The notes below the pieces were generated by a model. It did not search any database and was not told the origin of the DNA. It saw only the letters and a list, made by a program, of their open reading frames with translations. The position numbers were made by a program, and so were the translations under genes. 37,349 bases of DNA from a virus: positions 1 to 37,349 of IMG/VR virus record IMGVR_UViG_3300003690_000109; one strand, 5' to 3'. Shown in pieces: positions 1-37,349 of this stretch. Numbering within the stretch: the first letter of the stretch is position 1; each line of letters opens with the position of its first letter.

Positions 1-158
1 ACCGCTCGCAGCATGATCTCGGCGGCACAAGCATAGCTCTTGCCCGATCCGACCGGCCCGACCAGGCCCCTGACAAAGGCATCCGATCCGAGCATCTTCC
101 AGACCGTCGCGGCCTTCGAGAAGTCGAGGTTCATGGCGGCAAGCTGGTCTTCAGCCAT
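1..158 (-). CDS. terL: Terminase large subunit, N-terminal fragment (cut by window edge)
   Basis: This is the start of the DNA-packaging ATPase/nuclease that pumps genome into the prohead. The minus strand from 158 reads 52 codons, beginning MAEDQLAAMN, and contains a Walker A loop GPVGSGKS at about residues 36-43. The frame then runs off the left edge. The start lies inside the end of the preceding gene, whose stop is at 151-153, so translation is probably coupled. The remainder of the protein is at 36169-37349. Joining the two window ends directly puts the halves out of frame and omits the segment usually found between Walker A and the LALDQP motif. The gene is thus interrupted by the window boundary rather than broken in the phage. 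Confidence 0.88.
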   Translation of the reverse strand, partial: MAEDQLAAMNLDFSKAATVWKMLGSDAFVRGLVGPVGSGKSYACAAEIMLRA

Positions 159-384
159 CTATCAATCCCTTCACTCTGTCAGGTGGATCGAGCCACCATT
201 TGTTGCCGGCGGCGTACCGGCCTGGCGCCGCCTCGATGCCGGTGAGCTCGTACAGCTCCCTGCCGGCGAGGTAGAGCCGCCTGGCGGTCGCATATTTTGG
301 CATCCCGCCTGGGAAGTTTTCCCGATCGTATGCGGCCTGGGCTTCGCACCATTCCTCAATCAGTTTTATCGGCGACTTCGACAT
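151..384 (-). CDS. Small conserved-looking protein between terS and terL
   Basis: A 77-residue acidic/aromatic protein of unknown function. It begins MSKSPIKLIEEW, is rich in Glu, Tyr and Trp, and has no signal peptide or membrane segment. It overlaps the 3' end of the small terminase gene by 29 bases, and its stop overlaps the terL start by 8 bases. It therefore sits in the packaging operon in tight translational coupling. The Shine-Dalgarno sequence is weak (AAAGGG about 13 bases upstream). A later Met at residue 28, at position 303, has GGCGGG just upstream and could be the true start. A role in packaging is suggested only by position. Confidence 0.6.
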   Translation of the reverse strand: MSKSPIKLIEEWCEAQAAYDRENFPGGMPKYATARRLYLAGRELYELTGIEAAPGRYAAGNKWWLDPPDRVKGLIDG

Positions 385-808
385 CGATTATATCAGGCCC
401 TTTCATCGTGATACCCACCACCGAAGGAGTGTTTGTATCTGGCGGCGGCGGTTCCAAGAGCCCAGCCGCTTTAGCCAGTATCTGAAGAACCCTGACTTTG
501 TCGTAGAGCTCGATGTCGAGGATCGTCTCGCTCTCACCCTCCTTGAAGTGCCTGGTAGAGATGCGGATTTTCTTGATGGCTCTGATTGCTTCATAACTGA
601 TCTCCGATGACGGCTTGACCGTCACATTGCCATGGTCATCCCACGAAATGATGTCGGTCAGGTTGACCATCGCCATCGACACCAGCTCGGCGGCGATCGC
701 TTCCTTGTTCTGCTCGATCACCTTCGACCGACCGTGCAGCCGGTTCCGCAGCGCCTTGATGCCGCCGAACTTCTGGATGGGTTCTCGGATGATCTTAGGC
801 TTTCTCAT
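356..808 (-). CDS. terS: Terminase small subunit
   Basis: A 150-residue protein that probably recognises the packaging site and hands DNA to the large terminase. The evidence is the region from about residue 50 onward: VNLTDIISWDDHG, then a beta segment, then AIRAIKKIRISTRHF, then YDKVRVLQILAKAAGLL. This matches the order of the C-terminal half of Terminase_2-type small subunits (YI/DII, Q/AIKEI, K.AL..L.K.LG). The usual N-terminal helix-turn-helix is short or absent, so the protein is at the small end of the family. Its place directly upstream of terL, with only one small gene between, fits. It starts at 808, three bases after the preceding gene ends. Confidence 0.75.
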   Translation of the reverse strand: MRKPKIIREPIQKFGGIKALRNRLHGRSKVIEQNKEAIAAELVSMAMVNLTDIISWDDHGNVTVKPSSEISYEAIRAIKKIRISTRHFKEGESETILDIELYDKVRVLQILAKAAGLLEPPPPDTNTPSVVGITMKGPDIIDVEVADKTD

Positions 809-811
809 CGG

Positions 812-1102
812 TCAGAACGGTATCTTGTCATCGAGGGTTTCCTCGTCATCCACCGGCGGTAGTGGCGCCTGGGGATTCCCCTGCTGCTTCGCCAGGCCGT
901 TGGCGTCCTTCTCATACGGGGGCCAGGCCGAAATCCGCACCTCGAGGTCGCCCTGCTGGCTCAAGGTCGGGATCGGCAAGGCCTCAAGGATCAGGCTGTA
1001 CCCGTCCTTGTCCTTCATCGGGAACATCACGCCGATCCTCGTCCAGTACGTCTTCCCGTCCCGGCCCGTCCTCGCCGTCTTCAATTCGTATCGATCAGCC
1101 AT
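812..1102 (-). CDS. Small protein with an SSB-type acidic C-terminal tip
   Basis: A 96-residue protein whose body (residues 15-65, with KTYWTRIGVMFP and LEVRISAWPPYEK) looks like a short all-beta fold. It ends in a Pro-rich linker and a very acidic tail, DDEETLDDKIPF. The last residues, D-D-x-I-P-F, match the tip by which bacterial single-stranded DNA-binding proteins recruit repair and replication partners (E. coli SSB ends DDDIPF). I infer a small SSB or an SSB mimic serving the phage replication and recombination genes nearby. The body is not clearly a canonical OB fold by eye, so the alternative is an unrelated protein that borrowed the tip. Its start overlaps the stop of the 52-residue gene upstream. 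Confidence 0.62.
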   Translation of the reverse strand: MADRYELKTARTGRDGKTYWTRIGVMFPMKDKDGYSLILEALPIPTLSQQGDLEVRISAWPPYEKDANGLAKQQGNPQAPLPPVDDEETLDDKIPF

Positions 1103-1253
1103 CCTTTTCCTCCACCAGTGTCACTGGGTTAAAATTCAAATTCTTATCGGTGCAGAACAGCCGCCTGGTCGTCGCCAGGATCACCATCCCCTTGAACTCG
1201 ATCATCGCCACGATCGGCTCATTCTTGTCGAACTGCATCACCACTTCCATCAT
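1095..1253 (-). CDS. 52-residue protein of unknown function
   Basis: A short gene that starts ATGATG at 1253 behind a strong Shine-Dalgarno, AGGAGGGTG. It runs to a stop at 1095 that overlaps the start of the SSB-tipped gene by 8 bases. The product has two likely beta strands (EPIVAMIEFKG and MVILATTRRLF) and no membrane segment or known motif. The good ribosome site and overlap with its neighbour are the main reasons to believe it. Its role is unknown. By position it belongs with the replication genes. Confidence 0.7.
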   Translation of the reverse strand: MMEVVMQFDKNEPIVAMIEFKGMVILATTRRLFCTDKNLNFNPVTLVEEKDG

Positions 1254-1268
1254 CACCCTCCTACAGGC

Positions 1269-1691
1269 TTAAATACTTTTCATGTCACTCACTGGAACTA
1301 AAATTGCCGGCTGCAAATCAGAGCCTCGGCCCCGATCCTCCCGACCATTAACCTCATGCCTGGTCGCATCCACGTTCTGCACATCAACGTAGCAAATCTT
1401 GTCGTCAAACCGCACAATGAAATACGCTGGCACCCTCAATCCAACCCCAACAAAATACAGGGGCAACCACTTCTTCACATTAAAATACACATTCGGCCAG
1501 GCCGTGCTCTCACGATACAGCCGCTTGAACTCCGCGATCGCAACAACTCGATTGTCCCGGTACAGAAGCCAATCAATATCACCAAAATCCCCGAGCTCCC
1601 GTACCTCGCATTTCCACCTGGCGCCGATAATATTCTTCGCATCGTCCTCGGCCCGAAAATCCCTCACCAACTTCAATCCCCCCTCGCTCAT
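1269..1691 (-). CDS. Putative PD-(D/E)XK-type nuclease
   Basis: A 140-residue protein. The chosen start is the internal ATG at 1691 (MSEGGLKLVRD, with GGAAGTGAT upstream). A longer reading up to 1784 would begin with a rare TTG inside a run of G. The motif order G-D-I-D-W (about 41-45) followed by I-A-E-F-K-R (about 57-62) resembles the D...ExK active site of the PD-(D/E)XK nuclease fold, with a mixed sheet continuing through YFIVRF and YVDV. Phages use such enzymes for DNA repair, recombination or host DNA breakdown. The family cannot be fixed by eye. It lies among replication genes, a few bases before the 52-residue gene. Confidence 0.55.
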   Translation of the reverse strand: MSEGGLKLVRDFRAEDDAKNIIGARWKCEVRELGDFGDIDWLLYRDNRVVAIAEFKRLYRESTAWPNVYFNVKKWLPLYFVGVGLRVPAYFIVRFDDKICYVDVQNVDATRHEVNGREDRGRGSDLQPAILVPVSDMKSI

Positions 1692-1692
1692 A

Positions 1693-1908
1693 TCACTTCC
1701 CGCATGGAAAATAGCCGTTGATGTCGATCTGAAAAATAGTTTTGTCAGACCCCTCTCTATGTGGTCGCGACCGCCCCCCCCCAAGGCGCCCGTTCTTCTT
1801 GCTGTCGCGTTCTTTTTTTATTTGGCCCAGGAACAGCCCCTTTCGGTTCGACCTGGCGGGCCAGCGCACCAGGCGCCGCGCCGTCCACTCATCAGACGGT
1901 CGTCTCAT
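1693..1908 (-). CDS. 71-residue basic protein crossing a 9-base homopolymer
   Basis: This begins with an ATGA overlap with the stop of the winged-helix gene (ATG at 1908, TGA at 1907-1905), which supports real translation. The product is strongly basic over its first 55 residues (MRRPSDEWTARRLVRWPARS). It crosses a run of nine C on the plus strand at 1774-1782, read as Gly codons. After the run the frame continues for about 27 residues to a stop at 1693. A one-base slip in the run would instead lead into the reading frame of the nuclease-like gene. It may be a small DNA-binding protein or the start of a longer frameshifted product. No family recognised. Confidence 0.5.
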   Translation of the reverse strand: MRRPSDEWTARRLVRWPARSNRKGLFLGQIKKERDSKKNGRLGGGRSRPHREGSDKTIFQIDINGYFPCGK

Positions 1909-2627
1909 GGATTGACGCCTCGCATCGCATGAGCCAGGTGATGCGGCGCCGGCTGACCAGCAGCTCGCTGCCGAGCCAGCACCTTGGTCGCCTCGAGCTT
2001 GAGCTCGGTCACCGACCAGCCATCGATCAGGAGCTTAAGCACCAGGTCAACCGTGCGGGTGTCGGCCTGGTATCGGACGCCGTGCGATTGCTCGGCAGCT
2101 CGTTCATACCAGTGCGCCACCTCGGTTGCCTCAACTAGCTGCTCGGGACTGACCTTCACTGTGTGGTTACCCTCTTCTTCTGGATCGTCGGGGCCAAGGC
2201 CTTCATCGGACATCGGCTTGCCAGGCTTGGTGTCGATGTCGTCGGGACCGAGCTCGTTGTTCATCTGGTCGATGAGCTTATCGGTCGCCAGGCGGTCGTC
2301 AAACATGATGCGGTAGACGTTGCCCATAACGTGCTTCCACTTCGGATGGCTGCGGTGCCGGCTGACTATGGTGAGGTACTTCTTCTTCTTGAGGTTCTTC
2401 AGGGCTCGATCGATCGTGTTCTGGCTGACGCCGATGTCATCGATGATCGTCGATTGGTTGGGCCAGGCAAAGCCTTGATTGTTAGCGTAGCAGCAGATGG
2501 CACAGAGCACTCGGAGTTGTGCATGGGTGAGCTGGATATCGTGGATCGCGGCGGTCGGGATACGGGCGAACCAGGACGGTGGAGCGCCGGCTGCTTTCCC
2601 GAAGCTGGGGTCTTTCTTATTGGTCAT
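1905..2627 (-). CDS. Winged-helix replication/regulatory protein (HTH_36-like)
   Basis: A 240-residue protein starting at ATG 2627, which overlaps the stop of the preceding gene as ATGA. The longer open frame upstream only shadows that gene. Residues about 30-90 form a clear winged helix: LTHAQLRVLCAICCYANN, then WPNQSTIIDDIGVSQNTIDR, then LKKKKYLTIV. This is the layout of the HTH_36/RepO-like domains common at the N-terminus of phage and plasmid initiators. The middle (about 120-165) is acidic and Pro/Asp-rich, probably a flexible linker. The C-terminal part is helical and ends HHLAHAMRG. It could be a second origin-binding protein or a regulator of the replication operon. Confidence 0.65.
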   Translation of the reverse strand: MTNKKDPSFGKAAGAPPSWFARIPTAAIHDIQLTHAQLRVLCAICCYANNQGFAWPNQSTIIDDIGVSQNTIDRALKNLKKKKYLTIVSRHRSHPKWKHVMGNVYRIMFDDRLATDKLIDQMNNELGPDDIDTKPGKPMSDEGLGPDDPEEEGNHTVKVSPEQLVEATEVAHWYERAAEQSHGVRYQADTRTVDLVLKLLIDGWSVTELKLEATKVLARQRAAGQPAPHHLAHAMRGVNP

Positions 2628-3265
2628 CGTTTTATGGCTCCTTCGATGAGGCCGGCGACCGATGTCTTGGGCTCGAGCTTTGCGAGCTCGCGGTCGATGG
2701 CGTTGAGGATGAGACGTCTGTTCTCGGTGAGGTAGTCGAGCCTGATCTTGAGCTCGTGCCAGGCCGGGAACCAGGTGGATTGATCTGGCGCTTCGTTGAG
2801 CGCCTGGACGACGGCGTCGGCTGGATACTCGGCGAGCTTCTCGGCGTATGCCTCGAGGGTCAGGTCGAGATCGAGGTCGCCGGTGTTTCTGGATGCGGTT
2901 AGGGCTCGGAGCTTGAGCAAGGCCTGGGCGATGAGCTGGCGATCTGGCGCCGGCCAGTGATCGAGGATCACCTGGCGCCCTTCGATGAGGTCGGCCTTCT
3001 TGACCTGGCCGGTCAGGCGAAAGGCGATGGTGTCCCAATCAGGATTGTGGCGAGGCTCGAGACATGAACCGAGCGCCGGCTTCAGCGAGCTGCGAGCGTC
3101 CTTGTCCAGGGACAGGTTTCTGAGCTCGACGACGTTGGGTGATGTCGGATCGGGTGATGCCCGATCGGAGCCAAGTGTAGAAAGCGCGGTCCCAATCGAC
3201 TTGTCGTCTTCCGCTTGCGACGGCTTGGTCTTTGAACTGGGCCAAGATGATTTCTTTTTCGACAT
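2624..3265 (-). CDS. Replication-module protein, possible helicase-loader position
   Basis: A protein of 213 residues (215 if the ATG at 3271 is used). ATG 3265 is preferred because GAAGGA lies 7 bases upstream. The first 75 residues are polar, Ser/Lys-rich and probably disordered, and they are encoded in DNA that also codes for the end of the initiator. The folded part follows: helical segments around LTLEAYAEKLAEYPADAVVQ and STWFPAWHELKIRLDYLTENRR. The order 'YP.D.V..AL...P....FP.W.EL...L....RR' recurs in phage replication operons directly after the initiator gene. By analogy with lambda O-P it may recruit the host helicase, but no ATPase motif is present and the assignment rests mainly on position. 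Confidence 0.55.
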   Translation of the reverse strand: MSKKKSSWPSSKTKPSQAEDDKSIGTALSTLGSDRASPDPTSPNVVELRNLSLDKDARSSLKPALGSCLEPRHNPDWDTIAFRLTGQVKKADLIEGRQVILDHWPAPDRQLIAQALLKLRALTASRNTGDLDLDLTLEAYAEKLAEYPADAVVQALNEAPDQSTWFPAWHELKIRLDYLTENRRLILNAIDRELAKLEPKTSVAGLIEGAIKR

Positions 3266-3800
3266 TGTCATATCCTTCTTCGGTTGCTATCTGGTTTGCC
3301 TTCTCATTCGGTTGCCAGGTTTCTGGCAAAGCCGTTTTCCGTTTTCGCTTTTGTGCTGCGGGGGGATTAAGGGGGGTATCTTTGCTATCTATAGCTAACT
3401 CTGTTACCTCCCCCCGTGATTGGGGTGATAGATCGTCTTCAGAGGTGACGTCGGCGTCACTCCTGGAGCTTTCAGAGGTGACGCGAGCGTCACTCCTGAC
3501 GGCCCCAGAGGTGACGCTGGCATCACCCCTGGAGGTGACGTCGGCGTCACTCCTGAGACGGTACTTATTTCCCGAATGCTGGACGCCGATCTCGAGCGGC
3601 TCGAGGTGCTCATCTTCTATCAGCCGATCGATCGTCTTGATGCAGTTCCGCCTGGCGACGTTGAGCAGCTCGGCGAGCTCCCGGTATCTGAACTCGACCA
3701 GGCCGTCGCCATCGGCCAGGTGACCGAGCACGACCAGGGCCAGGCGATCGGCGCCGGCAGCAGATGACTTCAAGGCCTTGTTAACCCGCTTGACGCTCAC
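3039..3800 (-). CDS. Lambda O-like replication initiator containing the origin
   Basis: A 253-residue protein that probably binds the iterons inside its own gene and starts replication. It begins with GTG at 3800, overlapping the upstream stop as GTGA. Residues 15-75 form a winged helix (ADRLALVVLGHL, YRELAELLNVARRNCIKT, DRLIEDEHL). Residues about 82-120 are a repetitive linker with D-A-x-V-T-S units, the protein image of four DNA iterons. The C-terminal domain begins LPETWQPNEKANQIA and includes VDWDRAFYTWLRSG, the helix-rich end typical of phage and DnaT-like primosomal proteins. Lambda O has the same three-part plan. The last 227 bases also encode the start of the next gene in another frame. 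Confidence 0.75.
   Translation of the reverse strand: MSVKRVNKALKSSAAGADRLALVVLGHLADGDGLVEFRYRELAELLNVARRNCIKTIDRLIEDEHLEPLEIGVQHSGNKYRLRSDADVTSRGDASVTSGAVRSDARVTSESSRSDADVTSEDDLSPQSRGEVTELAIDSKDTPLNPPAAQKRKRKTALPETWQPNEKANQIATEEGYDNVEKEIILAQFKDQAVASGRRQVDWDRAFYTWLRSGITRSDITQRRRAQKPVPGQGRSQLAEAGARFMSRASPQS
3377..3554. repeat. ori: Putative replication origin: four iterons plus AT-rich patch
   Basis: Four 22-bp direct repeats lie at 3443-3464, 3476-3497, 3509-3530 and 3533-3554 (start-to-start 33, 33 and 24 bases). Each is an interrupted palindrome with arms GTGACG and CGTCAC around 4 bases; the third copy has ATCAC in its right arm. Copies 1 and 4 are identical over all 22 bp. Next to them, on the side toward the end of the initiator gene, is an AT-rich stretch (3377-3407) in otherwise GC-rich DNA, bracketed by G6 (3371-3376) and C6 (3410-3415 region) runs. 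Iterons followed by an easily melted patch, inside the initiator gene, is the arrangement of lambda ori. All spacings are multiples of 3, so the frame is kept. Confidence 0.78.
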
Positions 3801-3973
3801 CCATCGTCCTCCGCCTGGGCAGCTTCGAGCTCCCTCTTCTTATCTGCGACCTGGCCGTACAACGCCTTGATCGTCGGCGCCATCCCGAGGCTGTCGTTGT
3901 GCTCCGCCAGGTCGAGCCGATGCACGAGGTTGGCGAGCTCTTCTTCTATGACCATTACCTTTTCAGTTGTCAT
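3797..3973 (-). CDS. 58-residue coiled-coil protein
   Basis: The start is ATG 3973 (MTTEKVMVIEEELANL), which overlaps the stop of the zinc-ribbon gene; an upstream in-frame Met at 4024 would only extend into that gene. The product is nearly all helix, with heptad-like Leu/Val/Ile spacing from residue 5 to 50 and an acidic end, AQAEDDG. The stop overlaps the GTG start of the initiator. It might be a small partner or regulator of the initiator, but nothing in the sequence proves that. Confidence 0.6.
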   Translation of the reverse strand: MTTEKVMVIEEELANLVHRLDLAEHNDSLGMAPTIKALYGQVADKKRELEAAQAEDDG

Positions 3974-4178
3974 GCGTTTCCCTCCACTCTTCTTCTGCTC
4001 GGCGAGCGCATTTCGGACAGGCATCGGCGCCGCCGTGCAGCGTCTTCACCTCGACCAGGTTCTCTCGGAGCACATCATCGGCGTCATACCACCGCCGGCA
4101 GATCATCTTCCTGGTCACCTTCTTAGGTCGAATGATCTCCGCTCTACCTTGACACACTGTGCAGCTCCCTGATGCCAT
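3963..4178 (-). CDS. Small zinc-ribbon protein
   Basis: A 71-residue protein from ATG 4178 (MASGSCTVCQGRAEII) with GGGAGCGAGAA just upstream, a good ribosome site. Two cysteine pairs, C-T-V-C near residue 6 and C-P-K-C near residue 54, can bind one zinc ion. Between them is a basic stretch, RPKKVTRKMICRRWYD. This layout is typical of small nucleic-acid-binding phage proteins. The gene starts inside the end of the RuvC-like gene and its stop overlaps the next start, so it is part of the same coupled string. The exact role is unknown. Confidence 0.65.
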   Translation of the reverse strand: MASGSCTVCQGRAEIIRPKKVTRKMICRRWYDADDVLRENLVEVKTLHGGADACPKCARRAEEEWRETHDN

Positions 4179-4689
4179 TTCTCGCTCCCCAGTGTGCCAG
4201 CAAAGCTGCCTCGGCACGATTGTGATCCTTGACCCTTGCCCAATCGGCGACCGCCTCTGGGTAGAGCTCCTTCGCCAGGTCGATCGCTGCCGACTTGCGA
4301 AAGCTCGCCGCCTGGGACTTGGTGAGATACGCCGGCGGCGCCGGCAGACCGACGTCGATCTTCCACTTGCCTGGCGTGATTAAATGGATGGGAACCTGGA
4401 GCGCCGTCAGGCATCCGATGCAGACGCCGAAGGCCATACCGAAGCGGAAGGTGCTCGACAGGCCCTGGCCTGGCCGGGAGCTGACCCGTTCGACGACCGC
4501 GACGTCTGGGTTCATATTCTGGATCATGGCGCCGATCGCGGTGCCGTCGAGCCACCGCTTGCCGACGCCGTTCTCTTGGTAGGTTGGAAGATCGTCCGAC
4601 CACATCGCCTGGCCCCCGGCGCTGGCGATGTTGAGGAAGGCGATCCCGCCGGCGATGCCGGGATCGATGCCGCAGATGACGCCGGTCAC
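4144..4689 (-). CDS. RuvC-like Holliday junction resolvase
   Basis: A 181-residue nuclease of the RNase H fold that would resolve branched DNA made by recombination-dependent replication before packaging. Visible motifs are GIDPGIAGGIAF (Asp9), VVERV (Glu67) and DHNRAEAALLAHW (Asp155 and Glu160), the order of acidic residues in RuvC. The last pair is D...E rather than the common D...D. The start is GTG 4689, overlapping the stop of the RHH gene as GTGA. The product pairs logically with the exonuclease and annealing protein of the plus-strand operon. Length is close to bacterial RuvC (about 170). Confidence 0.8.
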   Translation of the reverse strand: MTGVICGIDPGIAGGIAFLNIASAGGQAMWSDDLPTYQENGVGKRWLDGTAIGAMIQNMNPDVAVVERVSSRPGQGLSSTFRFGMAFGVCIGCLTALQVPIHLITPGKWKIDVGLPAPPAYLTKSQAASFRKSAAIDLAKELYPEAVADWARVKDHNRAEAALLAHWGARNGIRELHSVSR

Positions 4690-4889
4690 GCTCGAGCTGC
4701 TTCGACCAGGCGCTCGATGCGCTTTTCCTGTTCAGCCAGGTGGCCCCTCTTCGCCATGAAATCCCAGCCGGCCTCCTCGAGGATCGAGGTCACCGATCGT
4801 CGCTCGATGGCAGCTCGCTCCTTCAAGGCCTGGGTCAGGTCGTTGCTCAACCTGGTCGTCGTTCTGTGAGCTTTTTCAGGGAGGGGCAT
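4686..4889 (-). CDS. Ribbon-helix-helix regulator
   Basis: A 67-residue protein whose residues 9-45 give a strand followed by two helices: RTTTRLSNDLTQALKERAA, then SVTSILEEAGWDFM. This is the ribbon-helix-helix pattern of CopG/Arc-type repressors, which bind short palindromes as dimers. A charged helix follows (EKRIERLVEAARA). It is the first gene of the minus-strand operon, divergent from the early operon, with a perfect 17-bp palindrome between them (4948-4964). Control of that promoter and of itself is the natural inference. No clear Shine-Dalgarno precedes the ATG at 4889. Confidence 0.7.
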   Translation of the reverse strand: MPLPEKAHRTTTRLSNDLTQALKERAAIERRSVTSILEEAGWDFMAKRGHLAEQEKRIERLVEAARA

Positions 4890-4923
4890 CTGAAGATACT
4901 TTCATTTATTTTGGTGTGGTGTC

Positions 4924-4953
4924 TTGACATACCATGCCAATGGGGTGTAAGAC
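4924..4953 (+). promoter_or_regulatory. Sigma70-like promoter of the early operon
   Basis: A perfect -35 box TTGACA lies at 4924-4929. After 18 bases there is TAAGAC at 4948-4953, a moderate -10 box with TG one base before it. The first early gene starts at 4997, with AAGGAG at 4985-4990. The 106-base region is less GC-rich than its surroundings. With no phage RNA polymerase in the window, host polymerase would read this promoter. I could not find an equally good minus-strand promoter in the same gap. Confidence 0.6.
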
Positions 4954-4964
4954 CAGAGGTCTTA
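4948..4964. promoter_or_regulatory. Perfect 17-bp palindrome, candidate operator
   Basis: TAAGACC, three bases AGA, then GGTCTTA: both 7-base arms match exactly. The left arm covers the -10 box of the early promoter, so a bound dimer would block it. Candidate binders encoded in this window are the divergent ribbon-helix-helix protein (4686-4889) and the LexA-type domain (12001-12225). The RHH protein is favoured by proximity. A 5'-leader hairpin is the alternative, though a loop of three bases is tight. Confidence 0.55.
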
Positions 4965-4996
4965 ACCGCGAATGAACCGAGAGCAAGGAGCGAAAC

Positions 4997-5275
4997 ATGA
5001 CCACAGACACCTTCATCGACGGAACAATCTTCGGCATCATCGACAACGCCGTTCTCATCGTCGGCGCCTTCACCGGCCTCGAGGTCGAGAAGTATCTCCC
5101 CTTCAAGACCATCGGCATCGGCGCCGTCCTCGGCGCCGGCTGCGGCAACGCCGTCTCCGATCTGCTGGGCGGACTGCCCATCGACCTCGGCTTCGCCATC
5201 GGCACCTTCGCCGGCTGCATCCTCGGCCTGGCGATCATCCCGATGTTCATCGCAGCCAAGAAGGAAGCCGCCTAA
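4997..5275 (+). CDS. Small inner-membrane protein, first early gene
   Basis: A 92-residue hydrophobic protein with AAGGAG six bases before its ATG. Three stretches could span the membrane: about 10-29 (TIFGIIDNAVLIVGAF), about 39-55 (IGIGAVLGAGCGNAVSD) and about 62-86 (DLGFAIGTFAGCILGLAII), separated by an acidic turn (EVEKYLPF). The Gly-rich middle with G-N-x-x-S-D resembles small membrane proteins seen in cyanophages and other marine phages, whose function is unknown. As the first gene after the early promoter it may alter the host envelope early, for example in superinfection exclusion. That is inference only. Confidence 0.75.
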   Translation: MTTDTFIDGTIFGIIDNAVLIVGAFTGLEVEKYLPFKTIGIGAVLGAGCGNAVSDLLGGLPIDLGFAIGTFAGCILGLAIIPMFIAAKKEAA

Positions 5276-5634
5276 TGACCGTCCATGATCACATCAATCC
5301 TGTGTGCTGGAAGCGGGTAACCCTCAAGGCCGTGACAAAGAAATTTGTGAAGAAGGCAGAAGTCGCTGGCTTGAAAATCACAAATCTCAGCGTTGCCCGC
5401 ACCGGCACCGTCTACATCGCGGTCGCCATCGGCGACTGGGACGCCGAGTACCGTTGCTATGGGTCCGGTGATGAGCTGGACATCCGCATCTCAAACCACA
5501 AGTGCAGGGCTGGGGCGTGGAGCTTTGACGACAGGACAGATAATTACACCTTTCCTCACGCCGACTTGTCCTGTGCCGACGACATCGATGAGGCCATCAA
5601 AGACGCCGTTCAAACACTGGAGGGCTACCAATGA
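5275..5634 (+). CDS. Early protein of unknown function
   Basis: A 119-residue protein whose ATG shares a base with the previous stop (TAATG). It has a basic N-terminal part (KAVTKKFVKKAEVAG) followed by alternating strands (NLSVARTGTVYIAVAIGD, LDIRISNH), and an acidic end rich in Asp and Glu (CADDIDEAIKDAV). No membrane segment or known motif. An upstream in-frame extension to 4972 only shadows the membrane protein. It is coupled to the PAPS-reductase-like gene by a 4-base overlap. Confidence 0.65.
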   Translation: MTVHDHINPVCWKRVTLKAVTKKFVKKAEVAGLKITNLSVARTGTVYIAVAIGDWDAEYRCYGSGDELDIRISNHKCRAGAWSFDDRTDNYTFPHADLSCADDIDEAIKDAVQTLEGYQ

Positions 5635-6458
5635 AAATGACAGATAAAAAGGTAATCCACACCCAGACCACAATCGACCAGGCCGACTTCATCCAGGCCG
5701 AGATCGATGCCGGCTCTCTCTTTGTCATCAACCACTCCGGTGGCAAAGACAGCCAGGCGATGTACGCCGTGATCACTTCCCTGGTGCCGGCAAACCAGAT
5801 CGTCGTCGTCCACGCCGATTTGCGTGTCGCCGATTGGGCCTATCTGAAAAGCCACATCAGGGAAAACACCGATCACGACCTGGCCGTCGTCGCCGCCAAA
5901 GACGCCGCCGGCAACGACAAAGATTTTCTGACGATGGTCGAAGCTCGCCATGAGAAGCTCGAGGGTTCCACCAGCCCCTGGCCGAGCCCGTCCGTCCGTC
6001 AATGCACCTCCGATCTCAAGCGCACTCCGATCGAGAGCTTCATCAAAGCCGAGCTCAAGCGCCGGGGCCTGGACCGCGCCATCAACTGCATGGGCATCCG
6101 CGCCGAGGAAAGCGCCAACCGCGCCAAGCTTGCCACCTGGAAGATCAACAAGCGGTTCAACACCAAGACGACTAACCGCCAGGTCATCGACTTCCTCCCG
6201 ATCTTCGACCTCACCGAAGACGAGGTCTGGAAGATCATCGAGGCCTCTGGTCAGCGCCGGCACTTCGCATATGACCTGGGCATGAGTCGGTTGAGCTGCT
6301 GCTTCTGCATCATGGGCTCCAAGGCCGACCTCAAAGTCGCCGCCAAGGCGAACCCAGAGCTCTATAAGAGATATGTCGAGCTCGAGAAGAAGACCGGCTT
6401 CACCATGATGATGAACGAGAAGACCCTCGAAGAGAACACCGGGATTGCCATCGACTAG
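5631..6458 (+). CDS. PAPS reductase / adenine nucleotide alpha-hydrolase family protein
   Basis: A 275-residue enzyme with the PP-loop SGGKDS at residues 36-41, which binds the phosphates of ATP or of an activated nucleotide. Further marks are VVVHADLR, CTSDLKRTP, CMGIRAEES, FLPIFDLTEDEVW and a cysteine cluster, SCCFCIMG. Such cysteines in related proteins hold an iron-sulfur cluster. Family members reduce PAPS in sulfur assimilation or, as DndC-like proteins, help replace a DNA phosphate oxygen with sulfur. Which applies here cannot be told; there are no dnd partner genes in the window. It starts by ATGA overlap and its TAG stop is the first pairing strand of a hammerhead ribozyme. Confidence 0.75.
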   Translation: MKMTDKKVIHTQTTIDQADFIQAEIDAGSLFVINHSGGKDSQAMYAVITSLVPANQIVVVHADLRVADWAYLKSHIRENTDHDLAVVAAKDAAGNDKDFLTMVEARHEKLEGSTSPWPSPSVRQCTSDLKRTPIESFIKAELKRRGLDRAINCMGIRAEESANRAKLATWKINKRFNTKTTNRQVIDFLPIFDLTEDEVWKIIEASGQRRHFAYDLGMSRLSCCFCIMGSKADLKVAAKANPELYKRYVELEKKTGFTMMMNEKTLEENTGIAID

Positions 6459-6509
6459 CCGAAACGGCCTTCGGGCCGTCAGCCGGGCGTCACCCGGCTC
6501 TGATGAGGC
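6458..6509 (+). ncRNA. Type II hammerhead ribozyme, copy 1
   Basis: A self-cleaving RNA read on the plus strand. Stem II 5' strand GCC 6458-6460; core GAAA 6461-6464; stem III CGGCC 6465-6469 / GGCCG 6474-6478 with TTCG loop; U 6479 pairs with the last core A; C 6480 is the residue before the cleavage bond; stem I AGCCGGG 6481-6487 / CCCGGCT 6493-6499 with loop CGTCA; core CTGATGA 6500-6506; stem II 3' strand GGC 6507-6509. All invariant hammerhead bases are present. Stem II is the open end, which defines type II. Predicted cleavage is 6480/6481, 22 bases after the stop codon of the PAPS-reductase-like gene. Confidence 0.9.
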
Positions 6510-6536
6510 AGACACCTTAAACGACTGGAGATCAAG

Positions 6537-6911
6537 ATGACCAAACCGACACTCAACCACCCACCCCTCGCCAGCTTCAGGATCATCGAGTATGGCCGGG
6601 GCATCACCGGCCTGAAGATGGGGGCCACCCTGCGCCAAAATGTCATCGACTTCTGGGGTGGAAACCACGGTCGCCACAGCATCGTCAACGACGGCAATCT
6701 GGACAGGATCAACGGCCACTGGATCGGCTACGTCAAGAACAGCCGGGCCAGTGCCTCACCCCTGAAGATCACCCGCTGGCTCCTGAACCGGGCCGAGCTG
6801 AAGACCGGCGTTGAATTGAGCAAGGACAAGGACCAGCCCGCCAATCCGTCCAACGCTCCCGACTACGATGCCCCCGAGGAGGGCGACACCGGAAGCTACG
6901 GAGCCATCTAG
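6537..6911 (+). CDS. Early protein of unknown function between two ribozymes
   Basis: A 124-residue soluble protein. It has a GGAG ribosome site about 7 bases before its ATG and is preceded and followed by hammerhead ribozymes. The N-terminal half is basic and Gly-rich (LKMGATLRQNVIDFWGGNHG), the middle has NGHWIGYVKNSR and KITRWLLNRAELK, and the last 30 residues are acidic and probably disordered (PDYDAPEEGDTGSY). No known motif or membrane segment. Cleavage of both flanking ribozymes would release its coding region as a separate mRNA, so its amount may be set apart from the rest of the operon. Confidence 0.7.
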   Translation: MTKPTLNHPPLASFRIIEYGRGITGLKMGATLRQNVIDFWGGNHGRHSIVNDGNLDRINGHWIGYVKNSRASASPLKITRWLLNRAELKTGVELSKDKDQPANPSNAPDYDAPEEGDTGSYGAI

Positions 6912-6960
6912 CCGAAACCCCTTCGGGGGTCCACCGGGCGTCACCCGGTGCTGATGAGGC
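6911..6960 (+). ncRNA. Type II hammerhead ribozyme, copy 2
   Basis: Same architecture as copy 1. Stem II 5' strand GCC 6911-6913; GAAA 6914-6917; stem III CCCC 6918-6921 / GGGG 6926-6929 with TTCG loop; U 6930; cleavage residue C 6931; stem I CACCGGG 6932-6938 / CCCGGTG 6944-6950 with the same CGTCA loop; CTGATGA 6951-6957; GGC 6958-6960. Relative to copy 1, the first two pairs of stem I change from A-U, G-C to C-G, A-U, and stem III changes from five mixed pairs to four C-G pairs, so pairing is kept while sequence differs. It again starts on the last base of a TAG stop codon. Confidence 0.9.
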
Positions 6961-7003
6961 AGACACCTTTTAGGAGCTCAAAAGAGCTGAAGGAAACCAA
7001 GAC

Positions 7004-7858
7004 ATGACCATCAATAAAATCGAGATCAAGAAGACCGACAAGATGACCAACGACAAATACGATCGCGACGTTTTCGTGGACGGCATTTTTCGCGGCGCCT
7101 TCACGGCGACCTGGGGCGTCAACTGGAGCTTCAAAGACCTGGGCGATGAGCTGGTCGTCAGTGATGGCACCAGTGAAGGTCGGATGTTTGAGGATCGCTT
7201 CGTCGGCCATACCTTCCAGGCCCGCAGCATCGCCGACATGGACTTCATTGTTCGCGCCGCCCTCCACCTCAACCGTCTCCCCGATGCCACCGGCGTCGCC
7301 GATCGCGCCGATTGTCGCGCTGCATGGGACGCCTACCAGGACGCCGAGAACGCCGAGTATCGTCGCGTCGCGCTGATCGAAGAGAACGCCGTGGAGCTGC
7401 TCGCTGCTCTCCAGGCTGCGGCCTCGATGATCGATGGCTATGCAGAGGGGTCTGCTCCCGTCGTGAAACAGGTGGAAGCCGTCATCGCGAAGGCGACCGG
7501 CGAGGTGAAGGTCGAAGACGACGACGACCAGGCTGTCTGGTGGGACGCCGACACCTTCGAGACTTGCAAGCACGGCCACCTGGAATGCTCCGACAAGGCC
7601 GGCGGTCGTTGCTCCGATGAAGAGGCCGGCGCCATCAACCGGCTGCGCGATGCCCAGCGCCCCGACGACAAGCTGCTCGATGAGCTCACGAGCTGGGGCT
7701 CGGTCGAGGAGATGGTGAGGAACCTCCGCCAGGCGAACAATCACTACCGCCCAACGTGCCGCATCGATCTCGATCCCAGGTACGCCCAGGTCGCCGACAT
7801 CTTCGATCGCGAGATGGAAGCCATCAACGACAGCCGCCGCGCATGGAGGGTGTCTTGA
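7004..7858 (+). CDS. Early protein of unknown function with a Cys/His cluster
   Basis: A 284-residue acidic protein following ribozyme copy 2. Residues 1-90 look beta-rich (DVFVDGIFRGAFTATWG, WSFKDLGDELVVS). The middle is a long Ala/Glu-rich helix region (AVELLAALQAAASMID). At about residues 188-208 there is C-K-H-G-H-x-x-C, followed by a further Cys (GGRCSDEE), a possible zinc site. The end is Asp/Arg-rich helix. A small hairpin (AGCTC, AAAA, GAGCT) lies in its leader at about 6974-6987, followed by GAAGGAAA as ribosome site. Function unknown. Confidence 0.65.
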   Translation: MTINKIEIKKTDKMTNDKYDRDVFVDGIFRGAFTATWGVNWSFKDLGDELVVSDGTSEGRMFEDRFVGHTFQARSIADMDFIVRAALHLNRLPDATGVADRADCRAAWDAYQDAENAEYRRVALIEENAVELLAALQAAASMIDGYAEGSAPVVKQVEAVIAKATGEVKVEDDDDQAVWWDADTFETCKHGHLECSDKAGGRCSDEEAGAINRLRDAQRPDDKLLDELTSWGSVEEMVRNLRQANNHYRPTCRIDLDPRYAQVADIFDREMEAINDSRRAWRVS

Positions 7859-8178
7859 CCAGCATCGTCACCCCCAACCAGCCGGCCTATTGGGAGCTGC
7901 GGCGCAAGACCGCTGGGCTCCCGATCCGCCCGATCGTCAAGGCGGCGTTCAAGGTCAACGAGCTGGTCTACCAGTTTGAGGACATCGATGTCCTCGATCA
8001 GAAGCTCGAGAGCGGCAGCATCGATGAGGTCAACGAGAAGTATGACGACGCCCATCTGATCGGCGAGGCGGAAAACCGGCTCGACATCGCGATGGATGAA
8101 TACAACCAGGAAGAGGAGTGCTGGCGGAAAGACGCCGCGCAACTCCGCCGCTTCCTAAAAAAATGGAGGGTAAAATAA
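7855..8178 (+). CDS. Early helical protein of unknown function
   Basis: About 107 residues, starting with TTG 7855, which overlaps the preceding stop (TTGA) and has GGAGGG five bases upstream. ATG 7843 in the same frame would add four residues but lacks a ribosome site. The product has a basic first third (YWELRRKTAGLPIRPIVK) and an acidic helical remainder (YQFEDIDVLDQKLESGS, EYNQEEECWRKDAAQL), ending in basic RRFLKKWRVK. No motif recognised. Confidence 0.6.
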   Translation: MTSIVTPNQPAYWELRRKTAGLPIRPIVKAAFKVNELVYQFEDIDVLDQKLESGSIDEVNEKYDDAHLIGEAENRLDIAMDEYNQEEECWRKDAAQLRRFLKKWRVK

Positions 8179-8450
8179 TGTACGGCAAGAAACGCATCGT
8201 CTTCAGACAGGACGGCCAGGTCATCTTCGCCGGCGGCAAGAGCTGGTCGCCGATGGGATGGCACGGCTGCGGTCGCATCCCAGGCACGACGATCGGCAAA
8301 CCGAACACCGTCCAGGCTCGGCTGCTCAAGGAGAGGTTCCGCTACACCAGGCCGACCGCCGATCATATGTTCCGCATCATCAAGGCCAACAACCAGGCCG
8401 AGCTCAAGGCGAAGATCGCCAAGGCCTACAAGCTGGAGATACAGGCATGA
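8178..8450 (+). CDS. Small basic early protein
   Basis: A 90-residue protein whose ATG shares a base with the previous TAA. GGAGGG lies about 9 bases upstream. It is basic and contains a compact Gly/Trp/Cys patch (GGKSWSPMGWHGCGRIPG), then a Lys/Arg-rich helix region ending ELKAKIAKAYKLEI. It may bind nucleic acid or a host protein. No family recognised. The neighbouring genes are of the same small, overlapping kind. Confidence 0.6.
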   Translation: MYGKKRIVFRQDGQVIFAGGKSWSPMGWHGCGRIPGTTIGKPNTVQARLLKERFRYTRPTADHMFRIIKANNQAELKAKIAKAYKLEIQA

Positions 8451-8671
8451 CCGATCGCATTTGTATCCACCTCATGGATGAGGCACCTCGCATCGGCAGC
8501 GGCATGAGGTTTGTCGATGTCATCTCTCGCGGCCCCAAGTGGGTCACGGTGAGGTGCAGTTCCTTCTTGCCGAAGGTGAAGGGCGATCGCAAGAAGCCCC
8601 AGCCCTACGCCGTCGTCAATCACAAGTTCCCTCGCGCCGTCTGGGCGCTGATCACAGGAGAGATCGCATGA
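8447..8671 (+). CDS. Small early protein of unknown function
   Basis: A 74-residue protein starting by ATGA overlap. It is probably a small beta fold: RICIHLMDEAP, MRFVDVISRGPKWVTVRCSS, then a basic loop KVKGDRKKPQP and AVWALITGEIA. No motif recognised. It is part of the row of short early genes typical of host-takeover or anti-defence functions, which is inference from position only. Confidence 0.55.
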   Translation: MTDRICIHLMDEAPRIGSGMRFVDVISRGPKWVTVRCSSFLPKVKGDRKKPQPYAVVNHKFPRAVWALITGEIA

Positions 8672-9114
8672 CCAACGTAACCAAACACACAAGAGCCGGC
8701 AAAAATGGCAAAGAGATTTTCTGCCCGAAGTGCGGCGGCAATCACATCGTCTACCACTTCGCCTGGTGCGCCGTCGAGTGCCAGACTTGCGAGGCGATGG
8801 TGGACAAAGAGGACTGGTATCTCGACGGCTGGAAGATCGAGGTCGATCAGAAGCTCAAGACAACGGACGACGATCTCCACTTCACCTTGCGCTTCAACCC
8901 CAGCGAAAACGATGAGCCGTTGATCGTCGTCGGGCGCGGCGACTTCCAGTGGCCGGCATACTGCCTGTCTAGCCTGGACGACGATGACTTCGATGGCTGG
9001 TGCGTGATGTCGCACCGCTACGACGGTTACGTCGCCGTCTCCGCCGAGGCTCACAAGGCCCTGGTCACTGAAGCTCACGCCGTCATCCTCAAGCACCTGG
9101 GAGAACAGACATGA
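8668..9114 (+). CDS. Early zinc-ribbon protein
   Basis: A 148-residue acidic protein with GGAGA just upstream and a 4-base overlap with its neighbour. An N-terminal zinc ribbon is visible: C-P-K-C-G-G at about residues 19-24 and C-Q-T-C at about 38-41. The rest is strand-rich and very acidic (KTTDDDLHFTLRFNPSEND, SSLDDDDFDGWCVM), then a helix (AHKALVTEAHAVILKHL). The acidic face may mimic DNA or contact RNA polymerase, as some early phage proteins do. This is speculation. Confidence 0.62.
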   Translation: MTNVTKHTRAGKNGKEIFCPKCGGNHIVYHFAWCAVECQTCEAMVDKEDWYLDGWKIEVDQKLKTTDDDLHFTLRFNPSENDEPLIVVGRGDFQWPAYCLSSLDDDDFDGWCVMSHRYDGYVAVSAEAHKALVTEAHAVILKHLGEQT

Positions 9115-9371
9115 CCAACTCACCTGGCTACAAGTTTTTCGACGCCGCCGGCAAATATCAGGGCTGCACCCATGACCATACGATCGCAGCCCAGGCCGTC
9201 GCCTACTACGGCAACGGCGCCACCATCAGGTGGCACGGTCACTCGAAGAAGAACACGATCTTCACCCAAGGCATCGATGGCGACGCCGCCGAAAATTATG
9301 ACCTGGTGCTCGACTGCCATCGCGCCTATCGAGATAAGTTTCTCGCAGCTCACAAGGAGATATACGGATGA
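9111..9371 (+). CDS. Small early protein of unknown function
   Basis: An 86-residue protein beginning by ATGA overlap and ending by overlap with the serine recombinase start. It is rich in His, Tyr and Gly (YQGCTHDHTIAAQAVAYYGN, IRWHGHSKKN) and probably a small mixed alpha/beta fold. No motif recognised. Confidence 0.55.
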   Translation: MTNSPGYKFFDAAGKYQGCTHDHTIAAQAVAYYGNGATIRWHGHSKKNTIFTQGIDGDAAENYDLVLDCHRAYRDKFLAAHKEIYG

Positions 9372-10027
9372 CCAACTTCATCGCGTATCAGCGGGTCAGC
9401 ACCCGCGAGCAAGGCAAGAGCGGCCTCGGCCTCGAGGCCCAGGCGGCAGCGATCGGTCGCTTCATCGAGGGCGCCGGCGGCGACCTGGTCGAGACGTTCA
9501 CCGACATCGAGAGCGGCGCCCACGACGACAGGCCGCAGCTCCTCGCGGCGATCGCCAGGTGCAAGGCCGAGGGCCTGACCCTGATCGCGTCGAAACAGGA
9601 TCGCCTCACCCGCGACGCAGCTCACGCCTTCCAGCTCAAGAAGATGGGCATCGAGATCGTCTGTGCTGACCGCCCAGGCGGAGACGACCTGATGTATGGC
9701 ATCGATGCCGTGCTCGGTCAGCGCGAACGCACGACGATCTCGGAGCGCACGATCGCAGCTCTCGCTGCGGCGAAGGCTCGAGGCGTGATCCTCGGATCGC
9801 GCAACATCAAGAAGGTCAGCCGAGCTGCCGCCGTCGCCAGAACGGCGAAAGCCCAGCGCCAGGCCAAGAAGGTATACCCGATCATCGAGCACATCCGATC
9901 GCTCGGGATCACGACACTGCGGGGGATCGCTTCCGAGCTCTCGCAGCGCAAAGGGGCAGACACGGCACGAGGTGGTGCCTGGTCAGCTCAACAAGTCAGC
10001 AACGTGATCGCACGATGCGAAGCATAG
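9368..10027 (+). CDS. Small serine recombinase (resolvase/invertase type)
   Basis: A 219-residue enzyme with the resolvase catalytic domain: YQRVSTREQ with nucleophile Ser11, FTDIESGAHDDRPQL, LTLIASKQDRLTRD with Arg79 and Arg82, and a long E helix ending near ISERTIAALAAAKARG. A short C-terminal part (VSRAAAVARTAKAQR, then GIASELSQRKG and WSAQQVSNVIARC) looks like a helix-turn-helix DNA reader. It is much shorter than large serine integrases (about 450-600), so inversion or resolution is more likely than phage integration. No attachment or inversion site was recognised nearby. The start overlaps the previous stop. Confidence 0.78.
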   Translation: MTNFIAYQRVSTREQGKSGLGLEAQAAAIGRFIEGAGGDLVETFTDIESGAHDDRPQLLAAIARCKAEGLTLIASKQDRLTRDAAHAFQLKKMGIEIVCADRPGGDDLMYGIDAVLGQRERTTISERTIAALAAAKARGVILGSRNIKKVSRAAAVARTAKAQRQAKKVYPIIEHIRSLGITTLRGIASELSQRKGADTARGGAWSAQQVSNVIARCEA

Positions 10028-10119
10028 TTGGCTTTATCATCGGATCGTTGGCGGTGGCAGTGTATGTCGCCGCCGCGATCCTTCTCATTTCTCTTATAGG
10101 AGTAGCATTCTATGGCTAA
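10015..10119 (+). CDS. 34-residue single-pass membrane peptide
   Basis: A short frame from ATG 10015, inside the end of the recombinase gene, to a TAA at 10117-10119 inside the start of the exonuclease gene. It reads MRSIVGFIIGSL followed by more hydrophobic residues to a Tyr-Gly end, one clear transmembrane helix. It fills exactly the gap of about 85 bases between the two neighbours, and it contains their ribosome site, AGGAG. Its own ribosome site is poor, so expression would depend on coupling. Confidence 0.45.
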   Translation: MRSIVGFIIGSLAVAVYVAAAILLISLIGVAFYG

Positions 10120-11122
10120 ATTCTCAAAGACCGGATACGAATCGGGAACGTCCGAACTCGGGGGCATCGTCAAGGTCAACGATGAATACCTTATCCCCTT
10201 CGGTAATACCCCCGGCGATATTCTTCAGCGGCATCGTGCCGCGCTCGACGGGATCGACCTCTTCCCATCCTCGCGGATCATGGAAGCCGGTAACCGCTTC
10301 GAGCCAGCCATCAGGGATTGGTTCGAGGACGATTTCCATTGCAAAGTGGCGACGGCGACAGAGGGGTTTAGATCAGAACACTGCAACCTAGTCGCCAGCC
10401 TCGACGGCATTATCTTCGATGGCATCAAGATCACCGACCACAAGGGCATCGTCCATAACCTCGAAGGCGACGGCGACATCGACTTCAAGGCCCCTACCTA
10501 CAAGCCAGACGATCCCGAGGGGCTGAACTACCAGCTTCAGCTTCAGGGTCATATGGAATGCACCGGCTTCGATTGGTCGATCCTCGCACAGTTGGATAGG
10601 GTATCGTGTAACTGGACGATCTCTGTTTTCCACCGGCACATCGGAATGATTAGGGCCATCTGCGAGGCCGTCGATGTCTTCTGGGACCACATGGAAAACG
10701 ATACGGACTATCCGCCCCTGACGACGACCGAGGCGAACAAGATCGTCGCCGGCAATCGCCGGCCCGACGTCCACGATCTGACCGAGGCCGGCGACGATAC
10801 CCTCGACAACAACGATCGCGACCAGCTCATCAACCTGGCCGAAGCCTACCAGGCAGCGAAAACCTCGGAAAAAAATGCCAAGGCCCAGAAGGAAGGAGCC
10901 CAGCTCGAGATCAACAAGGTCATGGGTGGCGTCGAGAAGCTCGAGCTGCCTGATCACAAGATCAACTGGACGACGACCGAAACCAAAGCCAAGCCAGCGA
11001 TGGTATCGATCCAGCTCAAGGAGCTGACGCCCGACCAGGTGGCGAAGGCTGCGAAGGTTACCGATGTTAAGCCGGCGAGCACCAGCCGCCGGTTCACCCT
11101 GACGGAGAAAAAAAATGACTGA
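10112..11122 (+). CDS. YqaJ-type recombination exonuclease
   Basis: A 336-residue nuclease that would resect double-stranded DNA ends for the annealing protein encoded next. The catalytic signs are in order: EAGNRFEPAIRDWF (Glu64), SLDGIIFDG (Asp98), DIDFKAP (Asp124-x-Lys126) and NYQLQLQGHME (Gln141-Gln145 region), the lambda-exonuclease/YqaJ pattern. The usual E-x-K is D-x-K here. The C-terminal 110 residues are a charged helix (EKNAKAQKEGAQLEIN) and a Thr/Lys-rich tail. AGGAG lies 9 bases upstream. Its stop overlaps the annealing gene by 8 bases, the normal exonuclease-annealase pair. Confidence 0.82.
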   Translation: MAKFSKTGYESGTSELGGIVKVNDEYLIPFGNTPGDILQRHRAALDGIDLFPSSRIMEAGNRFEPAIRDWFEDDFHCKVATATEGFRSEHCNLVASLDGIIFDGIKITDHKGIVHNLEGDGDIDFKAPTYKPDDPEGLNYQLQLQGHMECTGFDWSILAQLDRVSCNWTISVFHRHIGMIRAICEAVDVFWDHMENDTDYPPLTTTEANKIVAGNRRPDVHDLTEAGDDTLDNNDRDQLINLAEAYQAAKTSEKNAKAQKEGAQLEINKVMGGVEKLELPDHKINWTTTETKAKPAMVSIQLKELTPDQVAKAAKVTDVKPASTSRRFTLTEKKND

Positions 11123-12008
11123 CAAACAACTCGCCACCATCGAGGGCGCCGGCGCCGTCCTCGAGCAAGTGGTCATCCAAGGTGATCTGTCGAAGCTCGC
11201 GCCGGCGGATCGGGTGAGCTACTACAAACAGGTCTGCGAAAGCGTCGGCCTCAACCCGCTGACCAGGCCCTTCGACTATATCGAGCTCAACGGGAAGCTC
11301 ACCCTGTATGCAAAACGCGACGCCGCCGATCAGCTCCGCAAGATGCACGGCGTGTCGGTCAAGGTGCTCTCGAAGGAAACCATCGAGGGGCTGTACGTTG
11401 TCGAGGTCAGGGCCACCGATCGGACAGGCCGCATCGATGAGGACATGGGCGCCGTCAACATCGCCGGCTTGAGAGGAGAGGCCAAGGCCAACGCGATGGC
11501 AAAGGCCGTGACCAAAGCGAAGCGGCGGGTGACCCTCTCGATCTGCGGCCTGGGATGGCTGACCGATGCCGAGATCGACGCCATTCCCTCTGCTACCCCA
11601 CCAAAACATGATCTCGACGGTCTTTTCCCTGGAAACGGGGGGCCTGGTGAGGCGCCTGTGGCCGTTGATGGGGCCAAGACACCTGACGTACCCAAGGAAA
11701 AGAAGGCCGCTCCTGACGCACCACAGGGGCCGCTGCTTCACATCCCGTTCGACGATACCGTCGAGACGTACACGATGGACGACAAGAAGCAGTGGTTCGA
11801 AGAGTACCTCAAGCAGCTCAAGGCCCACGCCGATCGGGACGGCATCGCGTCCCGGCTGAAGATGACGCAGCTCAAGGCCCTCGAGGCCGCGAACAAGGAA
11901 GGCCTCGATGCTCTTCCACCGGCCGGCAAGAAGAAGCTCATCGATTGGAGGAAGAAGCTGAACAGGAAGCTAGGCGCCCAGGCCAAGAAGGAGAAGACTG
12001 ATGGATGA
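11115..12008 (+). CDS. RecT-like single-strand annealing protein
   Basis: A 297-residue protein that anneals complementary strands in phage recombination. Residues about 30-160 match the RecT/Bet-type core: YYKQVCESVGLNPLTRPF, IELNGKLTLYAKRDAADQL, RGEAKANAMAKAVTKAKRR and LSICGLGWLTDAEID. After a Pro/Lys-rich linker (about 175-215) there is a separate helical C-terminal part (DDKKQWFEEYLKQLKAHAD to DWRKKLNRKLG), longer than the minimal annealing domain. It follows the exonuclease directly, and its stop overlaps the LexA-like gene by 8 bases. Confidence 0.82.
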   Translation: MTDKQLATIEGAGAVLEQVVIQGDLSKLAPADRVSYYKQVCESVGLNPLTRPFDYIELNGKLTLYAKRDAADQLRKMHGVSVKVLSKETIEGLYVVEVRATDRTGRIDEDMGAVNIAGLRGEAKANAMAKAVTKAKRRVTLSICGLGWLTDAEIDAIPSATPPKHDLDGLFPGNGGPGEAPVAVDGAKTPDVPKEKKAAPDAPQGPLLHIPFDDTVETYTMDDKKQWFEEYLKQLKAHADRDGIASRLKMTQLKALEAANKEGLDALPPAGKKKLIDWRKKLNRKLGAQAKKEKTDG

Positions 12009-12225
12009 CAACACCAAGAAAGTCGGCCTCTCGCCTGGCATGAGCGAGACGCTGAAGATGATCAAGGCCTTCATCAAGAAGAACGGTTTCGCGCCAAGCC
12101 ATCGAGAGCTGGCAGAGAAGAAGGGAACGACGGTGTCGAACATCAATCGATACGTCAACAGCCTCGAGGAGCGAGGTTACATCCGACGACTGCGAGGTCA
12201 ATCTCGATCGATCTCGATCGTGTAG
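12001..12225 (+). CDS. LexA-type DNA-binding domain without protease domain
   Basis: A 74-residue winged helix matching the N-terminal domain of LexA: LSPGMSETLKMIKAFIKKN, FAPSHRELAEKKGTTVSNI and LEERGYIRRLRGQSRSISI. The self-cleaving Ser/Lys protease domain that normally follows is absent, since the gene stops at 12225 before the terminator. It may repress phage promoters, compete with host LexA at SOS boxes, or both. It is the last gene of the early operon and overlaps the annealing gene. Confidence 0.75.
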   Translation: MDDNTKKVGLSPGMSETLKMIKAFIKKNGFAPSHRELAEKKGTTVSNINRYVNSLEERGYIRRLRGQSRSISIV

Positions 12226-12253
12226 CCTCGCGCCCGCGAAACAGGGACGACCA

Positions 12254-12281
12254 GGCCCCGCTTCGGCGGGGCCTTTTCTTT
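12254..12281 (+). terminator. Rho-independent terminator of the early operon
   Basis: Stem GGCCCCGC 12254-12261 / GCGGGGCC 12266-12273 with loop TTCG, followed by TTTTCTTT at 12274-12281. It is a textbook intrinsic terminator for plus-strand transcripts, 29 bases after the last early gene. The stop of the last minus-strand gene (12280-12282) touches its T tract, so it separates two converging transcripts. It lacks a T run in the minus direction. Confidence 0.92.
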
Positions 12282-12516
12282 ATGGTGCAATTAAGATCGG
12301 CTTCCTCGCCTTGGGAAAGGCTGGGACGACACAGCCTGTGACTAATTTTGAGGATGGCATCTGGGCATTCAATTTCTTCCTCAGCTTAACAGCCGCCGCC
12401 ATGCAGACATCTAGGTTACTGTAGTCTCTGACCTGTGAATACATTTCGCATTCCAAACCGACTGCACACACAATAATGAATGCTTTGAAGATCAAAAAAT
12501 TTGCGCCACAAACCAT
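12280..12516 (-). CDS. Small exported or membrane-anchored protein at end of lysis block
   Basis: A 78-residue protein with a hydrophobic N-terminal stretch (ANFLIFKAFIIVCAVGLE), which could be a signal or anchor. A Cys-containing polar region follows (DYSNLDVCMAAAVKLRKKL and GCVVPAFPK). It starts inside the 39-residue gene upstream, and the start is uncertain because no good ribosome site is visible; GTG about 16 codons later is possible. Last gene of the late strand, next to lysis genes. Function unknown. Confidence 0.5.
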   Translation of the reverse strand: MVCGANFLIFKAFIIVCAVGLECEMYSQVRDYSNLDVCMAAAVKLRKKLNAQMPSSKLVTGCVVPAFPKARKPILIAP

Positions 12517-12611
12517 CCCACCACGACGCCTGTGCCGACCAGAATACTAGCGGCAACGGGTTTCGATTTCGCGACAAACTTGATATTCGATCTGATTGTC
12601 TTCCAAGTCAT
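12492..12611 (-). CDS. 39-residue membrane peptide
   Basis: ATG at 12611 behind GGAGGGAACG, an excellent ribosome site. The first 16 residues are basic and polar (MTWKTIRSNIKFVAKSK). The next 20 are hydrophobic (AASILVGTGVVVGWFVAQIF) and would span the inner membrane. It is positioned right after the holin-like gene, so a helper in lysis is plausible. Too small for family assignment. Confidence 0.62.
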   Translation of the reverse strand: MTWKTIRSNIKFVAKSKPVAASILVGTGVVVGWFVAQIF

Positions 12612-12620
12612 CGTTCCCTC

Positions 12621-13043
12621 CTATGTTTTTTTCCTTAACGCACGATCCCCAAACCACCAAAGCGTCGCGCTTGAAGCCATGAAAATAACGCTGGCTTCGA
12701 TGGTAGCTTTGCCCCCGGCATCAGCCTGGAAATATAAAAGGCCCATGAGAAAAATCAGGGCAAACGTCAAAACCGGCCTGACCAACCTCAAAATATTTAT
12801 GACAAACAGCGAGGCGGTGCCAATGCCGGTATCATGTCCGTAGCTGGCGATCCGCATCTCGTTCTCGGCCTCATCGGCCTTCATTTCGCCCTGCAATTTT
12901 AGCATCTCCAACGTCCGCTGGTGATCCGCCCCCGCCTTCTTTTCCTCCTGCCATGCGTCAAGAAAACTGAAAGCCTTCCCTATGAGACTGCCTACTATGC
13001 CGGAAAAACTCCCAGTCATCACTGTTCCTAGTAAATCAAGCAT
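12621..13043 (-). CDS. Holin-like protein (3TM type)
   Basis: A 140-residue protein from ATG 13043 (MLDLLGTVMTGSF) with AAGGAG seven bases upstream. It has an amphipathic or hydrophobic N-terminal stretch (GIVGSLIGKAFSFLD), a charged helix (EEKKAGADHQRTLEMLKLQG), and two strong membrane spans (LRPVLTFALIFLMG-like region and EASVIFMASSATLWWFG), ending RALRKK. This is the order of the GTA-type 3TM holin family. It would permeabilise the inner membrane to let the neighbouring M15 peptidase reach the wall. The gene overlaps the endolysin stop by 8 bases. Confidence 0.7.
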   Translation of the reverse strand: MLDLLGTVMTGSFSGIVGSLIGKAFSFLDAWQEEKKAGADHQRTLEMLKLQGEMKADEAENEMRIASYGHDTGIGTASLFVINILRLVRPVLTFALIFLMGLLYFQADAGGKATIEASVIFMASSATLWWFGDRALRKKT

Positions 13044-13449
13044 CCCATTTCTCCTTACCCCATTCCCTTGGCCTTCCCATGTCGACATGGATGAAGGTGT
13101 GATAGTGGCCGAAGCCGGTGAACCCTTGCTCCTTCGCCAGTCGTTTAATCAGGTGTCTGTCCCTGTCGATGGTTGAGATGTCGGCGGCGTCGGCGAAGAT
13201 GAGCCGGTGCCGCGACATAGGCGCGCCACCAACCATTGCGTTGTGGTAATCGGAGCGGTTAGCAGACCCCAGATGCAGACTGCTACCATACATGCTACGC
13301 AATAGATCAAGACCGCGAACAAATTTATGAACGACCACAAGTTCTCCTGTGCGAGGGCAAGCCAGTTCCTGCGGTAAGAAATACTTGTACGGCCAAGCGG
13401 TGGCGGTGCGGGGTATTTGTGACCAGTGTTCATAGCTAATCGTTACCAT
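13036..13449 (-). CDS. Endolysin, M15-type peptidase
   Basis: A 137-residue zinc peptidase that would cut the peptide cross-links of the cell wall. The M15 signature is visible: GSANRSDYHNAM, SRHRLIFADAADI (His81 and Asp90) and GFGHYHTFIHVDMG (His121). The spacing between His81 and Asp90 is two residues longer than the common HxxGxAxD form. No signal peptide, so it needs the holin. It starts immediately after a 22-residue membrane peptide and overlaps the holin gene. Confidence 0.8.
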   Translation of the reverse strand: MVTISYEHWSQIPRTATAWPYKYFLPQELACPRTGELVVVHKFVRGLDLLRSMYGSSLHLGSANRSDYHNAMVGGAPMSRHRLIFADAADISTIDRDRHLIKRLAKEQGFTGFGHYHTFIHVDMGRPREWGKEKWDA

Positions 13450-13511
13450 CTACTTAGAACGAGTACACATATTATTGCTGTAACAGTCAGCATCCAAGTG
13501 ATTGTATTCAT
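13443..13511 (-). CDS. 22-residue membrane peptide
   Basis: ATG 13511 overlaps the preceding lipoprotein stop as ATGA, and the peptide ends at 13443, overlapping the endolysin start. It reads MNTITWMLTVTAIICVLVL plus a few residues: one membrane helix and almost nothing else. It may be a tiny lysis peptide or just a coupling frame. Evidence is the exact overlap on both sides. Confidence 0.42.
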   Translation of the reverse strand: MNTITWMLTVTAIICVLVLSRW

Positions 13512-13738
13512 CTCTTTTCTAACTTTCTGGCACACACCTTCCTGTCTTCCAGAGCATTGATAACCTTGCAGTCCATGTCTGTCATCAGACCCAGAGCGGT
13601 ATCCATTGTTGTTGTATCGTTCTTGATGATCTGATTTGTGTCGTAAGTCATTCGCGTGTAATTCAGATATGACAGTGGCGCAGGAAGACCACAACCAGAA
13701 ATCATCAAAGCAATAAATCCAACTAGGGCTGTTTTCAA
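13508..13738 (-). CDS. Small lipoprotein of the lysis region
   Basis: A 76-residue protein from TTG 13738, overlapping the previous stop as TTGA. The resulting N-terminus (M)KTALVGFIALMISGC has a lipobox, I-S-G-C, with lipidated Cys at about residue 16. A longer GTG start at 13774 gives a poor signal peptide. After the Cys come a Tyr/Thr-rich region (PLSYLNYTRMTYDTNQ), an Asp/Thr segment and MDCKVINALEDRKVC with two more cysteines. An outer-membrane lytic role such as an outer spanin is possible, but it is short of Pro and unlike typical ones. Confidence 0.6.
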   Translation of the reverse strand: MKTALVGFIALMISGCGLPAPLSYLNYTRMTYDTNQIIKNDTTTMDTALGLMTDMDCKVINALEDRKVCARKLEKR

Positions 13739-14049
13739 CTTTTTTGCCCCATTCCTTGCCAGTGTTTCCCCCACAAGACCATGCAGCTAATGCCATTGCG
13801 GCTATCCAGCATGATAGTCCAATCGCCATTTGAACTGCGAAACATAGTCACGATCACGGTATCCGCTGGCGTGACACGCATGGTCGCTGTTGAAACTATT
13901 CTTTCGCCGTGACGCCGCAGCCCTTCTCTTATGATGGTTGTTAGACCACACTGATCAGAGCTGACTTTAATTGTTGCTGTGTTGACGACTTCAGGCTTTA
14001 GGGTGGAACACCCAAATAAAAATAATAAAAAGACTAAAATACATTTCAT
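13735..14049 (-). CDS. Lipoprotein of the lysis region
   Basis: A 104-residue protein from ATG 14049, overlapping the previous stop as ATGA. It starts MKCILVFLLFLFGCS, a lipoprotein signal with lipobox L-F-G-C. The mature part is probably beta (TATIKVSSDQCG, TATMRVTPADTVIVTMF, WTIMLDSRNG) with two further cysteines. A second lipoprotein follows directly. Possible outer spanin or envelope protein. No family recognised. Confidence 0.6.
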   Translation of the reverse strand: MKCILVFLLFLFGCSTLKPEVVNTATIKVSSDQCGLTTIIREGLRRHGERIVSTATMRVTPADTVIVTMFRSSNGDWTIMLDSRNGISCMVLWGKHWQGMGQKS

Positions 14050-14336
14050 TTTGATAAGAAGTTTTTTGCGGCCCACATCCCGGCTGATCCGATGGCCCCG
14101 CCGATGATAGTCAAAACCAACATGATTCCAGCGAACTTGTTTTTAAGGCGCTTAAAATCGTCTATCGCGGCTCCATGTCCATCAACCGTTTTTGCTAATT
14201 GAGGCAGACAACTGAGTTTAGTTTTAATATCGTCAAGCTGTTTAAATATTTCAGTGCGTTGATTTTTAGCCGCACTTGCGTCAGCCTCAAGCCTCCCCAA
14301 AATTCTCGAAATATCATTTATGGAGTTTGGCATCAT
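14046..14336 (-). CDS. Coiled-coil protein with C-terminal membrane anchor
   Basis: A 96-residue protein. Residues 5-60 form a coiled coil (ILGRLEADASAAKNQR, IFKQLDDIKTKL) with a linker DGHGAAIDDFKRLKNK. Residues 69-90 are a membrane span (IMLVLTIIGGAIGSAGMWAA), ending in Lys. This order is like XhlA/DUF1515-type phage proteins that help holins. ATGATG with GAGAAG upstream; the first or second ATG may be used. Confidence 0.6.
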   Translation of the reverse strand: MMPNSINDISRILGRLEADASAAKNQRTEIFKQLDDIKTKLSCLPQLAKTVDGHGAAIDDFKRLKNKFAGIMLVLTIIGGAIGSAGMWAAKNFLSK

Positions 14337-14348
14337 CTTCTCGCTTGA

Positions 14349-14783
14349 TCATGGTTTTTGTCCACGCAAAGTTTTCTTGGCAACTATTCTGTTACGCATA
14401 ATCTGAACAACTCGCCCTTGAGTATCTTCATCCAGCGCGTCATAGATATCCTCTGTGGCTCTGGACACATCCATATCCGTTGCTGACATCGCTGACTTCC
14501 AGTCATTGAGGATGTCTTCTTCTGTTTTAGTGACGGCGGTTCTGGTAACAGTGACAGCTTGCCCGACAACATCGACAGTCTCGGGGCCGCGCTTTTGATC
14601 GGGACCAAGGGCCGGTTCGATCACCGTCGCAGTTGCGAGGAAATGATCGGGGCCAACAGCCATAGGTCGAGGGTCATCACCGGGGAATACTTTATTGCCG
14701 CTGCCGGGTATCTTTACATGGCCGGGGGAAACACCCCACCGCTGAACCTCTGAACTGTCAGCCGTTTTGATTAAAATATCCAT
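14349..14783 (-). CDS. Late protein of unknown function behind the fibre genes
   Basis: A 144-residue protein from ATG 14783 (MDILIKTADSSEVQRWG) with GGAG 8 bases upstream; the longer frame to 14885 shadows the previous gene. It has a central Pro/Gly part (PGSGNKVFPGDDPRP), a beta segment (DVVGQAVTVTRTAVTK) and a helical basic end (VQIMRNRIVAKKTLRG). Its position right after a lectin-like protein suggests a fibre-associated or assembly role. Not recognised. Confidence 0.55.
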   Translation of the reverse strand: MDILIKTADSSEVQRWGVSPGHVKIPGSGNKVFPGDDPRPMAVGPDHFLATATVIEPALGPDQKRGPETVDVVGQAVTVTRTAVTKTEEDILNDWKSAMSATDMDVSRATEDIYDALDEDTQGRVVQIMRNRIVAKKTLRGQKP

Positions 14784-14793
14784 CCGTATTCTC

Positions 14794-15456
14794 CTAGAAT
14801 AATCCGTACCGAGTGCCAAAATAGCTTTCGATAGCTGTGAGCGCCCCGCTAGTTTGCTCGGTGGAATATATAGCCATTTCAGCACAAGTCATGTCGTTAA
14901 AGCCGGTTGCAGCGCCACCACCGATAGAAATATCCGTTAAACCATTGCTATTGTTGCTAACTGTGACCGGGGTGCCTTCGTTCTTTTTCAATGAGGAAGA
15001 ACCCCCGTCAGCAACGGCACCAAGGAGGGCATAACTTGTCCCAAAGTCTAACTTATTAGTACTGTCGGCTTGCCATTGGACTTCCCCGTCAGGGCCGCCC
15101 GTCCCCATTTTAAGAAACAGGTCTGCAGTTTGCCCGAAAAATAATAGCCTATCGTTGTTTCCGTGCGAATTAAATTTCAATACCGAAAACACATGGAAGT
15201 CTTGCGCGAGAGTTTGACTGCCAAGTTGTAAAATATCATTTGTACCGTCGAAATCAACAGCGTCATGGCCGTTAATATCGGCAGTTAGCAGGGTAGCGGC
15301 TGTACCCTCTACAAGATGTCTGCCGTTGCCGGATTTATCAGTCCAAGTTGTGACAGAACTTCCAGACGTAACGAGTGTGTCAGCGCGATACCACGCGAAC
15401 GGTGAGCCGGGAATATCTGGCGCGACAGAAGTTTGACCGGGAGACAGTAAAAACAT
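14794..15456 (-). CDS. Tail-associated ConA/LamG-like protein
   Basis: A 220-residue protein with the jelly-roll pattern of the concanavalin/LamG superfamily: FAWYRADTLVTSGSSV, WTDKSGNGRHLVEG, HDAVDFDGTNDIL, then repeated strands to TAIESYFGTRYG. The sequence 'W.D.SGNG..L' is typical of phage and secreted carbohydrate-binding domains. It probably forms a receptor-binding tip attached to or working with the tail fibre encoded upstream; its ATG shares a base with the fibre stop. The DNA is AT-richer than the virion core genes. Confidence 0.65.
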   Translation of the reverse strand: MFLLSPGQTSVAPDIPGSPFAWYRADTLVTSGSSVTTWTDKSGNGRHLVEGTAATLLTADINGHDAVDFDGTNDILQLGSQTLAQDFHVFSVLKFNSHGNNDRLLFFGQTADLFLKMGTGGPDGEVQWQADSTNKLDFGTSYALLGAVADGGSSSLKKNEGTPVTVSNNSNGLTDISIGGGAATGFNDMTCAEMAIYSTEQTSGALTAIESYFGTRYGLF

Positions 15457-17909
15457 TATTGCAACGCCGTCACATGAAGGTGCTGGAACGCACCAACAAC
15501 GGTTGAGGTAACCATGAAGTCATGTCCATTTGTGGTTGTGAAATCATCGCCCGTTACTATATCGTAGCCAGAAGTAGTAATGGAACCAGCATCAGAGGCA
15601 TTCGTATACTGCACCACGATCACACCACTCCCTGTTTGGGGTGTCAGGGTATGTGCCCCACCATTAGTAATCGTTTTGATGTTGCCATTAGCGTAAGCCA
15701 GAGTTTGTGTAGATGTACCAGTATCCCCTAACGCTTCTGCTGTGTACTGGAAGCCCCCCGAAAGGGTGTCATCTGTGTCAGCCTTGAGCGTGTCGGCATC
15801 ATAGGCTTGGACATCACTGCCGATAGCAACGCCGATTGATGTACGTAGAGTGGCTCCGCTCTCGTAAGCATAGGTCCCAGAACCAGTGCCGACTATGACT
15901 TGGCCGTCAGAGGCCACTACCCCTAAAGCGTCGAGGTCTTCTAAATTTCCGTCAACTGCTATGGTGCCAGTGGTTGTGATGGCGCTAAATGAGAACCCAG
16001 CCCCAGCATTTATCTGAGTGACTGTGCCTGAACCTTCACCATCTTCACCATCATCACCAGAAAATGCAATGGTTACGCCAACTACATCGCCATCAGATAA
16101 AGTGCCGAACGTCGCCTGATGTGTCACCGCGATTTTCGAATAAGTCGAAGCAGATGTAACCGCACCCGAAACCTTAAAGAGTACCCCCGCTGTTGCAGAC
16201 CCAGCTTCTTGAATGTAAATCGTTGCGGAGTTGGTAGCAGTCGGATCATCTAAGCTGTCAATAAGCGCATTGATACTGACGCTGTTTCGTTCGACGTCAT
16301 CGAAATATAAAACCGTGGCTGATGACAAAGTTCCATTATTGGCCCAAACCTTCCCGACACCTTGATCGGTATCAGTGGTGGTAGTCTCCCATGTCATGGA
16401 GATGCCAGCGGCCTTTGAGGAACTATCTACATATGCCTTGATGCTTTCTGACGAAGATAATAAAGCGGCTGTGGCCCCCGTCATGGTGTCGCTATCGAGG
16501 ACGCCGGTCATCGCGCCGCCGGTTGCCAGGGTTATCGAAGTATTGGCCGTAAGCGTTGTGCCGGTAACAGCGGCGGCGGATGCCCCGCCGATCACCGCGC
16601 CGTCCACCGTGCCGCCGTTTATGTCAACGGTCGTTACAGTACCGAGATTACTGGAGGTTCCAGAGAACACAGCTCCAGATGCCCTGATCTCCCCGAAAGA
16701 ATAACCAATATTGCCAGTTGAGGCACCAGTGGCTGTCGTGGTTCCGAATGCGAAGTAGTCACCGGATTCATCCCAGCCCATAAATATATTATCGCCCGTA
16801 CTCCCACGCTCCATTATCAGGCCAAGATCGTTAGCGTTTGATCCTGCGCCAGAATTTAATTCGATGAGGGGGTCTTTAATTGTTGTGTTGGTCGCATCGT
16901 TCGTGACCGTGGTCCCGTTAATCGTTAAATTTCCTGTGACCACAAGATTACCCGCAACGTCGAGGTTGGCTGTGGTCTGGATACTGTCAACCCATAATTT
17001 CAACCAACGAACACCTGTCGATCCTAAAGAATCTGTGCTGTCTGTATCAGAGAGAATATCCCCGCCGTGTGTGGCAACGCCCACGACATGCAGTTTCTTG
17101 GCTACGCCCAAGCCACCATCAGTGTGAATAGAGCCGGTGGTGCCGCTAGTGGATTCCGTAGTAGCGTCGATAGACAAGATACCGGAGCCGGTGATCGCAG
17201 TAGCCGCCAGTGTTCCGGTGACGGTTAAACCAGTCGTAGATAAATCAAGCCCTTTAACACCATTTACGGACCAACCTAGCTGATCGGCTCCCACGCGAAA
17301 TTGGCCGCTGTTGGGGTCCGCTGAGTAAGAATAGTAGGGAAGTAAAACTGTCCCATCACCAGCGAGACTCTGAGCCGCGCCGGTAGAGGATGTTTCCAAT
17401 GATGTACCGAGCGCATCAAACTTAATGAAGGCGTCAGCTTGTGCGGTAACCGCCGCCGCCGTCGAGCCGTAGGGGAAGGCCAAGGGACCAGCCCCCGAAT
17501 CGGAGACATCGCGATTCGAGAACACATCGAGCTGCGGGGTTCGACGCACCAGGCTCTCGAGCTGCTGCTGTATGATTGTCAGCCGGTCGAGCTCATCGTT
17601 GATCGCGGTGGCTCGGTAATCGCCGGCAGTGGTGAAATCAGTCGTCCTGGCGACGGCCTGGTCGGAGATGATGGTGACGATGTTGCCACTGGTTGGCGCG
17701 TTGCCGCTGGTGAAGGTGATTGATCCCGTGCCGGTGGACAGCGTGATGCTAACCGTATAGTGAGTTGTGAGCGTTTTCAGCGTAGTCGCGTCATAGACCG
17801 CGAGATCGCCCTCGTCGAGGATAGCGAAGCTGAAGCTGTATGGGCCAACCGAACCCACGCTGGTATACTGCACCCGCCGGTGAGCTGCATTGATGGGTAT
17901 GTCTGCCAT
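15456..17909 (-). CDS. Tail fibre protein (T7-type N-terminus)
   Basis: An 817-residue protein. Residues 1-120 resemble the T7 gp17 attachment domain: RRVQYTSVGSVGPYSFSF, LTTHYTVSITLSTGTGSITF, IVTIISDQAVARTTDF and INDELDRLTIIQQQLESLVR. The remainder is Ser/Thr/Gly-rich beta repeat typical of trimeric fibres (LDVAGNLVVTGNLTINGTTV and similar). The end has GSGVIVVQYTNASDAG. It binds the tail by its N-terminus and the host surface by the rest. Base composition changes from GC-rich to AT-richer after about residue 160, suggesting exchange of the distal part. Its first 119 bases overlap the upstream gene. Confidence 0.8.
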   Translation of the reverse strand: MADIPINAAHRRVQYTSVGSVGPYSFSFAILDEGDLAVYDATTLKTLTTHYTVSITLSTGTGSITFTSGNAPTSGNIVTIISDQAVARTTDFTTAGDYRATAINDELDRLTIIQQQLESLVRRTPQLDVFSNRDVSDSGAGPLAFPYGSTAAAVTAQADAFIKFDALGTSLETSSTGAAQSLAGDGTVLLPYYSYSADPNSGQFRVGADQLGWSVNGVKGLDLSTTGLTVTGTLAATAITGSGILSIDATTESTSGTTGSIHTDGGLGVAKKLHVVGVATHGGDILSDTDSTDSLGSTGVRWLKLWVDSIQTTANLDVAGNLVVTGNLTINGTTVTNDATNTTIKDPLIELNSGAGSNANDLGLIMERGSTGDNIFMGWDESGDYFAFGTTTATGASTGNIGYSFGEIRASGAVFSGTSSNLGTVTTVDINGGTVDGAVIGGASAAAVTGTTLTANTSITLATGGAMTGVLDSDTMTGATAALLSSSESIKAYVDSSSKAAGISMTWETTTTDTDQGVGKVWANNGTLSSATVLYFDDVERNSVSINALIDSLDDPTATNSATIYIQEAGSATAGVLFKVSGAVTSASTYSKIAVTHQATFGTLSDGDVVGVTIAFSGDDGEDGEGSGTVTQINAGAGFSFSAITTTGTIAVDGNLEDLDALGVVASDGQVIVGTGSGTYAYESGATLRTSIGVAIGSDVQAYDADTLKADTDDTLSGGFQYTAEALGDTGTSTQTLAYANGNIKTITNGGAHTLTPQTGSGVIVVQYTNASDAGSITTSGYDIVTGDDFTTTNGHDFMVTSTVVGAFQHLHVTALQ

Positions 17910-20772
17910 GGGCTTTGCCTGTTCTTTTTAGCTCATCTTTCCTGAACTCATCCTTGGCCTGGAGCCGGCTATCGTTGCTGAACACCGTATCGACGGCCTC
18001 TTTCTGATAGCCGGCCTTGATCGAGCGGAGATAATCGATCTTCTCGCCGGCCTCGGATTGCTGATAGAAGTCCTGGCTCAACGTCCACTCAAGCTCCTCG
18101 ATCATGGTGAACTCACCGTGCTGGAGGGTGTTCATCTCGATGATCAGCTCGTTGTACTGCTCGGCGTTGAGCTTGACCCCACGCTGTGTCTTCCTCGGCA
18201 TCCTGAGTCCCAGGCCGAGAGCGACCAGCTCCTGATCCACGACCTGGTGCTTGCTGCTGATCACTCGGATCGGAGAGATAAAACACCAGAGGCCGTTCTC
18301 GCAGCTCTTCATCGTCTCGGCCCAGAGGTTGAGCTTCGCCGAGACGTCGTTGGAGAAGAAGGGGTTCCTGGCCTTGGCCTTGTTGAGGGCTTCGTAGAAC
18401 CCACGACCCAGGATGCCGGCGTCGATCTCCTTGCCCGCCGGCATGGTGTTCGATGCGTTGGGGTTGAGCACCCGCTCGACCGTAGCGGTCAAGGAGCCGG
18501 TCGGCATCAGGGGCAGGGACGTTAGGGCGACAGAGGTGAGCTGCTTGGCGATGAGCTCGAAGCTGCGCTTCATCTTTTCACGACTGCCCTCGAACTCCGA
18601 GCCCAGTATCTCAACGATCGAGAACAGTCCCTGCACCATCGGCAGCTCTTTCATCTGGTTGTACAGCGCCAGGGGGCCGGCAATGTAGAGCGCCTCAAGG
18701 ACGTCGGGGTCTTCTTCATATTGGGAATAATTAGCATAGTCAGCAGCCATCGCCAGGATGCCGGCGATCGGCGCCAGGCGAGAGTAGTCGAAGCTCTCGT
18801 ATGTGCCGTCCTCGTTGCGGAAAGCGATCGAATGTTTCTGGAGCTTGAGCCGGCGCCAGGCTGCTTTGGCTGTTGGGTCTTCAGGGCCAGAGCCGGTGAG
18901 GATCACGGCTGATCCCTCGCCGCCGGCGGCAGCATAGGCCACCGTCATAAATATCGAACTGCCCATGAGCAGACGGGACATCGCCAGGTCGGCGCTGGCG
19001 CCGCCGGCGCGGAAGTCCGTCCAGAACCCAGAGCCTGGCACAAGGCCGAGCGGTGTGCGTTGTAGCGTCTCCTTCAGGATCCAGGTCGGCGTCTTGTAGA
19101 ACGGAACAAATATCTTGGCCGCTGGATGCGACATGATGGCGCTGAACTTGCTGGCGAAGGCGCCCAGGTCACCCTGGAAGGTCAGCCGCTGGGCTCCCTC
19201 CTGGGCCGTGCGAACAGAGGCGGCATCTCTGCCGGCAAGGATGCGAGCACCCTCCTCCGCTGCCTTGTCTGGTTCCATGCCGTCATTGATTAAGACCTTC
19301 ATGCGACGCTGGGCCTGAGCATAGAGCTCGGCCTGGAAGGCGATGCCCTTGGCGAACTCATCCTCTGCCAGGAGCAGCCGCGATCCCATGAACCTGGTCG
19401 CGATCCCAATCATATCGACGGCCTTGCCGACAGGGCTCTTCTTGTCGAGGCCGAGGAACTCCGAGCTGATGGCCCTACGCTCCCTGACATCGACCTTCGA
19501 GAAGGCGCCGAAGGTTTCCTCTTCCTTAATCAGGCCCCGGCTCGAGGCGACGATGGCATCGGACACCCCCTGCCGCAGGGATTGGATCATCGCCATGCTC
19601 TCACTGATGAAGACGCGATCGGAGGAGGTGAAGCCTCGGAGGATGTTGGTGCGGAGCGCACCGATGACGCCGGCGAGGGCTCGCTCGGGAAGCTGGAACA
19701 ATCCGAAGATCAGGTTCGATGTAATGTTGACCCCGTGGGTGACGGGGCTGGACAGCAGCGAGTTGATGTAGAGCTCGGCCCAGACATCGAGGCCCTTCTT
19801 CATAAGGCCGCGAGCCATCCGCTTCCTCATGTCCGACTTGGGCAGCGCCGTGTAGGCAGCTCGCATATCGTCGACCGTCTCTTCCTTGACACCATATCTC
19901 TTGAGCAGCTCGGGGAGGTTCGACAGCCGCTCGATGTCTCCCATCGCTCCGAACTTGCTGGCGTTGGAAAGGACAGCCATCGTCCGACCGGCCTCTGATG
20001 CCGAGGCTGCGGTGTTAATGGTGACGCGAGCTGCAATCGGCAGCATCTGGAGCACCTCGGCTTTGGTGCCGTTGAACATGACGTCATCGAGGGCCAGGGA
20101 AACGTGCTGGAAAACCCAGATCGATCTGGCGAGCTGCTCGGGGCCGACGTCGTCGCCGATCCTGCGGCCCATGACTTCGACAAAGGCGCTATCGAAACCC
20201 ATCTCCTTGGCACCGTCGAGTATCTCGGACATCGTCATCTTGCCCCGCCTGGCCTTCAGGACGTCTTGCTCGAAGAGGATGTTCAGGGCATCGACGTAGC
20301 CGGCGGTGACGTCATCGACATCGAGGGCGCCCAGGTTGGGCTTGTAGATAGGCACCCGCTGATCGGCGGGAAGGTTGAACACCTCCCTGAACCGGCGAGC
20401 TGTCGTCTCATCGGCATCGGTGATGATGATGCGGTTGCCGATCTCTTGCACCTGGCTGGTCGTCCGAGTTGGCGGCGGCGCTACTTCATCGCCACCTTTC
20501 TTTAGAGCTTTCGATGCGGCCCCGATCAGGGTTTGAATGGGGCCAGCAGCGGCCAGCTCGACCGGCTCCGCCGGCGTCGAACCCTGAACAGGAGCTCCTT
20601 CACCTGGCTGCACCGGCACCGGCTCTCCCTCCTGGTGAGGCTCCTGGTCGAAGAGATTACCCTGGAGAGCCTCGGGCTGCTCGGCGTCCTCGAGAACGTC
20701 AGGCACGACGCCTGGCGTCCCGACCAGGTCAGGGGTCAGATCAGTAATCGGGGCTTCGAGCTCACCCACCAT
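17791..20772 (-). CDS. Large internal virion (ejection) protein, gp16-like
   Basis: A 993-residue protein likely packaged in the core and ejected with the DNA to form a conduit. An acidic Pro-rich N-terminus (1-110) is followed by long helical regions (ARRFREVFNLP, RSIWVFQHVSLALDDVMF, RKRMARGLMKKGLDVW) and a hydrophobic segment near residues 600-625 (MSRLLMGSSIFMTVAYAA) that may enter membrane. Position (last of three large core genes, just before the fibre) matches T7 gp16. No lytic transglycosylase motif seen. The last 40 residues (from AHGRHTHQ on) are encoded over the fibre start and look like a chance frame, so the true end is uncertain. AGGAGAG precedes ATG 20772. Confidence 0.7.
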   Translation of the reverse strand: MVGELEAPITDLTPDLVGTPGVVPDVLEDAEQPEALQGNLFDQEPHQEGEPVPVQPGEGAPVQGSTPAEPVELAAAGPIQTLIGAASKALKKGGDEVAPPPTRTTSQVQEIGNRIIITDADETTARRFREVFNLPADQRVPIYKPNLGALDVDDVTAGYVDALNILFEQDVLKARRGKMTMSEILDGAKEMGFDSAFVEVMGRRIGDDVGPEQLARSIWVFQHVSLALDDVMFNGTKAEVLQMLPIAARVTINTAASASEAGRTMAVLSNASKFGAMGDIERLSNLPELLKRYGVKEETVDDMRAAYTALPKSDMRKRMARGLMKKGLDVWAELYINSLLSSPVTHGVNITSNLIFGLFQLPERALAGVIGALRTNILRGFTSSDRVFISESMAMIQSLRQGVSDAIVASSRGLIKEEETFGAFSKVDVRERRAISSEFLGLDKKSPVGKAVDMIGIATRFMGSRLLLAEDEFAKGIAFQAELYAQAQRRMKVLINDGMEPDKAAEEGARILAGRDAASVRTAQEGAQRLTFQGDLGAFASKFSAIMSHPAAKIFVPFYKTPTWILKETLQRTPLGLVPGSGFWTDFRAGGASADLAMSRLLMGSSIFMTVAYAAAGGEGSAVILTGSGPEDPTAKAAWRRLKLQKHSIAFRNEDGTYESFDYSRLAPIAGILAMAADYANYSQYEEDPDVLEALYIAGPLALYNQMKELPMVQGLFSIVEILGSEFEGSREKMKRSFELIAKQLTSVALTSLPLMPTGSLTATVERVLNPNASNTMPAGKEIDAGILGRGFYEALNKAKARNPFFSNDVSAKLNLWAETMKSCENGLWCFISPIRVISSKHQVVDQELVALGLGLRMPRKTQRGVKLNAEQYNELIIEMNTLQHGEFTMIEELEWTLSQDFYQQSEAGEKIDYLRSIKAGYQKEAVDTVFSNDSRLQAKDEFRKDELKRTGKAHGRHTHQCSSPAGAVYQRGFGWPIQLQLRYPRRGRSRGL

Positions 20773-23746
20773 CGGGCTCTCCTATAAATTCTGGGTTCAC
20801 ATCGTTGACCAAGTCGGTGATGCCAGGCAGCACGACCGAGGACAGGCCGGCGAAGGCGATGACCTGGCTGATCAGCCTGTCTTTGTTGACCAGCTCCTTG
20901 AGGAACTCGGCGAAGGCCGGGGCGTCGGCCTTCACCACATCGGGGTTCCTCATAAACTGCGAGGTGCTGTCGGCGAACAGCTCGGACGGCTGGTGCAAAT
21001 ACCCCAAGGTCAAGTCCCTCGATTTCTGGGCGTCTCCGATATGATCAATCGATGGCACCCTCTCCGCATATTCCCAGGTGCCTGGCCTCGCCGTGCGGCT
21101 CAAGTACTCCATGTCGTCCATGACTTCAGAAGCCATGTTCTTGGCATCTCTGCCGGTAGCACCGACGCTATCAAAGAAGGCCAGGAGATCATCGAAGAGC
21201 TGATCCCTCAAAAACATCACGGCCTCTTCACCGCTGCCCAAATCCATTTCGATCCCGTAAGAAACGACATCTTGCCTCGTCTGATCCTTCGAGAGGAAGC
21301 CCCGGCGGAGCTGCTCGGTTCTGAATGTAATGATGTGACCGATCTCATGGGCCAGGGTGGTGCGGAACTCGCCGGCAGGGATCAGGGGATTAAGCTCGAG
21401 CATGATCTTGCCACCGAGGGCCTCGCCAGCATTGACACTGATACCACCCAAGACATCCATCCGCATGGTGCGGATCGGAGGGACGTCGATCTCATCAGCC
21501 AGGACGCGAGCCACCGTGCTGATCTCTGGGATCGTCGTGATCATCTCGGGATCGATGAAGACCAGAGGCTGAAGCTCGACACCATCGACGGTGTGCGTCG
21601 GCAGCGCCTCATCGCGGAAAACACCATAGTTTTCGAGCTCGGTGCGAAGGCGATCCTTGATGCGCTCGGGTGCCAGCGATCCTCTCTGGAAGGCTGTCAG
21701 CTTCTGCTCGTTCTCGGCAATAAACTTCTCGAGCTCTGGCGTCATCGCCGTGCCACCCTCATCGACTATGACATCGGGGCCGGCAGTTAGAGTGTCGGGG
21801 TCTAGCGGCCCTCCTTGTCCTTCGGGGCCGATGGCATTGGCTTCAGACCGCGCTCCTCGAGCGCCGCTGCGAGCTGCGCTCCCAGGCGAAAGGCTTCGGC
21901 TCTGTCCTCCAGGGTTCTGAATCCCCTCGACGAACCGTCTGATTTCGGCTTCTCGCTCGGTGAGGACTTTTCTGTAATCTCTGACATTATCTATATCCAT
22001 TCCTTTTCTGACTTGGTTGAAGGCCCAGAGCGCCGCCTGGGTTTCCCTCGGCGTCCACCCCATCTCGTTGGCGACCTTGGTCACCACCCTCTGGCCCTCG
22101 ATGACCTGGCGCATGGTCGGCTGGCTGACGCCGAAGAGGAGCTGGGCCATGTGACGATCCATGACGACGGCCTCATGCGATCCACGCATCGCCTCTACGA
22201 AATCCGGTATTTTCTTGCCGGCGAAGAACGTCTCGCCGCCGACTGCGTCAGGCGATGGCGGCTTGCCGGCGACCTGTCTGGGGCTCGCCGATCTCGGCGC
22301 CGGTCCACGCTCGCCGACCAGGCGCTGGAGGTTGTTGACGACGCCGACCAGGAGCCCCTGGCCCTCGAGACTGTCGCCGTTCTTGATCGTCTGGTAGGCC
22401 CTGAGAGCTCGGTCGATGTTTTCATCCACCGATGCTTGCTGGCTGGTGATGGCGACGATGTCGTTGAAGAGCTGCATATCGTCACCGAAGATGTTCTCCA
22501 TGATCGGGCGGTGAACCTCATACCACTGGCGATAGTCCTTGCCGGCGACAGCATCGGAGAGAAGCTGCGACATCGAGCGCCTCACCCTCGGCGCCTTGGG
22601 ATCGCGAGGCAGTACCGGGAAGTCACCGACCTGGACAGAGCCAGATACGGTGGAGGGAGCGCCCCGGTCGAGGTTGGTCAGGGGAACGTGCAGCGGCGTG
22701 TCGACTTCGACACCGGCTTCACCTGGCAGCAGTTCCACTTCGCTGCCCAGCTCGGCCTCGAGCTCGATCTCTCGCTGGAGCTCGGGGATTTCATCGGGAT
22801 CGACGTTTGGATTGTCGGTGAAGTCCTCACCAGCTCGCACTCTTTTCTTCAGGTCGGCGCGAGCTTGCCTCATGGCGATCTGGCTTGCCCTCGGCATGGC
22901 GCCTGTCTCATCTGCCAGGAACCGCCCGAGTGTTTCAATCGCCCTGGCCTTGAGCTCGGGGTTGGCGCGAAGAAAGATGACGGCCTCGATGATGCCATCG
23001 ATCGCGACGCCGAGGATGCTGCCCTCGAGAGCTGCGATCAGGCGAACCCGCAGCCGCTCGGTGGCGGTGGCGTCGGTGTCGGCCTTGGCGTCGAAGAACT
23101 CGAGCAGCTCGGGAACGATGCTGATGCCATGCTGCTCCTCGACCTCCTTCAGCATCGAGATCATGGTGCCGCCGGCGGGATCAAAGAGAAGGTCGGCGAT
23201 GGCGCCCGACCTGGTGGCCGAGACGATCCTCTGTAGGGCGTTGGCGCCGCCCATGCCGCCGGTCGCGATGAACGGAGCGAAGAAAGCGATCGTGCCTCGG
23301 AAGAACGCCTCGGTGCCACTGCCACCAGGCGGGATCGGATCGGGGAGTTGGACGCCGCCACGTTTGCCGGCAGCTCGCTGCTCCTTGCGCTTGGCGAGGG
23401 TGTCCTCGGCGGAGATAAAGCTGCCTGTGTCGATGTCAAAGGACGGCAGGGGAACGCCCTTCTCTCTCAAAGCGTCTCCGAAGTCCGTACCCAGGCCGAC
23501 CAAATCATTCATGGCATCCCTGATGCCGCCGAAGACGGCGCTGCCGGTGGCTCGCATGAAGCCTTGGGCATCCTCGGCGGTGGCGCTATCGGAGCTGGGG
23601 CCGGCCATCGATCGCTCGCCGAGGGCGTCCTCCGCCGGCACGACCTCGACCTGGATGCCTTCAGGCGTGAGGAACGTCGAGCCTGGCAAGCCGGTCAGCC
23701 TGGCGTCTTCCTTGGCCTGGAAATAATCTTGCATCTGATCGGTCAT
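20762..23746 (-). CDS. Internal virion protein with zinc metallopeptidase domain
   Basis: A 994-residue virion core protein. Hydrophobic/amphipathic parts occur near 145-170 (TEAFFRGTIAFFAPFIATGG). Around 508-600 is a region (FFAGKKIPDFVEAMRGSHEA, VVMDRHMAQLLFG, EMGWTPRETQAALWAFNQVR) like a helical domain found in several phage ejection proteins. At 797-806 is LAHEIGHII, an HExxH zinc motif (His800, Glu801, His804), and about 120 residues later PSELFADS gives a likely third ligand, Glu922. This is a zincin peptidase layout, as in phage-injected polyvalent proteins. It may mature virion proteins or cleave host targets after entry. Overlaps its neighbours at both ends. Confidence 0.72.
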   Translation of the reverse strand: MTDQMQDYFQAKEDARLTGLPGSTFLTPEGIQVEVVPAEDALGERSMAGPSSDSATAEDAQGFMRATGSAVFGGIRDAMNDLVGLGTDFGDALREKGVPLPSFDIDTGSFISAEDTLAKRKEQRAAGKRGGVQLPDPIPPGGSGTEAFFRGTIAFFAPFIATGGMGGANALQRIVSATRSGAIADLLFDPAGGTMISMLKEVEEQHGISIVPELLEFFDAKADTDATATERLRVRLIAALEGSILGVAIDGIIEAVIFLRANPELKARAIETLGRFLADETGAMPRASQIAMRQARADLKKRVRAGEDFTDNPNVDPDEIPELQREIELEAELGSEVELLPGEAGVEVDTPLHVPLTNLDRGAPSTVSGSVQVGDFPVLPRDPKAPRVRRSMSQLLSDAVAGKDYRQWYEVHRPIMENIFGDDMQLFNDIVAITSQQASVDENIDRALRAYQTIKNGDSLEGQGLLVGVVNNLQRLVGERGPAPRSASPRQVAGKPPSPDAVGGETFFAGKKIPDFVEAMRGSHEAVVMDRHMAQLLFGVSQPTMRQVIEGQRVVTKVANEMGWTPRETQAALWAFNQVRKGMDIDNVRDYRKVLTEREAEIRRFVEGIQNPGGQSRSLSPGSAARSGARGARSEANAIGPEGQGGPLDPDTLTAGPDVIVDEGGTAMTPELEKFIAENEQKLTAFQRGSLAPERIKDRLRTELENYGVFRDEALPTHTVDGVELQPLVFIDPEMITTIPEISTVARVLADEIDVPPIRTMRMDVLGGISVNAGEALGGKIMLELNPLIPAGEFRTTLAHEIGHIITFRTEQLRRGFLSKDQTRQDVVSYGIEMDLGSGEEAVMFLRDQLFDDLLAFFDSVGATGRDAKNMASEVMDDMEYLSRTARPGTWEYAERVPSIDHIGDAQKSRDLTLGYLHQPSELFADSTSQFMRNPDVVKADAPAFAEFLKELVNKDRLISQVIAFAGLSSVVLPGITDLVNDVNPEFIGEPDGG

Positions 23747-25512
23747 TGCATTGCCTCGAGGGCTTCCATTGCTTTGATGCCATTCCTGATGATGCCGCGA
23801 TCAAGCTCGCTGTGCTTCAGACCGCCCCTCCAACTGCCCGATTTCTCATTGAAGGCATTTATCAGGCCCTCGAGGCCGGCTGCTTTCTGATCTGGTGTGA
23901 CCAATCGCATGGCTTTATTGACCTGGGTCTGGAGCCCCACCCTCTTGGAAGCGTTCTCGGCATCCTCGACCTTGCCGATCATTTTGATGACGATGTCGGT
24001 CGGATCAAAGTCGAGGCCTTTATCTTCTGCATTCCGCCTGGCCTTGATCAGTTCCTTCTGGAAGCGGATGTATTTGTTCCTGGCAATGGCCTGGCGCGGC
24101 GAGAGCTGCGACTGCGGCGTCTGGAGGTCTGGCTGGAAATGCGCCAGAGCTTCATCCTCGGCACTCCTCATCAGGCTATTGGTTTGCGTCTCGAGGGAGA
24201 GGTAGTAGTCGCCCTTGGTTGCTGGCGTCAGCCGGCTGTTAGCGATCGCATTGTGGGTCAGGTTGCGGCGCGATCGCAGCGTATCGAGATTCTCGATGTC
24301 GGGCTGGCTGTCGGCGACGACGACGGCGCCGGCGACGATGTCCTCGGTCATGTCAGCGGCCTTGTCGGGATCGACCGTCTCCATGAGATCGCGAGCCGTA
24401 GTCATCACCTCGACGTCGTTTGTCCTGAACCCTCGAGAGAAGTCCGAGGTAGCCTGGTCGAGGATGATCTTGTTCTCTTTCTTGGTGATGTTGTCCTCGA
24501 GCTGCTGGGTGTTCGCCAGGGCGTTGGCCTGGTCGAGCAAGGCCTTTCTTCCTTCCGCCTTCTCCTCTGGGTTCATGCTCTTGAAGATCGCCCTCAATCT
24601 CGGCGGCAGCTTATTCTGCTGGAGCTGTCGGATCGGGCCGGTCGGGTCTTCGCTGAACTCGGGGCTGGCGGCGTATTCACTGAACACCGCGACCTTGGCC
24701 TTGCTGATCTCCTTGGCAGCTCGGGTCAGGGTGCTCTTTATCTTGGTTTCGTTGTGGCCCCCGAGCACGAGGGTGGAGCGCAGCCGCTCGAACTGCACCG
24801 AGAGCTTCTCGTTGAGCGTCGGCGTCTCCGATCCGTCGATGTTGGGCTCACCATCATGGGCGAAGATGATGTCCTTCATGCTCGAGACGATCGTGTTCAC
24901 GTTTTCCAGGGCTGCGTTCTTCCTGGCCTTGAGCTCCCTGGTGGCAAAGTTGCGGGAGAAGGTGAGCACCTGGCTGTTCGCCGCGAGAGCCAGGGACGAC
25001 TGTATCTTCGCCGACGAGCTCGGTGAGATCGCCAGCAGCGCCTGGGTGTGATCCTGAACGGCCTGGTCGAGCATCAGACCGAAGGTGCCAGGCGTCATGT
25101 TGGGATCGGCAGCAGCCTGGAGGGTGATATCGGTCAGTGCCTTGCGGCCCACCATCTCGAAGCGATCCTCGATGACGGCAAGGGCGCCTTTGCGAGCTGC
25201 CTGTTCGACGATGCTGATCGAGCCGGGATCGCCAGGCAGATCGGCTGCGGTGATCGGCTTGCCGGCCAGGCGAGCTGCCTCGATCTGCTCGACGGTTGGC
25301 GCGGTGAAGGCGCCGATCGTGGCACCCCTGCTCTTGGCACCAGGTATCGCGGCCTTGTTGAGGAAAGCAGATACCCGATCCGCCTGGGCGCTCTGCTGTG
25401 CGAAGGCCCTCTCTTGCACCTGGCTGACCAGGTCGGTCTTGTTCACATCGACGGGACCGATGGAGATCGGCGCGACGGTGGCCTTCGGGTCAAGTACGGG
25501 GAGCCTAGCCAT
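23743..25512 (-). CDS. Internal virion protein, gp15-like
   Basis: A 589-residue, almost entirely helical protein rich in Ala, Gln and charged residues (VEQAARKGALAVIEDRFEM, TLTRAAKEISKAKVAVFSEY, KGDYYLSLETQTNSLMRSA). Pro-rich N-terminus (LPVLDPKATVAPISIGPV). No enzyme motif. Order and size correspond to the second core protein of T7-like virions (gp15), which with its neighbours forms the ejected tube. Its ATG shares a base with the upstream stop (TAATG), and its stop overlaps the next ATG. Confidence 0.65.
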   Translation of the reverse strand: MARLPVLDPKATVAPISIGPVDVNKTDLVSQVQERAFAQQSAQADRVSAFLNKAAIPGAKSRGATIGAFTAPTVEQIEAARLAGKPITAADLPGDPGSISIVEQAARKGALAVIEDRFEMVGRKALTDITLQAAADPNMTPGTFGLMLDQAVQDHTQALLAISPSSSAKIQSSLALAANSQVLTFSRNFATRELKARKNAALENVNTIVSSMKDIIFAHDGEPNIDGSETPTLNEKLSVQFERLRSTLVLGGHNETKIKSTLTRAAKEISKAKVAVFSEYAASPEFSEDPTGPIRQLQQNKLPPRLRAIFKSMNPEEKAEGRKALLDQANALANTQQLEDNITKKENKIILDQATSDFSRGFRTNDVEVMTTARDLMETVDPDKAADMTEDIVAGAVVVADSQPDIENLDTLRSRRNLTHNAIANSRLTPATKGDYYLSLETQTNSLMRSAEDEALAHFQPDLQTPQSQLSPRQAIARNKYIRFQKELIKARRNAEDKGLDFDPTDIVIKMIGKVEDAENASKRVGLQTQVNKAMRLVTPDQKAAGLEGLINAFNEKSGSWRGGLKHSELDRGIIRNGIKAMEALEAMQ

Positions 25513-26165
25513 TATATCCTCTGGATCGCATTAGACGTCGTTCCGAAGCCTTGGAACTGGAACGGCGCCGGATTGAAGGTATTGCCGAAGGACGGAAGGC
25601 CCGAGGGGATGGCGCCGGCCCCTGTGGCACCACTGGCACCGCTGGCGGCGCCGGCGGTGGCTGGCGTCGATGCACCAAAGCCGCCGAGAGCTCCGAACTG
25701 GAAGACGCCGGTGCCGATCGTGAACAGGGCCGAGGTAATGCCGGCGGTGCGAGCTGCACCGGCTGCGGCGAAGGCTTGAGCAGCCTGGAACTCGAATTGC
25801 CTGGCCTGGAAGTTGGCAACCAGGCGGGTGATGACGGCGTTCTCTTTGGAGACGACGACGTTCAGGCCACCGACGTTGAGGGTCTTATTCTTGGCGCCCA
25901 ACGCATTGCCGGTGAAGGCGTCCACGTTGCCGGCGCCGGCGACCGCAGTCACCCTCGCCAGGTTCTCGAGGATCGCTTGCAGACCGTTGACGGCCTCTCG
26001 CTTCGACTTGAGGGCCTCTTGCCGACCGCGCAGCCTGGTGAAGTCGGCCTGGACAAGCAGCCCCTGGCCTCGGGCGATGAGCTGGTTGGCCTGGGCCTGG
26101 CCCTGCCTGATCTGGCCGAGGGCGCTGACAGCCGAAAAGGCTAGAGCTGCTGTTGCTAGGGTCAT
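25512..26165 (-). CDS. Internal virion protein, gp14-like
   Basis: A 217-residue protein that starts with a hydrophobic helix (TLATAALAFSAVSALGQI) followed by a long Gln/Ala/Arg helix (QGQAQANQLIARGQGLLVQ). A second helical part comes next (FQARQFEFQAAQAFAAAG, ITSALFTIGTGVFQFG), and the tail is rich in Gly, Ala, Pro and Phe. This size and layout match gp14-type core proteins that enter the outer membrane during ejection. It lies between the tail nozzle gene and the gp15-like gene, coupled to both by overlaps. Confidence 0.68.
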   Translation of the reverse strand: MTLATAALAFSAVSALGQIRQGQAQANQLIARGQGLLVQADFTRLRGRQEALKSKREAVNGLQAILENLARVTAVAGAGNVDAFTGNALGAKNKTLNVGGLNVVVSKENAVITRLVANFQARQFEFQAAQAFAAAGAARTAGITSALFTIGTGVFQFGALGGFGASTPATAGAASGASGATGAGAIPSGLPSFGNTFNPAPFQFQGFGTTSNAIQRI

Positions 26166-29044
26166 TGTCCGACGCTCACTGTGTAATCAAGGGCGAGGAG
26201 GGTGAAGAAGAGCGGTGCATCCTGGGTGAACTCGACCTGGCCCTTTAGATCGTAGCCGAGGAAGGGGCCGGCCTGTTTGGTGCCGGTGAAGAACGCCACG
26301 CCGCTATCGAAGGCATCGACGTCGAAGCGGCGGAACGGCACGATCTCGCCGTTGATGGTCAGGTTCTGGGTATCGTTGAGCAGAGCACTCACCTTGATGA
26401 TCCGCTTTTTGAAGCCGGTCACCGGCCCCGAAGGCAATCGCGTCTCGACCGGCATGGTGCGCCCGTATGGTGTGGTGGTGACCTTGTCATCGTTCAGATC
26501 ATCGACAAAGGTCGGATAACTAAGGCCGACCTCGACATAGGTGAAGGCCGGCCTGTCCAAGGTGATCGAACCGGAGGTCACCGTCTTGTCGGCCTGGCTG
26601 CTGTCGTCGGAAACCACCTTGACCGTCTCAGCCTCAAGATGGGATAAATCATCGAGCTTTGTCACGCTCGTAAACGTGATGACAGCATTGTCTGCCGGGG
26701 AACTGTCCAAAGCCGCCGAAAGCGTTAGTGTACTTTCCGTAGATGATAATGTCGTTGCCGCAGTTATCGTATAGCTGCCGACGACGCCGGCAATGGTGAA
26801 GGTATCTTTAGCTTGAGGTTGAACGGTGAACCCATCGACGACCAGGGTGGTGCCGGTCTGGCTGGCGCCATCGGCCAGAGTGGTGCCGTAGGCCGGCGGG
26901 AGAGTTTGCTGCGAGGCGTCGGTAGTGTAGTTGTCGTCGAAGGCTTCGAGATAATAGACGGTAGATGTGCCACCAGTGAAATCGGTGACAGTCAGCCGGG
27001 TATTATCGGAACTAGTAACGGAGGTATTGTCGCCGCCGCCTATATCCCTGGTCACAGTTATCACCGGCGTACCGGCTCCAGGGTTGGGCGCCGAGAACCC
27101 GCTGACGGCATTAATCCCGAGGACGCCACCAGTGCCAACCGCTATATTATCTGCCACATCGTCATTTGTTCGCGATCCACCTACACTGAACTCGAGTGCG
27201 CCAGCGGGATCGTCCGCGGTGGCCGTCATGGTAGTGGATACGCCGGCGTTGGTCGAAAATGTAATAGTGCTTCCAACGGCGATATTAGCCGCATCGCTGA
27301 CCGTGATAGTGCAAGTTGCTTTTAATGGAAGAGTCCGCTTGCAGACGGCATAAACGACCGGCGTGTCGGCCTCATCGACGCCGATGTCGATGAAAGTCCC
27401 CTCGGTCGTCCAGAGCGCCGGCGCGATAACATTCTGGGATCGGAGGATCGACCAGGCCGCAATCGAGCCCAGCAGGGTGCCGGTGCCACCGTTCAGGACA
27501 AGCAGCAGATCGCCTTCATCGACGTTGGTCCCGCGACGCATCACCAGCCTGGTCGGCTGCTGGAGAAGATGCGAGCTCAAGAGGCTGATGTCGTTGGAGG
27601 TGAACGAGCCCTCGAGATCGGAGAAGATCAGTTCCCTGACGGCCTTGCCGCCGCGCTGCACATACAAGGTGCCGCCCTCGGTGGACTGCGGCCTGATCCC
27701 GGTCGCCGATCCTCGCCTGGTCGCCGGCTTGAACAAGAACGACGTCGGTGTCAGCGGCTCGCCCTCGAGCTGTGGCACGGTGAACTCGGTGCCGGTGGTG
27801 AAGCACTGGAACTCGCGGCCCGATATGACAGCGGTGACGGCGTTGACCTGGTCGGTGTCGATCGTCGCCTCGAGGCCCTCATCATCGAGGGCCTGGCCGG
27901 GATCGAAGTCGAAGAAGAACCCAACCCTCGATCCCCAGACCGTCGTCGGCAGGGACTTTGAGCCGCCGACCAAAAGCCTTCCCTCGTGGAATGTCGCTGT
28001 CCGAGGCCAACCCCTCGTCGTTGACCAGGCGTCCCGATAACCCTGCTCGAGCGTCCAATCGCCTGACGGGATCGCGTCGTCATCGAAGAAGGGAGAGATC
28101 GTCACGACCTTGATGACGGTCGTGCTCTCGATCTCGAGAATGCGAGCTTCGCCGATCCCGCTGCCGCTGTCGAATATATGCTGCCCGACCTGGCTGGTGA
28201 CGGTGAAGACAGAGGTACTGTCTGGGTTGGTGCCCCAGGCGACAGATATCGTCGCCACCTTGCTGGAGCCGACATAGTCGGAGATGATCCTCTCCTGGCC
28301 GGAGCCGGTGCCGCTCTGAATAATCACCGAGGAACCGTTGAAGATGTCGTTGGTCGCCGAGGCCGATGCGTCGAGAGTAATCGTCGTCGATGCACCGGCT
28401 TGGGCGGTGCCATCTCGACCATCGTGAAAAACCGCTGCACTCGCCGTGAGGTCAACCTTGCCATCGGTCGCAGACGGGGTCAGGGTCACCGCTGGCAGCG
28501 TCTTGGTCGAGGTAAAGAGGTTGCGAGGGATGTTGTCCCAGGCAATATCGATGACCGTCCAGGTCGTATCGTTGGCGCCGCGCTGTATCTTGAGGGATTG
28601 CATATCCTCGTGGAACAACAGCAGGGTGTCGGCGCTCTGCGTCCACCACAGATCGGAGAGGACGGCGGAGGTGACGCCATCGGTGACACCAGAGACGCTA
28701 GAACTGACGTCGAGGTAATCATCGCCGGTGGCGTTGATGTTTGTTTGCAAGACGCCGGCCTTGAAGATGTACATCCTGGTGCCGACAAACAGCATCATAT
28801 AGGTCTGGGTGGTGGAGAAGCTGAAGCCGACCAGGGCGACACCGCTTTGAGGGGTTGCTGCTGACGGGATCAGAAACTTGAACGGGAGGCCAGGCCGATT
28901 GTCCACGGTGCCTCGAGGATTGATGATGACGTTCCGAGCTCGCTCGAGGGCGCTCTCGTACTGCTGAAGATCAAGACGGCCTCGCAGCTCGGGATTGATT
29001 TCCCCGACGGTGAAATTGGTCTGCAATTTAACTGTCCGAGACAT
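26162..29044 (-). CDS. Tail tube protein B / nozzle (stabilisation) protein
   Basis: A 960-residue protein from ATG 29044 (MSRTVKLQTNFTVGEINP); the longer open frame to 29236 only shadows the neighbour. The N-terminal signature FTVGEINPELRGRLDLQQYE, then NVIINPRGTVDNRPG, is shared by podovirus nozzle or stabilisation proteins. The body is beta-rich with propeller-like repeats (TFHEGRLLVGGSKSLPTTVW, GTEFTVPQLEGEPL). A Thr/Ser/Gly-rich insert at about 620-760 (NPGAGTPVITVTRDIGGGD) looks like an added surface domain. It forms the tube end below gp11-like protein. Its ATG shares a base with the upstream stop. Confidence 0.75.
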   Translation of the reverse strand: MSRTVKLQTNFTVGEINPELRGRLDLQQYESALERARNVIINPRGTVDNRPGLPFKFLIPSAATPQSGVALVGFSFSTTQTYMMLFVGTRMYIFKAGVLQTNINATGDDYLDVSSSVSGVTDGVTSAVLSDLWWTQSADTLLLFHEDMQSLKIQRGANDTTWTVIDIAWDNIPRNLFTSTKTLPAVTLTPSATDGKVDLTASAAVFHDGRDGTAQAGASTTITLDASASATNDIFNGSSVIIQSGTGSGQERIISDYVGSSKVATISVAWGTNPDSTSVFTVTSQVGQHIFDSGSGIGEARILEIESTTVIKVVTISPFFDDDAIPSGDWTLEQGYRDAWSTTRGWPRTATFHEGRLLVGGSKSLPTTVWGSRVGFFFDFDPGQALDDEGLEATIDTDQVNAVTAVISGREFQCFTTGTEFTVPQLEGEPLTPTSFLFKPATRRGSATGIRPQSTEGGTLYVQRGGKAVRELIFSDLEGSFTSNDISLLSSHLLQQPTRLVMRRGTNVDEGDLLLVLNGGTGTLLGSIAAWSILRSQNVIAPALWTTEGTFIDIGVDEADTPVVYAVCKRTLPLKATCTITVSDAANIAVGSTITFSTNAGVSTTMTATADDPAGALEFSVGGSRTNDDVADNIAVGTGGVLGINAVSGFSAPNPGAGTPVITVTRDIGGGDNTSVTSSDNTRLTVTDFTGGTSTVYYLEAFDDNYTTDASQQTLPPAYGTTLADGASQTGTTLVVDGFTVQPQAKDTFTIAGVVGSYTITAATTLSSTESTLTLSAALDSSPADNAVITFTSVTKLDDLSHLEAETVKVVSDDSSQADKTVTSGSITLDRPAFTYVEVGLSYPTFVDDLNDDKVTTTPYGRTMPVETRLPSGPVTGFKKRIIKVSALLNDTQNLTINGEIVPFRRFDVDAFDSGVAFFTGTKQAGPFLGYDLKGQVEFTQDAPLFFTLLALDYTVSVGQ

Positions 29045-29673
29045 TATCTGAGAGTCTGTCGGGCATCGATGAGCGGGTAGTCGGAGATGAACTCGGTCGG
29101 CGTTCCCTGGCCGTCGATCGTCGCCGCCTGGCGGAAAAAGCCGCCGCGACCACCCTCGGCGGGATTGCCGATGGCGATGCGTTCCCAATGTTGCGCCTTG
29201 GTGATCTGGTCGGTGATCGGCTCGGCAAGATGCCATGCCATGAAATACTTCAAAAGCTGGATGAAGTAGGTCGGCATTTCCGCCTCGAGGGGAATGAACT
29301 GATAATCGATGACGATCGTCGTCTGTTCAGTAATCAGGTCGTCGCCAAGGATTTCCCAGCCGGCAGTGATCGGCGAGATGCCGATCGCCGTTGAGTTGAA
29401 CACCGCCACCGGGACGCCGGTAAGGCTGTCGGACGGCATTGGGAAACTGTTTGTAAACTCGTTGACAGGATCGCCGATGCTCTCTTGGAGCTGCACCTTC
29501 TTGAGTGCGAAGGCCCATCGGTACATCGCCAACGCCATATCCCTCACTTGAGGGTAAAGGGCCTGGCAGATGCCGGCCCTCACCGTCCCGTCAGTGAACG
29601 ATACAATCTCGGCCTCACCGAGGAGAATTAATGCATGGGAACAAATCTTAACATCTGTATCACCAGCGGCCAT
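29044..29673 (-). CDS. Tail tube protein A (gp11-like adaptor)
   Basis: A 209-residue protein of the head-tail adaptor type: DVKICSHALILLGEAEIVSF, then ALYPQVRDMALAMYRWAFAL, AGWEILGDDLITEQTTIVID and LKYFMAWHLAEPITDQ. The order 'N/HAL..LG..I', 'R...L....W.FA', 'Y.....Y.W' is typical of T7 gp11-like proteins that ring the portal exit. GGGAG lies about 10 bases upstream of ATG 29673. It directly precedes the nozzle gene. Confidence 0.8.
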   Translation of the reverse strand: MAAGDTDVKICSHALILLGEAEIVSFTDGTVRAGICQALYPQVRDMALAMYRWAFALKKVQLQESIGDPVNEFTNSFPMPSDSLTGVPVAVFNSTAIGISPITAGWEILGDDLITEQTTIVIDYQFIPLEAEMPTYFIQLLKYFMAWHLAEPITDQITKAQHWERIAIGNPAEGGRGGFFRQAATIDGQGTPTEFISDYPLIDARQTLR

Positions 29674-29695
29674 TTTGTCATCTCCCTGATCCTAA

Positions 29696-30547
29696 CTAGG
29701 CATTACTGCTCGGGCGAGCGCCTGAGAAGTAAATATAGTCAACAGAGACATCCGTCGCTACGTCAGCGTCGTCTGCACTATTGCCACCAATAAACGGGAT
29801 CAGCAGCGAAGTCGTTGCGACCGCCGTGGTTTCCGTCTTGACCAGGGCGCCGTCGATGTAGAAACGTGCATCGCCTGTCGCATCGACTTCAATCCGTAAC
29901 ACCTGATAAGTGTCGGCGGTCGGGCCAGCCGTATGTTCATCTTCGGCGGCTGAGTTACCAATCGTGCCAGCGTTTTCGGAGCAGAATTGCCATGTCGTCG
30001 TCGCTGTCGCATCGGTGGAGAAAGCGAAGCAGACCGCATTGGTCAACGACAGGCCACCATCAGCAATGGTGCCGCTATTGACTTTGTACAGGCTACGCTC
30101 GGTGGATTCTGCCAGAGTATCCGACAACCCGAAATTCCAGCTTGTGCCGGTAATCTGATCAAAGGAGACACGGCACTCGAAGACGGTCTTGCCCAGGCTG
30201 ACCAGCGAACCCTTCGCCAGAAGGATCAGGCTCAAGACAGAGCCGTCATTGGCCGCGCCAGCGCCACCGGAACCTATATCAACCTTACCTTCGGGAGCGG
30301 TTACGGTCGCCGCGGCGGTCGCGTCGCCATCGGAGCCAGCAAACACGATCCAGTTGTTTGTCGCATCGATCGCCGCATCGAGGAAGTCGTCGAACAACTC
30401 GAAGCGGTAGCGAGGTGTCTCGAAATCCGATGCCGCGAGTCGCTGGGTTTCTTGGTTCTTGCCGTAGATGATGCTGTCGGCGGCGAGAATAGGGCCAGCA
30501 ACCTCATCGATTTCTGAGATTCTGTGTGTCGAAAGTTCGCGAGCCAT
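29696..30547 (-). CDS. Virion surface protein with jelly-roll-like fold
   Basis: A 283-residue protein. The first 45 residues are polar and helical (STHRISEIDEVAGPIL), perhaps an attachment segment. From about residue 48 a beta sandwich is likely: YRFELFDDFLDAAIDATNNW, KTVFECRVSFDQITGTSWNF, LRIEVDATGDARFYIDGALV and VDYIYFSGARP. The 'VLRIE.D..G..RFYIDG.LV' stretch is characteristic of concanavalin-like sheets. It sits between capsid-decorating proteins and the tail adaptor, so it is probably a head decoration or tail-side binding protein. AAGGAA precedes the ATG. Confidence 0.6.
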   Translation of the reverse strand: MARELSTHRISEIDEVAGPILAADSIIYGKNQETQRLAASDFETPRYRFELFDDFLDAAIDATNNWIVFAGSDGDATAAATVTAPEGKVDIGSGGAGAANDGSVLSLILLAKGSLVSLGKTVFECRVSFDQITGTSWNFGLSDTLAESTERSLYKVNSGTIADGGLSLTNAVCFAFSTDATATTTWQFCSENAGTIGNSAAEDEHTAGPTADTYQVLRIEVDATGDARFYIDGALVKTETTAVATTSLLIPFIGGNSADDADVATDVSVDYIYFSGARPSSNA

Positions 30548-30559
30548 ATCAAATATTCC

Positions 30560-30886
30560 TTATGCTGCGGCTTCAGTGGAAGGTGCGCCAACGGCAATCC
30601 AGCCGTCTAGGGTAGGACTAGTCGATCCCGTAAGTTTAAGTCGTAAAACATGACAAACGAGCTGGACATGAGATGCGCCATCAGCCGTTAAGGTGGCGAC
30701 ATTTACCCACGTTACACCATCGTCGGGAGATGCTTGTAGGGCCAACGTGCCACTGCCAAAGGCGCCTTCTCCATATAAAGTAACTTCCCGCATCTCATCA
30801 TCGTCGGCGCCGGATATATCGGGCGTGACTTCATTCGTGCTAGTGGCATTTGCAGAAGCCGCCGCGAGTAATTTATGAATCGCCAT
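30560..30886 (-). CDS. Small virion structural protein
   Basis: A 108-residue beta-rich protein (REVTLYGEGAFGSGTLALQA, DGVTWVNVATLTADGASHV, VLRLKLTGSTSP). The pattern 'G.GTL.LQ.S.DDG.TW..V' is seen in small phage head-decoration and adaptor proteins. It lies downstream of the major capsid gene and follows a GC-rich hairpin. Function inferred from position and composition. Confidence 0.58.
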   Translation of the reverse strand: MAIHKLLAAASANATSTNEVTPDISGADDDEMREVTLYGEGAFGSGTLALQASPDDGVTWVNVATLTADGASHVQLVCHVLRLKLTGSTSPTLDGWIAVGAPSTEAAA

Positions 30887-30909
30887 GAGGATTCCCCTCT
30901 TGAGGAGTC

Positions 30910-30929
30910 GGGGGGGCTGAAGCCCCCCC
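30910..30929 (-). other. Strong GC hairpin between two structural genes
   Basis: Stem of eight G/C pairs, 30910-30917 with 30922-30929, closed by a UUCA loop on the minus-strand RNA. It starts 7 bases after the stop of the gene at 30936-31238. No U run follows on the transcribed strand, so it is not a standard intrinsic terminator. It might stabilise the upstream capsid mRNA end, slow polymerase, or reduce downstream expression. Confidence 0.7.
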
Positions 30930-30935
30930 TATCCA

Positions 30936-31238
30936 TTAGTCAGTGTCGGTCCCGCCGATCGCAGTAGCGTCGGCAACATCGATGATGCCCGAAGCATTCG
31001 AGAGTACAACGTGGTGACCGAAGACCGCCGTGCCACCGGAGGTTCCGTGGATGTAGATCAGGTCACCGACCTTCATTAAATCGCGGAGTCCGGTATTGGT
31101 TGTCGTGCCGTTGTCGAAGTAGCCGACGCTGTCAATGACAGCGGGAGTATCGGTCGACTTGTAACTCCACATCTGCGGAGCGTTACCAGCCTTTGATCCG
31201 CCACCGACAAGCGAGAGGTTTTCTAGGTTAAGTGCCAT
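30936..31238 (-). CDS. Capsid decoration-like protein
   Basis: A 100-residue protein from ATG 31238 (MALNLENLSLVGGGSKAG) with GGGAG 10 bases upstream; TTG 31244 would add two residues. It has the pattern of small proteins encoded next to podovirus capsid genes: LSLVGGGS, APQMWSYKSTDTPAVIDSVG, YFDNG, LMKVGDLIYIHGT. It ends acidic. Probably decorates or stabilises the head. Confidence 0.68.
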   Translation of the reverse strand: MALNLENLSLVGGGSKAGNAPQMWSYKSTDTPAVIDSVGYFDNGTTTNTGLRDLMKVGDLIYIHGTSGGTAVFGHHVVLSNASGIIDVADATAIGGTDTD

Positions 31239-31244
31239 GATCAA

Positions 31245-32084
31245 CTACTCCCTTGTGGTGATTTCGACGAGGCCTTCAGGATCGATCGCAACGGCGCCGG
31301 CGGAGAGCTTCCCGGTAACAAGCCAGGAGGTCTTCTCGGCGACGTAGTTGATCTCGGTGGATTGCGCCATGCTTTCGGCGTAGCCCATCGCATCCTTGTG
31401 CCAAGCGAATGATGTCCGATCGCTCGAGCCATCGATGGTCAGGCCACCTTCGTCCCGGTCGCCCATCATAATGAAGGTAAACCCGAGGAAGGTATTGACC
31501 TGGCCGTTGACCAGAGCTTTGACGGTATTGAAATCAGACGAGCTGATCTCGGTTTCGGACAAGAGGTTCGCCAGCCCATCGGCTGACATCAGGAAGAAGC
31601 GATCGGCGGTTGGCACGTTGTTGCCATCGAGTTGCCGTTTCGCTTCGCGAATTTTCGCGACGTTGAGGTTGCTATCCGTTCCGCCGATGTCGTTGGAGAC
31701 AGTGGCGGTCGGGGTAGCTGCGACCATTGCGTCCAGCTTGATCTGATCCGCTCTCCGACCGATGGCCCCGGCGACAACCTGAACGAGCTCGCTGCGCTCT
31801 TCGTAGTTGACATGGGTCTGGTCGAAAATATCAGTGTATTCTGGAGCTGCAAAGTCGCTCAATGTCGCGGTGACATTGGTGTGGGCAATATTTAGCGGGG
31901 TCACATCCGTTTGGGGGATGCGGATACCCGCGACGCCTTTCCCGATGAGCGGGAACTGCACGGTAGAGCCCACGACGCCGGTGCGAGTGCGGCAAGTCCC
32001 GGCGAGCTGCTGCTCCGCCTGGTATGCCTGTTTCACCTCGGCATCAAACAATGTCACAAAGTTGGTGGAAAGACTGACAGCCAT
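31245..32084 (-). CDS. Major capsid protein
   Basis: A 279-residue capsid subunit. Signs are the N-terminal helix (LFDAEVKQAYQAEQQLAGTC), the spine segment (VQFPLIGKGVAGIR), PEYTDIFDQTHVNYEERSEL, the long spine helix (VAKIREAKRQLDGNNV), DRFFLMSADGLANLLSE and a C-terminal sheet (WLVTGKLSAGAVAIDPEG). These are typical of the HK97-fold capsid proteins of marine podoviruses. It follows the scaffold gene after a 200-base structured leader with AAAAGGAG just upstream of ATG. Confidence 0.82.
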   Translation of the reverse strand: MAVSLSTNFVTLFDAEVKQAYQAEQQLAGTCRTRTGVVGSTVQFPLIGKGVAGIRIPQTDVTPLNIAHTNVTATLSDFAAPEYTDIFDQTHVNYEERSELVQVVAGAIGRRADQIKLDAMVAATPTATVSNDIGGTDSNLNVAKIREAKRQLDGNNVPTADRFFLMSADGLANLLSETEISSSDFNTVKALVNGQVNTFLGFTFIMMGDRDEGGLTIDGSSDRTSFAWHKDAMGYAESMAQSTEINYVAEKTSWLVTGKLSAGAVAIDPEGLVEITTRE

Positions 32085-32285
32085 CGGGCCATCTCCTTTT
32101 CTGTTTGCGACAAGGCGCTACAGTTATCAGGCGATGCCTGGCTGCGGCTCGGGGGAGGAGCCCCCCGTTTCGCTACGGGTTTTCCCCGCTACCAGACCGG
32201 CCCATCGGAGACGGGTTATCAGTCGATTTTGTTAATGGCCCAAAATATAGGGCAAGTCAACCCAACTAGCCCCATATTTTGCGCT
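32085..32285 (-). other. Structured capsid-gene leader with long hairpin
   Basis: The 201 bases between scaffold and capsid hold no gene I can support. On the minus-strand RNA a 13-pair hairpin forms between 32281-32269 and 32253-32241, with one G-U pair and a 15-base loop, beginning 5 bases after the scaffold stop. Further smaller stems lie nearer the capsid gene (CCCGT/ACGGG and CGGGGG/CCCCCG around 32150-32190). The region ends with the capsid ribosome site AAAAGGAG. A TTGACT lies in the hairpin loop, but I see no good -10 box. A processing site, attenuator or stability element are options. Confidence 0.6.
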
Positions 32286-33128
32286 TTAGAACCTAACGTG
32301 ATTGTCGGGATCGGTGCCGAAGACCTGGGCAAAAACCTTCTCGACCTTCGCTCTGTAGGCTGGATTGGTCTTGTACTCTGGGGATTTGACCATCTCGAAG
32401 CACTCTTCCTTGGACGGCAGCGGCTCGGCGTCGCTGCCTGGGGCGACGGGGATCGTCATGGTGTCGCCGTAGTATCGGCGCATATTCATAAACACCCTGA
32501 CGCCGGCAGCGGTGCCGGCCATGACATCGAACTCTTCCCGATCGTCCTTCGAGAGATAGCCGGCCTCGGACAGCTTGTCGGCGAAATCACACTGGGCATC
32601 GATGATCTCCTGGGCCTGGGGGCCGAGTATCTTCTTTTCTTTGTCCAAGTCGAAGGTCGTTTCCTGGGCGACGTCGGAGCTGTTCTGGATCACCAGACCG
32701 ATGACCTTCTCGTAGATGTCCTGGGAAAAGCCGGCCTTAATCGCCAGCTCGTTGAACTTGCCGAGCATCGCATCGTCCTCGGGGATTTTCTCATCCATGA
32801 ACTTGCCGTCGTACTTGCCGTCCTTCGGCACCCTGTGCTTGTCGCTTCTGAACTTGCTCTCGAGCTCGGTATAGGATTTTGCCAGGCTCTCGGTATCGAC
32901 CTCGCCGTTCTTCCAGAACTTCTCGGGGATGTGCTCGGGCCGTTCCGCCGGCTCGGCATCGACGGGATCGGCCTTGCCGGCCTCGGGATCGGCGCGATGC
33001 TCGACCGTCGTGTCTTCAGGCCTGAGATCGTCCTTGGGCTTTTCGGCGGCTTTCGCCGCCGTCGCTTCGCCGGCCAGGCTAGTCGCCGCCGGCGCTTCTT
33101 CCGCTACTGCCGCTGCTGCTTCCGCCAT
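32286..33128 (-). CDS. Capsid scaffold protein
   Basis: A 280-residue acidic, helical protein that would guide capsid assembly and then leave. The Ala/Glu-rich N-terminus (AAAAVAEEAPAATSLAG) is disordered. Next come HIPEKFWKNGEVDTESLAKS and YTELESKFRS, a motif common in T7-like scaffolds ('P.KFW..G..D.ESLAKSY.ELE'), then helices and a basic-acidic C-terminus (NPAYRAKVEKVFAQVFG). Located directly before the capsid gene. GAGGAG is about 9 bases before ATG 33128. Confidence 0.8.
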   Translation of the reverse strand: MAEAAAAVAEEAPAATSLAGEATAAKAAEKPKDDLRPEDTTVEHRADPEAGKADPVDAEPAERPEHIPEKFWKNGEVDTESLAKSYTELESKFRSDKHRVPKDGKYDGKFMDEKIPEDDAMLGKFNELAIKAGFSQDIYEKVIGLVIQNSSDVAQETTFDLDKEKKILGPQAQEIIDAQCDFADKLSEAGYLSKDDREEFDVMAGTAAGVRVFMNMRRYYGDTMTIPVAPGSDAEPLPSKEECFEMVKSPEYKTNPAYRAKVEKVFAQVFGTDPDNHVRF

Positions 33129-33141
33129 TAAGTATTACTCC

Positions 33142-33258
33142 TCATTTCTTCTTCGGTTTTTCCACGGGGGCCGGTTTCGCGGAAACACCGCTAAAGAGTA
33201 GACCTCTCCGCCGCGGGCTGACCTTACTTGATTTCTTCTTGGTGGTTTTCTTCGCCAT
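33142..33258 (-). CDS. 38-residue lysine-rich peptide
   Basis: ATG 33258 shares a base with the previous stop (TAATG), with GAGGAA just upstream. The peptide is MAKKTTKKKSSKVSPRRRG, then a short hydrophobic bit (LLFSGVS) and a basic end (PVEKPKKK). Strong positive charge suggests nucleic acid or scaffold binding. It ends at 33142, and the scaffold ribosome site begins in its stop codon. Confidence 0.5.
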   Translation of the reverse strand: MAKKTTKKKSSKVSPRRRGLLFSGVSAKPAPVEKPKKK

Positions 33259-33557
33259 TACTTCCTCTCTTTCGCTCGGCGCATCCGAGCCTTCAGTTCT
33301 CTTATGAGGGTATTTTGACCCTCCCGAAAAAATCCGTAGCTGGTATCGAAGCCAGGAGCCCAGGTCGGCTGTTCCAGGTAGCTCTTCTCGAGAAACTCGA
33401 GAACATCCTTGCCGTCCTTGGTGATGAATACCCTGGCGATCTTCTTGTCCATCTCCGCTTGCTCGGTCGCCTGGTATTCAGGCTGCGTCGGCGGCTCTGC
33501 GTTGACGCCGTCCCAGCCAGGTGAGGCGATCGATAAAATTTCTGCTTCTTCTGCCAT
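33258..33557 (-). CDS. Bbp19-like small virion-assembly protein
   Basis: A 99-residue protein lying between portal and scaffold. The pattern IARVFITKDGKDVLEFLEKS, then SYGFFREGQNTLIRELKARM, matches the Bbp19 type ('F.T.DG..VL..L', 'REGQ...I..I'), small proteins always found near phage portal genes. Exact role unknown, probably head assembly. ATG 33557 overlaps the portal stop. Confidence 0.68.
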   Translation of the reverse strand: MAEEAEILSIASPGWDGVNAEPPTQPEYQATEQAEMDKKIARVFITKDGKDVLEFLEKSYLEQPTWAPGFDTSYGFFREGQNTLIRELKARMRRAKERK

Positions 33558-35134
33558 TAGACGGGAGCTCCTGGCGGCGGAGCACCGGGATCAACCGGCG
33601 CCGCCTGGGCTGTGGCCTGGGCCTCGAGGAATTGCCGACCAAGCTCGACAGCATCTGTTCGATCAGCGGGGGTTGTTCTTAGAGAGATCGGAACGCCGAG
33701 CTGATCGGCCACCCAATCGGAGATCGCTTCCATGTTGGCGGTGGCCTGGCCGACCGGCCCGAGCTGCTGGGCGACGCTGACCCATTGCAAGACGTTCTGC
33801 ACTTCATCGAGGTTCTGGGCCTGGGCAAGCGGCGAGACGGGAATGATCTGAACCTCGAGGCCATCGATCTTGAGCGGCAGATCGATGATCCCCTGGTCGC
33901 CCATCTCTTCCAAAACGAGACGCACGAGGGGAACCATTGTCTCTGTAATAAGCCGGCCAAAAGCTGACCCGAGATTGGTTGCCAAATCCCTCATGCGCTC
34001 GACGATCTCTGTCGCAGACCTGGCGCTCATGTTGTCTGGTGGGAGACTGTCATCGAGCAGGGTCTTCTTGATCTGCAAGCGGAGGTCGTTGATCACGAGC
34101 TGCGAGAGCTGCAAGTCCCCAGACCTCGGGAGCGGCTGGAGAGATGGCCCTTGCGGTCCACCGTTTCGAGCCACGGGGATGATAGCACCAGGCACGATCC
34201 TGATGGTCTGGGGATTGAGGACGCCGTCGTCGATGGCGGTATAGACGCCAGCGATATTGATCGAGGCGTTCTTGAGCAGCAGTTCGATCGCCTTATTGAG
34301 GGTCTTGATGTCGGGCAGGGCCGAGATCAGTGGGCCGCGACCGAGAACCTCGCCGGCAATCTTGGTGAACCGGCTGATAATCCAGGGGCTGCGCTTGATC
34401 TGGCGTTCGACGATGTTCTCGCTCTGGGTGTCGGTCATCTGGCGCCAGATGTAGTAGTACCACTTCTGGTCGGCGAGATCGAAGATCGTCGCTTCCTTGA
34501 GATTGACTTCGTCGGTCGGCTTTTCCTTGAGGAGGTCTTCCAAGTCCTGGGAAAGGACGGCGTCGGGCCAGGTGCGCTTGATATTCTCGACCGGCATCTT
34601 CATTTTGCGGTAGACGTTCTGGGCATTTCCGTTTGGGCCTTCCTCGAAGGCAATCAGAAAAGACGGCACGGCTGTGAACTTGATCTTCTGCTGGTCGTCG
34701 CCTTTCTGCACCATCAGCGCCGCCGTCCCGACGCAGAGGTCGAGGAGGAACTCGCCCATGCCCAGGTCGAAGTTAGTCTGGCGGATCAGCGCGAAGAACT
34801 TGTCGGTGAAAAGCTGGAGCGCCTGGCGAACATCGTTCTTGTTTTCCTCGGGGATGTCGGTGCCAGGCTGCAAATCCATCCATTTTTTATCGGGGGGAAA
34901 CAGGCCTGACTGTAATCGGTTGGCAAAGCGCACCGTCGAGTGGATCGCCGTGCTGTCGAAAACCCGCAGCCCTTTGGTTTGTCCTTTGACGCCGCTCTCC
35001 CAGCTCCCATCGTAGAGGTTCCGCTGCGGCAGCGCGAATTCATACGCCTCATCGTAGATGGCTCGCCACGGCTCCTTGCGTTGCCAGGCGGCTTTCGATC
35101 GCTTGCGGAGCTGCTCGGGGGTAAATCCCGGCAT
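33557..35134 (-). CDS. Portal (head-tail connector) protein
   Basis: A 525-residue portal of the T7 gp8 type, forming the ring through which DNA enters and leaves. Signs are the N-terminal WRAIYDEAYEFALPQRN, VFDSTAIHSTVRFANRLQSG, LFPPDKKWMDLQPG, then FLLDLCVGTAALMVQKGDD, WIISRFTKIAGEVLGRGPL and MSARSATEIVERMRDLATNL. Length is close to the family's usual 530-540. The Pro/Ala-rich C-terminus is flexible. ATG 35134 follows directly after the stop of a 12-codon frame. Confidence 0.85.
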   Translation of the reverse strand: MPGFTPEQLRKRSKAAWQRKEPWRAIYDEAYEFALPQRNLYDGSWESGVKGQTKGLRVFDSTAIHSTVRFANRLQSGLFPPDKKWMDLQPGTDIPEENKNDVRQALQLFTDKFFALIRQTNFDLGMGEFLLDLCVGTAALMVQKGDDQQKIKFTAVPSFLIAFEEGPNGNAQNVYRKMKMPVENIKRTWPDAVLSQDLEDLLKEKPTDEVNLKEATIFDLADQKWYYYIWRQMTDTQSENIVERQIKRSPWIISRFTKIAGEVLGRGPLISALPDIKTLNKAIELLLKNASINIAGVYTAIDDGVLNPQTIRIVPGAIIPVARNGGPQGPSLQPLPRSGDLQLSQLVINDLRLQIKKTLLDDSLPPDNMSARSATEIVERMRDLATNLGSAFGRLITETMVPLVRLVLEEMGDQGIIDLPLKIDGLEVQIIPVSPLAQAQNLDEVQNVLQWVSVAQQLGPVGQATANMEAISDWVADQLGVPISLRTTPADRTDAVELGRQFLEAQATAQAAPVDPGAPPPGAPV

Positions 35135-35173
35135 CTACTTCTCACGCTTCTTGGGGTTCCTCTGGAAAGCCAT
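35135..35173 (-). CDS. 12-codon frame between small Pro-rich gene and portal
   Basis: ATG 35173 shares a base with the stop of the Pro-rich gene and the frame ends TAG directly followed by the portal ATG. It encodes MAFQRNPKKREK. It may be a true micro-peptide or only a bridge that keeps ribosomes moving from one gene to the portal. The portal itself has no strong ribosome site. Confidence 0.3.
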   Translation of the reverse strand: MAFQRNPKKREK

Positions 35174-35385
35174 TAGGGCGCCCTACCTGGGCCGAGGGTT
35201 GTACTGGCTCCCGAGCTCCCGATGCCGAGAGGCGATCCCGAGATCAGGGGTCGAGCTGCCAGGCGCCGAGCTCGACCAGCCGCTGCGGCTTCTTGTTCCG
35301 CTCGGTTTTCAAACCTGGGCTCTGGGATAGGCGCCGGCGGCGGAGGGGGGGCCGGCGCTGATGGTGAAGAAAATAGTCCACCCAT
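35173..35385 (-). CDS. Small Pro-rich structural protein, paralogue B
   Basis: A 70-residue protein beginning MGGLFSSPSAPAPPPPPAP, then a basic helix (RAEQEAAAAGRARRL) and a Gly/Ser-rich end (ISGSPLGIGSSGASTTLGPG). It resembles the gene just upstream (35385-35657) in the N-terminal G-L-F-S-x-P-x-A-P-x-P-P-P motif and the TxLGP end, so the two look like an old tandem duplication. Such Pro-rich proteins are common before podovirus portals. Role unknown, perhaps a virion linker. Confidence 0.6.
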   Translation of the reverse strand: MGGLFSSPSAPAPPPPPAPIPEPRFENRAEQEAAAAGRARRLAARPLISGSPLGIGSSGASTTLGPGRAP

Positions 35386-35657
35386 TATGATGTTCTCCTG
35401 TCAGGGTTGCGGGGAGTCCCCGATGGCCCCAGGCTGGTGTCGGTTGGGACGCCGAGGGCGGGATCGATGCGGGTCTGGAAGATGAGGGCTCTGGAGCCGG
35501 CGCCAGATCGGGCTCGGCGCCTGGCGGAGATTTCCTGTTGACGCTGCCGCTCCTGGCGGTTGAGGCGATCCTCTTGCTCTTGCTGCTTACGCAGAAGCTC
35601 GGGGTCAGGGCCTGGCGGAGGAGGGGGGGCTTTCGGGGCTGAGAACAGGCCGCTCAT
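35385..35657 (-). CDS. Small Pro-rich structural protein, paralogue A
   Basis: A 90-residue protein from ATG 35657 (MSGLFSAPKAPPPPPGPDPE); ATG 35666 would add three residues but lies too close to GAGGG. A charged coiled coil follows (KQQEQEDRLNRQERQRQQE), then a basic part and an end with ALIFQTRIDPALGVPTDTSL. It overlaps the end of the gp13-like gene by 53 bases in another frame, and its stop shares a base with the start of its paralogue. Confidence 0.6.
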   Translation of the reverse strand: MSGLFSAPKAPPPPPGPDPELLRKQQEQEDRLNRQERQRQQEISARRRARSGAGSRALIFQTRIDPALGVPTDTSLGPSGTPRNPDRRTS

Positions 35658-36159
35658 TGCTGTCATCCCTCAATCGTGAATACATCTTGGCGTCCGAGCC
35701 ATCGGGGCCGAAGCGCCGAAGAACGCCTTCCTCTTGAAAATAGAGAGATCGTATCCATTTGTCAGCGGGTTCATTAAGGGTATGAACGGTGGCCTGAAGG
35801 CGAACCAAGTGGAGCTCTGACATAATTATGTCGAAAAAGAGCTTGGTCACCCGATGAAAAGATCGGGCCACAGATGTCACATCGGCATCGGGGATGAGCC
35901 ACACCTCGGCGACGCCAGGCCACAATTTAATGACGCCGAAGCAGCACATCGGCTTGCCGGCCTTGGCGCCGGTGTAGGCATAGCCAAGCGTCGCCATGCC
36001 ACTGAGCATCCCCAGCCAATCGGGCAGATGCTCGAGGTAGGCCTTGTCGAAGATGCCGAGCTCCATCATCTGGACATGGACGGGGCTGAACGGCACGAGC
36101 TGCCGATCGCCGGTGAGCTTGACGGCCTTGTTGAGGGCCTCGATGTCTTCGAGGATCAT
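35605..36159 (-). CDS. T7 gp13-like (acetyltransferase-fold) virion protein
   Basis: A 184-residue protein of the Phage_T7_Gp13 type. Visible signs are FSPVHVQMMELGIFDKAYL near residues 24-42, MLSGMATLGYAYTGAKAGKP, CCFGVIKLWPGVAEVWLIPD, SFHRVTKLFFDIIMSELHLV and LRRFGPDGSD. 'VAEVWLIPD' and the spacing of strands fit a GNAT-like fold, as in gp13 relatives. In T7 gp13 is needed for core assembly. The last 20 residues are encoded over the next gene. ATG 36159 lies just after the terminase stop at 36169. Confidence 0.75.
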   Translation of the reverse strand: MILEDIEALNKAVKLTGDRQLVPFSPVHVQMMELGIFDKAYLEHLPDWLGMLSGMATLGYAYTGAKAGKPMCCFGVIKLWPGVAEVWLIPDADVTSVARSFHRVTKLFFDIIMSELHLVRLQATVHTLNEPADKWIRSLYFQEEGVLRRFGPDGSDAKMYSRLRDDSNERPVLSPESPPSSARP

Positions 36160-36168
36160 GTACCACCC

Positions 36169-37349
36169 CTAGGCGAAGACATCGAAATCCATCGAGGCGA
36201 CGCCCTGGCTGGAAGAACCGCTCTTCCTGGTCATGTGTCGATGCTCGCCGCCGCCGAGCACGAGGTAGCCGTAGGCGTCACCGACATGGGAGTGCTCGTT
36301 CTTGTTGGGAACATCTCGGAACCGCTCCTGGCCGGCGCCGATCGCGATCCTCGAGAAGTGGTAGCCGCCGGCGAGGGCTTTGCGAGTACGCAAGCACTTC
36401 TTGTCCACCAGCAAACCTGGCTGCTTGTCGATGAAGCGGATCATCGGCGCCGCCATCGCCTCTCGCCTGGTTTTCCAATCGTTGGTAAAGGCCGGCCTGG
36501 CTAACAGGCCGAGGGTCTTCAGGTGGTCGAAGGCGGTGACCTCGTATATCTGATCTCGCTGGACGCCGGCGGGATCGCCCCAGATCATCACGTTGGCCTT
36601 CGGGAACAGCGTCTCGATCTCGGGCAGCAGAAGGTTGCCAAATCGCTCGAGGCCCATGTCGAAAGTCACCAGCTCATGCAGAATTTTCCATTGGCCGCGC
36701 AGCGATCTCTGCCCGAAGACCGCCGCCGGCGTCAACCCGAAATCCAGGCCGATGTGCAGCGGCAGATCGGGATCGTACTTGAGGTTCTCGACGCTCATCA
36801 GGTCGTCGTCATATTCTGGCGTGATGGCCTTGCCCTCGACGACGTAGGTGTACTCGCCCTTGGCATAGCACCTGATCCAATCGAGACGCTTGCCGCCGAC
36901 AAGCTGCTCGTAATATCCATCGGGAAGATTGTTGAGGTTCTCGGCGTTGGGGTTGACCGTCCACCATCTGCCGGCGCTCAAGACAAATCCGTTGGCCTCG
37001 GGATCGCTCGGCAGATCGGCCTCGGCGACCTCGAAGACGCCAGACGGCTGGCGGTAAAACTTCCATGGGAACTTGCCGCCAGGCGCTTCGCCGCGCTCGG
37101 CGAGCTTGAACCACCAGTGATCGTCGTCCATCGGATTGGTGTCCATCCAGATGCCGCGCCAGGTCGGCCCCCCGTCGCTCTTGACGGGATACCGGCCCAC
37201 CCTATGGGTCAACCCATCGACGATCGCCTTCGGCAGCTCCCTGGCCTCGTTGATCCAGGCGCCGGTGAGCTCGAGGGACAGCAGTTTCCGCACATCCTTC
37301 GGCTGGTCGAGGGCGAGGAAGATCACCTCGCAGTCGATGCCGTGCGCTT
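36169..37349 (-). CDS. terL: Terminase large subunit, C-terminal fragment (cut by window edge)
   Basis: About 392 residues reading in from the right edge: (A)HGIDCEVIFLALDQPKDVRK, LSLELTGAWINEARELPKAI, RGIWMDTNPMDDDHWWFKL, then the nuclease half with LHIGLDFGLTPAAVFGQ (metal Asp), NVMIWGDPAGVQ and HVGDAYGYLVLGG (Asp). This covers the rest of the ATPase and the RNase H-like nuclease of phage large terminases. There is no start in the window: the N-terminus with Walker A is at 1-158. The GTG near 37326 is an internal Val codon, not a start. Confidence 0.88.
   Translation of the reverse strand, partial: AHGIDCEVIFLALDQPKDVRKLLSLELTGAWINEARELPKAIVDGLTHRVGRYPVKSDGGPTWRGIWMDTNPMDDDHWWFKLAERGEAPGGKFPWKFYRQPSGVFEVAEADLPSDPEANGFVLSAGRWWTVNPNAENLNNLPDGYYEQLVGGKRLDWIRCYAKGEYTYVVEGKAITPEYDDDLMSVENLKYDPDLPLHIGLDFGLTPAAVFGQRSLRGQWKILHELVTFDMGLERFGNLLLPEIETLFPKANVMIWGDPAGVQRDQIYEVTAFDHLKTLGLLARPAFTNDWKTRREAMAAPMIRFIDKQPGLLVDKKCLRTRKALAGGYHFSRIAIGAGQERFRDVPNKNEHSHVGDAYGYLVLGGGEHRHMTRKSGSSSQGVASMDFDVFA

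Follow-up and report, generated by a model that had tools for sequence, protein, structure and literature searches.

Type II hammerhead ribozymes in a phage operon lie against the stop codon of the upstream gene, a placement consistent with punctuation between messages

What do self-cleaving ribozymes do between the genes of a phage? For the hammerheads of prokaryotes and phages this has been called an open question (PMC6155905), and it is posed here by two of them lying on either side of a single small gene. The window, meaning the whole stretch of DNA that was analysed, is a complete IMG/VR virus record of 37,349 bases. Its setting is that of a phage: head, tail and terminase genes occupy the minus strand, with the major head protein among their products, and a rightward block carries a phosphoadenosine phosphosulfate (PAPS) reductase-like gene, a serine recombinase and a YqaJ/RecE-like exonuclease (Pfam/PHROG profile matches). 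A sequence-only reading had placed two type II hammerheads in the early operon, at 6458-6509 and 6911-6960. Both were confirmed, the spans running exactly from stem II to stem II, and their position is indeed intergenic, in the rightward non-structural operon. The features of the locus are listed below.

5631..6458, plus strand: upstream gene, PAPS reductase-like, 275 aa (phrog_424, E 3.7e-37; Pfam PAPS_reduct, E 3.8e-13)
6456..6458, plus strand: TAG stop of the PAPS reductase-like gene, its G being stem II base 1 of copy 1
6457..6517, plus strand: type II hammerhead, copy 1 (RF02276, 51 bits; fold; motif parser)
6458-6460 and 6507-6509, plus strand: copy 1 stem II, GCC with GGC
6461-6464, plus strand: copy 1 GAAA
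6465-6478, plus strand: copy 1 stem III with UUCG loop
6479-6499, plus strand: copy 1 U6479-C6480, then stem I at 6481-6499
6480..6481, plus strand: predicted self-cleavage site of copy 1, C6480/A6481 (NUH triplet position in the hammerhead consensus)
6481..6931, plus strand: predicted 451-nt RNA if both ribozymes cut, with one full gene and its own Shine-Dalgarno, start and stop
6488-6492, plus strand: copy 1 loop I, CGUCA
6500-6506, plus strand: copy 1 core, CUGAUGA
6511..6513, plus strand: copy 1 tail GAC, predicted to pair with GUC 6489-6491 of loop I as a 3-bp pseudoknot
6527..6530, plus strand: Shine-Dalgarno GGAG for the gene at 6537..6911
6537..6911, plus strand: inter-ribozyme gene, 124 aa, flanked by both hammerheads (ORF position)
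6909..6911, plus strand: TAG stop of the inter-ribozyme gene, its G being stem II base 1 of copy 2
6910..6968, plus strand: type II hammerhead, copy 2 (RF02276, 45.1 bits; fold; motif parser)
6911-6913 and 6958-6960, plus strand: copy 2 stem II, GCC with GGC
6918-6929, plus strand: copy 2 stem III with UUCG loop
6930-6950, plus strand: copy 2 U6930-C6931, then stem I at 6932-6950
6931..6932, plus strand: predicted self-cleavage site of copy 2, C6931/C6932 (hammerhead consensus)
6939-6943, plus strand: copy 2 loop I, CGUCA
6951-6957, plus strand: copy 2 core, CUGAUGA
6975..6989, plus strand: small hairpin, 5 bp with a 4-nt loop, between copy 2 and the next Shine-Dalgarno (folding)
7004..7858, plus strand: downstream gene, 284 aa, no assigned function, Shine-Dalgarno at 6989-6995

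Rfam cmscan with all 4227 families matched the type II hammerhead model RF02276 to copy 1 at E=9e-8 and to copy 2 at E=3e-6 (2e-11 and 7e-10 for this genome alone). Both bit scores lie above the gathering score of 37, and the type II identity proposed from the letters thus holds up in a covariance-model search. No further hammerhead of any type was found in the record even at E≤1, and no other Rfam family reached its gathering score there. A weak SorY-like match at 12195-12281 (27.8 bits against a cut-off of 111), near the convergence of rightward and leftward genes, is probably chance or a terminator. By Rfam alignment and fold, both copies contain CUGAUGA, GAAA and the U-C, with stems I and III closed and stem II open; stem I has 7 bp and the loop CGUCA in each, and stem III is closed by C(UUCG)G. 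The three-helix hammerhead is the minimum-free-energy fold of each 63-mer. Folding energies were unexceptional against shuffles (z of -1.6 for copy 1 and -1.2 for copy 2), and the case for the ribozymes therefore lies in core and covariation, not in stability.

Between copy 1 and copy 2, stem I changes from A-U to C-G and from G-C to A-U, correctly described before, and pairs 2 and 3 of stem III change from G-C to C-G. Stem III had been called rewritten with pairing kept; the pairing is kept, and the rewriting comes down to two pairs plus a stem shorter by one (beyond A15.1-U16.1, copy 1 has 5 bp and copy 2 has 4). A fragment of a relative phage (L123/L367, IMGVR_UViG_3300008217_002635) carries three type II hammerheads, two of them of the same architecture as the window pair. 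The four copies of this architecture differ at pairs 2 and 3 of stem III and pairs 1, 2 and 4 of stem I, and all five varying positions are fully compensated, as counted from core-anchored positions in place of the MAFFT alignment A1, which misplaces stem III of copy 2. The pair changes between copies and against the relative thus all keep pairing, and the claim of covarying stems stands. The reading of the pair as two independent solutions of one fold was overstated: these are two paralogues, and common origin with compensatory change explains them equally well. Core and CGUCA loop, noted earlier as identical, are so, as are tail and loop III, and the copies look like relatives that diverged with compensation. 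Further to that, in 351 pattern matches (among the matches listed) picked on core, GUC and stem II only, with the outer stems left free, stem pairs were formed in 85–91% of cases versus 43–51% with shuffled partners. By core and covariation, both window copies are very probably working ribozymes.

How fast they would cut is another matter. The tail after stem II is AGAC in both copies and is predicted to form a GUC/GAC pseudoknot of 3 bp with loop I. Among the motifs listed, 230 of 373 have a loop I-tail pseudoknot of at least 4 bp, compared to a mean of 116 and a maximum of 130 with shuffled tails, and a compensatory variant, CGGCA/GCC, occurs at another locus. Most type II motifs have at least 4 bp here, and shortening strongly lowered activity in a tested example (PMC3088659). 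Cleavage of the window copies may therefore be slow, their pseudoknot being shorter than in most type II motifs. We also noted a further type II subclass, in which loop I has 3 nt and stem II is often GGCC (L012/L371 and many other listed loci); in 93 motifs with such loops, among the matches listed, the pseudoknot averages 1.99 bp versus 1.95 for shuffled tails, so that without a signal above shuffled tails their tertiary contact must differ. The window pair shares with the published type II hammerhead (RF02276, PMC3088659) the core, the open stem II of 3 bp, the closed stems I and III, a tail placed to pair with loop I and an intergenic location in phage or prophage, and differs in the pseudoknot (3 bp versus the usual at least 4) and in a loop I of 5 nt.

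In the window, each upstream TAG ends on the first base of stem II, and the next start codon follows stem II by 27 nt (copy 1) and 43 nt (copy 2), each with a Shine-Dalgarno. The homologue of the PAPS reductase-like protein in the relative phage is alignable up to residue 274 of 275. The same layout recurs widely. Three samples of motifs were drawn, two from IMG/VR with different stem II patterns and a third from the genomes of bacteria and archaea; the upstream stop was taken as the end of the longest upstream ORF, and exact duplicates were removed, related records in part. The upstream stop lay at -12..+3 nt of the ribozyme 5' edge in 213 of the 285 viral type II motifs listed (75%; 97/133 and 116/152 by sample), compared to about 4.5% at random positions, and in 42/76 of the bacterial and archaeal motifs listed; over the three samples random positions gave 3.6–4.6%. 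Registers 0 and +1 were the commonest, both window copies being at +1, and few upstream stops fell inside the ribozyme among the motifs listed. The next start came at a median of 24–28 nt past stem II among the matches listed, with a Shine-Dalgarno in about nine of ten.

Two controls bear on whether such stops are genuine. The stop triplet at register 0 or +1 ended the longest local ORF in 38/51, 49/67 and 14/26 of those listed (75%, 73% and 54%), versus 134/1058, 134/1209 and 68/615 random stop triplets (11–13%). Judged by codon composition, the frame of the edge stop ranked first of the six in 54/89, 70/101 and 20/37 of those listed, where 1/6 is expected. Because of these controls, the edge stops look like real gene ends. 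They replaced a crude six-frame check of orientation by the longest frame from stop to stop, whose result around the motifs was too noisy in G+C-rich DNA. The survey shows that placement at the stop codon is a general rule for type II hammerheads among the viral motifs listed. The words "stop codon" do not appear in Perreault et al. 2011 (PMC3088659), and no prior statement of the rule was found in the literature searched, which is not proof of novelty. Compact genomes, together with a requirement that ribosomes stay clear of the core, could by themselves explain the rule.

We consider it reasonably probable that the type II hammerheads are punctuation, splitting the polycistronic transcript of the rightward operon into complete single-gene mRNAs. 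The operon would be transcribed as one polycistronic RNA, in which each ribozyme would fold after its 3' tail emerges and cut after C6480 or C6931. Such a cut would fall between the upstream stop and the downstream Shine-Dalgarno, and every product would therefore be a complete message, still translatable. The upstream product would end about 22 nt past its stop, with a very stable C(UUCG)G hairpin and a 2',3'-cyclic phosphate, and the downstream product would begin at the 7-bp hairpin of stem I, carrying a 5'-hydroxyl. We infer that such ends would slow 3'-exonuclease and 5'-end-dependent decay and alter mRNA stability, and that expression of neighbouring genes would be uncoupled, as by the engineered hammerhead insulator RiboJ. 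Hairpin-capped ends and the RiboJ effect (transcript up about twofold) suggest a gain in stability and insulation. Since the stop lies on the ribozyme edge, translating ribosomes would not cross the core, and one in the act of terminating would occupy the 5' half of the ribozyme for a short time. Unmasking of the Shine-Dalgarno by cleavage was not supported: its predicted exposure is about equal in cut and uncut RNA for both copies.

The arrangement has precedents. Clusters of hammerheads, type II included, flank single prophage genes (Perreault et al. 2011, PMC3088659); three were found to cleave in vitro, those of Agrobacterium tumefaciens ardA, Azorhizobium caulinodans and Clostridium scindens, and the Agrobacterium one also in E. 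coli. Transcript processing into single-gene mRNAs was proposed by the same authors (PMC3088659). As in these clusters, at least two same-strand ribozymes in the window flank a gene (ORF 6537-6911); the differences are that the window genes are a PAPS reductase-like gene and one for a 124-aa protein, that the record is a podovirus-like phage and that cleavage is predicted. The anti-restriction gene ardA is adjoined by hammerheads in that study (PMC3088659), and an ORF further along the window operon, 8539-9114, weakly matches Lar-like restriction alleviation proteins (E 4e-4). A tandem pair had been thought unusual for a phage operon. That view cannot be kept, clusters having been reported already (PMC3088659) and at least two copies within 1.5 kb occurring in 15/86 and 17/94 hammerhead-bearing viral loci among the matches listed (~17–18%). 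Some viral records listed hold 5–10 type II hammerheads (up to 10), and successive ribozymes in arrays are spaced about one gene apart (median about 0.5 kb among the matches listed). The window pair adds another example to a kind of element, and to an arrangement, that were already known.

Two other systems resemble it in part. In HHphage of haloviruses HF1/HF2 the ribozyme likewise sits just ahead of a start codon within an early viral operon, although with a variant core and an archaeal host; in an archaeal-virus hammerhead the cleavage site coincides with a mapped 5' end. RiboJ is also a self-cleaving hammerhead trimming the 5' end of a message ahead of the ribosome-binding site, although it is synthetic and promoter-proximal, whereas the window elements stand between genes and would also form the 3' end of the upstream message. 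The RiboJ layout includes a hairpin before the Shine-Dalgarno, which the hairpin at 6975-6989 after copy 2 resembles.

A stronger version of the proposal makes the stop codon an integral part of a dedicated operon-punctuation class, in which termination and self-cleavage would compete for the same bases and cutting, dependent on ribosome traffic, would yield single-gene mRNAs. Competition between termination and folding is possible because the stop overlaps the ribozyme; we hold this version to be rather doubtful.

An unlikely alternative treats the elements as DNA-level linkers or selfish modules, which would spread or supply homology for the shuffling of gene cassettes, cutting being incidental. 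The relative phage lends it some colour. L367 shares with the window a 98%-identical gene (window 5275-5634, L367 8774-9159), the PAPS reductase (46%) and a homologue of the inter-ribozyme gene, in a shuffled order. The 124-aa protein had no match in Pfam or PHROG, and a direct IMG/VR search with it found nothing; its relative, a hammerhead-flanked ORF 57% identical over 89 residues, was reached via the neighbouring PAPS reductase. The block 6452-6544 (ribozyme, Shine-Dalgarno and ATG) is 90% identical to L367 8200-8290, with different genes on both sides. A hammerhead stands directly upstream of the 98%-identical gene in L367 and none does in the window, and the element is therefore dispensable at a given gene, which counts against the punctuation reading. 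However, the homology breaks at 25/102 hammerhead junctions versus 104/442 other junctions. A recombination hot spot was thus not supported (24.5% versus 23.5%, the 102 exposures being few and non-independent). At the same time, compensatory pairs and an intact core point to conservation of RNA structure, not of DNA identity.

Several further observations concern these and other relatives. Window gene 5275-5634 overlaps its upstream neighbour (TAATG), and its homology with L367 starts precisely with the start codon. Copy 1 and the second L367 copy differ by one compensated G-C to C-G swap and, as the sole core change, at position 7 (CUGACGA); that ribozyme (L367 8203-8268, L123 about 5427-5490) is otherwise intact and compensated. 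Core position 7 is free in the hammerhead consensus. CUGACGA was also seen in L368, L369 and L373, CUGAAGA in L371 and CUGAGGA in L370. The hammerheads of L368 and L369 (reverse strand, about 1953 and 1897) have a common 3' half (stem I, core, tail and next gene) and a different 5' half (stop and stem III); this looks like the outcome of recombination close to the cleavage site that preserved pairing. An extended ribosome-binding sequence, (T)GACTGGAGA, stands before many L123 genes (about 4580, 4893, 5490, 5617 and 5980) and at window 6523; GACTGGAG occurs once in the window. No hammerhead was found in the stretches scanned of Methylophilales phage MEP301 (head-tail connector 58% identical) and of Labrenzia phage vB_LagS-V1 (weak PAPS reductase match).

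The edge position of the stop also admits a conditional switch, in which cleavage would be slow or regulated (by the weak pseudoknot, translation termination or a ligand) and would respond to ribosome traffic on the upstream gene. The pseudoknot of just 3 bp and a stop overlapping stem II, at which a terminating ribosome would lie over the core's 5' half, are consistent with such control. A need to exclude ribosomes from the ribozyme would, however, account for the stop rule just as well, and we regard a switch as distinctly improbable.

Excision of the RNA of gene 6537-6911 by the pair, followed by religation through the hammerhead or an RtcB-type ligase into a circular mRNA, is very unlikely in our judgement. 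The chemistry would allow it, the ends being 5'-OH and 2',3'-cyclic phosphate, and RNA circles made by hammerheads are known from plants and animals. The window copies are identical in core, loop and tail, and a chimeric stem II, in which the 3' strand comes from copy 1 and the 5' strand from copy 2, would pair 3/3. Stem II in the window would thus be compatible with a circular-RNA element of the retrozyme kind, whereas in 33 of the 139 adjacent pairs within 2 kb listed, the first L367 pair among them, the chimeric stem II is not fully pairable. Circularisation is therefore not what arrays in general are selected for. Furthermore, single-copy hammerheads are common, and circular or spliced products were sought by Perreault et al. 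and none found (PMC3088659). Hardest to credit is that both copies are inactive relics, a reading that the weak pseudoknot and the 4/18 consensus hammerheads inactive in the tests of Perreault et al. would suit, since the cores are complete, the stems compensated and both copies high-scoring, whereas decay would lose pairing.

The stop rule favours processing of the message between genes over recombination or obligatory circularisation. The general stop register is the part of these results most worth keeping, as it narrows the question of what hammerheads do in phages and prokaryotes.
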